From Neiella litorisoli (GTDB taxonomy: Bacteria; Pseudomonadota; Gammaproteobacteria; Enterobacterales; Neiellaceae), in the NCBI RefSeq assembly GCF_014773395.1, contig NZ_JACXAF010000033.1, forward strand, positions 1-54,793: a DNA stretch of 54,793 bases, in the 5' to 3' direction. The position numbers were made by a program, and so were the translations under genes. This document shows positions 1-54,793 of this stretch, one piece after another (position 1 is the stretch's first letter; each line of letters begins with the position of its first letter). The notes beneath the pieces were generated by a model that saw only the letters and a list, made by a program, of their open reading frames with translations, searched no databases and was not told the DNA's origin.

Positions 1-53
1 GCGATAAAGGCCAGGATAACGACCATCTTTTCGAGATTCTCTTTCGTTTGCAT
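1..53 (-). CDS. Possible 5' end of a gene cut by the window edge
   Basis: An ATG at position 53 on the minus strand opens a frame that runs without a stop to the window edge (17 codons). The peptide begins MQTKENLEK and then becomes hydrophobic (MVVILAFI), as in the first membrane segment of a small inner-membrane protein. No strong ribosome binding site is visible. The product cannot be named from so little sequence and the frame could be chance. Confidence 0.35.
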   Translation of the reverse strand, partial: MQTKENLEKMVVILAFI

Positions 54-467
54 ACGTAAGTTTTCAACTTGCGCCCCGCCACTTTTCCAAGCCTTGCTGC
101 GGAAGGTCTTCGCCGGAGCAAAACGCTCCTTTTTCTCGCACTGTTTAGTATTCAGAAAGGAGTGTTTTACTCCAACTCAGACACGCCGTGAAATCTTCCC
201 TGATGGCTCTGCCGCAGCATCCCTGCTGCGGAAGGTCTTCGCTGGAGCAAATCACTCCTTTCTCCCGTGCTGTTTGGTATCCAGAAAGGTCGGGACATGG
301 CCGTGAGTCGCAAATAAGCTGTGCCTCAAAAAGCAGGGATGCTTTTGTGGAGCGCTCCATGGATGGACTTGAGCGTCACTGCGTTTTGCGAGTTACGGCC
401 TTGGCCAATATAGCCTCAGTGTCTGAGTTGGAATAAAACACTCCTTTGCGGGCTAGCCGCAGAATGC
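54..467. repeat. Mosaic of direct and inverted short repeats
   Basis: This stretch has no convincing gene. A 68-bp unit at 93-160 recurs at 222-289 with about 10 differences. A separate 26-bp sequence at 159-184 is present as an inverted copy at 419-444 with one mismatch. Each piece contains a small near-palindrome of the form GGAG-N5-CTCC, present four times in all (about 114-128, 159-173, 244-258 and 430-444). The open frames here simply echo the repeat. It looks like a cluster of degenerate dispersed intergenic repeats rather than coding DNA. Confidence 0.7.
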
Positions 468-494
468 GCAAAAAAGCCCACTCAAAGTGGGCTT
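468..494 (-). terminator. Rho-independent terminator of the DUF885 gene
   Basis: On the minus strand an 8-bp perfect stem (AGCCCACT/AGTGGGCT, positions 475-493, 3-nt loop) is followed by six T. It lies about 30 bp beyond the stop codon of the DUF885 gene. Confidence 0.85.
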
Positions 495-524
495 GTCAGA
501 GTTATTTCGACAACGGCGCAATGA

Positions 525-2321
525 CTACTTCAGCATTAACTCAGCAATCACTGGCACCGGCGCGTTGCCGTAGCTCAGGAAAGTTTCGTTAAAGCGCTTA
601 ATCGAATAATCCTCGCCCCAGGCTTGCTTGGCTTTATCGCGTAGCACTAGGATGTCACTGAAACCGGCGTAATAGCTGGTCAGCTGCACCTGACTCAGTG
701 TTGCTCGACGCCATTTTCCTGCTGCTTCGGCCTGTTGCTGGAATGCCTGATTCACCATCAAATCCATCGCCTGCTCTTGCTCCATACCCAACACCTGAAT
801 GCTGTAATCCAGAATAGTGTTGGTCACCACGCGCAGGTTCCACTTGTAGTACATCAACCATAGCTCTGGCTCGAAGTCACCGTAACCCGCTTCCAGCATC
901 ATCCGCTCGGCAAACACCGCCCAGCCTTCAATCATGGCGCCGTTGCGGATAATCGACTTGATCAAACTTGGTGACTTGTTGGCATATACCAGCTGGGTGT
1001 AATGGCCTGGGATCGCCTCATGAATGTTGAGCACTTGCATCAGGTATTGGTTGTACTCGCGCAAGAAACTCTCGGCTTGATCGGCAGGCATATCATCAAG
1101 CGGCATGACATTGTAGTAAGTATTTGCTTTCGCATCGTAGGGGCCGGGAGCTTGGATCGATGCCACTGCATAGCCGCGCATGTACTCGGGCGTGTGGCGG
1201 ATCACCAAGGGCTTATCGTCATCCAAGGTCATCAAATCGTTTGCTTTGATAAAGGCGATCAGTTCGGGAATTTGCTGCTCAACGGCGGCTTTAAATTCGG
1301 TTGGCTTGGCGTGAACTTGGGACAATCGCTCAAGCATTTGAGCAATGGCTTGCATGGGTTCTGCAGGCATTGCTTGATCGGCGAAGTACTTCGGCCATAG
1401 TTCTGTGGTGAGCTCCGCCATTTTGCCGTGAATCATTTTTTGGTCGGCCAAGGCGCGCTCGTAGAGCTGTTTGGCGGTCAGCTGGGATTGGATGTCAAAA
1501 GCAAATTTTTGCTCATACATGGCTTCGCCAAGGCGATAAACGGGATCGGCGCCTTCCGCTTCTGGTAGTAGGCCGGTTAAGAAATCGACATAACTGGCAA
1601 CGGCAATTTGCGCAGCTGATAGACGCGCTTCAAATTCAACTTTTTCTGCATCCGTCATATCGCTAGCAAGCGCTTTGGCGAGCAATTCATCGCTCAGCAC
1701 CGAGGCCACACCTTGGTTTTGTTGAATCGCCAAGCGGGTTTGCGGAATGGCAGGGTTAGATATATTGGCCTGAGCGGCCTGATAGTAAGCAGGGACGTGC
1801 TCAAGACGGCTGAGTACAGTGCGAAGTCGCTCGATTTCCGGCTTGTAATCACCATTAATAATTTGGGCAAAGCCGCCTGCGACATTGTACTCGCTTGGAT
1901 CCCACTGCCAGCTTTTGAATGTTTCGAGCTGCCAAATAGCTCGCTCGACGAAATTTGCCATTAACGACAAATCAGTGCGCTGGTGCTCGGTTAGTTCGCT
2001 GCTAAGCAGTTGACTGATACTGGTTTGCTGTTGTTTCAGCCATTGCAGTTCTTGCTCGCGGCGCTGCTGATCGGCAATTGGTAGTTGCGCGTCATAATCG
2101 TAATAACCAACGTAGAGCGCAAATTCTGGGTATAGCTGCCACAACTCATCAACAAACTGGTTGCTGTATTGAGTCGCGTTGAGTGTTGGTTGCTCGGCAG
2201 GCTGCGCGACGATGGATGATGCAGATGGTGCCTGATTGGTGGTTTGAGTCGATTGCGAGGGTTGAGAGCAACCGGCTAGTAGTGCCCAGCTTAGCGCTGA
2301 GGCGATGATGGCTTTTTTCAT
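525..2321 (-). CDS. DUF885 family lipoprotein, putative zinc hydrolase
   Basis: A 598-residue protein of the DUF885 family, whose members are predicted metallopeptidase-like hydrolases. The ATG at 2321 is preferred over an upstream TTG because it places a lipoprotein signal at the N-terminus: MKK, a hydrophobic stretch, then LLAG-Cys18. The protein should be lipid-anchored at the cell envelope. The family motif HEAIPGH is at about residues 434-440, with a downstream EGWAVFAE (about residues 464-471) that likely supplies the third metal ligand. The length is normal for the family. The gene stands alone and is closed by the hairpin at 468-494. Substrate unknown; peptides are the usual guess. 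Confidence 0.85.
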   Translation of the reverse strand: MKKAIIASALSWALLAGCSQPSQSTQTTNQAPSASSIVAQPAEQPTLNATQYSNQFVDELWQLYPEFALYVGYYDYDAQLPIADQQRREQELQWLKQQQTSISQLLSSELTEHQRTDLSLMANFVERAIWQLETFKSWQWDPSEYNVAGGFAQIINGDYKPEIERLRTVLSRLEHVPAYYQAAQANISNPAIPQTRLAIQQNQGVASVLSDELLAKALASDMTDAEKVEFEARLSAAQIAVASYVDFLTGLLPEAEGADPVYRLGEAMYEQKFAFDIQSQLTAKQLYERALADQKMIHGKMAELTTELWPKYFADQAMPAEPMQAIAQMLERLSQVHAKPTEFKAAVEQQIPELIAFIKANDLMTLDDDKPLVIRHTPEYMRGYAVASIQAPGPYDAKANTYYNVMPLDDMPADQAESFLREYNQYLMQVLNIHEAIPGHYTQLVYANKSPSLIKSIIRNGAMIEGWAVFAERMMLEAGYGDFEPELWLMYYKWNLRVVTNTILDYSIQVLGMEQEQAMDLMVNQAFQQQAEAAGKWRRATLSQVQLTSYYAGFSDILVLRDKAKQAWGEDYSIKRFNETFLSYGNAPVPVIAELMLK

Positions 2322-2518
2322 TGTTAGTGCCTTAATTGTGATCAACTGGCGGCATCAATCCCGCTCGTTGGTTTACCCGAACTGTCAGCAAAGCACGGTA
2401 GCAATGGCTCTCCAAGCTTGCAAGCCGGTGATCAAAATCGCGCTTTTGCGCTTTCAATGAGAGGCGTTGGACCACTATTTTCATTGTTATCTACACTTAG
2501 TGCTGACCTGATCATGTA

Positions 2519-2525
2519 GAAGGAG
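2519..2525 (+). promoter_or_regulatory. Ribosome binding site fixing a GTG start
   Basis: GAAGGAG lies 6 nt before the GTG at 2532. No in-frame ATG near the N-terminus competes with it, so this site decides the start of the chemoreceptor. Confidence 0.75.
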
Positions 2526-2531
2526 TTACAA

Positions 2532-4544
2532 GTGTTAGGTAGTCATTTTCAGCTTCGTGTAAAGCTTACTCATTTAATTGCATTTCTGGTTTTTATTCCG
2601 CTGCTGGTGCTGGTCATCATGCTGGTGCGGGCAGTGCTTGCCGCTCATCAGCAAGTGGCGCAGGCAGAAGATCGTCAAAGCATGGTGGCACTGGTCGCAG
2701 TGATGGATGGAGTGGCTCATCAGCATGCCGTTGAACGCGGCTTGACCGCAGGTTTCTTGGGTTCAAAAGGAACCAAATTAAGAGCTGAGTTGAGCAGTCA
2801 GCGTGCGAAAGCGGATAACGCGGAACGAGAGCTAGCCGAATATGCGCAACAGTCGCATCTGGTTAAACAGTCGCCGGCGATTGAAAAAGCGATTGTTGGC
2901 GTTCAACGTCTGCTCAGGGAAAAGGGCCGAGTGCGGCAACTGGTTGATAGGCTTGATCCGAGCGCCGGAGCCTTTGCTTATTATTCCAACGTAAACCGAC
3001 AAGCTCTCAATGGCTTGCAAACAGCCATGTTGCAACTGTCCGATCCAACCTTGGGTAACGAAGTAGAAGGTCTGCGTTTGTTGCTGTGGCTGAAAGAGCG
3101 TGCAGGGCAAGCGCGCGGCGCCATGAATGGCGCTTATGCTAGTCGTAAAGTTTCGCCGTTGAAGTTTGCTGATATTCAGTTCTACATCAATGAAATCAAT
3201 GAGCTGCAAAAGTTGATTGATATGCGAATGCCGCAACCTTGGCAGGGGCAATATCAACAGATTTTGCAGCAAAGCTCATGGCGTCAAGTTGCGCAGCTGG
3301 AGCAGGAATTTCTTGCTCAGGCCAATCTTAATGCCGTTGAAGGGCCGGAGCCGAGTGTTTGGTTCGGCCTTGCCACTGACCGAATTAAGTTAATTAAAGC
3401 GGAAGCCGACCAGTTGAGCGCTTTCCTCTCTAGTCAGGCAACGGAGCAAGCCCAAGACAGTCGTCAGGCGCTCTGGTTGTATGTGGTATTGAGTGTCCTT
3501 ATGGTGGTGGTCGTTGTTGTTATCACCAGCGCCACCATGTCATCAACTGCGCGCCGCGTGCAGGGCATTCGCAACGTCTTGGCCAGCGCCACCCTCAACA
3601 AAGATCTAAGTGGCCGAACCAAAGAGACTGCGGCAGATGAATTAGGAGTGATTGGTTCATCCATCGACCAAATGATGCAGGAGTTGTCCGATATTATTGA
3701 CCGTGTCGTTGAGATTTCAACGAACACCTCGGCTACGACAGCTCAAATTGATGATGCCAGCAATCGCGCGTCGGATTGCACTAGTCAGCATCATAGTCAG
3801 ACTGATCAAATCGCCTCGGCAATCACTGAAATGGCGCAGTCATCGGAAGAAATAGCCGGCTTAACCGAAAAAACGTCGGTGTTAACCGGTGAAGCGGAGC
3901 AGCGTGGTAGCTTTAGCCAGAACAAAACTGCCGAAGCGAAGCAATCCATCGAGCACCTAGTGGCGTCCCTGTCGGAATCCAATCAGGTGGTGAATGAACT
4001 GGCTAAAACCGCAGAAGAAGTATCGAGTATTCTCGACACCATTAGCGGTATCTCTGAGCAGACTAATTTATTGGCATTGAACGCAGCCATTGAGGCGGCG
4101 CGGGCGGGCGAACTGGGTCGTGGCTTTGCCGTGGTTGCCGATGAAGTTCGCAGTTTGGCGACCAAAAGTCAGCAAGCCACTGAAGAAATTCGCTCAGTGA
4201 TCGGTGCCATTCATAACAGTGCTGAGTCGGCGATCGAGCACATGAGCAGTAGTGTTGAAACCGGTGGTCGGTCGATGTCGTTGTTTGATGAGTCGATGAC
4301 CGCTTTGCAGGAGCTATTTGAAGAAATTCAACAGGTTCGTTCAATGAATGAACAAATTTCCACAGCCGCCCAAGAGCAGAGCTGCGTTGCTCAGGAGATC
4401 AGCGAGCGGGTCGTTGATGCGGTTGCGTACTCTAACCAAACCCTGACTGCGGTTGCTGAAACTCGGCAAATCTCAGGCGAGCTGAAAAAGAGTGGCGACG
4501 AGTTAATGAGTCGTGTTGCTGGTTTTCATACCTTGGCTAAATAA
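2532..4544 (+). CDS. Methyl-accepting chemotaxis protein with NIT-type sensor
   Basis: A 670-residue chemoreceptor starting at GTG behind a strong ribosome site. Membrane segment 1 is at about residues 11-33. A long periplasmic domain follows, containing [13 protein letters not shown] (68-80), typical of the NIT nitrate/nitrite-sensing domain. Membrane segment 2 is at about 313-336, then a HAMP linker and the cytoplasmic signalling rod. The rod carries the invariant hairpin tip [19 protein letters not shown], which contacts CheA/CheW. Ligand assignment is inference from the NIT similarity. The nitrate operon lies 12 kb away, so a nitrate taxis role is plausible but untested. The stop codon is 3 bp from the convergent YicG-like gene. 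Confidence 0.88.
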
Positions 4545-4547
4545 CAT

Positions 4548-5150
4548 TTAGGTATTGTGCGTCAGCGTCGGTAAGGTCAGTTTCCAGCGAATGGCAGAGA
4601 GCCGCACGACAAGTGTCACCAGCATGCCGATAGCAACTGAGGCATGCCATTCAAAGGCCAGATGATGGAGGCCAGCGTAAGTCAGTGCGCCAGCTAAAGA
4701 GGCCGTAGCGTATATTTCACGGCGCAGGATCAGCGGCACCTGGCCGGATAGTAAATCGCGGATCATGCCGCCAGCGACGCCAGTCATCACGCCCATGACG
4801 ACTGCCACCGTAATGGAAACTTCAGCAGATAATGCCCGAGACATCCCCATGATGGTAAACAAAGCCAGACCAAAGGCATCGGCGACGTTTAAAATCCGGT
4901 AAGGCCAGCCGCGGGTCAGTGGCCAAATCATGGTGATAAAGGCCGTCACTGCGATGACGTAAAGGTAGTTATGATCGTCAATCCAAAACGGCGTAATGCC
5001 CAAGAGTAGATCTCGCAAGGTACCGCCGCCGATGGCGGTGACACCGGCTAGGATCAGTGAACCGAACGGATCCATTTGCAACTGCCGCGCCGCCATAGCG
5101 CCGGAAATGGCGAATACGGCGATACCAATTAAATCAAGTGCATACATCAT
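4548..5150 (-). CDS. YicG/UPF0126 family membrane protein
   Basis: A 200-residue protein made of paired repeats of three hydrophobic helices, each containing a glycine-rich GGGxxRDLL or GGMIRDLL turn (near residues 42-50 and 125-132). This is the UPF0126/YicG fold, related to TRIC-type channels. The family is an inner-membrane transporter or channel; E. coli YicG has been linked to glycine uptake. Its ATG overlaps the TGA of the DUF2721 gene by 4 bp (ATGA), so the two are translationally coupled. It is the last gene of the leftward run. Confidence 0.85.
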   Translation of the reverse strand: MMYALDLIGIAVFAISGAMAARQLQMDPFGSLILAGVTAIGGGTLRDLLLGITPFWIDDHNYLYVIAVTAFITMIWPLTRGWPYRILNVADAFGLALFTIMGMSRALSAEVSITVAVVMGVMTGVAGGMIRDLLSGQVPLILRREIYATASLAGALTYAGLHHLAFEWHASVAIGMLVTLVVRLSAIRWKLTLPTLTHNT

Positions 5151-5587
5151 TTTCTGGGCCGCCAGCGGCGTTTGCCGGAATTGCGTTTGTGGTCTTCACA
5201 TTTCTGTTCGATGACTTCCAAGTGAATATTAATGGCTTCGGCTGAAATGCGGATCTCCCAGACCGATAGTGCCAGCGAGTAGGCCAGCATCAGTAAGCTG
5301 ATGGCAAACAGGATTGAGCCGGAGTGCTGGTAGCCCATGTGAACCAAGAACATGCAAATCACGCAAAACAAAAAACTGCCCACGCCAAATGCCTGCATTT
5401 GTTTGATCAGGCTGATACGACGGCGAAAATTAACCACCTGTCTGACCGTCCGTTCATTGCTTAAATCGGCCTCGGAAAAAGCCCGAACCACAGTAGCTAA
5501 CGTTAAAAAGCGATTGGTATAGGCCAACAACAGCAAAGATATCGCTGGAAAGAGTAAAGCGGGCGTGGTCAGTGAAAGCTGCATCAT
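5147..5587 (-). CDS. DUF2721 family membrane protein
   Basis: A 146-residue protein with an N-terminal hydrophobic segment (about 8-25) and two adjacent membrane helices in the middle (about 68-112), ending in a basic tail RRWRPRK. The pattern of an N-terminal helix, TVVRAF, then RRRISLIKQMQAFGVGSFL is that of the DUF2721 family, whose function is unknown. It sits 21 bp after the CobD-like gene and overlaps the YicG-like gene by 4 bp, so it is almost surely co-transcribed with them. Confidence 0.8.
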   Translation of the reverse strand: MMQLSLTTPALLFPAISLLLLAYTNRFLTLATVVRAFSEADLSNERTVRQVVNFRRRISLIKQMQAFGVGSFLFCVICMFLVHMGYQHSGSILFAISLLMLAYSLALSVWEIRISAEAINIHLEVIEQKCEDHKRNSGKRRWRPRK

Positions 5588-5608
5588 GGCGATTGCGTCC
5601 AGGTTGTT

Positions 5609-6574
5609 TTAGCCGGCAAATACTATCCAAAAGGTGTGGCTAACGATGCCGGTCCAGATCAAGCTTAGCAGTAGCATCAGGTGCCAATTAATTTGCTTGA
5701 GCGCCAGTTGCACGTCGCTGGCAGTTGGAGGCCTGTGATTATCAAAGCGCGGCCGCTGATATTTACGACCTTCATAAAGGGCTGGGCCTCCTAAATCACA
5801 GCCCAGCCGATGTTGCGCCATCGCTAAGGTATAACCGCGAGCCTTACTGCGAAACTGACTGGCCACAGCGAGGTTTAGTTTGGCTAATCGACGTGATGCA
5901 GTTAATCCCAGCCATCCGGCCCAAATCAGTTGCGGGACCAGATCAAGCAAGGCTCTCAAGGTTTTCAAATGATGACCAAAATGGCCTTGCCGACGCAGTC
6001 GCGGATGCCACTGACGCGATAGTTGGAGGATCAGGTAATACCCCAAAGCCCACCAAATGCCGCCAATGGCATACCAAAATAGCGGTGCGAACTGATCATG
6101 AAAGCTGCGCAGATAAATTGCCTCAATGGCGGCTTTATTGGCGCCAAGTTCCGATAAGGTGTCGCAATCACGAGCCAACCAACGACTCAGTAAGGTTCGG
6201 CGTAATTGTTTTTGGCTACTGGCGACAGTCGCAAAGCGAGTGAGCTGCTGTTGCATTGGTCGCCACTGCAAACACAGCGTCAATAACAGCCATTCAACGA
6301 GCATGGGAAATGGCGAAGCGGCCAGTGCAAACAGCGGAAGAGGAATGGTAAACAGTAATAAAATCAGCGTGGCGAGTACCCCTGCGACAACTTGCTGAGA
6401 GGCAGGGCGCTCCGGCTTTAACACTTTTTGCTGCAGCGATTGGCTTAAGCCGTTGAGTAATTGACTAGGGTGATACGCGGGCGGAATGGGCACCAGTCGC
6501 TCAGCAACTAATGCCAAGGTGATCACCCATAACCAATCGTAAGTGTTAACAAGAATGGTGCCCGCGTATTGCAT
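5609..6574 (-). CDS. CobD/CbiB-like membrane protein
   Basis: A 321-residue multi-spanning inner-membrane protein resembling the CobD/CbiB family (adenosylcobinamide-phosphate synthase). Recognisable pieces are HPSQLLNGLSQSLQQKVLKP near the N-terminus, AIEAIYLRSFHDQFAPLFWYAIGG in the middle, and GGPALYEGRKYQRPRF toward the C-terminus. Divergent CobD-like genes are commonly found beside mtnN in Vibrio and relatives, and here the start codon directly abuts the mtnN stop. No other cobalamin gene is in the window, so its enzymatic role is uncertain. Confidence 0.75.
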   Translation of the reverse strand: MQYAGTILVNTYDWLWVITLALVAERLVPIPPAYHPSQLLNGLSQSLQQKVLKPERPASQQVVAGVLATLILLLFTIPLPLFALAASPFPMLVEWLLLTLCLQWRPMQQQLTRFATVASSQKQLRRTLLSRWLARDCDTLSELGANKAAIEAIYLRSFHDQFAPLFWYAIGGIWWALGYYLILQLSRQWHPRLRRQGHFGHHLKTLRALLDLVPQLIWAGWLGLTASRRLAKLNLAVASQFRSKARGYTLAMAQHRLGCDLGGPALYEGRKYQRPRFDNHRPPTASDVQLALKQINWHLMLLLSLIWTGIVSHTFWIVFAG

Positions 6575-7267
6575 TTATAGCTTGGGTAGCATCTGCAAGA
6601 TGAATTTAGAGGAGTGCAGCGCTGCTTGCTCAAGGAACTCATCAAACGAGTGCGACGACTCTTTACCGGCAATGTCAGACAGTGCGCGGATCACCACAAA
6701 AGGCACCTCAAACTTGTGGCACACATGGGCAATTGCAGCTGCTTCCATTTCACAGGCGATCATATCTGGGAAGTCTGCGCGGCATTTGGCGACTCGCTCA
6801 GGATCAGCCATGAATATATCGCCGGTACAAATCAGGCCGGTTTTTGCTTGCACATCAGCCATTTCAGCGAAGGTATCTGTAGCCAGCGTCATCAGCTTTG
6901 GATCGGCGCTGAATGCTGGTGGCAAAGACGGTAGTTGGCCCATTTCGTAACCAAATGCGGTAACGTCGGCGTCGTGATACCGGACTTCGGATGAGACCAC
7001 TACATCACCAACATTGAGGTTTTGATCGAAGCCGCCAGCCGAACCTGTATTGATAATAATGTCGGGCTGAAATTCTTCGAGTAATACCGTAGTGCCGATT
7101 GCCGCTGCCACTTTACCGATGCCGCATTGCAGCAACACCACCGAATGACCCGCTAGCGTGCCGTTGTAGAAGGTGCCGCCAGCGTGGTGGAGGGTGTCAC
7201 ATTGTTCCAGTTGTTCGCGCAGGATAGCGACTTCCTGCTCCATTGCGCCAATAATGCCAATTTTCAT
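6575..7267 (-). CDS. mtnN: 5'-methylthioadenosine/S-adenosylhomocysteine nucleosidase
   Basis: A 230-residue cytoplasmic enzyme that removes adenine from methylthioadenosine and S-adenosylhomocysteine, feeding methionine salvage and preventing product inhibition of methyltransferases. The start [13 protein letters not shown], with the catalytic-region Glu12, and the later [13 protein letters not shown] and ALSDIAG (general acid Asp) match MtnN/Pfs closely. Length is standard. It lies 40 bp after the HD-GYP gene and abuts the CobD-like gene, so it is probably part of one operon starting near yaeQ. Confidence 0.96.
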
Positions 7268-7307
7268 CGTGAGTTGTTTACCGCGTTAGATTTCGCTGCA
7301 GTGTACC

Positions 7308-8498
7308 TTAGGTCAGTGACGTGCGCATGAACTTCAATAAATCGAGCTTAAATTCATCGGGCCGAACACTGCATTCAATTTCATCGCTGCTATGACTGCT
7401 GGCTAAATCGATGTGTTTGATTTCGGTATGGTAGCCACCGCTGATGCTATAAAACGCGGTGACTTTGGGTTTTAGCGGCTGGTCAAAATTGTTTTCAATT
7501 ACCATCGCCAGTTTGTTGCTTTTGAGCTTAACCAGACTGCCGACTGGGAACACGCCAACACAGCGGATCAGCTGCTTCATCAGGTCGTTATCGTATGCGT
7601 TGGGTGTGCCGTTGGTCATGATTTTAAAGGCCGTTAATGGCGATACGGCGTCTTTATGGGGGCGGTCTGATGTCATCGCGTTATAGCTATCAATCAGGGC
7701 AATCATTCGGCCATAAATATTAATTTCATCCCCTTCAAGGGCTTGCGGATAGCCCGAGCCGTCGAGGCGCTCATGGTGCAGTCGAATCACATCAAGTGAT
7801 TCGGTGGCAATGCCGGGCATTGAGCTGGCTATTTCGACACTGTAGCCAACGTGTTGTTTCATTTGCTCAAATTCTTCTGGGCTGTATTGCCCTGTTTTAT
7901 CGAGCACGGCTTCGTCGATATGAGTTTTGCCCACATCATGAAGTAGGGCGCCTACGGCGAGCTTCTCGATGATGTCTTGATCAAATTCCAGATAGCGAGC
8001 GAATACGCTCATCATAATGGCGCTGTTGAGCGAGTGCTGGTAAAGGTACTCGCGCTTATTTTTCATCTGGCACATCATCATCAGGGCATTTTGATCGTTA
8101 AACACCGAGTCAATGATGCTGCTTGATAGCGACTCCACCTCTTTCAGATTGACCGATTTTCCTTTTTTAATGTTTTCGATCATTTGGCGCTGGATGTTTT
8201 TGGCGTCATCGTAAAGTTGCATCGCGGCCTGAACCTTTTCTTCAAAGGTCTGGTTGGCTTTGGCAGGCTGTTTCTCAGCGGACGGCGTCGGCGGGCTGTC
8301 TGCTTCAAGTTCGCTTCGCTCGGGATCAATCCAGACTTTCAAAGCGCCTGATTTTTTCAGGTTTTGCAAGGTGGTTTGGGTACGAACGATACCTTCGGTT
8401 TTGACCCGCAACGCGGCATTGGCGGTGACGACCTTGACCACAAACATGCCGATTTTTAGCTCATTGATATCTACTTGTTTTAAGTCATTGGAGTGCAT
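7308..8498 (-). CDS. HD-GYP cyclic-di-GMP phosphodiesterase with DUF3391
   Basis: A 396-residue soluble protein. Residues 8-130 form the DUF3391 domain (VDINELKIGMFV start) that often precedes HD-GYP. The metal-binding HD pair is at 187-188 in LLHDVGK, and the signature HHERLDGSGYP is complete at 241-251, so it should be an active phosphodiesterase that linearises cyclic-di-GMP, and not a degenerate one. It follows yaeQ by 22 bp. With the EAL-CBS-GGDEF protein at 46664-48460 it is one of two cyclic-di-GMP genes in the window. Confidence 0.92.
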   Translation of the reverse strand: MHSNDLKQVDINELKIGMFVVKVVTANAALRVKTEGIVRTQTTLQNLKKSGALKVWIDPERSELEADSPPTPSAEKQPAKANQTFEEKVQAAMQLYDDAKNIQRQMIENIKKGKSVNLKEVESLSSSIIDSVFNDQNALMMMCQMKNKREYLYQHSLNSAIMMSVFARYLEFDQDIIEKLAVGALLHDVGKTHIDEAVLDKTGQYSPEEFEQMKQHVGYSVEIASSMPGIATESLDVIRLHHERLDGSGYPQALEGDEINIYGRMIALIDSYNAMTSDRPHKDAVSPLTAFKIMTNGTPNAYDNDLMKQLIRCVGVFPVGSLVKLKSNKLAMVIENNFDQPLKPKVTAFYSISGGYHTEIKHIDLASSHSSDEIECSVRPDEFKLDLLKFMRTSLT

Positions 8499-8520
8499 GA
8501 GGTTACCTGCCCTGTGCCAC

Positions 8521-9066
8521 TTAGTGATTCGATTGCAAAGCCGTTAGCTCGACGGTCGCCGTTGCCTCTTGATCGGTGATCATCCACTGGCTCTCTTGCT
8601 GCGTCATGGCCAGATTCATGGACCGCTGTACTAACTGAGCTAGCCCATCGAGTTCGTCATCGCGAATCTGCAGTATGGTCAAATTTCGCAGTGATTCAAC
8701 TGCTTGCCGGTGCTGAGACCACCAAACTGTTACCGCGTTATCGCCATAGCAAAATAAGTAAACCTGTTTGGCTTTGTGGCAAGCTTTTTTCAAGCGCTTT
8801 GGATCGGGAGTACCTAGCTCAACCCAGCGTTCGATGGTGCCGTTGTCGTGCAGTTGCCACAGGTCCGGCTCGTCATCGGTACTTAGGCCTTTGCAAAACT
8901 GCAGATTGTCGTCGGCCAATGTAGCAAACGCCAACAGCCTGAGCATGACCCGGCGGTCGGTCTCTGATGGATGTTGGGCGATGGTCAGCTGATAGTCCTG
9001 ATAATGATGACGATCCATATCGGCAATGGATAAGTTTGCTTTCAGAATGGTTGCTTTTAATGCCAT
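8521..9066 (-). CDS. yaeQ: YaeQ family protein
   Basis: The ATG at 9066 gives 181 residues, exactly the E. coli YaeQ length; an upstream in-frame extension to 9180 has no family match. The start MALKATILKANLSIADMDRH and the block GTPDPKRLKKACHKAKQV are diagnostic. YaeQ has a PD-(D/E)XK nuclease-like fold and was once proposed to suppress loss of RfaH; its biochemical role is not established. It is the first gene of the leftward run and is divergent from the methyltransferase gene. Confidence 0.92.
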   Translation of the reverse strand: MALKATILKANLSIADMDRHHYQDYQLTIAQHPSETDRRVMLRLLAFATLADDNLQFCKGLSTDDEPDLWQLHDNGTIERWVELGTPDPKRLKKACHKAKQVYLFCYGDNAVTVWWSQHRQAVESLRNLTILQIRDDELDGLAQLVQRSMNLAMTQQESQWMITDQEATATVELTALQSNH

Positions 9067-9159
9067 GAGTTTTCGCTGGTTGTGGTGGCGGAGGCGAGTG
9101 AGCCCGCTATGAGCGGCTCGAGTCGTGATAACATTTGTCGCTGATTCAACAACTAAGTT

Positions 9160-9978
9160 TTGCTGGCTGTGATTATACAACCCGATTGGCGCATTTTAAC
9201 TATTGGTGATGGCGACTTGTCGTTTTCTCGCTCGTTATGGCTGAATCATCAGCCGCAAGCGCTGTGCGCCACCACATACGATAGTGTTGCTGCCATTGAA
9301 GACAAATACGGCCTTGAGCATTGGCGCGCACTTGATCAGCTGCAACAGCAAGGGCTGCCCTGTCAGGTGATCAATCAGGTGGATGTCACCGAGCCAAAGA
9401 GCTGGGCGGGTATTACCCTACATCATTTTGATTTAGTGGTGTTTCAATTCCCGCTGGTGCCGGCGATTGGCTCTGCTGAGAATTATCAGCAGCTGCAACA
9501 GCACCTGAGTATCAACACCCTTAATCGGCGATTATTGCATCTTTATTTGAAACACAGCTTTGAATCATTTCTCGACCCTGCCGGTCAGCAACTCGCTTGT
9601 ATCACTTCCAAAGACGTTAAACCTTATCGAGACTGGGGGCTGGAATATGCTGTTGGTCGCCATTTGCCTGCCGAATTTATTGGCGTTTGCGATTTTCAGG
9701 CGGCCGATTTTCCCGGTTATCAGATGCGCAATGTTGACCGCTCTGGTCAGGTCAAAGAGACGGCGGCGCGCACCTTTTATTGGAGCACGCGGACGCAGCC
9801 GAAGCTGCGCCAAGCGCTGACGATGCCAGCGTATTTACAGGCTAATTATTGCCAGATGTGCCGCAGTGGCCCCTTTGCCACCGAGCAAGACTGGCAAGCC
9901 CATCGAGCCAGTAAGCGGCACCAGCAACTGCAGGCATTTGACCAGCAGTGGGACTACTATTTAAGCAATCGCAGCTAG
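9160..9978 (+). CDS. BMT5-like (DUF2431) methyltransferase with C-terminal zinc finger
   Basis: A 272-residue protein if the TTG at 9160 is used; a GTG at 9169 is equally possible and neither has a strong ribosome site. The N-terminal half has the Rossmann motif ILTIGDGDLSFS followed by ATTYDS and DLVVFQFPLV, the pattern of the DUF2431/BMT5 family, whose eukaryotic members methylate uridine in 25S rRNA. The C-terminus carries Cys231-x2-Cys234-x13-His248-x5-His254 in the context AHRASKRH, a matrin/U1-type zinc finger that binds RNA in eukaryotes. An RNA methyltransferase is the best guess; the substrate is unknown. Confidence 0.75.
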   Translation: MLAVIIQPDWRILTIGDGDLSFSRSLWLNHQPQALCATTYDSVAAIEDKYGLEHWRALDQLQQQGLPCQVINQVDVTEPKSWAGITLHHFDLVVFQFPLVPAIGSAENYQQLQQHLSINTLNRRLLHLYLKHSFESFLDPAGQQLACITSKDVKPYRDWGLEYAVGRHLPAEFIGVCDFQAADFPGYQMRNVDRSGQVKETAARTFYWSTRTQPKLRQALTMPAYLQANYCQMCRSGPFATEQDWQAHRASKRHQQLQAFDQQWDYYLSNRS

Positions 9979-10124
9979 CAGTTCACGTTTTGTCAATTTT
10001 GAACGGAAATGTTCTGGTAAAGATTGTTTTCTATCAATTGCTTTCAGCGGCGGTTTGTTAGCGTTAGCCTGCTTAAGCTATGTATTTTTATGGATTTGCT
10101 TTTTTCTACAAGGAGAGGTGGAGT

Positions 10125-11897
10125 ATGAGCTTATCAATTAAGCAGCGGCTGATTGCCTACGTCGCTATTATTTGTGGCATTCAGGCCGTTGTCGCCATTA
10201 TCGCATTTTCTAATCTGGCATTGATTGAACGCCATGTCAGAGGCATTGCCGAGCGCGACATCCCAGGCATTTCAATCCTGACACTCATCACCGAACATCA
10301 ACTTGAACAGGAAATCTTGTTTGAGCAAGGTTTTCGCTACGCGCTGGAAGCCAAACAACGCGATGACGCCGCCGCCGATTTTAAACGTGCCCGAGATGCC
10401 TTTGCTGGCTTAAACAATACCCTTCGAGGTGAATTACAGCAGGGCGAATTATTGTTCGAACAGTCGGCCATCGCGGCGAGTACGCAGGGTGAAAAAGACG
10501 AATTCAAGTCCGCTTTACAGCAGCTTCAGATGATCCATCACCACCATGACTCGTGGGCGCAGCACGTGGCGGCCGTGTTTGATTTACTGGCGCAAGGCAA
10601 CTTTCAACGAGCTGAAATTGAAGCGAAGGCGGTTGAACACGAGGCCGCCCAATTAACCGCCGAAGTGGAAGCCTTACTTCATGAAATAGAACGCTTTACT
10701 GGCCTTGCCGTGCATGCCATCGAAGATGAAGCCAGTCACTTGGAAACGATGGTGGCAGCACTGGCGGCAGTACAAATCGCCATTGCGGTGATTGTCGCTG
10801 GCTTTCTGATCCGCTTTATTGCAGGTGGTTTAGGCAGCGCTGAAACAGCCTTGACCAAGCTGTCGACGGGTGATTTTGCTACACCGGTAGCAGCCAATTA
10901 CGCCGGCGAGATTGGCACCTTGCTGCGTCATATGGAGCAGACGCGTGCGAAAGTAGCTGATTTGCTGCGGCAGGTCGCCAGCTCCACCGATGAAGTCAGT
11001 GGTGCGTCAGCGGCGCTGGCCTGCTCCAATGTGTCGGTGCAGGAAAATGTACAGCACCAAACCGATCAGACCGAGCAGGTCGCGGTCGCCATTAATGAAA
11101 TGGCGGCAACGGCCTCCGCGATCGCAGAAAATTCCTCCATGACCCATCACTCTGCTGAGCAAGCGGCCAGTCAATCCAACGAATCTCAGCGCATCAATGA
11201 GCAGGCTAACGAATACACCCGTCAGCTTATTATCAGCTTGAGCCAAACGGGGGATGCGCTGACCGAACTGGACCAAAACACAGGCACCATTGCCTCGGTG
11301 CTTGATGTTATTAAAAGCATTGCCGAGCAAACCAACTTGTTAGCGTTGAATGCTGCCATTGAAGCCGCCCGAGCAGGCGAACAAGGCCGAGGGTTTGCCG
11401 TAGTTGCTGATGAAGTTCGCCACTTAGCACAGCGCACTCAGGAATCCACCGCCGAGATTGAAACCATGATTGAGAAGTTCAAGCAGGGCTCCTTGCAAGC
11501 GGTGACCAGCATGAACCAAAGTCAGCAGCTGGGCGAGCAAACCATTACCGCATCGGAGCAAGCGTCTGAGCTGATGATTGAAGTCAATCGCCTGATCACC
11601 AGCCTCAACGACATGAACTTGCAAGTGGCCAGCGCTGCCGAGCAGCAAAGCTCGGTGGTTGAAGAGTTAGGCCAGAATATCGAAGCAGTGAAGGTTTCCG
11701 CCGAGCGTAATTCAGCCGAGGTGAGCGCAGTAGCCGCAACCAGTGAAGAGCTCAGCACCACGGCCAATAATCTCAAGATGCTGGTACAGCAATTTAAACT
11801 AGACCAAGGAAAATCGGGCCATGCCCAGAGTGCCGATGCAGTGAAAATTGGCGCTGAGTTTACGCAGCAGAATCAGAACTTGTATCAGTCGGTATAG
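10125..11897 (+). CDS. Methyl-accepting chemotaxis protein
   Basis: The ATG at 10125 follows AAGGAG and gives a 590-residue receptor; the longer frame from 10080 is unsupported. Membrane helix 1 is at about 11-32, a helical periplasmic domain of about 175 residues follows, helix 2 is at about 210-230, then HAMP and the signalling rod. The tip [19 protein letters not shown] is intact. The periplasmic part is rich in Gln, Glu and His ([20 protein letters not shown]) and resembles a four-helix-bundle sensor; the ligand is not predictable. It is a single-gene unit with no chemotaxis gene nearby. Confidence 0.88.
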
Positions 11898-12137
11898 TTA
11901 ACTTCAGTTGCCAGTAATACTGCTGATACTTCAATGGTCTAGCCATCGATTGAAAATGTTAGCTTGTATTAGGGTTATGTGTTTAGATGCTGCCCCGTGA
12001 AGTTTAATTCTCACTTTCTGAGCCAAGGATAGGTAAGAAAGTTGCATTCTCGAATGCCTGCCTCCTATGTCTTGCTTCAGCTGCTTGAAATGAGCATCAG
12101 TGATATCAACTCCAGAACTAGATAAGGAAATCTCACT

Positions 12138-12665
12138 ATGAAATTTATTGCAGTGGCGACGCTAACAAGCGTTCTGCTTACTCCCGCTTTTGCGCTAGCA
12201 AACGAAGAAACCACTTCTAACTCGAATTTTTATGCAGGCGCCAACATCAGCGCGATTACTCTTGATCTTGGGCCAAGTGATGTCGACTTTGGTGTGGCTG
12301 GTGTGTCATTGGGTTATCAATTCAACGACTATTTCGCTGTTGAGGGCCGCTTAGGTACAGGCTTTTCTGATGATGATATTGAGCAGTTTGAGCTTTCTGT
12401 AAATCATCAATATGGTGCGTATTTAAAAGCTGCTTATCCATTTGATAATGTTGTTCCGTATTTGATCGTCGGTTACACCGAAGTTGAGTTAGAAGCAGAA
12501 TTCGAAAAAATGTCGGCCACTGATACTGAACAAGATACGTCCTACGGTGTGGGGGTTGCTGGCAACTTTGACGGCTGGAATATGTACATCGATTACATGA
12601 ATTATATTGACAAAAATTCGGTCGAATACTCGGGCTGGACAGTGGGTTTTAACGTCACATTTTGA
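12138..12665 (+). CDS. Outer-membrane beta-barrel protein
   Basis: A 175-residue protein with a clear signal peptide cut after ALA (about residue 21), alternating hydrophobic strands and a C-terminal Phe (FNVTF), the usual signal for barrel insertion. The strand pattern YAGANISAITL, GVSLGYQFNDYFAVEGRLG, YLIVGYTEVELE is that of the small OmpA-like or porin-like barrels. AAGGAA before the ATG is a good ribosome site. The gene is rich in acidic residues, as expected of a marine surface protein. Function within the outer membrane is unknown. Confidence 0.82.
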   Translation: MKFIAVATLTSVLLTPAFALANEETTSNSNFYAGANISAITLDLGPSDVDFGVAGVSLGYQFNDYFAVEGRLGTGFSDDDIEQFELSVNHQYGAYLKAAYPFDNVVPYLIVGYTEVELEAEFEKMSATDTEQDTSYGVGVAGNFDGWNMYIDYMNYIDKNSVEYSGWTVGFNVTF

Positions 12666-12710
12666 GTTAGTTTAGATAGCTCCATTCAAACTATTAGCTA
12701 GTTTGGTAGA

Positions 12711-12740
12711 AAAAAACGCTCGGCTTGTGCCGAGCGTTTT
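12711..12740. terminator. Bidirectional terminator between barrel protein and GH5 genes
   Basis: A 12-bp perfect stem AAAACGCTCGGC/GCCGAGCGTTTT with TTGT loop (713-740), flanked by A and T runs, lies between two convergent genes and should work on both strands. Confidence 0.88.
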
Positions 12741-12770
12741 GCTATCTGGTGATTCAAGAATGCACAGACC

Positions 12771-13937
12771 CTAGTTGCTTGGGATAAGAATATCCATCAG
12801 TTCGGGCATCGGTTTTAAATCTTCATCAACCAGTGGAAAGTCGTTTTTGTAATTCCAGTGGGCCCAGGCAATGTCATGCTCGTCGAAGATGCTGATCATA
12901 TCGCGATACCACTGTTGCCGAAGCGCTAGTTCAGTGGTTGGAAATGCACCAAATTCACCGCAATAGAGTTTCAACCCTGCTTTGTTGGCTACTTCTACCG
13001 CCTGAGCGATGTGGTTGAACATGATGTCTCGGTCGAACTCGCCATTAGAGCCGCGCAGCTGATCGGCGAGTTGCGTTGGCAATGCTGCTAAATCGTCATC
13101 GGCAATGGTCTGGCCTGGGTAATGTACTGGGCCGTGGTAATCCTTGGTGAAGGTCCACGGCGACTCGTAATGGGTGAAGTTAAACGGTGTGTAGTAATGA
13201 AAGCTAAGAATAATATTGGGGTCGTTTTTGGGGATTTGCAGCGCGGCAAAGGTCTCCACTTGCTGCCAACGATTTGAGCCCATGATGATGGAGCGATTTG
13301 GCTCTAGCTTGCGAATTTCGGCAACCACCCAATTAATCAATTTGTTCCAGTCTTCATTATTATCGGCAACCGCCTCATTCAACGGTTCGTAGGCAACCCG
13401 ATCAATCGGGTATTGCTTGAGCTCTGCCGATAGCGCTTGCCATGATTTAATAAATTGCTGTTGCGCCGCTTGGTCGGTCCAAATCTTTTGTGAGTCTGGC
13501 CGGTTAAAGTGGTGAGCTCGCAACACATGCAAATCAACAATGACGTTGAGGTTGTGCTTCAGCCCCCATTGAACACCGTTGTGCAGCAACTCAAATGCTT
13601 GCTCGTCGCGATTACCTTGCTCATCCCACAAATGTTCTTCGTCGACCGGCAGCCGGACATGGTCAAAGCCCATCTCGGCAATGAGTTTAAAATCATGCTC
13701 TTGCATGTATTGTTGCCGCTCAACGCCGCGCTTGTCCGATTGCGAAATCCAGTGACTGGCATTGACGCCTCGGTCAAGGGTGAAATTGTTGGCGGTATAC
13801 TCAGACACTGCTGGCTGGCTACTGCTAGGAGTAGAGTCAGAACAGCCGCTCAGTAAACCCAAACAGGCGAGCGACATGATGGCCAAACAGCGCACAGCAG
13901 TTGAATAACCGATAGTTAAGGAACAGATAGTGGGCAT
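12771..13937 (-). CDS. Glycoside hydrolase family 5 lipoprotein (cellulase-like)
   Basis: A 388-residue GH5-type enzyme. The N-terminus has a lipobox LLSG-Cys32, so it should be anchored in the envelope. The acid/base Glu188 lies in YEPLNEA and the nucleophile Glu328 in YCGEFGA, the two GH5 signature positions. Other conserved pieces are FDHVRLPVD and the active-site HYY. The likely reaction is endo-cleavage of a beta-linked glucan or mannan; the exact polymer cannot be told. The ATG at 13937 has AAAGGA upstream. A LacI-type operator lies just before it, which fits sugar-induced expression. Confidence 0.87.
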   Translation of the reverse strand: MPTICSLTIGYSTAVRCLAIMSLACLGLLSGCSDSTPSSSQPAVSEYTANNFTLDRGVNASHWISQSDKRGVERQQYMQEHDFKLIAEMGFDHVRLPVDEEHLWDEQGNRDEQAFELLHNGVQWGLKHNLNVIVDLHVLRAHHFNRPDSQKIWTDQAAQQQFIKSWQALSAELKQYPIDRVAYEPLNEAVADNNEDWNKLINWVVAEIRKLEPNRSIIMGSNRWQQVETFAALQIPKNDPNIILSFHYYTPFNFTHYESPWTFTKDYHGPVHYPGQTIADDDLAALPTQLADQLRGSNGEFDRDIMFNHIAQAVEVANKAGLKLYCGEFGAFPTTELALRQQWYRDMISIFDEHDIAWAHWNYKNDFPLVDEDLKPMPELMDILIPSN

Positions 13938-13962
13938 ATCTCAAAGTCCTTTGTTGAAAGAT

Positions 13963-13976
13963 TGAAAGCGTTTGCA
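13963..13976. promoter_or_regulatory. LacI-family operator upstream of the GH5 gene
   Basis: TGAAAGCGTTTGCA matches the palindromic LacI/GalR-family consensus TGnAAnCGnTTnCA at all fixed positions. It is 26 bp before the GH5 start codon, where bound repressor would block transcription. Confidence 0.65.
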
Positions 13977-14041
13977 TTTTGGCGCTAACGACGCTGATTT
14001 GATACCCACAGCCGGCTCAAATGTGAAGCGGTTAACAATTA

Positions 14042-14060
14042 TATTGTCAATGTGACAATA
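14042..14060. promoter_or_regulatory. Perfect palindrome in the divergent GH5/DUF748 promoter region
   Basis: TATTGTCAATGTGACAATA has two 8-bp arms around a 3-bp centre. Another TGACAAT half-site occurs at 14088-14094, inside the -35 box of the DUF748 promoter. This looks like a binding site for an unidentified dimeric regulator. Confidence 0.5.
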
Positions 14061-14086
14061 AGGCTGGCAAGGCCGTTGTTGCCATT

Positions 14087-14115
14087 TTGACAATTCATTC
14101 GCGCATTCATTGTTA
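14087..14115 (+). promoter_or_regulatory. Probable sigma-70 promoter of the DUF748 gene
   Basis: TTGACA (14087-14092), a 17-bp spacer and TTGTTA (14110-14115) lie 60 bp before the start codon. Confidence 0.5.
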
Positions 14116-14174
14116 AGCCATGTAGACTTTAAGCTAAGCAATTTATGGCCATATCACACGCATAAGGAATCGCG

Positions 14175-16601
14175 ATGAACCGACTCAAGAAAGCCTTTTT
14201 GATCATTGCTGGCTGCTACTTGCTACTGTGGAGTTTGACTTGGTTGGTCTCACCTGCGGTGACGCGACTGCTGCTAGCGGATTTGCTGGCTCCTCACAAA
14301 ATTGAGTTGGACAACAACAGTACCGTGCGGCTCAATCTGTTGAGTTCCTGCGTTACCATTGAAGGGTTAATTTGGCGCAAAGATCAGCAATTGGCGTTCG
14401 AGCTGGATTCGCTGGAGGCGTGCTACAGCTTGCACCGCTTGGTGTTCAGTGAAGCCAGATTAAGGCGTCTGACGCTCACCGGCTTAACTACTGAAGTGCT
14501 GCTCAAAGACAATACATTCTCCATTGCCGGTGTCGAGTTAGGTTCATCATCAGAGCAAGCTCCAGCAGATGCCAGCGAGCAAACAGCGCAGCCAGCGCCA
14601 AATCCCCAAGGGCGGCGTTTTGGCCTCGCGGTCGCCGCACCAGAAGTGGTTCTTAATGACATTCATATTGATTTGCAGCACCACGACCAATCCCACGATG
14701 TCCATATTGAACAGCTGCAAATTGTCCGCAGTACCTATCAAGACGAAGTGCTGCAAAGTGAGCTCGAACTGCTGTTGACTCTGAACGATGCGCGACTCGA
14801 CTTCGCTGCTGCGGTGGTATATGAGCCGCTGCAATCAACCGGCACCTTCTCCATTCAATTAGCCGACTTCAATCCTGCGCCCTATCAGTATTTATTGCCG
14901 GAAAACCTGGGGCAGTTATCGGCGTTAGTCGATATTGATTTGAATCTTGATGTGACCCGCAAGGGCGATATTTTTGAGATTAACAGCGACAGCAGTGCCA
15001 TCACGGTGGCACAGGCAAACTACGCCGACGATGAAATGGAAGCGGATCTCGCCCGTTTGTTGCTGGAGCTAAACGAGCTATCGACCACTTTATCCATTGA
15101 TGCGGCGACCGAGCTGCAAGTTGCTTCTGGGTTTGATTTGAGCCTCAACGGAGTCGAGCTGGCGTTAACCGACGGCTCCGGTCAATTGCTCAGCCTGAAC
15201 GAGTTAGCTCTTGAGCAAAGTACGCTGTCATTGGTTGGCGAAAAGCTTTTTGTTGAGCTTCCTGAGTTGACGCTGGCGGAATTAACCGCTTCAACTCGCC
15301 AGCTTGATGAGCAAAACCAACTTGCGCCTTTGTTAAAGCTCGATGCGTTAACGGTATCGGGTACCCAACTGACTGAGTCGGCAGTGGCGATTGATGAGGT
15401 CGGGATTGGTGAAATTTTGGTTCAGGCCAAGCGCGATGAGCAAGGACAGTTGCTCTCGTTGGTGTTGCCGCAGCAGCCAACGAGCGAAGCGGAGGAGCAA
15501 GAAACGCAGACAATGGAGTCGTCCGCTACGGAAGCCAATGGCGAGCCGGTTGCAGCCGAACCCAGTCAAGCTTTTGCGTTCTCTCTGGGTAAGCTCAGCC
15601 TTGATACACCAGCGCAAATTCAGTTTAACGATGCCAGTATCAAGCCGGTACTGGCGAAGACGTTATTCATCGAACAACTTAATGTCACTGGGGTGAATAC
15701 GGCCAAACCTGAGCAGAAAACCGATGTGCAACTAAAGCTCAAGGATGATGACTATTTTAGCTACCAATTGAGCGCCCAAGTCGCGCTATTTGGCGACAAG
15801 CTTGATGCCACTTTTGACACCAAAGCCACTGAGTTTCCACTGAATGAAATCTCGCCCTATGTTCGCTCGCAATTGGGCTTTGATATTTTAGCGGGTCAGC
15901 TTGATGTCGCGGCAGCTGGCGCCATTGAACAAAATATGCTGGATACCGAGTTGGTCGCAATGCTGCGCGGCGCAAGCTTTGATTCCGGCGATGGCGATAC
16001 CAATAAGGATGAATCCAGTTCGATTGGCTCAGCGGTATCGTTGGATATGGCGCTTGGGATGCTCAAGGACGATGATGGCAATATTGAGCTGACGATTCCG
16101 GTGACTGGCGATGTCGCAGCACCAGATTTTGGCATGCAGTATGTGTTTGGGCTTGTGGTGCAGCGGGCGGTTATGAGTCAAGCCCAGAACTTTTTGTTGT
16201 TCGCTTTTGCCCCATACGCCCATGTCATTAAGGTGGGGATGGTGGCCGGCTCGATGGCATTGGAGGTCAGTTTTGAGGATTTACCTTACGCGCCGAAACA
16301 AATTGAGCCTGCGGAGCCACAAGCCAGTTTTATTGAGCAGTTCCATGCGTTGATGAGCGAAAAAGAATCGCTGCAAGTGAAAGTCTGCGGTGTTGCCAGC
16401 GGCAGTGAATTAGGGCTGGCAGCTGATAGTAAGGTCACTGACTCGCAGCGCGAACAACTACTCAAATTGGCTGAGCAGCGCGCTGCGGGATTCAAAAAAG
16501 CAGTGGTGAAAAAAGGTGTTGAATCGTCTCGACTACTGTTGTGCGTGCCGAGCTATGAACTCAAGACTGATGCCAAACCAAGATTAAAGCTATCGGTATG
16601 A
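14175..16601 (+). CDS. DUF748 domain protein (AsmA-like envelope protein)
   Basis: An 808-residue protein with a single N-terminal membrane helix (about 7-28) and a long periplasmic region with repeating beta segments, as in the DUF748 family, which is related to AsmA-type envelope proteins. Low-complexity acidic linkers rich in Glu, Gln and Ala occur near residues 115-145 and 435-460. The conserved C-terminal block DFGMQYVFGLVVQRAVMSQA then FAPYAHVIKVG is a family hallmark. AAGGAATC before the ATG is the ribosome site. A role in lipid or envelope maintenance is inferred from the family. The stop is 5 bp from the convergent kinase gene. Confidence 0.82.
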   Translation: MNRLKKAFLIIAGCYLLLWSLTWLVSPAVTRLLLADLLAPHKIELDNNSTVRLNLLSSCVTIEGLIWRKDQQLAFELDSLEACYSLHRLVFSEARLRRLTLTGLTTEVLLKDNTFSIAGVELGSSSEQAPADASEQTAQPAPNPQGRRFGLAVAAPEVVLNDIHIDLQHHDQSHDVHIEQLQIVRSTYQDEVLQSELELLLTLNDARLDFAAAVVYEPLQSTGTFSIQLADFNPAPYQYLLPENLGQLSALVDIDLNLDVTRKGDIFEINSDSSAITVAQANYADDEMEADLARLLLELNELSTTLSIDAATELQVASGFDLSLNGVELALTDGSGQLLSLNELALEQSTLSLVGEKLFVELPELTLAELTASTRQLDEQNQLAPLLKLDALTVSGTQLTESAVAIDEVGIGEILVQAKRDEQGQLLSLVLPQQPTSEAEEQETQTMESSATEANGEPVAAEPSQAFAFSLGKLSLDTPAQIQFNDASIKPVLAKTLFIEQLNVTGVNTAKPEQKTDVQLKLKDDDYFSYQLSAQVALFGDKLDATFDTKATEFPLNEISPYVRSQLGFDILAGQLDVAAAGAIEQNMLDTELVAMLRGASFDSGDGDTNKDESSSIGSAVSLDMALGMLKDDDGNIELTIPVTGDVAAPDFGMQYVFGLVVQRAVMSQAQNFLLFAFAPYAHVIKVGMVAGSMALEVSFEDLPYAPKQIEPAEPQASFIEQFHALMSEKESLQVKVCGVASGSELGLAADSKVTDSQREQLLKLAEQRAAGFKKAVVKKGVESSRLLLCVPSYELKTDAKPRLKLSV

Positions 16602-16606
16602 GTTAG

Positions 16607-18322
16607 CTAAATAAAATCCTTGGCCAGCAACGCCAAACAAGCCAACGCCAGAATGCCACTGAGTGATTTCCAGAAGAATACCGGGTCACGCTCGATTAAT
16701 GGCGCTGCTTCGTGGCGGTCGAGCAATTGTGGGTTTGGTTTATTCAAATCTTCAAGGAATTCAGAAAACGAGTCGGGACGGTTGTCGGCCACTGGTGAAC
16801 AAGCGCGCTCTAACGCTAAATCAATCCAGTTGGGCAAATCGGAGCGCACGGTTCGCATCGGCCGGTAGCGCCAAACACTAATATCATCGGGAATTTGGTA
16901 GCGGCTGGCGCCGGTTTTATAGGGTAATTGGCCGGCCAGCATTTCGTACATCACGACGGCTAACGAGAATAAATCGGCCTTAAACGTCGCGGTTTGATTT
17001 AGCAGATATTCGGGGGCAATGTAATCGGCAGAGCCTTGCGGTGTGGCATTCTTTTCATGGCCAAAATGCTCTTCTAATCCCGCCGCCTGTACCGTGCCAA
17101 AATCAATGAGTTTCACGTGGCCGTGAATGTCGATAATAATATTTTCTGGCTTAATATCGCGATGAATCATGTCGTTACGCTGTAATGCGCGCAGTGCTTT
17201 GACGGTTTCTCGAATAATATCGCGCACTTGGTTGAGTGATGGCCGTGGGTTATCGACCATCCATTGCCGTAAGTTCTGGCCCGGCAAATATTCACACAAG
17301 TGATAGGCAAATTTGCTGCCCTCTGGGCGAGCGTGCATCCGCATAATATTGGAGTGGTCGAGCGATTTGCCGATCCACTCTTCTTTGATAAAGCCTTCGA
17401 GATAACTCAGATCGTCATCAAAGTGAGCCGATGGTGCTTTTAGCGCAAACTGCTCGCCAGCGCTATTTTCAACCACATAAACATGGCTGCGGGTGCCGCT
17501 AAACAACACATGACGAATGGTTAACCCATCAATCTTCTGGCCGGGCTTCATCACTGGCGGAATGGCCAGCTCCATGGCTAATTTTTTGGCTTCGCTGAGG
17601 CCTGCTTCGGGCAGATCATCGACTCGTACCAATAGTGCTGAAATGTTGTCATCGGACCCTGCTTGCAACGCCTGACGGCACAAGGTTTCGCTCAGTTGCT
17701 CTAAGTCGCAATGGCGGGCATTGGATAGCTGATCGATCAGGTTCTGGTCGGAAGTGTGGTGATACAGGCCATCGGTGGCGAGTATATAAACATCGCCTTC
17801 TTGCATCTCAAATTGCTTGGTATCGAGCTCTAAGTGAGAGTCGATTCCCAAAGCGCGAGACAAGGATTCGGAGCCACCAAAAGGCGCGAGGTGATCGCGT
17901 GTTAGACAGCGAATCTTGCCATCTCGCAATCTTAGCAGGCGGCTGTCACCGACATGGAAAAACCAAGCTTGGCGACCCTTGCCGACGAATGCGGTAAAAG
18001 TGCAGACATAAGCTTGCGAACGTTCATTACGCTGGTTGTGGCTGAAAAACCAATGGTTCAGTGGCGAGATCACCGAGGCGGCTGATTTAGCCACGCTCCA
18101 CGCTGATTTGGTGGCGTAATAATCCTGAATAAACTGGGTGACTGCGGTTTGCGCCGCCACTTGCGATTGTTCGCTGACACTGACGCCGTCGGCAATCGCA
18201 GCGACCACGCCTTTACGATTGACTAAATGCGATGGCGGTACTTTGGCGGCAAAGGCATCTTGGTTGATGTCTTTATTACCCGCACAGGAGTAGCCACCTA
18301 GGGTCAGTTTCATTTGTTTCAT
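16607..18322 (-). CDS. Bifunctional PP2C phosphatase / Ser-Thr protein kinase
   Basis: A 571-residue fusion from the ATG at 18322; a second ATG at 18313 is also possible and neither has a strong ribosome site. Residues 8-235 are a PP2C phosphatase with the metal Asp in NKDINQD, IADGVS, LATDGLY and GSDDN. Residues 263-535 are a Hanks-type kinase with the ATP Lys in FALK, the catalytic HRDIKPEN and IDFG, and substrate loop GSADYIAPE. A C-terminal membrane helix (about 550-567) anchors it. Both active sites look intact. It is the last gene of the nitrate assimilation run; similar fusions sit beside nas/nir genes in Pseudomonas and some marine relatives. Confidence 0.9.
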   Translation of the reverse strand: MKQMKLTLGGYSCAGNKDINQDAFAAKVPPSHLVNRKGVVAAIADGVSVSEQSQVAAQTAVTQFIQDYYATKSAWSVAKSAASVISPLNHWFFSHNQRNERSQAYVCTFTAFVGKGRQAWFFHVGDSRLLRLRDGKIRCLTRDHLAPFGGSESLSRALGIDSHLELDTKQFEMQEGDVYILATDGLYHHTSDQNLIDQLSNARHCDLEQLSETLCRQALQAGSDDNISALLVRVDDLPEAGLSEAKKLAMELAIPPVMKPGQKIDGLTIRHVLFSGTRSHVYVVENSAGEQFALKAPSAHFDDDLSYLEGFIKEEWIGKSLDHSNIMRMHARPEGSKFAYHLCEYLPGQNLRQWMVDNPRPSLNQVRDIIRETVKALRALQRNDMIHRDIKPENIIIDIHGHVKLIDFGTVQAAGLEEHFGHEKNATPQGSADYIAPEYLLNQTATFKADLFSLAVVMYEMLAGQLPYKTGASRYQIPDDISVWRYRPMRTVRSDLPNWIDLALERACSPVADNRPDSFSEFLEDLNKPNPQLLDRHEAAPLIERDPVFFWKSLSGILALACLALLAKDFI

Positions 18323-18373
18323 CAGCAATTACGCTATATGCGACAGGGTATCTTTACCCTTAATAGTAAGAAG

Positions 18374-18395
18374 AAACGGGCCCGAAGGCCCGTGG
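18374..18395 (-). terminator. Hairpin between narK and the kinase gene
   Basis: On the minus strand ACGGGCC-TTCG-GGCCCGT (376-393) is followed by TTTCTTCTT. A UUCG-type loop with a short pyrimidine tract suggests a partial terminator that lowers kinase expression relative to narK. Confidence 0.65.
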
Positions 18396-18463
18396 AATTT
18401 AGTTATTTTTTTGTTTTTTACGTAGGGTATTCAAGTTGTTAGGCGCTCTCCAGCACTCTTGTT

Positions 18464-19933
18464 TTAGTTCACTTGAATCAGTTCAACCGTGCCGTCTTCG
18501 CGGACTTCGGCCATATGACCTTCTGGCTCTTCCATTAACAGCAAGCAGATGAAGCCAAGCACTGCGGTCGCGGCAATCACCAAGAAGAAGGTCGATGCGT
18601 CAACCATGCTGAAAATAGTCAGGTAAGTGACCGCACCAACGTTACCGTAAGCACCTGTCATACCAGCAATTTGGCCTGTGAGACGGCGTTTAATCAACGG
18701 CACTACGGCAAATACCGCACCTTCACCGGCTTGTACGAAGAACGAACACGCCATAGCACAAGCTACTGCTATCCAGATTGGCCAAGTGGCATCAATCAAG
18801 CTCATGGCAAAGTAACCTGCCGCTAAACCAGCCGTGAGGATAAGCAGGGTTTTCTTACGGCCAAATTTGTCTGAAATCAGACCGCCACCTGGGCGCGACA
18901 TCAGGTTCATAAAGGCATATGCCGATGCAACCAAGCCTGCGATAACCGGATCTAAGCCAAAGGTGTCAGCGAAGAACAACGGCAACATCGAGACCACCGC
19001 TAGCTCAGAGCCGAAGGTGGCAAAATACAGTACGTTTAATACTGCGACTTGCTTGAATTTGTACTGGTGCATCGGCTCCACAGGCTTAACAAAGATTTCT
19101 TTGTTGACGCTGTAGGCTTTGTAAGAGTCATAAAAGAACAGTGCAGTGAGGGCAATGTAAATACCGTAAGCGGCTTCCATGCCGATCAGTGACACGCCAT
19201 TTGGTGATAACTTCCACGTCAGCAGGGCTAGGGCAAAGTACATCGGTAGCTTCATCACGATCATGAACCAGAAATCGCCTTTGCTGGTCACTTCCATGCC
19301 GCCAATTTTCTTTGGACGGAAGTAGGTTGAGCCTTTCGGCGTATCTGACACCGTGTTGTAGTAGACAAAACCCCAGATAATGCTCAATACACCCGTGGTA
19401 GCTACCGCATAACGCCAGCCTTCGTCACCGCCATACCAAAGGGCGATGATGGGTAATAACATTGAGCCAGCAGCAGAACCGAAGTTACCCCAACCACCGT
19501 AAACGCCTTCTGCGGTGCCGAGTTCGTTGTGTGGGAACCACTCGGAAACCATGCGAATACCAATCACGAAGCCAGCACCGATGAAGCCCAGCAGCAAGCG
19601 CGATAATGCCGCCATCTCAAAGCTGTCGGCGAAAGCAAACATGAAACAAGGAATTGAACAGAGCACTAACAGCGCAGAGTAGGTTTTGCGAGGACCAAAG
19701 GCATCGGTCAACATGCCGATGATGATCCGAGCGGGAATCGTCAAGGCCACATTGAGGATCAACAGGGTTTTTACTTGGGCGCCGGTCAAGCCAAGGGTGT
19801 CACCAATGGCTTTGAGCAGTGGCGCATGGTTAAACCAAACGAAAAAGGTGATAAAGAAGGCGATCCAACTCATGTGTAGGATCTTCATTTTTCCTGTCAA
19901 TGAAAACAGGTTGAATTTAGTTGTGTTGTCCAT
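18464..19933 (-). CDS. narK: NarK/NasA-type nitrate transporter (MFS)
   Basis: A 489-residue major facilitator protein with about 12 membrane helices, bringing nitrate (and possibly nitrite) into the cytoplasm. The nitrate/nitrite porter signatures are visible as [14 protein letters not shown] and [15 protein letters not shown], and the MFS loop motif as [11 protein letters not shown]. Its position after nirBD, with no respiratory nitrate reductase in view, points to assimilation, so the name nasA would be equally fitting. AAGG upstream of the ATG is a modest ribosome site. The gap to nirD is 113 bp. Confidence 0.92.
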
Positions 19934-20046
19934 AGCAGGGCCTTGTAACTAATTGTCTTCCATTGGTTTTAATTAAAATGTTTCGGTGCGCTTTAGCTTT
20001 TTTATTGAGCGCACCTATTCAGAGCACCGTGTGATTTGGGGATAAA

Positions 20047-20376
20047 TTACGCCGCGATCTCGACCTGACCATCACTGACCCGAACCGGGTAGGTGGCGAT
20101 GGTGATCGATTCATCATCGAGGCAGACGCCGTCATTGAGGCGGAAGCGCTGCTTGAGCAGCGGCGAGGCAACATAGAGTTGGCCATCAACTTCGCCAATC
20201 AAGCCACGCGATAACACGCTGGCGTTGCCAAACGGGCAAATGTTGGAAATGGCGAATAAGTCGCCGCTACCGGCGACTTTGAAAATAGCGACGTGGTCTT
20301 CGCCGACCTTGGCGCAAATGCCAGTGTCTGGTACCAATACCGACTCATCGCAAACTGAAATCCAAGAATCACTCAT
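20047..20376 (-). CDS. nirD: Nitrite reductase (NADH) small subunit
   Basis: A 109-residue NirD, a Rieske-fold protein that partners NirB in reducing nitrite to ammonium. As usual in NirD, the Cys-His pairs that would hold a Rieske cluster are absent; only NICPFGNASVLSRG remains at the cluster loop. AGGAG precedes the ATG. It follows nirB by 27 bp in the same transcript. Confidence 0.95.
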   Translation of the reverse strand: MSDSWISVCDESVLVPDTGICAKVGEDHVAIFKVAGSGDLFAISNICPFGNASVLSRGLIGEVDGQLYVASPLLKQRFRLNDGVCLDDESITIATYPVRVSDGQVEIAA

Positions 20377-20403
20377 TGTTATTACTCCTAATTTGCGTTG
20401 CTG

Positions 20404-22950
20404 TTAGTCGACTAATTCAATAGCTGGAATGGCTTGGCCGCGTTTTTCTGCTTCGGTAGCAGGGCGACGTTGGCCACGCTCTTCAACATATGCCAGGTTG
20501 TTGTCGCCATCTTCTGAGTTGATGAAGTGGGCGAAACGCTTGAGGCGCTCTGGGCTTTCGATGGTTTTCTTCCACTCACATTCGTAAGTGTCGATCACGC
20601 GCAGCATGTCTTGCTCCAAGCTGTCGCAAATACCCAATTTGTCGTTGATGATGACGTCTTTGAGGTAGTCCAAACCGCCTTCGAGGTTTTCCATCCACAC
20701 CGAAGTACGCTGCAGGCGGTCGGCTGTATGGTTGTAGAACATGTAGAAACGGTCGATGTACTTGATCAGGGTTTCGTCATCCAAATCAGTGGCGAACAGA
20801 TCGGCGTGACGAGGGCGCATACCGCCGTTACCGCAGAGGTAGAGGTTCCAGCCTTTGTCGGTGGCAATGACGCCGACATCTTTCGATTGCGCTTCGGCAC
20901 ACTCACGGGTACAGCCGGAAACGGCCATTTTGACCTTGTGCGGGGTCCGCATGCCCTTGTAACGCATCTCTAGCAAAATCGCCATGGAGACTGAATCGAG
21001 CATGCCGTAACGGCACCAAGTGCTACCGACACAAGACTTCACCGTTCGCAGCGATTTACCATAGGCGTGGCCGGTTTCGAAACCAGCGTCAACCAGGCGT
21101 TTCCAAATGGCTGGTAATTCATGGAGCTGAGCGCCGAACATATCGACACGCTGACCACCAGTGAGTTTGGTGTAGAGGTTGTAATCGCGGGCAATTTCGC
21201 CTATTACGATTAAGCCTTCTGGGGTGACTTCACCACCCGCCATACGCGGTACAACCGAGTAGGTGCCGTCTTTTTGCATGTTGCCCAAGAACACGTCGTT
21301 AGTGTCTTGCAGTGGCAAGTGTTCATCTTTCAGAACATACTCGTTCCATTGGGTCGCCAGCATTGAGGCCACGGCAGGCTTACAGATCTCACAACCGTGA
21401 CCATGGCCGTGATCTTTCAGCAAATCTTGGAAGTTGGTGTATTTCTTCGAGCGGATGATGTCGAACAATTCTTGACGGCTGTAATCAAAGTGACCGCAGA
21501 TGTTGTTGTTGACTTCAACCCCCATTTTTTCCAGTTCACAATTCAGTACTTGGCCAACCATGGCAGCACAGCCACCACAACCCGTACCGGCACCGGTACA
21601 GGCTTTTAGGTCGGCAACGGTATGGTTACCCGCTTGAATGGATTCGATTAAGTCACCTTTGGTAACGTCAAGACAGGAACAAATTTGCGCCGCATCAGGC
21701 AGTGCTTCGACGCCCATGCCGCCGCCGGCTTCGCCGTCAGTGACCGGCAAGATCAGGGTTTCGGGGTTTGCTGGTAGGTCCATGCCAGTGAGCATAATTG
21801 GCAGCAGGGTGCCGTAGTCACTGGTGTCGCCCACCATCACTGCGCCCAACAATTTCTTATTGTCAGCGGATACAATCAAGCGCTTGTAAACCTGCTCGGC
21901 GCCATTGCTGTATACATAGCTGATACTGCCGGGGGTATTGCCGTGGGCATCGCCGATACTACCTACTTCAACGCCGAGCAGTTTCAGCTTGGTGCTCATA
22001 TCAGCACCTTCGAACGAGTCGTCACCACCGGTTATATGAGACACGGCCACTTTGGCCATGCTGTAACCAGGAGCGACCAGACCAAAGATCCGGTTATTCC
22101 AGAGAGCACACTCACCTATTGCATAGATGTCCGGATCTGAGGTCTGGCATTCGTTGTTAATGACGATACCGCCGCGCTCACCAATGGTGAGGTCGAACTG
22201 GCGCGCCAATTCATCTTGCGGACGTATACCGGCAGAAAACAGAATCATGTCGGTTTCTAAATGAGTACCGTCGGCAAATTCCATGCGGTAACGGCAGTCT
22301 TCACCGTCAGCAATGTTTTGGGTCGCTTTACCGGTATGCACTTGCACACCGAGCTCTTCAATTTTGGTACGTAGCAGTGAGCCGCCTGCTTCATCTAACT
22401 GGACTGCCATCAGGCGCGGAGCAAACTCGACAACATGTACTTCTAAGCCAAGGTTTTTCAGCGCATTTGCCGCTTCCAAACCGAGCAGGCCACCGCCAAC
22501 CACAACGCCAACACGGCTTTGTTTGGCTGATGCGGTCATGGCTTCTAAGTCTTCAATGGTGCGATAGACCAAACAATGCGGTTGGTCATTACCTGGGATT
22601 GGCGGCACAAACGGATAAGAGCCAGTCGCTAGCACCAGTTTGTCATAGGATTCGACTTCACCTTTTTCTGTGGTGATGGTCTTTGCTGCTTTATCAATGC
22701 CAGTGACTTTGTCATTTAGCAGAAAGCGAACGCCGCGCTCGTCATAGTATTGCGGCGTGGTCATTGCTAAGTCATCGGCGGTGCTGCCAGAGAAATAGGC
22801 ACTCAGTTGCACACGGTCATAGGCTAAGCGTGGTTCTTCGGAAAAGGTCACAATATCGAATTGCTCGCCTTGTGGATCATTCACTAAGGTATCGATGAAT
22901 TTGTGGCCGACCATGCCGTTACCGACAACGACGATCTTTTGCTTGCTCAT
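20404..22950 (-). CDS. nirB: Nitrite reductase (NADH) large subunit
   Basis: An 848-residue cytoplasmic flavo-siroheme enzyme that reduces nitrite to ammonium with NADH. Domains in order: FAD-binding (VVVGNGMVGHKF), NAD-binding (GVVVGGGLLGLEAA), a bacterioferredoxin-like [2Fe-2S] domain (CSCLDVTKGD and CTGAGTGCGGC), and the sulfite/nitrite reductase domain with four siroheme-[4Fe-4S] cysteines in CVGSTWC and CTRECAEAQ plus LYLCGNGG. All ligands are present. It is first in the operon behind a sigma-54 promoter with NtrC-type sites, which fits induction under nitrogen limitation. AGAGG lies just before the ATG. Confidence 0.97.
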   Translation of the reverse strand: MSKQKIVVVGNGMVGHKFIDTLVNDPQGEQFDIVTFSEEPRLAYDRVQLSAYFSGSTADDLAMTTPQYYDERGVRFLLNDKVTGIDKAAKTITTEKGEVESYDKLVLATGSYPFVPPIPGNDQPHCLVYRTIEDLEAMTASAKQSRVGVVVGGGLLGLEAANALKNLGLEVHVVEFAPRLMAVQLDEAGGSLLRTKIEELGVQVHTGKATQNIADGEDCRYRMEFADGTHLETDMILFSAGIRPQDELARQFDLTIGERGGIVINNECQTSDPDIYAIGECALWNNRIFGLVAPGYSMAKVAVSHITGGDDSFEGADMSTKLKLLGVEVGSIGDAHGNTPGSISYVYSNGAEQVYKRLIVSADNKKLLGAVMVGDTSDYGTLLPIMLTGMDLPANPETLILPVTDGEAGGGMGVEALPDAAQICSCLDVTKGDLIESIQAGNHTVADLKACTGAGTGCGGCAAMVGQVLNCELEKMGVEVNNNICGHFDYSRQELFDIIRSKKYTNFQDLLKDHGHGHGCEICKPAVASMLATQWNEYVLKDEHLPLQDTNDVFLGNMQKDGTYSVVPRMAGGEVTPEGLIVIGEIARDYNLYTKLTGGQRVDMFGAQLHELPAIWKRLVDAGFETGHAYGKSLRTVKSCVGSTWCRYGMLDSVSMAILLEMRYKGMRTPHKVKMAVSGCTRECAEAQSKDVGVIATDKGWNLYLCGNGGMRPRHADLFATDLDDETLIKYIDRFYMFYNHTADRLQRTSVWMENLEGGLDYLKDVIINDKLGICDSLEQDMLRVIDTYECEWKKTIESPERLKRFAHFINSEDGDNNLAYVEERGQRRPATEAEKRGQAIPAIELVD

Positions 22951-23120
22951 AGTTTGGCCTCTTGCGTCTGTATCTTGTTGTTTTGTGTGCGATGAAAGTT
23001 AGGTTGATTGGTAAGGCTTCCGACTCTGCAAGGGATGAGTAGTCGAAAGTGGTTTTGGTTACGTCGTTGGAACCGGCGGGTACTGAAATGGTGAATTTCA
23101 GTACGATTCGCACACACTTG
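22951..23120 (-). promoter_or_regulatory. Untranslated leader of the nirB operon with a strong hairpin
   Basis: Between the predicted start of transcription and the nirB ATG lie about 170 nt. Close to the 5' end is a perfect 10-bp stem GTACTGAAAT/ATTTCAGTAC with a 5-nt loop (23080-23104). Nitrate assimilation operons in Klebsiella, Pseudomonas and Azotobacter have structured leaders read by the NasR or NasT antiterminators. The usual six-base loop is not evident here and no clear terminator follows, so this is only a candidate. Confidence 0.45.
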
Positions 23121-23130
23121 TTATGGATTA

Positions 23131-23147
23131 AGCAAAACAGGTGCCAA
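23131..23147 (-). promoter_or_regulatory. Sigma-54 promoter of the nirBD-narK-kinase operon
   Basis: On the minus strand TTGGCACCTGTTTTGCT fits the consensus TGGCAC-N5-TTGCW. The invariant GG and GC are separated by exactly 10 nt, as sigma-54 requires. Confidence 0.82.
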
Positions 23148-23207
23148 ACTCATTGATATGCTTTTAATGTATTTAAAATGCTTTTATTTCAGAGTGTTGA
23201 TTATTGT

Positions 23208-23224
23208 TGCACCGAAGTGGTGAA
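23208..23224. promoter_or_regulatory. NtrC-type enhancer site 1
   Basis: TGCACCGAAGTGGTGAA matches the NtrC palindrome TGCACC-N5-GGTGCA at 11 of 12 positions. Its centre is about 95 bp upstream of the expected transcription start, the usual NtrC enhancer distance. Confidence 0.7.
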
Positions 23225-23255
23225 GGTTGCTGAGGTTGTTTGATGAGATTTGTTT

Positions 23256-23317
23256 GGTGCAAATGTTCTGTTGTGGTGCATTGTGCTGGTGAGTACGAGC
23301 TGCACCGATTTGGATCA
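23256..23317. promoter_or_regulatory. Further NtrC-type half-sites and site 2
   Basis: Two GGTGCA half-sites (23256-23261, 23275-23280) precede TGCACCGATTTGGATCA (23301-23317), which has one perfect half and one 4-of-6 half. Repeated sites in this zone support a clustered NtrC enhancer. Confidence 0.5.
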
Positions 23318-23337
23318 TGGTTTGACAGGCAGAAATA

Positions 23338-23367
23338 ATAAAGCCGTGGGCTGAGCCACGGCTTTAT
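23338..23367 (-). terminator. Terminator of the DUF3718 gene
   Basis: A 12-bp perfect stem ATAAAGCCGTGG/CCACGGCTTTAT with a 6-nt loop lies 25 bp beyond the DUF3718 stop and insulates the nirB enhancer region from upstream transcription. Confidence 0.85.
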
Positions 23368-23392
23368 CATCAATATGTTGTTTCAGTTTGGC

Positions 23393-23719
23393 TTACAGGC
23401 TAGCCAGTTCCTGAATTTCAACGCGACCTTGTTGCAGTGAGCGGATGAAGTTAGCGGTGTGGTGCGCGCCGTTTTCAGCTGCGAAGGTACCGATGTCTTC
23501 GCCATCGCAAACCACGTTTTCAGCAACATCTTTTAGGCTCAAGCGATAGCTTTTGACGATTTGCTTGAAGCTCATGGTTCTGTTGCTCAAGCTGCTGTAG
23601 CAAACATCTTGCAATGCTTTTTCTACGACTGGATCCATAGCAGCTTTAGTCGGAGTAGAAAGTAGCAATGTGAAAGAAGTGACCAAGCCAACCAAAGTAG
23701 TGATAGTTAATTTTTTCAT
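23393..23719 (-). CDS. DUF3718 family small secreted protein
   Basis: A 108-residue protein with a signal peptide cut near TKA-A (residue 26-27). The rest matches the DUF3718 family, seen in SYRLSLKDVAENVVCDGEDI and the paired cysteines in DVCYSS and VVCDG, which could form a disulfide in the periplasm. AGGAAAAGG precedes the ATG. Family function is unknown; members are found mainly in Alteromonadales and Vibrio. It is a single gene with its own terminator. Confidence 0.8.
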   Translation of the reverse strand: MKKLTITTLVGLVTSFTLLLSTPTKAAMDPVVEKALQDVCYSSLSNRTMSFKQIVKSYRLSLKDVAENVVCDGEDIGTFAAENGAHHTANFIRSLQQGRVEIQELASL

Positions 23720-24164
23720 CGCCTTTTCCTCAATATTGTTAGTTGTTCCACTGAGTGACGAGTCCCCAATTGCCTAGCCATCAGTGTTGCAAAGGTGTTG
23801 AAGCGTTTGTTTTTTGCTTCGGATTAATTTGATGGGGTAACTATATTGATTTTTAGGTGATGTGAAAATATATAAAAACTAATGTTAAATATTAGTTTTA
23901 GATCTAGTGAAAATTAATATTACATAAATAACAATGTTTTACGTTGTTTTAAGATTAATTTAATTGAACAAAAACTTGTCCGAAACTCAATATTTAATCA
24001 TGAAAAAAATTAATCAAAAAAACTAATTTTTAGGGTTCTGAATAAATTTAAGCCGAGACTGCATATCAATGCATATATGCGTCATTTGGTGACAATTTAG
24101 TCATTTGGGTAAATTGTGTGGTGTATTGAAATTATTTTGCTTATTGCAGGCTAATATAAAACGT
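23720..24164. other. AT-rich intergenic stretch without a gene
   Basis: About 445 bp, strongly AT-rich, especially 23830-24060, with many TTAAT and AATTAAT runs. It must hold the DUF3718 promoter at its left end. The composition would suit a curved, H-NS-like-bound region, but I see no gene or clear operator. Confidence 0.6.
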
Positions 24165-24368
24165 CATCGCCGCTCTTGCGCATCCTTGCGCCCGCGGCAT
24201 ACCGTTCGTCCTGAACATCGCCGCTCCTGCGCTTCCCTGCGCCCGCGGCATACCGTTCGTCCTGAACATCGCCGCTCTTGCGCATCCTTGCGCTCGCGGC
24301 ATACCGTTCGTCCTGAACATCGCCGCTCTTGCGCATCCTTGCGCTCGCGGCATACCGTTCGTCCTGAA
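24165..24368. repeat. Four tandem copies of a 51-bp repeat
   Basis: Copies start at 24165, 24216, 24267 and 24318. Copies 3 and 4 are identical; copies 1 and 2 differ at a few bases. Each unit holds a small stem GCGCA-TCCT-TGCGC and a CCGCGGC-like core. Since 51 is a multiple of three, all six frames stay open through the array, which creates spurious repeat proteins. There is no ribosome site or signal of translation. It lies just past the gltD terminator. Confidence 0.88.
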
Positions 24369-24370
24369 CA

Positions 24371-24399
24371 TAAAAAGGCCAGCGAATTGCTGGCCTTTC
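24371..24399 (-). terminator. Terminator of gltBD
   Basis: A 10-bp perfect stem AAAGGCCAGC/GCTGGCCTTT (374-398) with a 5-nt loop and a T tract on the minus strand, 22 bp after the gltD stop. Confidence 0.88.
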
Positions 24400-24420
24400 C
24401 ATCTGACGGTGAATGCGTTG

Positions 24421-30320
<5,900 letters not shown>

Positions 30321-30597
30321 CTAACTTCTCCTCGCTGGCTAAGCAAGCTTGTATTGTTCTGTTGGACAATTATTGCTCAAGTTGGTTTTATTACGATTCA
30401 CGAGCAAAAATAGACCTTGAGGGAACCTGCCAAATTAATCTTAAAGTTGAGCTGGGTCAATAAAAATGTGATCAAAAGCACTTGCTTCTGTGAATAGATC
30501 AATGCAAAAGATAACTAAATATGCGAATTAAGCAGGTTGGAGTGAATAATTATTCGGCAGGTAATTTTTTAGTAGAATTTTACCGAGCGCTACAAAC
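30321..30597. other. gltB upstream region
   Basis: No gene. The region should hold the gltB promoter; I see no unambiguous -35/-10 pair. The one recognisable operator-like site is the ArgR-like box listed separately. Confidence 0.5.
30543..30556. promoter_or_regulatory. Candidate ArgR box upstream of gltB
   Basis: TGAATAATTATTCG matches the ARG box TGAATnnnnATTCA at all but the last base and contains a perfect 12-bp palindrome. ArgR is known to control gltBD in E. coli and Pseudomonas aeruginosa. It is about 220 bp before the start codon and only one good box is visible, so this is tentative. Confidence 0.4.
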
Positions 30598-30636
30598 AAA
30601 AAACGCCCAATGGTTAGAGCCATTGAGCGTTTTGGA
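30598..30636 (-). terminator. Terminator of folE2
   Basis: A 14-bp stem with one mismatch (AAAACGCCCAATGG / CCATTGAGCGTTTT, 600-633) and T tract on the minus strand, 20 bp after the folE2 stop. Confidence 0.82.
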
Positions 30637-30652
30637 AGAGCGGGGACAATGG

Positions 30653-31579
30653 TTAGGCCGTGTAGCCGTCCGCGACCCCTTTAACGGTTACCGCTGATGC
30701 ATCGTGAGCATGCAAGCTCTCGAGGTGATCAACCCGCAACCAGAAATCAGTGGCAGCAGCAAATTGGTTTAAGTGATGCTTTAAACGACGTGCAGCATCT
30801 TCGCAGAACATCAGGTTCTGGCCATTCAAACGAGCAAATTCCTGCTCATCTTCACGCTTCACTGCCGCTTGCACTGGCGTTTTCAAGGCATCTTCAATGC
30901 AATCGATGAGGCTGCAAATTGGCAGTTGCGCAGCATCATCCGTCAGTTTCACTTTGACCTGAGCGAGACTGCGTTGACTGTGCGGAGTGGCGACGATCCC
31001 TTGGGTTGAACCAAGCCATTGATGAACGGCGGCGGCATCAACATTGTCCAGATTGCCGAATCGGTCGCTGAAGGCCTGTTGGATCAACTGGCGAGCAAGG
31101 GCGGCTGAACAAGGGCACGTCGATGAATAAGGCACTGTGACTTGCAGTTCGATGTCAATGCCGGTTTCGCTCAAACGGCCTTCCACAGTAATTGGGTAGG
31201 CTTTCCAACCTTTCTTGCCACTGATCAAACTGGCGCGTTGCAAATGGTAGTCAAATGCAACGTGTACGCGGCCCTGATTGCTCAAATCATCATGGCTCTC
31301 GATAAAGTCGGTTAGCAGCTGGCGCAGGGTTGCAGTAGTGAGCGTCGATTCGTTGGATAGTTGCTCAAGCAGCAGGTACAAGCGCGACATATGAATGCCT
31401 TTGGCTTTTGGTTGGACCAAATTGACCATGGCTTCAACTTTCGCGGCAACCTGACGTGGTGCTTCTCCATCCGCCTGTACCATTAAAGGTACTTCGATTT
31501 GACTCATTCCGACCCAATCCAGTGTTCCTTCAAGACTGGCGTTTGTTTGGTGAGCAATGTCAGGCATTACTTTTGGCAT
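30653..31579 (-). CDS. folE2: GTP cyclohydrolase FolE2
   Basis: A 308-residue enzyme that converts GTP to dihydroneopterin triphosphate, the first step of folate (and queuosine) synthesis. The FolE2 start region [15 protein letters not shown] and the metal-site [13 protein letters not shown] with its conserved Cys are present. FolE2 works with various metals and often replaces zinc-dependent FolE under zinc starvation; no clear Zur site is visible upstream. GGAG precedes the ATG. It is divergent from arcB. Confidence 0.93.
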
Positions 31580-31781
31580 TCAAGACTCCACTGAACCTAT
31601 GGGCGGCTAGCCGCTCTAACGCAAAAAATCTTAATTGATTAAAAAAGGGCACACTTTATATCACGAACTGTGAGCGACTTCATGTGTTTTGCCATGCTAG
31701 TCTTATTTCGGCCTGTTTCCTGACAAGTTCTATCATGCTTGCTTGGGTATACTTTTTGTTTTTCTTTTTCTAGGACAACTG

Positions 31782-34100
31782 ATGCCATTACTTGCCAATC
31801 GGGTGCTGGAACTGACCATGCGGTTAGGGGTCGTGCGTTTCGGCCTGCTCATCGCGGCATTCGAAATCTTGTTTTCCATGCTGGTTACTGTGGTGCTGCG
31901 AGGCATTGTCGTCGGCGAGCTGCACTGGATTGATTATTTAAGGCCAGTGTTATTCGGTTTGATTATTGCGCCCTGGTTGGCGTTGTTTTTCACTTATCTG
32001 ATTAAACAGCTTGGTGAGTCCAGAGATAAACTGGCGCAGGCTCACCGCAAGCAGCAGGCACTGAATGCCGAGCTAAAACGCAAAGTCGATGAGCTTAACC
32101 GCGAGATTGACGAACGCCACAATGCCGAAGCGCAAAAGCAACAAGCGATTCGCTACTTACAGCGCGAGGTGGCTGAACGCCGGGAAACCCAAATCAAGTT
32201 GCGCGATAACGCAGTGCAGTTACGCAGCTTGATCGATAGCTCGCCGGATTTGATTTATTACCGAAATAAAGAAGGGGTTTATTCCGGCTGTAACGTCGCC
32301 TACGAAAAGTTGGTCGATATGAAAGAGGCCGATTTGATTGGCCTGACGCCGCAAGATGTATACGAAGAGCAAATTGCCGAGCAAGTGCGCCTTACCGATG
32401 ACAAAGTGCTGAATGACAACGAATCGTTGACCTATGAGCAATGGATGACTTATCCCGATGGTCATAAGGCGTTGTTTGAGTTCCGCAAAGTGCCTTTTGA
32501 AGATGCCAGAGGGAATCTGCAAGGTTTATTTGGTTTTGGCCGCGACATTACTGAACGCAAACATGCAGCCAACGCCTTGGAGAAGGCGGCTCGCGATAAA
32601 ACCACCTTTATCTCAACCATCTCCCACGAACTTAGAACGCCGCTCAACGGCATTGTTGGCTTAAGCCGGATTATGCGTGACTCCGAACTGACCGAAGAGC
32701 AGCATGATTTTATCAATACCATTTATCTCAGCGCCGTCACCTTGGGCAACATCTTTAATGACATTATCGATCTCGACAAGTTGGAACGTCAGCAGCTCGA
32801 AGTTGCACCTGTGCCGATTCATTTGCCTGAGTTAATTGCCGATATTCGTGCTCTGGCCAGCCTAATGTGCCGGGATAAAAAACTCACCTTCGATTATCAG
32901 CAACAGGGTGACTTGCCTTCGGTTGTTGAAGTTGATGGTACCCGCTTGCGTCAGGTGCTTTGGAATTTGCTCGGTAATGCCATTAAGTTCACTGCCAAGG
33001 GGCAGGTGGCGCTGGGCATTACGATTCGCCCAGCGAAACATGGCCATGTCGATATTGATTTTTCCGTATTAGATACCGGCGTGGGCATTGCGGCAGAAGA
33101 GCTCGATAAGATTTTTGCAATGTACTATCAGGTTTCCGATCAGGGCAAAACCAAAGCCGTGGGTACCGGTATTGGTTTATCGGTGTCGCAGCGACTGACT
33201 CAAGCCATGGGCGGAGAGATCCGAGTGTCGAGCGAAGTTGGCAAGGGCTCACGTTTTACCGTTAGCTTGAATTTACCTGTGTTAACCGAAGATCAGTTAC
33301 CGGGCGCTGAAGCGATCGAATTGCCAGCGCTGCATGCTTTGTTGGTTGAAGACATTGAGCTCAATGTGGTGGTGGCTCGCTCGGTACTGGAGAATTTAGG
33401 TTGCACCGTTGATGTGGCGATGAATGGTACCGATGCCCTGCGCATGGCGCGCGAAGGCGACTATGACGTGCTGTTCCTCGATATTCAGCTCCCTGATATG
33501 ACCGGCTTTGATATCGCCGAAGAGTTAATGAATGATCCCAATCAGCGCTTGCGCGAGACTCCGCGCATTGCGCTGACCGCCAATGTCATTCGCGATAAGC
33601 AGGAATACATCAAGCGCGGGATGCAAGATGCTGTGAGCAAACCAATTGATGTGGGGTTACTCACCTTAGCCTTGGGCAAAGCCTTTAATTGCATTGAAGA
33701 GCCAGCAAAACAAGAGGTCAATGTGCTGGAGCCTGTCGGTCATCACGATGAACAAGCGCTTGAGCTTGATTTCGTTAACCAGATGCATGACACCTTGGGC
33801 TCTGAGCTATTCCTCAAAAGTGCCGATATGTTTGCTCAGCTGATGCCAGACTATGTTGAGTCAATGCGCAATCAATTACTCGCTGGTGATGACAAAGCGG
33901 TGGCGGAAGTTGCGCACAAAGTGAAAGGTGCAGCAGGCTCTGTTGGACTGCGACGGGTACAAAAAATTGCGGCACAAGCGCAAGATCTGGAGCACCCAGC
34001 ATGGCAGCAGAATATTGATGACTGGGTTGAAGGCATGGCCAGCTATTACCCCAACGACATTGACGAATTGCGCCAACACCTTAAAGCCATGGATCAGTAG
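31782..34100 (+). CDS. arcB: Aerobic respiration control sensor kinase ArcB
   Basis: A 772-residue hybrid kinase. The ATG at 31782 has AGGA 6 nt upstream and aligns with the E. coli start. Two N-terminal membrane helices (about 20-41 and 53-75), a coiled-coil linker (77-145), a PAS domain (147-260), HisKA with His282 in ISHELRTPLNG, ATPase, receiver with Asp567 and HPt with His712 are all present. ArcB senses quinone redox state. The E. coli redox Cys180 is conserved as Cys170, but the position of Cys241 is Leu231 and no other cysteine precedes His282. It faces arcA across about 1 kb of other DNA. Confidence 0.97.
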   Translation: MPLLANRVLELTMRLGVVRFGLLIAAFEILFSMLVTVVLRGIVVGELHWIDYLRPVLFGLIIAPWLALFFTYLIKQLGESRDKLAQAHRKQQALNAELKRKVDELNREIDERHNAEAQKQQAIRYLQREVAERRETQIKLRDNAVQLRSLIDSSPDLIYYRNKEGVYSGCNVAYEKLVDMKEADLIGLTPQDVYEEQIAEQVRLTDDKVLNDNESLTYEQWMTYPDGHKALFEFRKVPFEDARGNLQGLFGFGRDITERKHAANALEKAARDKTTFISTISHELRTPLNGIVGLSRIMRDSELTEEQHDFINTIYLSAVTLGNIFNDIIDLDKLERQQLEVAPVPIHLPELIADIRALASLMCRDKKLTFDYQQQGDLPSVVEVDGTRLRQVLWNLLGNAIKFTAKGQVALGITIRPAKHGHVDIDFSVLDTGVGIAAEELDKIFAMYYQVSDQGKTKAVGTGIGLSVSQRLTQAMGGEIRVSSEVGKGSRFTVSLNLPVLTEDQLPGAEAIELPALHALLVEDIELNVVVARSVLENLGCTVDVAMNGTDALRMAREGDYDVLFLDIQLPDMTGFDIAEELMNDPNQRLRETPRIALTANVIRDKQEYIKRGMQDAVSKPIDVGLLTLALGKAFNCIEEPAKQEVNVLEPVGHHDEQALELDFVNQMHDTLGSELFLKSADMFAQLMPDYVESMRNQLLAGDDKAVAEVAHKVKGAAGSVGLRRVQKIAAQAQDLEHPAWQQNIDDWVEGMASYYPNDIDELRQHLKAMDQ

Positions 34101-34125
34101 GCTCTATTGAGTGGTTTAAGCACAT

Positions 34126-34155
34126 AAATAACCACCGATGAACCGGTGGTTATTC
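34126..34155 (+). terminator. Probable terminator of arcB
   Basis: A 10-bp perfect stem ATAACCACCG/CGGTGGTTAT with 6-nt loop (34128-34153) begins 27 bp after the arcB stop. The T tract is weak. Confidence 0.6.
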
Positions 34156-34221
34156 AGTCAAATTGTGTTTAAGGTCGCTGGGTTAGGGCTAACTTTGGAC
34201 TTGTACTTAAAAAGCTAACCC

Positions 34222-34390
34222 TTATGGTCTGGAGTACTTTCCAAGCAAGTCCTCGGAGGGGGAAGCATATCATTCATCATGCTGGAAAGATTCGACTCTT
34301 ACGTCTGCTTCCTTTTCCCAAAGCTCATCGATTTTGCGATTTGGCGTGTCTAAGCTCTTCAATTACCAGAGCGGGCGGCACTTTTTGCAT
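34222..34390 (-). pseudogene. Decayed addiction-module antitoxin
   Basis: On the minus strand one frame reads QKVPPALVIEEL (from 34390) and then the next frame reads KSLDTPNRKIDELWEKEAD, continuing VRVESFQHDE, an in-frame TGA (34270-34272), YASPSEDLLGKYSRP and a stop at 34222. Read together this resembles the small 'addiction module component' antitoxins (IEELLxSLDxPxxxIDxLWxxEAxxR...), with a frameshift between EEL and KSL, an internal stop and no good N-terminus. No partner toxin is visible. Recognition is by pattern, not by search. Confidence 0.6.
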
Positions 34391-34410
34391 CCCTTTGGGC
34401 CTTGTTAAGT

Positions 34411-34860
34411 CTATTTCTCCGGCCATACTTGCTGGCCTATTTGTTTGAATTTGTTTATTGATAAAGCTCCGCGCTTATTACGAGCCTTTGAGCCGGGCGC
34501 TAGTAATGCTGCTTCCACCTCTGGACGAATGGCTTCCCACATTTCTGTAACGTCGAAGGACTCATTCATTAGAACCAATAATACAGAATCCCATTCATGC
34601 TCTAGCTTGATAGAGCCGAGCCTTTGGCCTGCCTTAGGATTATCAGATAGACAGCGACCTTTAATTTGTATTTTTCGGTTATCGGCGCCTAAAGCGTCAT
34701 AGCCAGCTTTGCGAGCCTCTGCCAATTCGAGTCTTAGCAACTTTGCTGCACTGAATTCGGCAACCTCTCCGGTGATGCCTAGCGGTTTCCCTGTGAGCTT
34801 CTTATATCTCGCAGCAAGATCTTTGGCCGCAAAAAGTATTTCTTCGATTTCCTTTTCCAT
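34411..34860 (-). CDS. DUF6998-like protein of unknown function
   Basis: The ATG at 34860 follows AAAGGAA at a good distance and gives 149 residues; an upstream extension to 34917 lacks support. The text YKKLTGKPLGITGEVAEF, then ARKAGYDALGADNRKIQIKGR, then PGSKARNKRGALSINKFKQIG resembles the family I know as DUF6998. The E-x(n)-GYDA-x(n)-QIKGR arrangement recalls PD-(D/E)XK nucleases with Q-x-K at the active site, but this is inference. It is isolated between arcB and arcA, next to an antitoxin relic, suggesting acquired DNA. Confidence 0.65.
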   Translation of the reverse strand: MEKEIEEILFAAKDLAARYKKLTGKPLGITGEVAEFSAAKLLRLELAEARKAGYDALGADNRKIQIKGRCLSDNPKAGQRLGSIKLEHEWDSVLLVLMNESFDVTEMWEAIRPEVEAALLAPGSKARNKRGALSINKFKQIGQQVWPEK

Positions 34861-35012
34861 TTGGATTCCTTTTGAGTCGTTGTCACTGCGAATCCGCACT
34901 AAGCCTGCACTTCGCAATTCAGCTTCTCAATGATTCATTCTTGCTTTTTCCAGCAAGAACAAGAAGGTAGGAGTGTTTCAATTCTAACCTGATGATTTAT
35001 ATGTTTTAAATA

Positions 35013-35081
35013 TAAAAAAGGCCGCTCGATTACTTGAGCAGCCATACTTTCTTTTAACAGCCACCGACCAAGCGGTGGCGT
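35013..35081 (-). terminator. Double hairpin terminator of arcA
   Basis: The first hairpin after the arcA stop is GCCACCG/CGGTGGC (35060-35079). A second, stronger one is GGCTGCTC/GAGCGGCC with one G-U pair (35020-35043) followed by six T on the minus strand. Confidence 0.82.
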
Positions 35082-35108
35082 TTGCTTTCAACGGGAACTA
35101 GTTGGTGC

Positions 35109-35822
35109 TTACTCAAGCTCACCGGTAAAACGGTAACCTTCACCATGAATGGTTGAGATGATTTCAGCCGATGATGGTTCTGATTCAAAGTGCTTGCGAA
35201 TGCGACGAATGGTGACATCAACGGTGCGGTCATTCGGGCGCAGTTCACGGCCTGTCATACGCATCAGCAAATCGCCGCGAGATAAGATTTTACCCGGATG
35301 TTGGATAAACATTTCCAGTGCTCGGTATTCACTGCGCGGCAATTTATAAGAATCGCCACTAGGTGAGTTCAAGCTACGGCTGTTGACATCCAAACGCCAA
35401 CCGTTGAAACGATATTCCGACACATCGTCATCTGATTCAGGCTTGTCATCAGACATGGTCCGAGTCAGCAGATTGCGAGCGCGAATAGTCAATTCACGTG
35501 GGTTGAACGGTTTGGTGATGTAATCGTCGGCACCAATTTCTAAACCCAGAATCTTGTCGACTTCGTTGTCACGGCCAGTAAGGAAGATCAGCGCAATGTC
35601 TTTTTCTTCACGCAGTTCACGGGCCAGCAGCAAGCCGTTTTTACCCGGCAGGTTAATGTCCATGATGACCAGATCAACATCTTTATTTGCCAGCAGCTTT
35701 TGATGCATTTCTTCACCATCACTCGCTTCCTCCACTTGGTAGCCTTCCGCTTCAAACAAGTGGCGTAATGTTGTGCGAGTAACTGTTTCGTCTTCTACGA
35801 TGAGAATGCTTGGAGTTTCCAT
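35109..35822 (-). CDS. arcA: Response regulator ArcA
   Basis: A 237-residue OmpR-type regulator, the partner of ArcB, that represses aerobic respiration genes when oxygen is low. The receiver domain has IVEDE and phospho-acceptor Asp55 in [13 protein letters not shown] (E. coli Asp54, one extra residue here), Thr/Lys in [10 protein letters not shown] and DYITKPF. The C-terminal winged helix has the [18 protein letters not shown] recognition region (here PNDRTVD). AGG lies 8 nt before the ATG. arcA and arcB lie close together here, unlike in E. coli where they are far apart. Confidence 0.97.
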
Positions 35823-36130
35823 ATTGATACCTAGCTTATTTTATTCGTGTGGAGCCTTGTGCGGCCAATCTGTCATCTTGGAGTCATGAAGATCGGTAAA
35901 GGTTCCATAACTAGTGTGGTGAGTCGTGTTGATCCTAAATTGGATTTAACACATGGCTCGTTGATTTTATTCAAGATTAGACGAGTTATGTTGTCTTGCA
36001 TGGGGAAATGTTAAAAAAACTCTGGCACACCGTTGGTTTGCTGTTGTTGTTGCAGCCAAAGTGGACATTTGACGTTACAAGTTAGAATGTCGAATGATCG
36101 AAAAAAAATTAAAAAAATCTGGATGATGAT
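35823..36130. other. arcA upstream region with an FNR-like site
   Basis: No gene in these 308 bp. TTGATTTTATTCAA (35961-35974) differs from the FNR consensus TTGAT-N4-ATCAA at one base and lies about 140 bp before arcA; arcA is FNR-activated in E. coli. Runs of A and T near 36105-36120 precede the divergent DUF3293 gene. Confidence 0.4.
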
Positions 36131-36532
36131 GTGAAAACAACGTGGCAATTATATTCTGAGACCGTGTTTTACCTGCTGCAGTGTCTGCCCGAGCAAGTAA
36201 CGGGCTTTATTATTACCGCCCATAACCCGAACGGCGTGTTATCGCCAGCGCCGGCCAATCAACTGGCTGATAACTTGCTCTTGGCCGAATTAGAAAAGCG
36301 CGCAATGCGCTTTCGCCGCATTATTGGCTGTTCGCCTGATTTCCGCCATCAAGAGGCTGGTTGGTTTGTGTTCGCTTCGTTGTCAGAAGGGAGTGAGCTG
36401 GCCGCGCAGTTTCAGCAAAACGCTATTTACTGGGTTGAGCAGGGCCTGCTGAGTTTACACCCTTGTTTGCTGACCCAGCATCCGGTCACCGCGTTAGGTC
36501 CGTTTCGCAATCGCCTGTTATTAGCCAGCTAA
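36131..36532 (+). CDS. DUF3293 domain protein
   Basis: A 133-residue protein; no in-frame ATG lies near the 5' end, so GTG at 36131 is used although only a weak GGA precedes it. The segment GFIITAHNPNGVL, a basic middle FRRIIGCSPDF, and GWFVFA match the DUF3293 family, small soluble proteins of unknown function that are typically found as single genes in gammaproteobacteria. The stop is 4 bp from the convergent glgA end. Confidence 0.75.
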   Translation: MKTTWQLYSETVFYLLQCLPEQVTGFIITAHNPNGVLSPAPANQLADNLLLAELEKRAMRFRRIIGCSPDFRHQEAGWFVFASLSEGSELAAQFQQNAIYWVEQGLLSLHPCLLTQHPVTALGPFRNRLLLAS

Positions 36533-36536
36533 GTCC

Positions 36537-37988
36537 TTAAGCGAGCAGCTTGTAGTACATCGCAAGGTACTTGTCGGTTGCCTCTTGCCATGAGAATCGT
36601 GTCGCCATGGCATTTTGCTGAATCGTACGGAAATGCTCTGGCTCGTCACGATAGAGCTGTTCAGCTTTTTCTAGCGCCCAGTACATGCCTTCACCATTGG
36701 GATCGATAAAGGTGATGCCGTTGGCATTGCTTTCGTTGCCTTGGGTATAACCAACCACGGTATCTTTCAGTCCACCCACTTCCCGAGCAATCGGCAATGA
36801 GCCGTAGGCGAGGCTGAACATCTGAGTCAGGCCGCAAGGTTCGAAAATTGACGGCATCAAAAAGAAGTCAGCACCAGCTTGAGCTTGATGGCTGAGGGCG
36901 TCGCTGTAGCCAACAAACAAGCCCATTCGGTTGGGGTGCTTGCTCGCTAAGCGTTGCAGTGCTTCGGTGATCCCTTGCTCGCCGCTGCCAACAATCGCCA
37001 CTTGTGCCTCAGAACTTTCCAGAAAACGCTCTAATGCTGGCACCAGCAGGCTGAAGCCTTTTTGATCGGTGAACCGACTGACCATGGCAAACAACGGCGT
37101 ATCGGCATCTTCGGGGAGCCCCATCTTGCGTTGTAGCTCTAATTTACAGGCCACTTTACCGCTCAAATCAGCCGCGCTATATGGCTTGATCAGGTGCGGA
37201 TCGGTTTCACTATTCCATTCGCCATAATCACAGCCATTGAGGATCCCAGTGAGGGCATCTTGGCGGCGCTGGAAAATGTGCGACATGTAATGGCCGCCTA
37301 GTGGTGACAGCAGTTCTTTGGCATACGATGGGCTGACCGCGTTAATCGCATCGGCATACAACACGCCACACTTGAGGAAGTTAATCATGTTGTAGCTGTC
37401 GTACATGCCTTCCTCAGTGAAATGAGAAAAGGTATGGGCAAAATGAATGGTATTGAGGTCAAAGTTGCCTTGGTAAGCACCGTTATGAATGGTCAGTACG
37501 GAGCGGGTATTGGCGAAAAACAGGTTGTCTTTGAGCACTGATTTGAGAAAAAACGGCGCCAATGCGGTGTGCCAGTCGTTACAGTGCAGAATGTCCGGTT
37601 GGAAGTTGAGCATTTGCGCGGCTTGCAGCGCAGCTAGAGAGAAAAAAGCAAAGCGCTCGCCATTATCACCGTAGGCATGGTGACCGTCATCGTAGGGGCG
37701 GTCACGGTCAAAATAGCTGGGGAAGTCGATGGCGTAGACCGGCACACCAAACGGCGACAGCTCATGAACATGGTAAACATAGTGAGTTGAGCCCAGTTGC
37801 ATAGTCATTTGCACGGGCGCTTCCTGCCCAGGGTGGAGCATAGCTTTGACTTGCGGATAACAAGGGATCATGATTGCGACATCGACATCCTTGTTTTGCA
37901 ACTCAATGGGTAGTACCCGAGCTACATCGGCAAGACCGCCAGTTTTAATTAATCCATCTACTTCACTTGCCAGAAACAGTACGCGCAT
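36537..37988 (-). CDS. glgA: Glycogen synthase (ADP-glucose)
   Basis: A 483-residue GT5 glycosyltransferase that extends alpha-1,4-glucan from ADP-glucose. The nucleotide-sugar site KTGGLADVARVLP is at residues 15-27, and the C-terminal EPCGLTQMFSLAYGSLPI block carries the second catalytic Glu. Length is standard. TGAGG precedes the ATG. The usual partners glgC and glgB are not in this window, so it is either isolated or the pathway is elsewhere. Confidence 0.95.
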   Translation of the reverse strand: MRVLFLASEVDGLIKTGGLADVARVLPIELQNKDVDVAIMIPCYPQVKAMLHPGQEAPVQMTMQLGSTHYVYHVHELSPFGVPVYAIDFPSYFDRDRPYDDGHHAYGDNGERFAFFSLAALQAAQMLNFQPDILHCNDWHTALAPFFLKSVLKDNLFFANTRSVLTIHNGAYQGNFDLNTIHFAHTFSHFTEEGMYDSYNMINFLKCGVLYADAINAVSPSYAKELLSPLGGHYMSHIFQRRQDALTGILNGCDYGEWNSETDPHLIKPYSAADLSGKVACKLELQRKMGLPEDADTPLFAMVSRFTDQKGFSLLVPALERFLESSEAQVAIVGSGEQGITEALQRLASKHPNRMGLFVGYSDALSHQAQAGADFFLMPSIFEPCGLTQMFSLAYGSLPIAREVGGLKDTVVGYTQGNESNANGITFIDPNGEGMYWALEKAEQLYRDEPEHFRTIQQNAMATRFSWQEATDKYLAMYYKLLA

Positions 37989-38107
37989 TGCTGCCTCACT
38001 ACGAAATACGTTAAATCTGTTTGAGTTTCGCTTTTATCCGATTAATGCAAGCGAGCCGATTAACATGAGGGTTACGAACTGCTAGCACTAGAGAAACATC
38101 GCCGAGC

Positions 38108-39160
38108 TTAACAGGATCTGCTTTGATATACGACAAACTTGCTGGTCTCTGATCGCCTGTTGGTGCTGGTAAAGGCTTTTTCCAACAAATCTGGGTATTG
38201 CAAAAAGCGGTTGGCAACCAACAGCAGCTGACCTTTGGATACCAGCAATTGTGGTGCTTTAGCGATGAGATCTTCGGTGACTTGGTAGTGAGTTTTGACG
38301 CCCTGATGGAAAGGCGGGTTGGTCACTATGGCTGTTAATTGGCGCTGGCTGATGTCATTAACGCCGGTCACCGGATAAACCATCGCGCTGAGTTGATTGG
38401 CGGCTAATGTCAGCTCAGTGGCGAGCAACGCAAAAGCGTTGACGTCAACGGCATAGACCTGACGTTGCGAGTTTTGTTTTGCCATTACCGTAGAAACAAC
38501 GCCACAACCGCAGCCAAAATCCAAGGTTTTTGAGCCCAACTCATCATTGACTTCGGCAATCAGCAATTCAGTCCCCGCATCTAGGTGATTGGCACTGAAC
38601 ACCCCTGGCAGGGTAACCAGTTCAATGACATGGTCGCGCCACTCAATGGCAAATTGTTTTTGGTAACTCGATAGCGGTTTGCTGGCCGGTTTGTTGGCCA
38701 GGGATGCCAGCGGTAATGCGTACAGACTGCAATGTCTTGCCGCATCGAGCTTGTTACTGCGCAGGCCAATTTTCTTCGCCACGGCAGCGGCACTTTTGAT
38801 GCCTTCTTTGTTGCCGCCAACGCAATAAATTACGGCGCTGTCATGGCAACATTGAAGGAGTTGTTCAAGTAACAGGGTGGCGAGCGGTTTTTCCTTCGGC
38901 CAGTAGAGGATAACCGCGTCAAACTGCCCCCAATGTTCGGGCACTTCGGTGCCAAAGTGGCAGTGGCTTTCAGGAAGCTGCTGGCAATGTTGCTGATGAT
39001 AGCCAAAGTGGTAACTGAAGCTGTGACTGGTGGCGCCGACGGTGTCGAGCGCGGCGCTGAGTTGATCGCCGGGATTGTTAACGATCAGGCACTTTACATT
39101 TTGAAAAACAGAAAGATTTCGTTCCAGCACTTGGCTGGCATCGATAAGTGAAAAAGACAT
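38108..39160 (-). CDS. rsmC: 16S rRNA (guanine1207-N2)-methyltransferase
   Basis: A 350-residue enzyme that methylates G1207 of 16S rRNA in the 30S subunit. Like E. coli RsmC it has two related halves: a degenerate N-terminal domain and an active C-terminal one with SAM motif DFGCGCG (214-220) and catalytic NPPF (281-284). The ribosome site GGAG (39168-39171) is inside the hairpin at 39166-39187, so initiation may depend on opening it. Confidence 0.94.
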   Translation of the reverse strand: MSFSLIDASQVLERNLSVFQNVKCLIVNNPGDQLSAALDTVGATSHSFSYHFGYHQQHCQQLPESHCHFGTEVPEHWGQFDAVILYWPKEKPLATLLLEQLLQCCHDSAVIYCVGGNKEGIKSAAAVAKKIGLRSNKLDAARHCSLYALPLASLANKPASKPLSSYQKQFAIEWRDHVIELVTLPGVFSANHLDAGTELLIAEVNDELGSKTLDFGCGCGVVSTVMAKQNSQRQVYAVDVNAFALLATELTLAANQLSAMVYPVTGVNDISQRQLTAIVTNPPFHQGVKTHYQVTEDLIAKAPQLLVSKGQLLLVANRFLQYPDLLEKAFTSTNRRSETSKFVVYQSRSC

Positions 39161-39187
39161 GAAAACGCTCCGGCTGAAACCGGAGCG
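39161..39187 (-). terminator. Hairpin with U tract overlapping the rsmC ribosome site
   Basis: On the minus strand CGCTCCGG-TTTCAG-CCGGAGCG is followed by TTTTC and then the rsmC ATG. It can act as terminator of the upstream membrane-protein gene and at the same time hides the rsmC Shine-Dalgarno GGAG in its 3' arm. Confidence 0.7.
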
Positions 39188-39199
39188 GATTGTAGCAGA

Positions 39200-39823
39200 T
39201 TAGGCCGCTTGCCGTCTTTGCGCTTTCAGTTGCTCACGCCATTGGCGTTTTAATTGCTCTTTGATGTATTCCGGGCGAGCCGCTTTAAAATAGCGGATGT
39301 CATCATCAGTCAATTCATTGACAGGTAGGCGCAGGTTATTGCTGGTAATAAATTGACGGGCGCTGGCAGCAATGACGTAGCGTTGCAATCCTTCTTGCAG
39401 CAATTCATTACTTTCCACGGGCTGTAAAATTGATGCGTTAGAGAGACGCTGCACGGCCTCTTGTTCCGTCGGTAAAACCAGCGATGACTTACGCTGTAAA
39501 AAGAATTCGCGCAAGATGGCGCGCTCTTCGTTATCAAACGCAAGCGCTTTGGCACGAGCCAATGCTTGATTGTGATTCCAATGCCAGCGTTCGCTGATTG
39601 CTTGCCAGATTAACGAAATTGCTTGTACTGCGAAGTAACTGAGCACGCCTAAATACACTAACGACACCCCGGCACCATAGGTTGCCATCAGGCCGGCTAG
39701 ATTGAGTTTGACCAGCATAGGCTCGGGAATAAACAACAGGATCGCGCTAATGACAAAGGCAACTAGCAATGCGCGGTGAATGCTACCGCGGCTAATAGAA
39801 GACTCGTAACTCAAAGCTTTCAT
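39200..39823 (-). CDS. Two-helix membrane protein of unknown function
   Basis: A 207-residue protein from ATG 39823 (a TTG start at 39841 is possible; no strong ribosome site for either). Two membrane helices lie at about 18-37 and 44-68, followed by a cytoplasmic, charged alpha-helical domain ending in a very basic tail KRQWREQLKAQRRQ. The plan of two helices, then an ERAILREFF block and a short beta region, is loosely like superinfection-exclusion-B-type proteins, but I would not assign that. It is upstream of rsmC in the same direction. Confidence 0.65.
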   Translation of the reverse strand: MKALSYESSISRGSIHRALLVAFVISAILLFIPEPMLVKLNLAGLMATYGAGVSLVYLGVLSYFAVQAISLIWQAISERWHWNHNQALARAKALAFDNEERAILREFFLQRKSSLVLPTEQEAVQRLSNASILQPVESNELLQEGLQRYVIAASARQFITSNNLRLPVNELTDDDIRYFKAARPEYIKEQLKRQWREQLKAQRRQAA

Positions 39824-39888
39824 AGGACATTCGCCATTCAATTGACAATATGTCCAAGCAAAAGCAAAGAGCGTGCCTGTTTTAGCGG

Positions 39889-41538
39889 TTAGTTTCGGTT
39901 AAATGGTTCGAGCTGCAGACTGTTGCCCTGATAGAACACTTTACTTGGGCCGTAGTCCCGAGAGGTTGATAGCGCCCACTGATCGCCCAAGGCGAATTCG
40001 AGGCGACTAAAGGCATGTTTGCTGACCACCACCTCAACCGCTTCATTGACACGCGACAGCTTGCTTTGGGCCACCTGAACGTCAAATTCTCTGGCTTCGA
40101 CTTGCTGCTTTTGGTCTTTGAAAAAGCTTTGACACATTTCCAGCTGTACCTGCAATTCTGCGCTTTGTTGCTGATCTTTAATGTGCGCCATTTCTTTGGC
40201 TAGCTCGGCGAGGGCTTCTTGCTCGTCAGCGAGTTGTTGTCGCGCGTACTCTAATTCGTTGAGAGCCACTTGATATTGGTTGGATAGATCGATCACGGTT
40301 GGAACGCCGGCTGGCGCACCAAGTTCGCCACAATAAAGGCCTTTGCCGACCAAAGTGCGACCACCGAGCAGGGTGCCTTCCGGTGGATCCTGCAGGCCAA
40401 TATGAGCGCTGTCGCTACAGTCTAAATGGCAATGCAGGGCTTGTTTTTTAACATGAATATTTTTGCCTGCCTCAATCAGGACATTTTGTGCCATCGCGGC
40501 GACAACATCGCCCTTTGCTCGGATTTGACAGTTGTACTGATGATCACTAGAAATATGGCCATAGGCACCACCTTCAATGGTGACATCACCTTCTGCTTCA
40601 ATGATACAGCCTTCAACGCTGCCCATAACCAGCACATCACCGCCGACGGTAATACGCATGCTCTCGGCGACGTTGTGTTTAACCACCACACTACCGCGAT
40701 ACTCGATATGACCGGAGCGATTGTCGACGGCTTCGACTTCCAGCGTATCGACCACTTTCATGCCAGTCTCGGTTAGCACCGGAATGCCGAGCCGGTTCGC
40801 CACCAACATGTTTTCATCGCCGTCTTTTAGTTCTGAACCTTCGTCGGCTTTCAATTCGATTTGTTGCACCGGAGGGGCAGGTAAAATGGCGCCGGTAACA
40901 GAAATACCATCTTTACCCAAAATAGCAGGGACTCTGCGCATTAGCGGCGCGCCTGCATCAACGGAAATAATCGCGCCAAAATCTCTGGGATCAACGTTAC
41001 CTGCTCCTGTTGCCTGCGGTCGCAGTACCCGATCTTTTAGCGTTGGTGTCAGCTGCTCTAAACGGCCATCTTTGCCGTAAACAGGCAAGGTGGCTTTGGC
41101 GATGGTGCAGCGAATTTTGCGAGCACTTTTGCCCTGAGGTTTGGAGTGCTGACTGAGAATATCGACCGCTTTGGGATTAAGGCCATGCTTAATCCCTGCT
41201 TTGGCAATAACTCGGACCACATCTTCGTGGCTGAGACCTTTGCCGCCTGCGGCTGGTTTGAGTTCGGCAACGGCTGACAGACCACCGCCTTCAATTTCAA
41301 TTGTTAGTTCAGCATCGGCGGATTGGCCTATGATGACTACGGCAGGATCATTGTGTGTTTGCTGTGCTTTGGAAAGCAATTGATACAGATGAGCAGGCTC
41401 GAATAAGCACGAGGCGTACTTGGATTTACCGAGAGTAACGATGACTTCATCTAAGTTGGCTTGCTGCAACCGAGACAGTTGCATATGCAACTCAATGTTG
41501 TTGGTCTCTGTGTTACGGAGCAGCTTATCGTTCGACAC
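39889..41538 (-). CDS. FapA/DUF342 family protein
   Basis: A 549-residue protein starting at GTG (AGGAA about 12 nt upstream). The middle half is a DUF342 beta-helix region: VDAGAPLMRRVPAILGKDGISV, then repeated short strands VVVKHNVAESMRITVGGDV and VEGCIIEAEGDVTIEGG. A coiled coil follows (about 420-495). DUF342/FapA proteins are tied to flagellar placement and related assembly in Vibrio, but no flagellar gene is nearby, so the role here is open. It is divergent from the SDR-DUF2867 gene. Confidence 0.82.
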   Translation of the reverse strand: MSNDKLLRNTETNNIELHMQLSRLQQANLDEVIVTLGKSKYASCLFEPAHLYQLLSKAQQTHNDPAVVIIGQSADAELTIEIEGGGLSAVAELKPAAGGKGLSHEDVVRVIAKAGIKHGLNPKAVDILSQHSKPQGKSARKIRCTIAKATLPVYGKDGRLEQLTPTLKDRVLRPQATGAGNVDPRDFGAIISVDAGAPLMRRVPAILGKDGISVTGAILPAPPVQQIELKADEGSELKDGDENMLVANRLGIPVLTETGMKVVDTLEVEAVDNRSGHIEYRGSVVVKHNVAESMRITVGGDVLVMGSVEGCIIEAEGDVTIEGGAYGHISSDHQYNCQIRAKGDVVAAMAQNVLIEAGKNIHVKKQALHCHLDCSDSAHIGLQDPPEGTLLGGRTLVGKGLYCGELGAPAGVPTVIDLSNQYQVALNELEYARQQLADEQEALAELAKEMAHIKDQQQSAELQVQLEMCQSFFKDQKQQVEAREFDVQVAQSKLSRVNEAVEVVVSKHAFSRLEFALGDQWALSTSRDYGPSKVFYQGNSLQLEPFNRN

Positions 41539-41671
41539 GGTGAAAGAATTCCTATTATCGTCACAGCACTAGGCATATTGTCAGCGAAAATCTGCTTTAG
41601 CAAGAATTGGATATGTTTGTTAGTGACTTGGGTCATAATGCTGAAAATAAATTACATATGGATATAAAGAT

Positions 41672-43123
41672 ATGAAGGTACTTGTCGTCGGAGCCTTTGG
41701 CACCATAGGCCGGAAATTAGTGCCTGAGCTGATTGATGCTGGCCATCAAGTCAGCGTTTCCTCGCGCGATCCGAACAAGCCACTACCGTGGCCAGAATTA
41801 CCCTGTCGCCGTTTCACCATCAATCTGCTCGAGCCGCAATCGATTGCTGGCGCATTAGCGGACATTGAACTGATTTACTACCTGATGCACGGCATGTCCG
41901 ATGGCGAACATCACAGTGAACGAGAGGTAGCGGCAGCACAAAATTTAATTAACGCGGCGCAACAGGCCGAGGTTCAGCGCATTATTTATATGGGCAGCTT
42001 GGTATCTAGCCAACCGTCTTCTGAGCACATGCAAGCGCGAGTGGCGACCGGTCAGGTTCTGGCTTCGGCCAGCGTGCCGATCACTGAAGTGCGAGCCGGT
42101 ATCGTAATTGCCCCCGGCTCTGCTGCGTTTGAGGTGATGCGCGACATGGTTGGCCATTTGCCGCTCGTTCTAACGCCGCCATCAATCGCCACTCAAGTGC
42201 CGCCTATCGCGATTCAAGACTTAATCGTTTACTTAACGAAACTGGCTGAATTGCCAGAATCTGCCGGTAAATGTTACGACGCGGCAGGCCCCGAATGGTT
42301 TAGTTACAGCGAGATGATGCAACGCGTGGCGCGATGCTTGGGACGACGCTGCAAAGTGATTGCGATACCTGGATTGCCGATTTGGATGGCCGCCTCAGTG
42401 CTGGGCATCGTCACCTCTGTGCCCAAGTCGCTCGCACGAGCCTTGATTGCTGGTTTGGGTGAGAAACTGGAAGCCAATCCCGCTTCTTTAAGAGCGCTCA
42501 TTCCGCAGCAGCTAACGCCGCTAGAGGAAGCGGTGGCGCAAGTGCTGAAAGACGAGCAAGTTGCCCATTATCCCGACCAGTGGCAAAACGGCGTGCCGAC
42601 GTTTCGTAATTTCTCGCCATTGCATGGCTTTTATGCCAAAAACGCCAATCATTCGATTGAGATTGATGCTAGTCCCGAGTCGGTTTGGCAGGTGATTAAC
42701 TTACTCGGCGGCAAGCATCGGTATTTTTATTTCGATATGTTGTGGGCGATACGTGAATGGATGGATTGGGCGCTCGGCGGCCCCGGACGGAATCATGGCC
42801 GCACCGATGCAAGCAAGTTGACGGTGGGTGAGCGGGTTGATTCGTGGCGCATTTTGTCGGTACAGGAAAATCGTCGCTTGGTAATGAAATTTGGTATGAA
42901 AGCACCGGGTGGTGGTGGCATGCAGTTGAGCATCACTCCGCTGGCTAATGGCCGTTCGCGCTTGACCATTGAGTTGTTGTGGCATCCGGCTGGTTTTTGG
43001 GGGCTCGCTTATTGGTATTTTTATGCGCCGTGGCATCAGTTGTTATTGAATGGCATGACGCGCCGAATGGCGCAGTTGGCGCTGCGGGTGGAAGCCGGCG
43101 AGTCTGCTGAATTATTGGATTAA
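41672..43123 (+). CDS. NAD(P)-binding SDR protein fused to DUF2867
   Basis: A 483-residue protein. Residues 1-290 form an atypical short-chain dehydrogenase fold with nucleotide motif GAFGTIGR and YLMHGMS, as in YbjT-like proteins. Residues 320-475 are a DUF2867 domain, a START/SRPBCC-like ligand-binding fold (IEIDASPESVWQVINLLGG). The substrate is unknown; a hydrophobic cofactor or lipid-like ligand is possible. This fusion is common in proteobacteria. Confidence 0.85.
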   Translation: MKVLVVGAFGTIGRKLVPELIDAGHQVSVSSRDPNKPLPWPELPCRRFTINLLEPQSIAGALADIELIYYLMHGMSDGEHHSEREVAAAQNLINAAQQAEVQRIIYMGSLVSSQPSSEHMQARVATGQVLASASVPITEVRAGIVIAPGSAAFEVMRDMVGHLPLVLTPPSIATQVPPIAIQDLIVYLTKLAELPESAGKCYDAAGPEWFSYSEMMQRVARCLGRRCKVIAIPGLPIWMAASVLGIVTSVPKSLARALIAGLGEKLEANPASLRALIPQQLTPLEEAVAQVLKDEQVAHYPDQWQNGVPTFRNFSPLHGFYAKNANHSIEIDASPESVWQVINLLGGKHRYFYFDMLWAIREWMDWALGGPGRNHGRTDASKLTVGERVDSWRILSVQENRRLVMKFGMKAPGGGGMQLSITPLANGRSRLTIELLWHPAGFWGLAYWYFYAPWHQLLLNGMTRRMAQLALRVEAGESAELLD

Positions 43124-43205
43124 TGCACTCTGGCGGCACGATGGTATAGTGGCGGCCAGATTCACCAATTATTACTGAAACCAATTATAAAAAAGGGACT
43201 GGAGC

Positions 43206-44072
43206 ATGGGGTTAGTTAAGACCGCACTAAAAATCGATGCAAAACTTGGCGAGTGTCCGCGCTGGGATGAAGTGACCCAAACCTTGTACTGGGTCGACAT
43301 TGATAACTTCCGGCTTAATCAGTTTGATCCGGCCACAGGCCTCAATACAGTGTTGCAACTCGATGAAGAAATTGGCTGCTTCGCGCTGGCAAAATCGGGT
43401 GGTTTTGTGGCGGCGCTGCGGTCGGGCTTTGTCACGATTGCCAGCATGGAAGGTGGCATCGAAGCCATCACTGACCCTGAAGCAGACAAACCATGGCAAC
43501 GTTTTAATGATGGTCGTTGTGATGCCGCGGGGCGTTTTATCGCCGGCACCCTGAACCCGAATAAAGATGATTACAGCGGTCATTTTTACAGCCTTGAAGG
43601 CACTCAGGCCAAGCGTTTGATTGGCAACAACTGGACGTCTAACGGTCTTGCATTCAGCCCAGATAATCGCACTTTGTATTATTCAGATACGCCGCGCCAT
43701 ACGGTGTTTGCCAGTGATTATGACTTGGCCAGCGGAGAGGTCAGCAATGAGCGGATCTTTGCTGAATTCCCGAAAGGCTGGGGGCGGCCAGATGGCGCTG
43801 CTGTTGATAGTGAAGGCAACTATTGGTCGGCGTTGTATGGCGGTGGTCGGGTGGTGCAGATTAATCCCCAAGGGCAGATCATCAACACCATTACCGTACC
43901 TGCGCAAAACCCAACCATGCTCGCCTTCGGTGGCCCAGATCTAAAGACCTTATACATTACAACCACCAAAGCTGGCTCAGCAGAAGAAGCCGAACAATAC
44001 CCGTTGTCCGGCTCTATTTTTGCTGTCGATGTTGAGGTTGCTGGCTTAGTTGAGCCTCGCTTCGGTGCTTGA
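43206..44072 (+). CDS. SMP-30/gluconolactonase family lactonase
   Basis: A 288-residue six-bladed propeller. The metal ligands are visible as Glu16 in LGECPRW, the Asn in FNDGRCD (about 100) and NGLAFSPD, and Asp in RPDGAAVD. Such enzymes open sugar lactones (gluconolactone, arabinolactone and similar). GGAG is 6 nt before the ATG. No sugar dehydrogenase is adjacent to define the substrate. It converges with the deaminase gene 4 bp away. Confidence 0.88.
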   Translation: MGLVKTALKIDAKLGECPRWDEVTQTLYWVDIDNFRLNQFDPATGLNTVLQLDEEIGCFALAKSGGFVAALRSGFVTIASMEGGIEAITDPEADKPWQRFNDGRCDAAGRFIAGTLNPNKDDYSGHFYSLEGTQAKRLIGNNWTSNGLAFSPDNRTLYYSDTPRHTVFASDYDLASGEVSNERIFAEFPKGWGRPDGAAVDSEGNYWSALYGGGRVVQINPQGQIINTITVPAQNPTMLAFGGPDLKTLYITTTKAGSAEEAEQYPLSGSIFAVDVEVAGLVEPRFGA

Positions 44073-44075
44073 GTC

Positions 44076-45137
44076 TCAGGCGCCAGCCGCTTCGGAGGTT
44101 GGCCCCAGATGGTAGTTAACTACCGCTGATGTCAGGCGCTGTTTCAGCGCCTGTTTTCGTTCAACCGGGGCAAAACTTGCGTTAATGGCATTGCTTGTCA
44201 GTTGCAACCATTGTGTTTCGGTTAGATTCAAGGCGCGCTGAACGGCCAGCATATTCGCGGTCATGTAGCCGCCGAAGTAAGCTGGATCATCACTGTTGAT
44301 GGTGACGCAGAGGCCTTTCTCAAGCAGCATTTTCAAATTGTGCTGACGCAGATCGGAGTAGACCCCCAACCGTACATTTGACAGTGGGCATACCGTTAAC
44401 GGTACTTGGTACTGTTTCAGGTAGGTCATCAGCTTGCTGTCATCACTGCAGCGCACACCATGGTCGATTCGGCGTACATGCTGTTCGCGGATCGCTTCCC
44501 AGATGTAACTTGCCGGCCCTTCCTCGCCTGCATGGGCGACTCGGTGCCAGCCATAATCGTCGGCAATATTGAACGCCTTGCGGAATCGGCCCGGCGGATT
44601 GCCTTGCTCACTGGAGTCCAGCCCGATGGCAATGATTTTGTGTTGCCATGGTTTGGCTTTAATTAGCGCGTCAATACCATCGACTTCGGGTAAATGTCGC
44701 AGTAGTGACAAGATTAACCCGCTGCTTGCGCCAAATTTATGGCGAGCATCCTCCATCGCGCCGGTGAGCCCTTCCATCATGGTGTTCATCGATACGCCAC
44801 GGCACAGGTGTGCCTGCGGATCAAACATGATCTCGTAGTGGAGTACATGTTCTTGATCGCAGCGGGTGAAGTAAGCCATTGCCAGATCGTAGAAGTCCTG
44901 ACTGGTTTTCAGCACCGATGTGCCTTGATAGTAGAGGTCGAGAAACGATTGCAAGTTGTCAAACTGGTAGGCACGGCGAAGCGTCTGCGGATCGGGGTAC
45001 GGCAGCTTGATACCATTGCGCTCGGCAAGGGAGAACATCATTTCAGGTTCGAGTGTGCCTTCAATATGAAGGTGCAGTTCTACCTTGGGCAACTGAGCCA
45101 GAAATTGTTCCATTTGATCACTAGTCATATCGGTCAT
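44076..45137 (-). CDS. Adenine/adenosine deaminase family enzyme
   Basis: A 353-residue zinc amidohydrolase from ATG 45137 (a further ATG at 45128 is possible; the TTG at 45173 is less likely). Zinc ligands are HLHIEG, HAGEEG (with catalytic Glu) and NSDDPAYFGGY; DHGVRC holds the catalytic His. The motif GLDSSEQGNPPGRF is characteristic of the adenine deaminase (Aah1-type) branch, so adenine to hypoxanthine is more likely than adenosine to inosine. It works in purine salvage. Confidence 0.88.
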   Translation of the reverse strand: MTDMTSDQMEQFLAQLPKVELHLHIEGTLEPEMMFSLAERNGIKLPYPDPQTLRRAYQFDNLQSFLDLYYQGTSVLKTSQDFYDLAMAYFTRCDQEHVLHYEIMFDPQAHLCRGVSMNTMMEGLTGAMEDARHKFGASSGLILSLLRHLPEVDGIDALIKAKPWQHKIIAIGLDSSEQGNPPGRFRKAFNIADDYGWHRVAHAGEEGPASYIWEAIREQHVRRIDHGVRCSDDSKLMTYLKQYQVPLTVCPLSNVRLGVYSDLRQHNLKMLLEKGLCVTINSDDPAYFGGYMTANMLAVQRALNLTETQWLQLTSNAINASFAPVERKQALKQRLTSAVVNYHLGPTSEAAGA

Positions 45138-45205
45138 ATAGCCCAAGTATCGCCAATCCCGAGCAATGATCAATGGAGGTAGGTCAATAAATAGTCGGCA
45201 AAAAC

Positions 45206-45244
45206 GAAAAAGGCTCGTAACCCAATGGGCTACGAGCCTTTAAA
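45206..45244 (-). terminator. Terminator of the tRNA-Leu gene
   Basis: An 11-bp perfect stem AAAGGCTCGTA/TACGAGCCTTT with inner CCC-AAT-GGG pairing (209-241) lies right after the tRNA on the minus strand, followed by TTTTCG. Confidence 0.85.
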
Positions 45245-45247
45245 ATT

Positions 45248-45334
45248 TGGTGCAGAAGGGGAGACTTGAACTCCCACGTCCTAACGGACACTAGCACCTG
45301 AAGCTAGCGCGTCTACCAATTCCGCCACTCCTGC
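45248..45334 (-). tRNA. tRNA-Leu (anticodon CAG)
   Basis: An 87-nt tRNA with a long variable arm, as in class II tRNAs. The acceptor stem GCAGGAG/CTTCTGC pairs fully with one G-U, the anticodon loop is TTCAGGT within CTAGC/GCTAG, the T arm contains GTTCAAGTC and the 3' CCA is encoded (45248-45250). It closely resembles E. coli leucine tRNA for CUG codons. Confidence 0.96.
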
Positions 45335-45352
45335 ATGTTACGCTCTTCAGCG

Positions 45353-45390
45353 CGGCGCGAATATTACTTGATTTGTAGAACCGCAAGCAA
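45353..45390 (-). promoter_or_regulatory. tRNA-Leu promoter with GC-rich discriminator
   Basis: On the minus strand TTGCTT (45385-45390), 18 bp, then TAATAT (45361-45366) followed by TCGCGCCGCGC. A GC-rich stretch between -10 and start is the hallmark of stable-RNA promoters repressed during the stringent response. Confidence 0.65.
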
Positions 45391-45490
45391 GCACTTTTTG
45401 CACAAATGTGGCAGAAAAATCTGTTTATCCGGTTTTGCTGAAATGCGGTAAAGTGGCTAGTGTTTGTCATTTAAGCTGGTGGATAAATAT

Positions 45491-46087
45491 ATGAAGCGGA
45501 CACTTTCGGCCTGTTTATTAATGCTGCACGCGCCTGGGTTTGCGTCCAGTTGGGAGTTGGTCAACCCGCCGTTAACGTCACCATTTTATGTTGGCGGCGG
45601 GGTTGGTTACGGCCAGGTTGATGCCGACCATGTCGACCAAGAATGGCAAGCCAACTGGCAGGTCTATGCAGGTTACCGTTTTGATACGGTCTGGGCGATT
45701 GAACTGGCATCGGGCCGCTACGCCGATGTCGACGGGGTCAAAGACAACCTGCCTAGCGTCGCCATTGATCACAACTACAATGTTTCACTAAGTCTGCTTG
45801 GTTTTGCTTATTATTCAGATTTTTCAGCCTTTTATCGGCTTGGCTTGCAATATGATGATTATGACAAGAGCAAGATCCAGCAGCAGGCTGATGATCGATG
45901 CGCTCAATGGGGGGAGGATCTGTTCCGATGTGCCGGAGGGGACAGTCAAGTGAGCTATTTGCTTGGCTTAGGCGCAGAGTTTCCGCTCACAGATGCGCTG
46001 GTGACTCGTCTGGAGTGGATTAGCCAACTGGGTGGCAGTGATTTCAATCAGCACCAAGCAGTTGCCAGCTTGATGCTGAAGTTCTGA
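45491..46087 (+). CDS. Outer-membrane beta-barrel protein
   Basis: A 198-residue protein from ATG 45491, which has GGTGGA upstream. A signal peptide ends after GFA or FAS (about residue 19). It then has YVGGGVGYGQVD, WQVYAGYRF, YNVSLSLLGFAYY and a final LMLKF, the strand pattern and terminal Phe of a barrel protein. Two cysteines in DDRCAQWGEDLFRCAGG could form an exposed disulfide loop. Function unknown; it is separate from the barrel at 12138-12665. Confidence 0.8.
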   Translation: MKRTLSACLLMLHAPGFASSWELVNPPLTSPFYVGGGVGYGQVDADHVDQEWQANWQVYAGYRFDTVWAIELASGRYADVDGVKDNLPSVAIDHNYNVSLSLLGFAYYSDFSAFYRLGLQYDDYDKSKIQQQADDRCAQWGEDLFRCAGGDSQVSYLLGLGAEFPLTDALVTRLEWISQLGGSDFNQHQAVASLMLKF

Positions 46088-46098
46088 TCACGGTTTGC

Positions 46099-46512
46099 TT
46101 ATACCGGTACGCAGGATTTCAGTGCAGTTGCCAGTGCCGCCATGACATCGGAGCGACTGACTACGCCGATCACCCGATCATCTTCAACCACCGGATAAAT
46201 TTTTGGCTTGGCTTTGACCATTTGCTGGGCCAGATCGACCAATCCCATATCCGGAGACACTGACAGCGGCTCATTACTCATCACATCTTCAACTTTTAAT
46301 GTGGTGTCGCAGAAGTATGACGCGCTGATCAGCATACGAATACAGTCTTGCTCTGACACAAAACCTTTGAGCTGATTTCTGGCATTGACCACAGGTGTAC
46401 CGGTAATGCCGAATTCGCGTAACAAATCCACAGTGTTAGTGAGTGGTGAGCCCACCTCAATGTGAGGGTATTGCTTTTGCATGATGTCGCGAACTTGATG
46501 TTTATGAGGCAT
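46099..46512 (-). CDS. CBS-pair protein
   Basis: A 137-residue protein consisting almost wholly of two CBS domains, recognised by VRDIMQ...GITGTPVVN and VEDVMS...KIYPVVEDDRVIGVVSRSDVM. The ATG at 46512 is favoured by GGGAG 8 nt upstream over the ATG at 46533. Stand-alone CBS pairs bind adenine nucleotides and regulate partners. The next gene on the same strand (EAL-CBS-GGDEF) also has a CBS pair. Confidence 0.88.
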   Translation of the reverse strand: MPHKHQVRDIMQKQYPHIEVGSPLTNTVDLLREFGITGTPVVNARNQLKGFVSEQDCIRMLISASYFCDTTLKVEDVMSNEPLSVSPDMGLVDLAQQMVKAKPKIYPVVEDDRVIGVVSRSDVMAALATALKSCVPV

Positions 46513-46663
46513 AGTTTTATCTCCCTGAGCCATATGAACTCAGTATGCGCATCATTTTAAAAAACAGCCAATCGATTTAGCGAAAGCAATACATAGGCCA
46601 CATCTATTAGAGCCAATAAACCTTTTGTTTGTTGTGGTTAATTGGTGCTAATCGTGCTGACTA

Positions 46664-48460
46664 TTAAGCATTTTCCACCACTTGTAGCGATGGTGCTGGT
46701 GCATAGCTCTGATTGGGAACGCGGCGACGGGAAATAAACAGCGAACTGGTGCTGCTGCGTTTCGCTTGTTTTTTGGCATCGGCAGCCAATGCGGCTATTT
46801 CATGATGCGAATGGCAGCCGATTAAATCCGGTTGCACTGCGCCAATTGCCAACCCAAGTAGAGGGAAAAACTGCTCGTTACCGCTTCGTGTGCGGGCATA
46901 GATGCCGCCGCGCTCGACATCCGCTTGCTCATAGTAATGACTGATCCGAGCATCAAAATCTTGCAGAATGAGTTCGCAACGTTGTTGCCAGTTGTCGCTC
47001 GTCATGATGGCAACAAAGTCATCACCACCGACATGGCCAACGAAGTTGCCCGGGCCCGCGGCGTGATTCTTCAACAACTCAGCGACCAGTTGGATCACCA
47101 TGTCGCCGCGGCCATAGCCATAGACATCGTTGTAAGGTTTGAAGTGATTCAGATCGAGATAGGCGAAGGTGAACGCTTTTGGCTTATGCAGCAAGCGCTC
47201 GACTTCTCGATAAATGGGAACGTTGCCGGGTAGCAGAGTCAACGGATTGGCGTAGCGGGCGCTTTGCAGTCGCGATTCGGTGATCCTTCGCAGCAAGCTG
47301 CGCACCGAGCCAAGGCCTTTGTAATCACCGTTGTCGGTAATAATAAAGTGAGTGCGAACATCAAAGCTCTCTTCGTCGGTGACGGTACGGCTGACAATTT
47401 CTAGTGGCGTGTCGCTTTCAACTACGACGGGGTTGAGTTGCATGACTTGAGAAATGGGTCGGCGTTCGTTAAGGGCGCGGCCATAGGGCGTTGAAAATAA
47501 CTCCAGTAATGCGGCTCGTTGAACCAAGCCAACCGGCATCTTGCCTTCTGTAACAGCGACTGACAGCAAACTTGGGTCACGGAGCAAACGGTCAACGACC
47601 TGACCAACCGGCACATCGTGGGATACCGCTTGCGCTGGGCAGAGTAGCTGACTGGCGGTGTCATTGAGGTTTTGTAGTGAGGTACTTCGCTCATTGCGAA
47701 TTTTGTAGACGCCAACTGGCTCCAAGCCGATCTCTGGTTGTGGGTGACCAAGTAGGTAACCCTGACCATAATCGATGCCGAGCTCTTGCACCTGAATCAG
47801 TTCTTCGTCCGTTTCAATGCCTTCGGCAACGACTTTTGAGCCTGTGGTTTGGGCCAGCGACACAATACTGCGAACAAATTCTTTTTTCAGTGGGTCGGAG
47901 TGAATTTGGCTGACAAAATAGCGGTCAATTTTGATGATATCGGGGCGTAGTTCGGACCATAATTTCAACCCAGAAAAACCGGCGCCAAGATCATCAATGG
48001 CAATCAAAAAGCCCAGCTTGCGATAGTGCTCGACTGCCTGCCGCAGGGTTTTTGGGCAATCGACCCGATGCTGCTCTGACAGCTCGATCACCACTTGTTC
48101 GGGGCGCAAGCCAAACTGTTCCAGCAACTCTAAGGTGCGACCTTTGGGGTGATCTTCGGATAACAGGGTCACCGGGCTGACGTTAATAAAGAGCAGCGCC
48201 TGAGTATCAAATTCGATAAACCGGCGAATCGCACACAGGCGACACAGCAAATCGAGCTTGGATAACCGTTGGGTTTGCTGGGCGACTTCAAACAGGTTTG
48301 CAGGCGAGTGCAGAGGGCTGTCCGATGGGCCGCGGCTCAATGCTTCATAACCAATGACCGAACCGCGCTGCAGGTGCACCAGAGGCTGATACAAAGAGGT
48401 AATTTTTTGTTCGGCGATAACGCTGGTTAATTCGTCATACAGCGGGTGACGTTGGCTCAT
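46664..48460 (-). CDS. EAL-CBS-GGDEF cyclic-di-GMP enzyme
   Basis: A 598-residue soluble protein with an unusual order: EAL phosphodiesterase (about 15-245), CBS pair (270-395) and GGDEF cyclase (405-560). The EAL domain has E39-A-L, NVSP, IDDLGAGFSG, IKIDR, AEGIET and GQGY, so it looks active. The cyclase site is GGDDF (478-482), an accepted active variant; no RxxD inhibitory site precedes it. No membrane helix is present. The CBS pair suggests control by adenine nucleotides. Which activity dominates cannot be read from sequence. Confidence 0.9.
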   Translation of the reverse strand: MSQRHPLYDELTSVIAEQKITSLYQPLVHLQRGSVIGYEALSRGPSDSPLHSPANLFEVAQQTQRLSKLDLLCRLCAIRRFIEFDTQALLFINVSPVTLLSEDHPKGRTLELLEQFGLRPEQVVIELSEQHRVDCPKTLRQAVEHYRKLGFLIAIDDLGAGFSGLKLWSELRPDIIKIDRYFVSQIHSDPLKKEFVRSIVSLAQTTGSKVVAEGIETDEELIQVQELGIDYGQGYLLGHPQPEIGLEPVGVYKIRNERSTSLQNLNDTASQLLCPAQAVSHDVPVGQVVDRLLRDPSLLSVAVTEGKMPVGLVQRAALLELFSTPYGRALNERRPISQVMQLNPVVVESDTPLEIVSRTVTDEESFDVRTHFIITDNGDYKGLGSVRSLLRRITESRLQSARYANPLTLLPGNVPIYREVERLLHKPKAFTFAYLDLNHFKPYNDVYGYGRGDMVIQLVAELLKNHAAGPGNFVGHVGGDDFVAIMTSDNWQQRCELILQDFDARISHYYEQADVERGGIYARTRSGNEQFFPLLGLAIGAVQPDLIGCHSHHEIAALAADAKKQAKRSSTSSLFISRRRVPNQSYAPAPSLQVVENA

Positions 48461-48744
48461 GGCACTGGCTCTTGTTCATCATAAAAGGCGCAACATGACA
48501 GCAAACTATGACAGTTTGATTACTCGAATCAGTTTTCAATTTTAATTATTCCAATAACTTGTTTAACCTCAATTGTCTCTGACTGCAGTCGATGCGGGAC
48601 GTGCCAGTAGTGGTGACAAACGAATATGTAATATTTTGTAATTATCAATGAGATGTGGTTGCTATGCCGACTTATCTTTGTAGACTCGCATAATTGATAA
48701 GCTGGTCGTTCGAGCTGGCAAAATTACTACTTAGGACAATTACT

Positions 48745-49272
48745 ATGATCCAACCGGACAAATTTCATCCTGCTGTGAAAGCGATGCACGGCTTAATGGC
48801 CGTCGCTATGATTGCCGCCATTGCCATTATTCTTTATGCGGATCAGATGCCGCGTGGTCCTGAAAAATTTGAACTGTATTTTTGGCACAAGTCGTTGGGC
48901 TTGTTGCTTGCTGGGTTGATTATCGTCCGCGTCATTGTGGTGAAGAAATTCGGTAAACCAGCCCCTTTGGGTAGCGACATGCAAAAAACCATGGCGCAAT
49001 GGGGCCATCACCTGTTGTATTTAGCCATGGTGTTGATGCCATTGAGTGGTTTAACCATGTCTTATTCGGGAGGCCATAGCATTCCATTCTTCGGTCTGTT
49101 TGAAATTCCCGGAGCGGCGGAAAAGTTAGAAACCCTTGGCGGCATTGCCCACGAAGTGCATGAGATAGCTGGCAACTTGCTGATTATTGCAATCGTGCTT
49201 CATGTGTTAGCAGCATTGCATCATCAATTTATTCTCAAAGATGGCACGTTGAGCCGTATGTTTGGCCGTTAA
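48745..49272 (+). CDS. Cytochrome b561
   Basis: A 175-residue four-helix inner-membrane cytochrome from ATG 48745 (AGGA upstream). Heme-ligand histidines are in HPAVKAMHG (helix 1), the HKSLG start of helix 2, WGHHLLY (helix 3) and HEVHEIAGN...HVLAALHH (helix 4). It probably passes electrons between the quinone pool and an acceptor such as superoxide, as CybB does in E. coli. It is a single gene closed by a strong shared terminator. Confidence 0.9.
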   Translation: MIQPDKFHPAVKAMHGLMAVAMIAAIAIILYADQMPRGPEKFELYFWHKSLGLLLAGLIIVRVIVVKKFGKPAPLGSDMQKTMAQWGHHLLYLAMVLMPLSGLTMSYSGGHSIPFFGLFEIPGAAEKLETLGGIAHEVHEIAGNLLIIAIVLHVLAALHHQFILKDGTLSRMFGR

Positions 49273-49278
49273 GATTAG

Positions 49279-49322
49279 CGCGCAATAAAAAAGCTGGCTT
49301 TTGCCAGCTTTTTTATTGCGCG
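49279..49322. terminator. Very strong bidirectional terminator
   Basis: A perfect 20-bp stem with TTTT loop (left arm 49279-49298, right arm 49303-49322) includes T and A runs on both sides and serves the convergent cytochrome b561 and dihydroorotate-dehydrogenase-like genes. Confidence 0.93.
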
Positions 49323-49332
49323 AATCTAGTGA

Positions 49333-50280
49333 CTACTTGAAGTAGGGGCTATGAAAGTTATGCAAGCTTTTCATGTACTGGACTCGATCGTGGGCAGTAC
49401 TGTCGGCTTGGCGCTGCTCACTTAGCAAGCCGATTAAGCTCGGAATGTCCTCACATTCGTGATGTTCCATCCAGTCCTTCAAACCGCGATTGAGCGTGGT
49501 GATGTAATCAATACCATTGCGGATCAAGCAAGAAGCAACCTGTACCGCATTGGCTCCAGATAGCAGGTATTGCAGGACTTGCTCGGCATGTTCCACACCA
49601 CTGTTGCCAATGATCGAGCCGTTCATTTTGCCGTGTAGCAAGGATGCCCAATGAATGCCCCAAGCGCTGTCTTCTTTGTGCGATAAGTGCACGTGACGAG
49701 ACAACTCCATGCCATCGGTATCGACCTGTGGCAGGTATAACCGGTTGAACATGACCAAGCCATCAATACCTGTCGAATCAAGCACCATCGCCAAGTAGCC
49801 TGGGGAGCTGAGTGTTGGCATGAGTTTCATTGCCATTGGGCGCTGACAAATAGCGCGCATTTCGGTGGCAATTTCGACTAACTCGTCTTCAATATCGCGG
49901 CCGCTGCGCATTAAATTAATTGGCAAATGATAGGGGTTGTATTCGACCGCGTGCGCGCCGGCTTCCATCACCGCCATGGTCATTTGGCTGAGGTGATCGA
50001 GGTTGGTACCGTTGAGGCTGGCAATAATCGGAATATTGAGATCGCTGGCTTGTTCAACCAAACGCAAATAGCTATCGCGATCGACCCGGTATTGAGAATC
50101 AGGCTCACCATTGTTGATGTGAGATTCTTCGAATAGCGAAAACAACACCACGGCACCGGCGCCAGCCTCTTGCATGGCTTCGATATTTTCTATTTTTGCA
50201 GATAACGGACAAGCGGCAACCACGATAGGGCTGGCGATCGAAAAGCCAAGATATTGGCTCGACAGCGGGTTCACAATCAT
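49333..50280 (-). CDS. Dihydroorotate-dehydrogenase-like flavoprotein
   Basis: A 315-residue TIM-barrel protein of the dihydroorotate-dehydrogenase-like group. Key pieces are FSIASPIVVAACPL, IASLNGT, the conserved VEYNPYHLP, MAMKLMPT (FMN Lys), and NSGVEHAEQVLQYLLSGANAVQVAS. The usual substrate-binding residues of PyrD are only partly kept, so a pyrimidine role is doubtful. Such homologues occur in several bacterial phyla with unknown electron partners. It is not adjacent to pyrimidine genes. Confidence 0.82.
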   Translation of the reverse strand: MIVNPLSSQYLGFSIASPIVVAACPLSAKIENIEAMQEAGAGAVVLFSLFEESHINNGEPDSQYRVDRDSYLRLVEQASDLNIPIIASLNGTNLDHLSQMTMAVMEAGAHAVEYNPYHLPINLMRSGRDIEDELVEIATEMRAICQRPMAMKLMPTLSSPGYLAMVLDSTGIDGLVMFNRLYLPQVDTDGMELSRHVHLSHKEDSAWGIHWASLLHGKMNGSIIGNSGVEHAEQVLQYLLSGANAVQVASCLIRNGIDYITTLNRGLKDWMEHHECEDIPSLIGLLSEQRQADSTAHDRVQYMKSLHNFHSPYFK

Positions 50281-50430
50281 TCAGCACAACCTTTGTTTTC
50301 AGGTAATTACATGTTGAGCATAGCGTGAAATAAACAAAAAACATGTGGCTGTGATTTGATTATTTACGACTCGCTTCGGTGGCGCACGCCATGCTCATTT
50401 ATTATGGCTTTGATGTTGACCTTAACGGAT

Positions 50431-50886
50431 CTAGGTTCGAGATTGAAGATAGCTACTGTAATCTGGAACTGTGGTTGCGTATTCCTCGTTAAGCAGCGGT
50501 GATTCCATCAGAAAATCTGCCGATGCCGAGTTACACGCCACCGGAATATTCCAAACGGCAGCTAAACGCAGTAATGCCTTTACATCTGGGTCGTGTGGCA
50601 CGGCGTCGAGTGGATCCCAAAAGAAAATCATCATGTCGACTTTGCCTTCGGCGATTTGAGCTCCGAGCTGCTGATCACCACCCATCGGACCACTCAGCAT
50701 ACAGGTCACATCAATACCTGTGGCTTTCGCCACTAAGGTGCCTGTGGTGCCTGTTCCGAACAGTTGGTGATTAGCTAATTGGTCCTTTCGGGTGCTCACC
50801 CACTCCAGCAAAGCCGCTTTCATGTGGTCGTGGGCAACCAAAGCGATGCGTTTGCGAGCGGGGATAATGCGGGTTGTTTTGTCCAT
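50431..50886 (-). CDS. mgsA: Methylglyoxal synthase
   Basis: A 151-residue enzyme that converts dihydroxyacetone phosphate to methylglyoxal, a bypass of lower glycolysis under phosphate limitation. The catalytic Asp lies in [10 protein letters not shown] and the substrate loop is [20 protein letters not shown], both as in E. coli MgsA. Length is typical. The ribosome site is weak. Confidence 0.96.
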
Positions 50887-51026
50887 ATTTTTAGCGCGTC
50901 ATAGTTGTGGATCTGGCGTTGAGACTACCGTTAGGTTGAACGCTTCGCAATCGCTTTTTCAATGCTTCACGCTTAACTATTGATTAGTGATAAGCTTGCC
51001 GCAGTTTATTGAAGAGGAACATCATC

Positions 51027-51725
51027 GTGAGCGCCATTGATCAGGTAACTGGCTACTGGAAAACATTTTTCGCTGAGCAGCTTGAACAAGATTACATGAA
51101 GGCTTTGAGTCAGTTTCTGCGAGAGCAAAAGCAGCAAGGTCAGGTTATCTATCCCGCTAGTGAAAATATTTTCAAAGCGTTTGAGTGGACCCCGCTAGAG
51201 CAAGTCAAAGTGGTGATTATTGGCCAAGATCCGTATCACGGCCCCGGTCAGGCCCATGGCTTGTCGTTTTCAGTACCAGCTGGTGTTGATCAGCCGCCGT
51301 CACTCAAAAATATTTTCAAAGAGCTGAATCGAGATCTCGGCATCGGTGCGCCAAATCATGGGTGTTTGGAAGCTTGGGCCAAACGAGGAGTGCTGCTACT
51401 CAATAGTGTCTTGACGGTGCCCGATGGCGATGCCGGTGGCCATCAGAAAAAGGGCTGGGAGCAATTTACCAATGCCGCACTGCAGGCCATTAATGATCGC
51501 TGCAAGCACGTTGTGTTCTTGAGCTGGGGACGTTTTGCTCACGGCGTCTGCGAGCAAATTGATGTTACTAAGCACGCGGTAATTAAAACCTCGCATCCAA
51601 GTCCGTTGGGTGCTAACCGAGCCGGTAAAGATTTTGCCTCGTTTGTTGGTTCAGGTTGCTTTTCTCAAGCAAATCGGTGGCTTATGGAACAAAAAATTGC
51701 GCCGGTGAATTGGCAGATCGATTGA
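51027..51725 (+). CDS. ung: Uracil-DNA glycosylase
   Basis: A 232-residue family-1 enzyme removing uracil from DNA. Catalytic GQDPYHGPGQAHG (general base Asp68) and HPSPL are intact. GAGG sits about 9 nt before the GTG at 51027, favouring it over the TTG at 51009. The usual SH near the uracil pocket (SHxxxGW) reads GHQKKGW here, and the HPSPL loop continues as GANRAGKDFASFVGSG, longer than in E. coli; the core looks active. Confidence 0.94.
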   Translation: MSAIDQVTGYWKTFFAEQLEQDYMKALSQFLREQKQQGQVIYPASENIFKAFEWTPLEQVKVVIIGQDPYHGPGQAHGLSFSVPAGVDQPPSLKNIFKELNRDLGIGAPNHGCLEAWAKRGVLLLNSVLTVPDGDAGGHQKKGWEQFTNAALQAINDRCKHVVFLSWGRFAHGVCEQIDVTKHAVIKTSHPSPLGANRAGKDFASFVGSGCFSQANRWLMEQKIAPVNWQID

Positions 51726-51873
51726 CATTAGCCGTTATTGACGTAATTTTATGCAAACTTGAGCTGGCTCATTCAGCATACTGACTACCCTAAATATAAT
51801 AACCACCAGACCTACAACTCATCGTCGTGGCGTGTCTGCGCGTTGAAGCCAATGATTGGCGGGAGAGAAATGC

Positions 51874-52455
51874 ATGATCTTAGATATCATTCACAAGGAG
51901 CACGTCAACATGACGATGCTGCTGAAGTTCCTCAATGCAAAACTGGAAGACCTGCGGCAAGAGAAAGATATTCGCTACGATCTAATTAAAGATATTGTTG
52001 AATATCTCCATGAATATGCCGACAAACATCACCACCCCTGCGAAGACATCATCTACAACTACTACCTAGAGCAGAAAAAAGGCGAAAAGGTAGCCGATGG
52101 TGTTCACAAGTTGGCTGAGCAGCACATCAAGATTTCAGCGTTAACTGAGCAGCTATGCTCTATGACTGAGATGATTCTGATGGACGCAGTGGTGCCACAA
52201 CAGCAGTACATTGATGTACTGGCTGAGTTTCTCGAAGTCCAGACCAACCACCTTAATTACGAAGAAGACCACATTCTGCCAGCATTGCGTGATGAGCTGA
52301 CCGACAGCGATTGGCAAGCAATCCTCGCCTTGTTGCCGTATGAAGGCATTGAAGATGTGGATTCGCTGAAAGAATTGGCGCGCAAATCGGATCCGCTGTT
52401 TGGCGATAACGTCAAAGAGCGATACCAGTCATTGCGAGACAACCTTGGTGCCTAA
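51874..52455 (+). CDS. Hemerythrin-domain protein
   Basis: A 193-residue soluble protein from ATG 51874, with GGGAGAG upstream. A four-helix hemerythrin fold is shown by spaced iron ligands HKEHVNM, HHHPCEDIIYNYY, AEQHIK and NHLNYEEDHILPAL. Such proteins bind oxygen or nitric oxide or sense iron and redox state. A C-terminal helical tail follows. No partner gene is adjacent. The function is not defined for this branch. Confidence 0.88.
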   Translation: MILDIIHKEHVNMTMLLKFLNAKLEDLRQEKDIRYDLIKDIVEYLHEYADKHHHPCEDIIYNYYLEQKKGEKVADGVHKLAEQHIKISALTEQLCSMTEMILMDAVVPQQQYIDVLAEFLEVQTNHLNYEEDHILPALRDELTDSDWQAILALLPYEGIEDVDSLKELARKSDPLFGDNVKERYQSLRDNLGA

Positions 52456-52463
52456 TCGGAAAC

Positions 52464-52496
52464 AATAAAAAACCCCGCGAAGCGGGGTTTTTTATT
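52464..52496. terminator. Bidirectional terminator overlapping a stop codon
   Basis: A 15-bp perfect stem (464-478/482-496) with GAA loop, A run on one side and T run on the other. It serves the hemerythrin gene and overlaps the last two bases of the DUF3545 stop codon region at 52495-52497. Confidence 0.9.
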
Positions 52497-52671
52497 ACAG
52501 CTCTATATCACCAGTGCCGAAGTCGCCGGCCCAATCAAGCTCTTGTAGTTCTTTCTTTAAGCGGTATTTTTCTTTGAGAGATTCGATTTCGCGCCATTTG
52601 CGCTTATTGCGAGTGGTGCGGCCAGGTTTGTCGTAAGAGTTGTCTGAGTAACCAAATTCCAATCGTTCCAT
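52495..52671 (-). CDS. DUF3545 family small protein
   Basis: A 58-residue protein starting MERLEFGYSDNSYDKPGR, then RTTRNKRKWREIESLKEKYRL and ending QELDWAGDFGTGDIEL. The opening xRLEFxYS, the basic RNKRKWREIE block and acidic end match the DUF3545 family, which is small, soluble and of unknown function in Alteromonadales and Vibrio. Its stop codon touches the shared terminator, so the gene is very compact. No strong ribosome site was seen. Confidence 0.82.
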   Translation of the reverse strand: MERLEFGYSDNSYDKPGRTTRNKRKWREIESLKEKYRLKKELQELDWAGDFGTGDIEL

Positions 52672-53019
52672 CGTGCAGTCCCCAAATAATGCTTAAAACT
52701 GTAGCGAGGTCACCGTAAAGTGACAGTGTCGTGATATCACAGCAGGATGAAAATTAAACGACAATTGTTGCGTTTATGTGACGATGCTCATTCGCAGTTA
52801 AAAGGGGTGAGATCAAGGACTAAATTTAATAATATGCGACCCTCTCTGCTATCTTTTTTCAGCACCGTTGCAAGGGAGCAATGGTTGCAGAACAGAAGAA
52901 TCAGTTTTTAAAGGGCATATCGTCACTTTCTATCTATAACTATTTGGTGAGGGCAGGTCGAATGGCTTGCTCAATCGGTGTGTCTTGCTAGCTCAGAAGC
53001 TCTAATTAGAGGAGAACCC
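52672..53019. other. pgi upstream region
   Basis: No gene in these 348 bp. It must hold the promoters of pgi (+) and of the DUF3545 gene (-). A small inverted repeat GTCAC-N6-GTGAC is at about 52709-52724. I see no convincing -35/-10 pair. Confidence 0.5.
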
Positions 53020-54672
53020 ATGCTTAAGTCAATCAACCCAAGTCAAACACAGGCTTGGTCAGAACTCGGCCAACACGCCGAGGCCATGAGAGCCACCACC
53101 ATTAAAGCCTTGTTCGATGGCGACGCTGACCGCTTCAACAAATATTCTTTGCAGTTTGAAGATATTTTGTTTGATTACTCAAAAAACCTGATTAATGACG
53201 AAACCTTAAGCAAGCTGTTAGCTTTGGCTGAACAAACTGAGCTGAAACAAGCAATTGCAGCGATGTTTGCCGGTGACAAAATCAACGCCACTGAAAACCG
53301 TGCGGTATTGCACACTGCGCTGCGCAACCGCAGCAACACCGAAGTGCTCGTTGATGGCGAGAACGTCATGCCATTGGTGAATGCCGAACTGGCAAAAATG
53401 AAAGCCTTCTGTGAAAAAGTGCATTCTGGCGCTTGGACAGGTTACACCGGCAAAGCCATCACTGATGTGGTAAACATTGGTATTGGTGGCTCCGATCTTG
53501 GCCCTGTGATGGTCACTGAGTCGCTCAAATCAAGCTGGGACAAAGGCATTACCCCGCACTTTGTGTCGAACGTCGATGGCACTCACATCGTCGAAATCCT
53601 CAAAAGCGTTGACCCAGAAACAACGTTATTCCTGATTGCATCAAAAACCTTCACCACCCAAGAAACCATGACCAATGCCCATAGCGCTCGCGATTGGTTC
53701 ATCAATGCGGCGGGCGATCAAGCCCATGTTGCGAAGCACTTTGCCGCGCTGTCGACCAACAAAGATGCGGTGGTTGAGTTTGGTATTGATGCCGCCAACA
53801 TGTTCGAATTCTGGGATTGGGTTGGTGGTCGTTACAGCTTGTGGAGTGCGATTGGTTTGTCTATCGCTCTGACCATTGGCTACGACCGTTTTGAAGAAAT
53901 TTTGCAAGGTGCCCATGAAGTTGATTTGCACTTGCAACAAGCTGATTTTAGCGAAAACGTGCCGGTACTGATGGCCTTACTGGGTATTTGGTATGGCAAC
54001 TTCTTTGATGCCGATTCCGAAGCGATTCTGCCATACGACCAATACATGCATCGTTTTGCCGCTTACTTCCAGCAAGGCAACATGGAAAGTAATGGTAAGT
54101 ACGTGACTCGCGATGGCGATGTGGTGAACTACCAGACTGGCCCAATCATTTGGGGCGAGCCTGGCACTAATGGCCAGCATGCGTTCTACCAGTTGATTCA
54201 CCAAGGTACTAAGCTGATCCCGTGTGATTTCCTTGCACCTGCTAACAGCAAGAACCCAATTGGCGATCATCACCCGAAACTATTGGCCAACTTCTTTGCT
54301 CAAACTGAAGCATTGGCATTTGGTAAAACCAAAGAGCAAGTTGAAGCTGAGTTTGCCGCTGCCGGTAAATCTGCCGCCGACGTGGCTGATCTAGTGCCAC
54401 ACAAGGTCTTTGAAGGTAACCGCCCAACCAACTCGATTCTGTTTAAAGAAATGACCCCAGCCACTTTGGGTCGTTTGATTGCGCTGTATGAACACAAGAT
54501 CTTTGTTCAGGGCGTGATTTGGAATATCTACAGCTTCGATCAGTGGGGCGTTGAGCTCGGCAAACAACTGGCGAGCCAAATTCTGCCTGAGTTAGATGGT
54601 GCTGAAACCATTAGCAGCCACGATAGTTCAACCAATGGTCTGATCAACACTTACAAGGCTTGGCGTAAGTAA
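53020..54672 (+). CDS. pgi: Glucose-6-phosphate isomerase
   Basis: A 550-residue enzyme (E. coli 549) interconverting glucose 6-phosphate and fructose 6-phosphate. The ATG at 53020 has GAGGAG 5 nt upstream. Signatures include [32 protein letters not shown] and the C-terminal [17 protein letters not shown]. No residue of the core is missing. It is monocistronic with a terminator at 54720-54751. Confidence 0.97.
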
Positions 54673-54719
54673 GTTCGGTGGACATGGAAAGGGCCGCTAC
54701 AGCCTGTCTTTCATACACA

Positions 54720-54751
54720 AATCCCTCGATGCAGATCGGGGGATTTTTTTT
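54720..54751 (+). terminator. Terminator of pgi
   Basis: Stem AATCCCTCGAT / ATCGGGGGATT with one mismatch and GCAG loop, followed by eight T, 47 bp after the pgi stop. Confidence 0.85.
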
Positions 54752-54793
54752 GAACTCATATTGCTTTTGCTGATCACAATAATTCACTCTATG

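Follow-up and report, generated by a model that had tools for sequence, protein, structure and literature searches.

How the nirB operon of Neiella litorisoli is switched on, and whether the RNA ahead of nirB carries a second layer of control, is the question raised by the 54,793-nucleotide stretch of DNA analysed here (the window). An original prediction, made from the letters of the window, had placed a sigma-54 promoter, NtrC-type sites and a 10-bp leader hairpin before nirB. On the minus strand the operon consists of nirB, nirD, the gene of a NarK transporter and that of a PP2C-kinase fusion, in this order (Table 1), and no nitrate reductase gene was seen within it. Elsewhere in the genome, which is of the Neiella type and comprises 4.32 Mb in 46 contigs (G000), a napA-like gene (C23) and a nasB-nasA-like pair (C25) were present. 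The nasBA-like operon has a sigma-54-like site, TTGGTACGGCGCTTGCA, an NtrC-like site and a very short leader (L116:4150-4384). Upstream on the nirB strand of the window lie a gene for a 470-aa protein with glutamate synthase small-subunit domains (24421-25833, minus strand) and a 1487-aa open frame (25857-30320, minus strand), which, judged from its length and place, may encode the large subunit of glutamate synthase. A strong symmetric hairpin at 23335-23370, with 15-nt arms that are 93% complementary, is found 3' of a DUF3718 gene and is probably the terminator of that gene.

Three further genomes entered most of the comparisons. G001 and G002 belong to the same genus as the window's genome, and their 900 nt upstream of nirB are identical to loci L037 (N. 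holothuriorum) and L036 (Neiella marina), respectively. G004 (nirB leader L009) represents a sister genus of the same family, which we take to be Echinimonadaceae.

Table 1. Coordinates of the features of the nirB locus in the window.
Feature	Position	Strand	Basis
PP2C phosphatase - Ser/Thr kinase fusion protein	16607..18328	-	Pfam PF13672 and PF00069
NarK-family nitrate/nitrite transporter	18464..19933	-	TIGR00886, 332.5 bits, above cut-off
nirD, small subunit (Rieske_2)	20047..20376	-	Pfam PF13806, 1.3e-35
nirB, NADH-nitrite reductase large subunit, first gene of the operon	20404..22950	-	NCBIfam TIGR02374 (1134.6 bits), NF011565 (1391.2 bits); Pfam
nirB leader RNA, predicted start near 23120	22951..23120	-	12 nt after the GC element; fold z
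nirB Shine-Dalgarno AAGAGG, predicted mostly unpaired	22958..22963	-	sequence and pairing probabilities
P0, 3' strand, UCGCACACA	22984..22992	-	predicted fold and three-species alignment
H3, 9-bp outer stem CUUUCGACU/AGUCGGAAG, sequence varies between species	23017..23049	-	3 both-side pair changes in 3 Neiella species
H2, ANTAR-type hairpin GGUUC C[AACGAC]G UAACC; loop 23063-23068, closing pair 23069/23062	23057..23074	-	loop rule as described in PMC7496416 and PMC3369931
H1, 10-bp hairpin GTACTGAAAT/ATTTCAGTAC, 5-nt loop, non-canonical	23080..23104	-	sequence and fold
P0, 5' strand of the closing helix, UGUGUGCGA	23108..23116	-	9 bp with 22984-22992; weakly supported alone
Sigma-54 promoter TGGCACCTGTTTTGCT	23131..23146	-	exact consensus; kept in 4/4 leaders
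NtrC-type palindrome TTCACCACTTCGGTGCA, TTCACC-N5-GGTGCA, 11/12	23208..23224	-	best site in the window
Weak NtrC-type site, 9/12 (3 mismatches)	23264..23280	-	window scan and sites of relatives
NtrC-type site, 10/12	23301..23317	-	sole 2-mismatch site in the window; counterparts in the other two Neiella genomes

Sigma-54 promoters follow the consensus TGGCAC-N5-TTGCW with GG-N10-GC, and sites upstream of the -24 element were scored against the NtrC palindrome consensus. The predicted promoter TGGCACCTGTTTTGCT has its GG at 23145-23144 and its GC at 23133-23132, with a spacing of exactly 10, as had been claimed. An exact TGGCACNNNNNTTGCW is rare: it occurs once in the window, at this site, and five times in the 4.32-Mb genome. 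With at most one mismatch, 3 matches were obtained in the window against 4.2 expected, and 231 in the genome against 117 for the reversed control pattern. The best NtrC-type palindrome is the sole such site with at most one mismatch in the 54.8 kb. It lies 71 bp upstream of the -24 GG, two weaker sites are found farther upstream, and its centre is ~96 bp upstream of the predicted start; both its quality and its distance agree with the near-perfect palindrome announced at about 95 bp, and the two weaker sites with those announced at 23256-23317. As the NtrC-type matches with at most three mismatches number 29 in the window against 33.7 expected, all that stands out is that the two best sites lie close together. 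NtrC-type sites with one to three mismatches stand at matching places in the three Neiella genomes, the counterpart of the best site scoring 10/12 in N. marina and 11/12 in N. holothuriorum; G004 has sites of 9/12 (three mismatches) only.

The promoter itself is kept in all four leaders, as TGGCACCTGTTTTGC in the three Neiella genomes and as TGGCCTCCTTTTTGC in G004. Of 80 nirB loci from GTDB, 26 contain the pattern TGGY(A/C)N7TGC in the 320 nt that precede nirB, and none of the 80 contains it on the opposite strand; the 80 include a locus with only 34 nt upstream (L081), and some loci that lack the pattern have another gene directly upstream (e.g. L038, L040). The nirB promoter combines the consensus and its GG-N10-GC spacing with palindrome(s) upstream of -24, as is expected of the sigma-54 class. 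The quality of the sites, the promoter in four of four leaders and the matching NtrC-type sites in three Neiella genomes support the predicted induction well, and nirB is very probably under NtrC/sigma-54 control in response to nitrogen limitation. This promoter part of the locus is real and ordinary.

The structure of the leader was investigated by RNA folding. In the predicted fold, the helix P0 closes a structure with three hairpins, H1, H2 (a small one) and H3. It had an energy of -40.4 kcal/mol against -24.2 kcal/mol for shuffles, and 0 of 200 shuffles were as good. The fold z was -5.1 to -5.3 for the window, -2.75 for N. marina, -1.5 for N. holothuriorum and -1.0 for G004, and is thus weak in two of the four leaders (L037 and L009). 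Leaders from genomes without an ANTAR protein gave 0.48 (L013), -0.18 (L052), -0.85 (L064) and 0.88 (L073). When the three Neiella species were aligned, 96% of the cells paired, against 25-44% when the alignment was slid. Three pairs had changed on both sides, all of them in H3, a number reached by 33 of 500 shuffles, and the covariation score was equalled by 77 of 500. P0 is the weakest helix; in the four species, 106, 156, 572 and 735 out of 2000 shuffles equalled its duplex, and P0 alone is not significant. Its GUGUGC/GCACAC pairing persists in G004 with the 3' strand relocated.

The 10-bp hairpin near the RNA 5' end exists and corresponds to H1. Within Neiella it is largely conserved; in G004 its sequence was replaced and the hairpin kept, with six of nine hand-compared pairs changed on both sides. 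These changes also bear on the notion that the palindrome works as DNA, as the site of some regulator, and has no role in the RNA. A repeat that is a perfect 10-bp inverted one, lies close 3' of the start and is largely kept within the genus would suit such a site, but the retention of the hairpin under a different sequence in G004 makes this notion highly improbable. As a control element H1 did not hold up: it lacks a hexaloop with A1 and G4, and the canonical loop is found in H2.

The loop bound by ANTAR proteins is described as a hexaloop closed by a C-G pair and having A as its first (A1) and G as its fourth (G4) base (NasR SELEX, PMC7496416; EutV mutants, PMC3369931). H2 lies directly downstream of H1, outside the stretch covered by the original prediction (23080-23317), and has A1, G4 and a C-G closed stem in all four genomes. 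It is identical across the three Neiella genomes. In G004 it reads C[AAUGAU]G and retains A1, G4, the closing pair and the GGUU/AACC stem, with H1 and H3 around it differing. The distance of this hexaloop head from the predicted start is 50-51 nt in the four genomes. A head of the quality of H2 arose in 65 of 4000 dinucleotide shuffles of the leader, and a head with an AAYGRY loop in 0.1% of 5000. H2-like sequences with at most three mismatches were found at 27 places of the genome against 52 for the reversed control; H2 of the window is the only exact match, and one place (C2:51972) has two mismatches. The loop AACGAC recurs in other Alteromonadales, members of the same order, in terminator-bearing ANTAR arrays beside nasT (L131, L173 and L174). 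It also occurs in Psychrosphaera sp. F3M07, whose nirB leader has two canonical heads and whose genome has an ANTAR protein. Rfam at gathering score returned one tRNA and nothing else from the window, and a search of 22900-23400 with E values up to 5 gave one low-scoring match on the other strand.

The genome that carries this leader encodes one ANTAR protein, a NasT-like protein of 213 aa with receiver-like and ANTAR parts. On C10 its gene is followed by that of an NMT1_2-family protein and then by a uroporphyrinogen-methyltransferase-like gene. Family models above cut-off were PF03861 (ANTAR) for nasT and PF13379 (NMT1_2) for the nasS-like and nrtA-like genes; no other name-giving family model exceeded the cut-off for nasT, nasS, nrtA, nasA, nasB, napA or the methyltransferase, and these names are a reading from domain, sequence and place. 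The NasT-like protein and its NasS-like neighbour lend support to the guess of a second control layer run by an antiterminator-like factor. The loop rule, the conservation of the hairpin and the presence of NasT suggest that NasT binds H2, and it probably acts through it. H2, not H1, is the candidate NasT site and the conserved hairpin.

H2 could also be a relic, with nirB under NtrC/sigma-54 alone and a leader structure in which NasT has no role. The genome's own nasBA-like operon, which gave no ANTAR head in the head scan, and Vibrio nirB leaders such as L052, L064 and L073 do have a sigma-54-like site and no head, and the nirB leader is missing a second hairpin and a terminator. Against this stand the retention of H2 while H1 and H3 were rebuilt, the loop changes in G004 that spare A1 and G4, the constant distance of the head from the start, and the lack of a head in G005, which is without an ANTAR protein. 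We consider a relic improbable.

The distribution of the leader among relatives was determined with a covariance model built from the three Neiella leaders, which was searched against 394 genomes of the order with stricter filters, by which weak matches may be lost. Ten genomes matched. The sources of the model, G000, G001 and G002, had E values below 1e-36 and G004 had 3e-5, while the other six ranged from 0.24 to 0.6; the leader thus fell below 1e-4 in four of the 394 genomes, three of which are close relatives. Within the family it recurs in three of the four other genomes with an ANTAR protein. The fourth (G006) is 60% complete, and its sole nirB match, partial and with 57% identity, has no head. 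In G005, of the same family, both head and leader are absent. Among other genomes with ANTAR proteins, one 4-pair head was found at -77 of nirB in G036 and one 6-pair head at -265 in G056. No head preceded nirB in G017, which has a NasT-like protein, or the nirB loci seen in G049 and G011, where one of the two G049 matches yielded no locus. The window's genome also contains a second nirB (G000:C23:87328-89862, L034) that is 63% identical; the head scan found no ANTAR head in the 330 nt upstream of it, and none was present in the 200 nt given to the shuffle test of heads.

Canonical ANTAR leaders have two hexaloop hairpins in tandem, the second of which overlaps an intrinsic terminator, and the nirB leader was examined for both features. 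Among A1/G4 loops with at least four pairs, the window leader contains H2 and a weak head, CUUGC[AGAGUC]GGAAG at 23028, which is not common to the other three leaders. H2 was the only such loop in N. marina and N. holothuriorum, and G004 has H2 and a U-A closed one. In a relaxed search (at least three contiguous pairs, with A1 or G4 enough), the four nirB leaders had no further hexaloop in common. A dual-head scan of whole loci produced 16 matches on the minus strand and 15 on the plus strand, and therefore only heads within leaders were used. No intrinsic terminator was detected in the window leader by either of two scans. With one and the same script, the terminator test was positive for nrtA in 6/6 genomes and for nirB in 1/6; the positive nirB leader (L036) has a 10-bp hairpin with only a weak UUCCAUUU tail. 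G005, a seventh nrtA locus with neither ANTAR protein nor head, was left out of this test. The two-head nirB leaders of Psychrosphaera and G012 likewise had no U-tract terminator by this script. Within the same cells, nrtA therefore looks like attenuation and nirB does not.

Ordinary NasT attenuation at nirB, in which H3 or an element near it forms a terminator that is weak or poor in U and P2 has degenerated, both having escaped recognition, has two observations in its favour: the weak P2-like head at 23028 would exclude H3 in the window, and L036 has the hairpin and tail just described. The window leader is nevertheless free of terminators in both scans, the P2-like head is missing in three of the four genomes, and the relaxed search offers no replacement; we regard this as quite unlikely. 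Two defining ANTAR-motif features are missing from the nirB leader, with its one conserved head and no terminator beneath it, and it is not filed as a standard member for this reason. If it constitutes a new variant, as was proposed for the hairpin lacking the usual loop, this would be as a leader with a single hexaloop and without an intrinsic terminator.

A covariance model of three-hexaloop arrays from other Alteromonadales matched 0/7 family genomes, with up to 150 first-look candidates scored per genome, and the leaders were therefore scanned by hand, which revealed single-loop nrtA and nasT leaders. The arrays themselves, three tandem canonical hexaloop hairpins downstream of a nasT-like gene, were present in 6 of 40 ANTAR-neighbourhood loci (L131:1732-1815, L169:1783-1871, L174:1747-1833 and L176:1753-1839 on the plus strand; L160:1066-1175 and L173:1176-1282 on the minus strand). 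Their third hairpin is at a U-tract terminator, the next gene reads like one for a substrate-binding protein, and they have three hairpins where the published ANTAR leaders, as described in the accessible texts, have two. The nrtA leader (C8; L191-L194) has a sigma-54-like promoter and a variable first hairpin, followed by GAGC[AAAGGC]GCUC, whose loop and 3' side lie within a 14-pair terminator arm before a U tract in 4/4 genomes; in the window's genome, this sole good hairpin of the leader overlaps the terminator. Its head is 60-61 nt from the predicted start in the four genomes. A very weak G-U closed loop, GAG[AGCGCC]UUU, occurs in the 3' arm of the terminator in 4/4 genomes and speaks against strict singleness in nrtA; it is probably a by-product of terminator complementarity. 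A P1-like candidate for a second hexaloop in the genome's own first nrtA hairpin, GAUUU[AUCGAU]GGAUC, was rejected, being absent from the other three genomes.

Similarly, the nasT leader (C10) has a sigma-54-like promoter and then a hairpin, AAUGC[AAAGGC]GCAUU, that abuts the presumed ribosome site in 4/4 genomes and reads AAUGC[AAUGAA]GCAUU in G004. This single hairpin is seen at loci L001 (reverse complement), L132 (reverse complement), L133 and L134; with the relaxed search, no additional hexaloop was shared by all four nasT leaders. Its distance from the predicted start varies from 43 to 58 nt. With the hairpin beside the presumed ribosome site and behind a sigma-54-like promoter, autoregulation by NasT is possible. 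Heads arose in 144 of 4000 shuffles of the own nrtA leader and in 73 of 4000 of the own nasT leader. Both the nirB and the nrtA head stand behind a freely varying first hairpin at a constant distance from the predicted sigma-54 start. Speculatively, the NasT regulon of Neiella and its sister genus might run on single good hexaloops in three settings: terminator exclusion at nrtA, a place beside the ribosome site at nasT (autoregulation), and a terminator-less, closed multibranch leader at nirB, in which NasT would block Rho-dependent termination. We put this wider scheme forward as a rather unlikely one.

For the nirB-nirD-narK-kinase operon, the reading that we favour, with moderate confidence, is a two-input switch that combines a start by NtrC/sigma-54 with the action of nitrate-released NasT on a single-hexaloop leader, independent of a terminator. 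Under nitrogen limitation phosphorylated NtrC would occupy the palindrome(s) and sigma-54 polymerase would start near 23120, a step to which the sequence points strongly. Nitrate or nitrite would then free NasT from NasS, as homology suggests, and NasT would bind H2 at its canonical ANTAR loop, ~52-57 nt from the RNA 5' end. Since H2 is the only conserved canonical hexaloop and no terminator overlaps it, NasT would most likely promote elongation or the survival of the message without involving a U-tract terminator; it might oppose Rho, protect the RNA or affect translation. Our guess is that NasT stabilises the folded leader (P0, H1, H2 and H3) against Rho or nucleases, which would act on the C-rich, G-poor stretch before the start codon. 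The affinity of NasR is reported as ~1 uM with two hexaloops and 12 uM with a single hairpin (PMC7496416). With one hairpin bound ~12x more weakly, NasT would have to be abundant, to be helped by a second RNA or to bind in another way for a single site to work.

The stretch before nirB has a C content of 0.28-0.34 and a G content of 0.06-0.10. The DNA upstream of the promoter has 0.23-0.28 C and 0.12-0.15 G (0.28 C and 0.12 G in the window), and as the bias of C over G is thus also present in untranscribed DNA, it is weak evidence for Rho. That Rho is what NasT opposes at nirB is a tentative and somewhat unlikely proposal.

Alternatively, NasT may control the translation or stability of nirB RNA, the fold gating the ribosome site or shielding the 5' end without any termination. 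Through P0 the very 5' end of the RNA would be paired to nucleotides that precede the Shine-Dalgarno by 20-30 nt, and the single nasT hairpin directly abuts its own presumed Shine-Dalgarno. For actinobacteria, ANTAR motifs have been described at ribosome sites (PMC8164766), and such a role was suggested for terminator-less ANTAR matches in general (PMC3369931). On the other hand, ~110 nt separate H2 from the start codon, and support for P0 is weak. Most of the nirB Shine-Dalgarno is predicted to be free in the window and in L036; in L037 it is paired, and in L009 the picture is mixed. A model in which it is sequestered was rejected, because in two of these four leaders it stays largely free. 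Control of translation or stability by NasT is doubtful.

The neighbouring hairpin H2 would make the case more interesting than first stated, as it points to one-good-hexaloop NasT leaders in four genomes, one of these leaders without a terminator. The accessible open-licence literature yielded neither a single-hexaloop NasT leader nor a study of nitrate control in Neiella. Genome searches for ANTAR targets required two hairpins and partly also a terminator, according to PMC3369931 and PMC8164766; should a single hairpin suffice for NasT, whole regulons go undetected in such searches, and nature offers a system in which to test why an ANTAR dimer requires two loops. With a terminator at nrtA and none at nirB in the same cell, a comparison of the two leaders is well suited to uncovering a second NasT mechanism. 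The lack of a terminator is by itself no novelty, since dual-hairpin matches without terminators were noted already in 2012 (PMC3369931).

Of the known systems, Klebsiella oxytoca nasF/NasR shares with nirB the nitrate-induced ANTAR control of a nitrate-assimilation operon, predicted for nirB, and the C-G closed A1/G4 hexaloop (PMC7496416, PMC3369936). As described there, nasF has two hexaloop hairpins, P1 and P2, and P2 excludes an intrinsic terminator, whereas nirB has one conserved hexaloop and no terminator. The NasT-NasS leaders of Paracoccus and Bradyrhizobium (nasA, nosR) involve the same sensor-antiterminator pair, and nasT itself is reported to be NtrC-controlled in Paracoccus (PMC5424462). 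They differ in that antitermination at a terminator is described there and Paracoccus nasA has two hairpins, HI and HII; the Bradyrhizobium study allows other mechanisms for targets without a clear hairpin (PMC6759348). Enterococcus faecalis EutV follows the same A1/G4 loop rule on a small stem, but both of its hairpins are reported to be needed, with a fixed linker (PMC3369931, PMC8934654), and nirB has one that is conserved. The actinobacterial ANTAR RNAs resemble nirB in that the motif is mostly without a terminator; they are described as dual stem-loops, many of them over the ribosome site or start codon (PMC8164766), while nirB has one hairpin far upstream.
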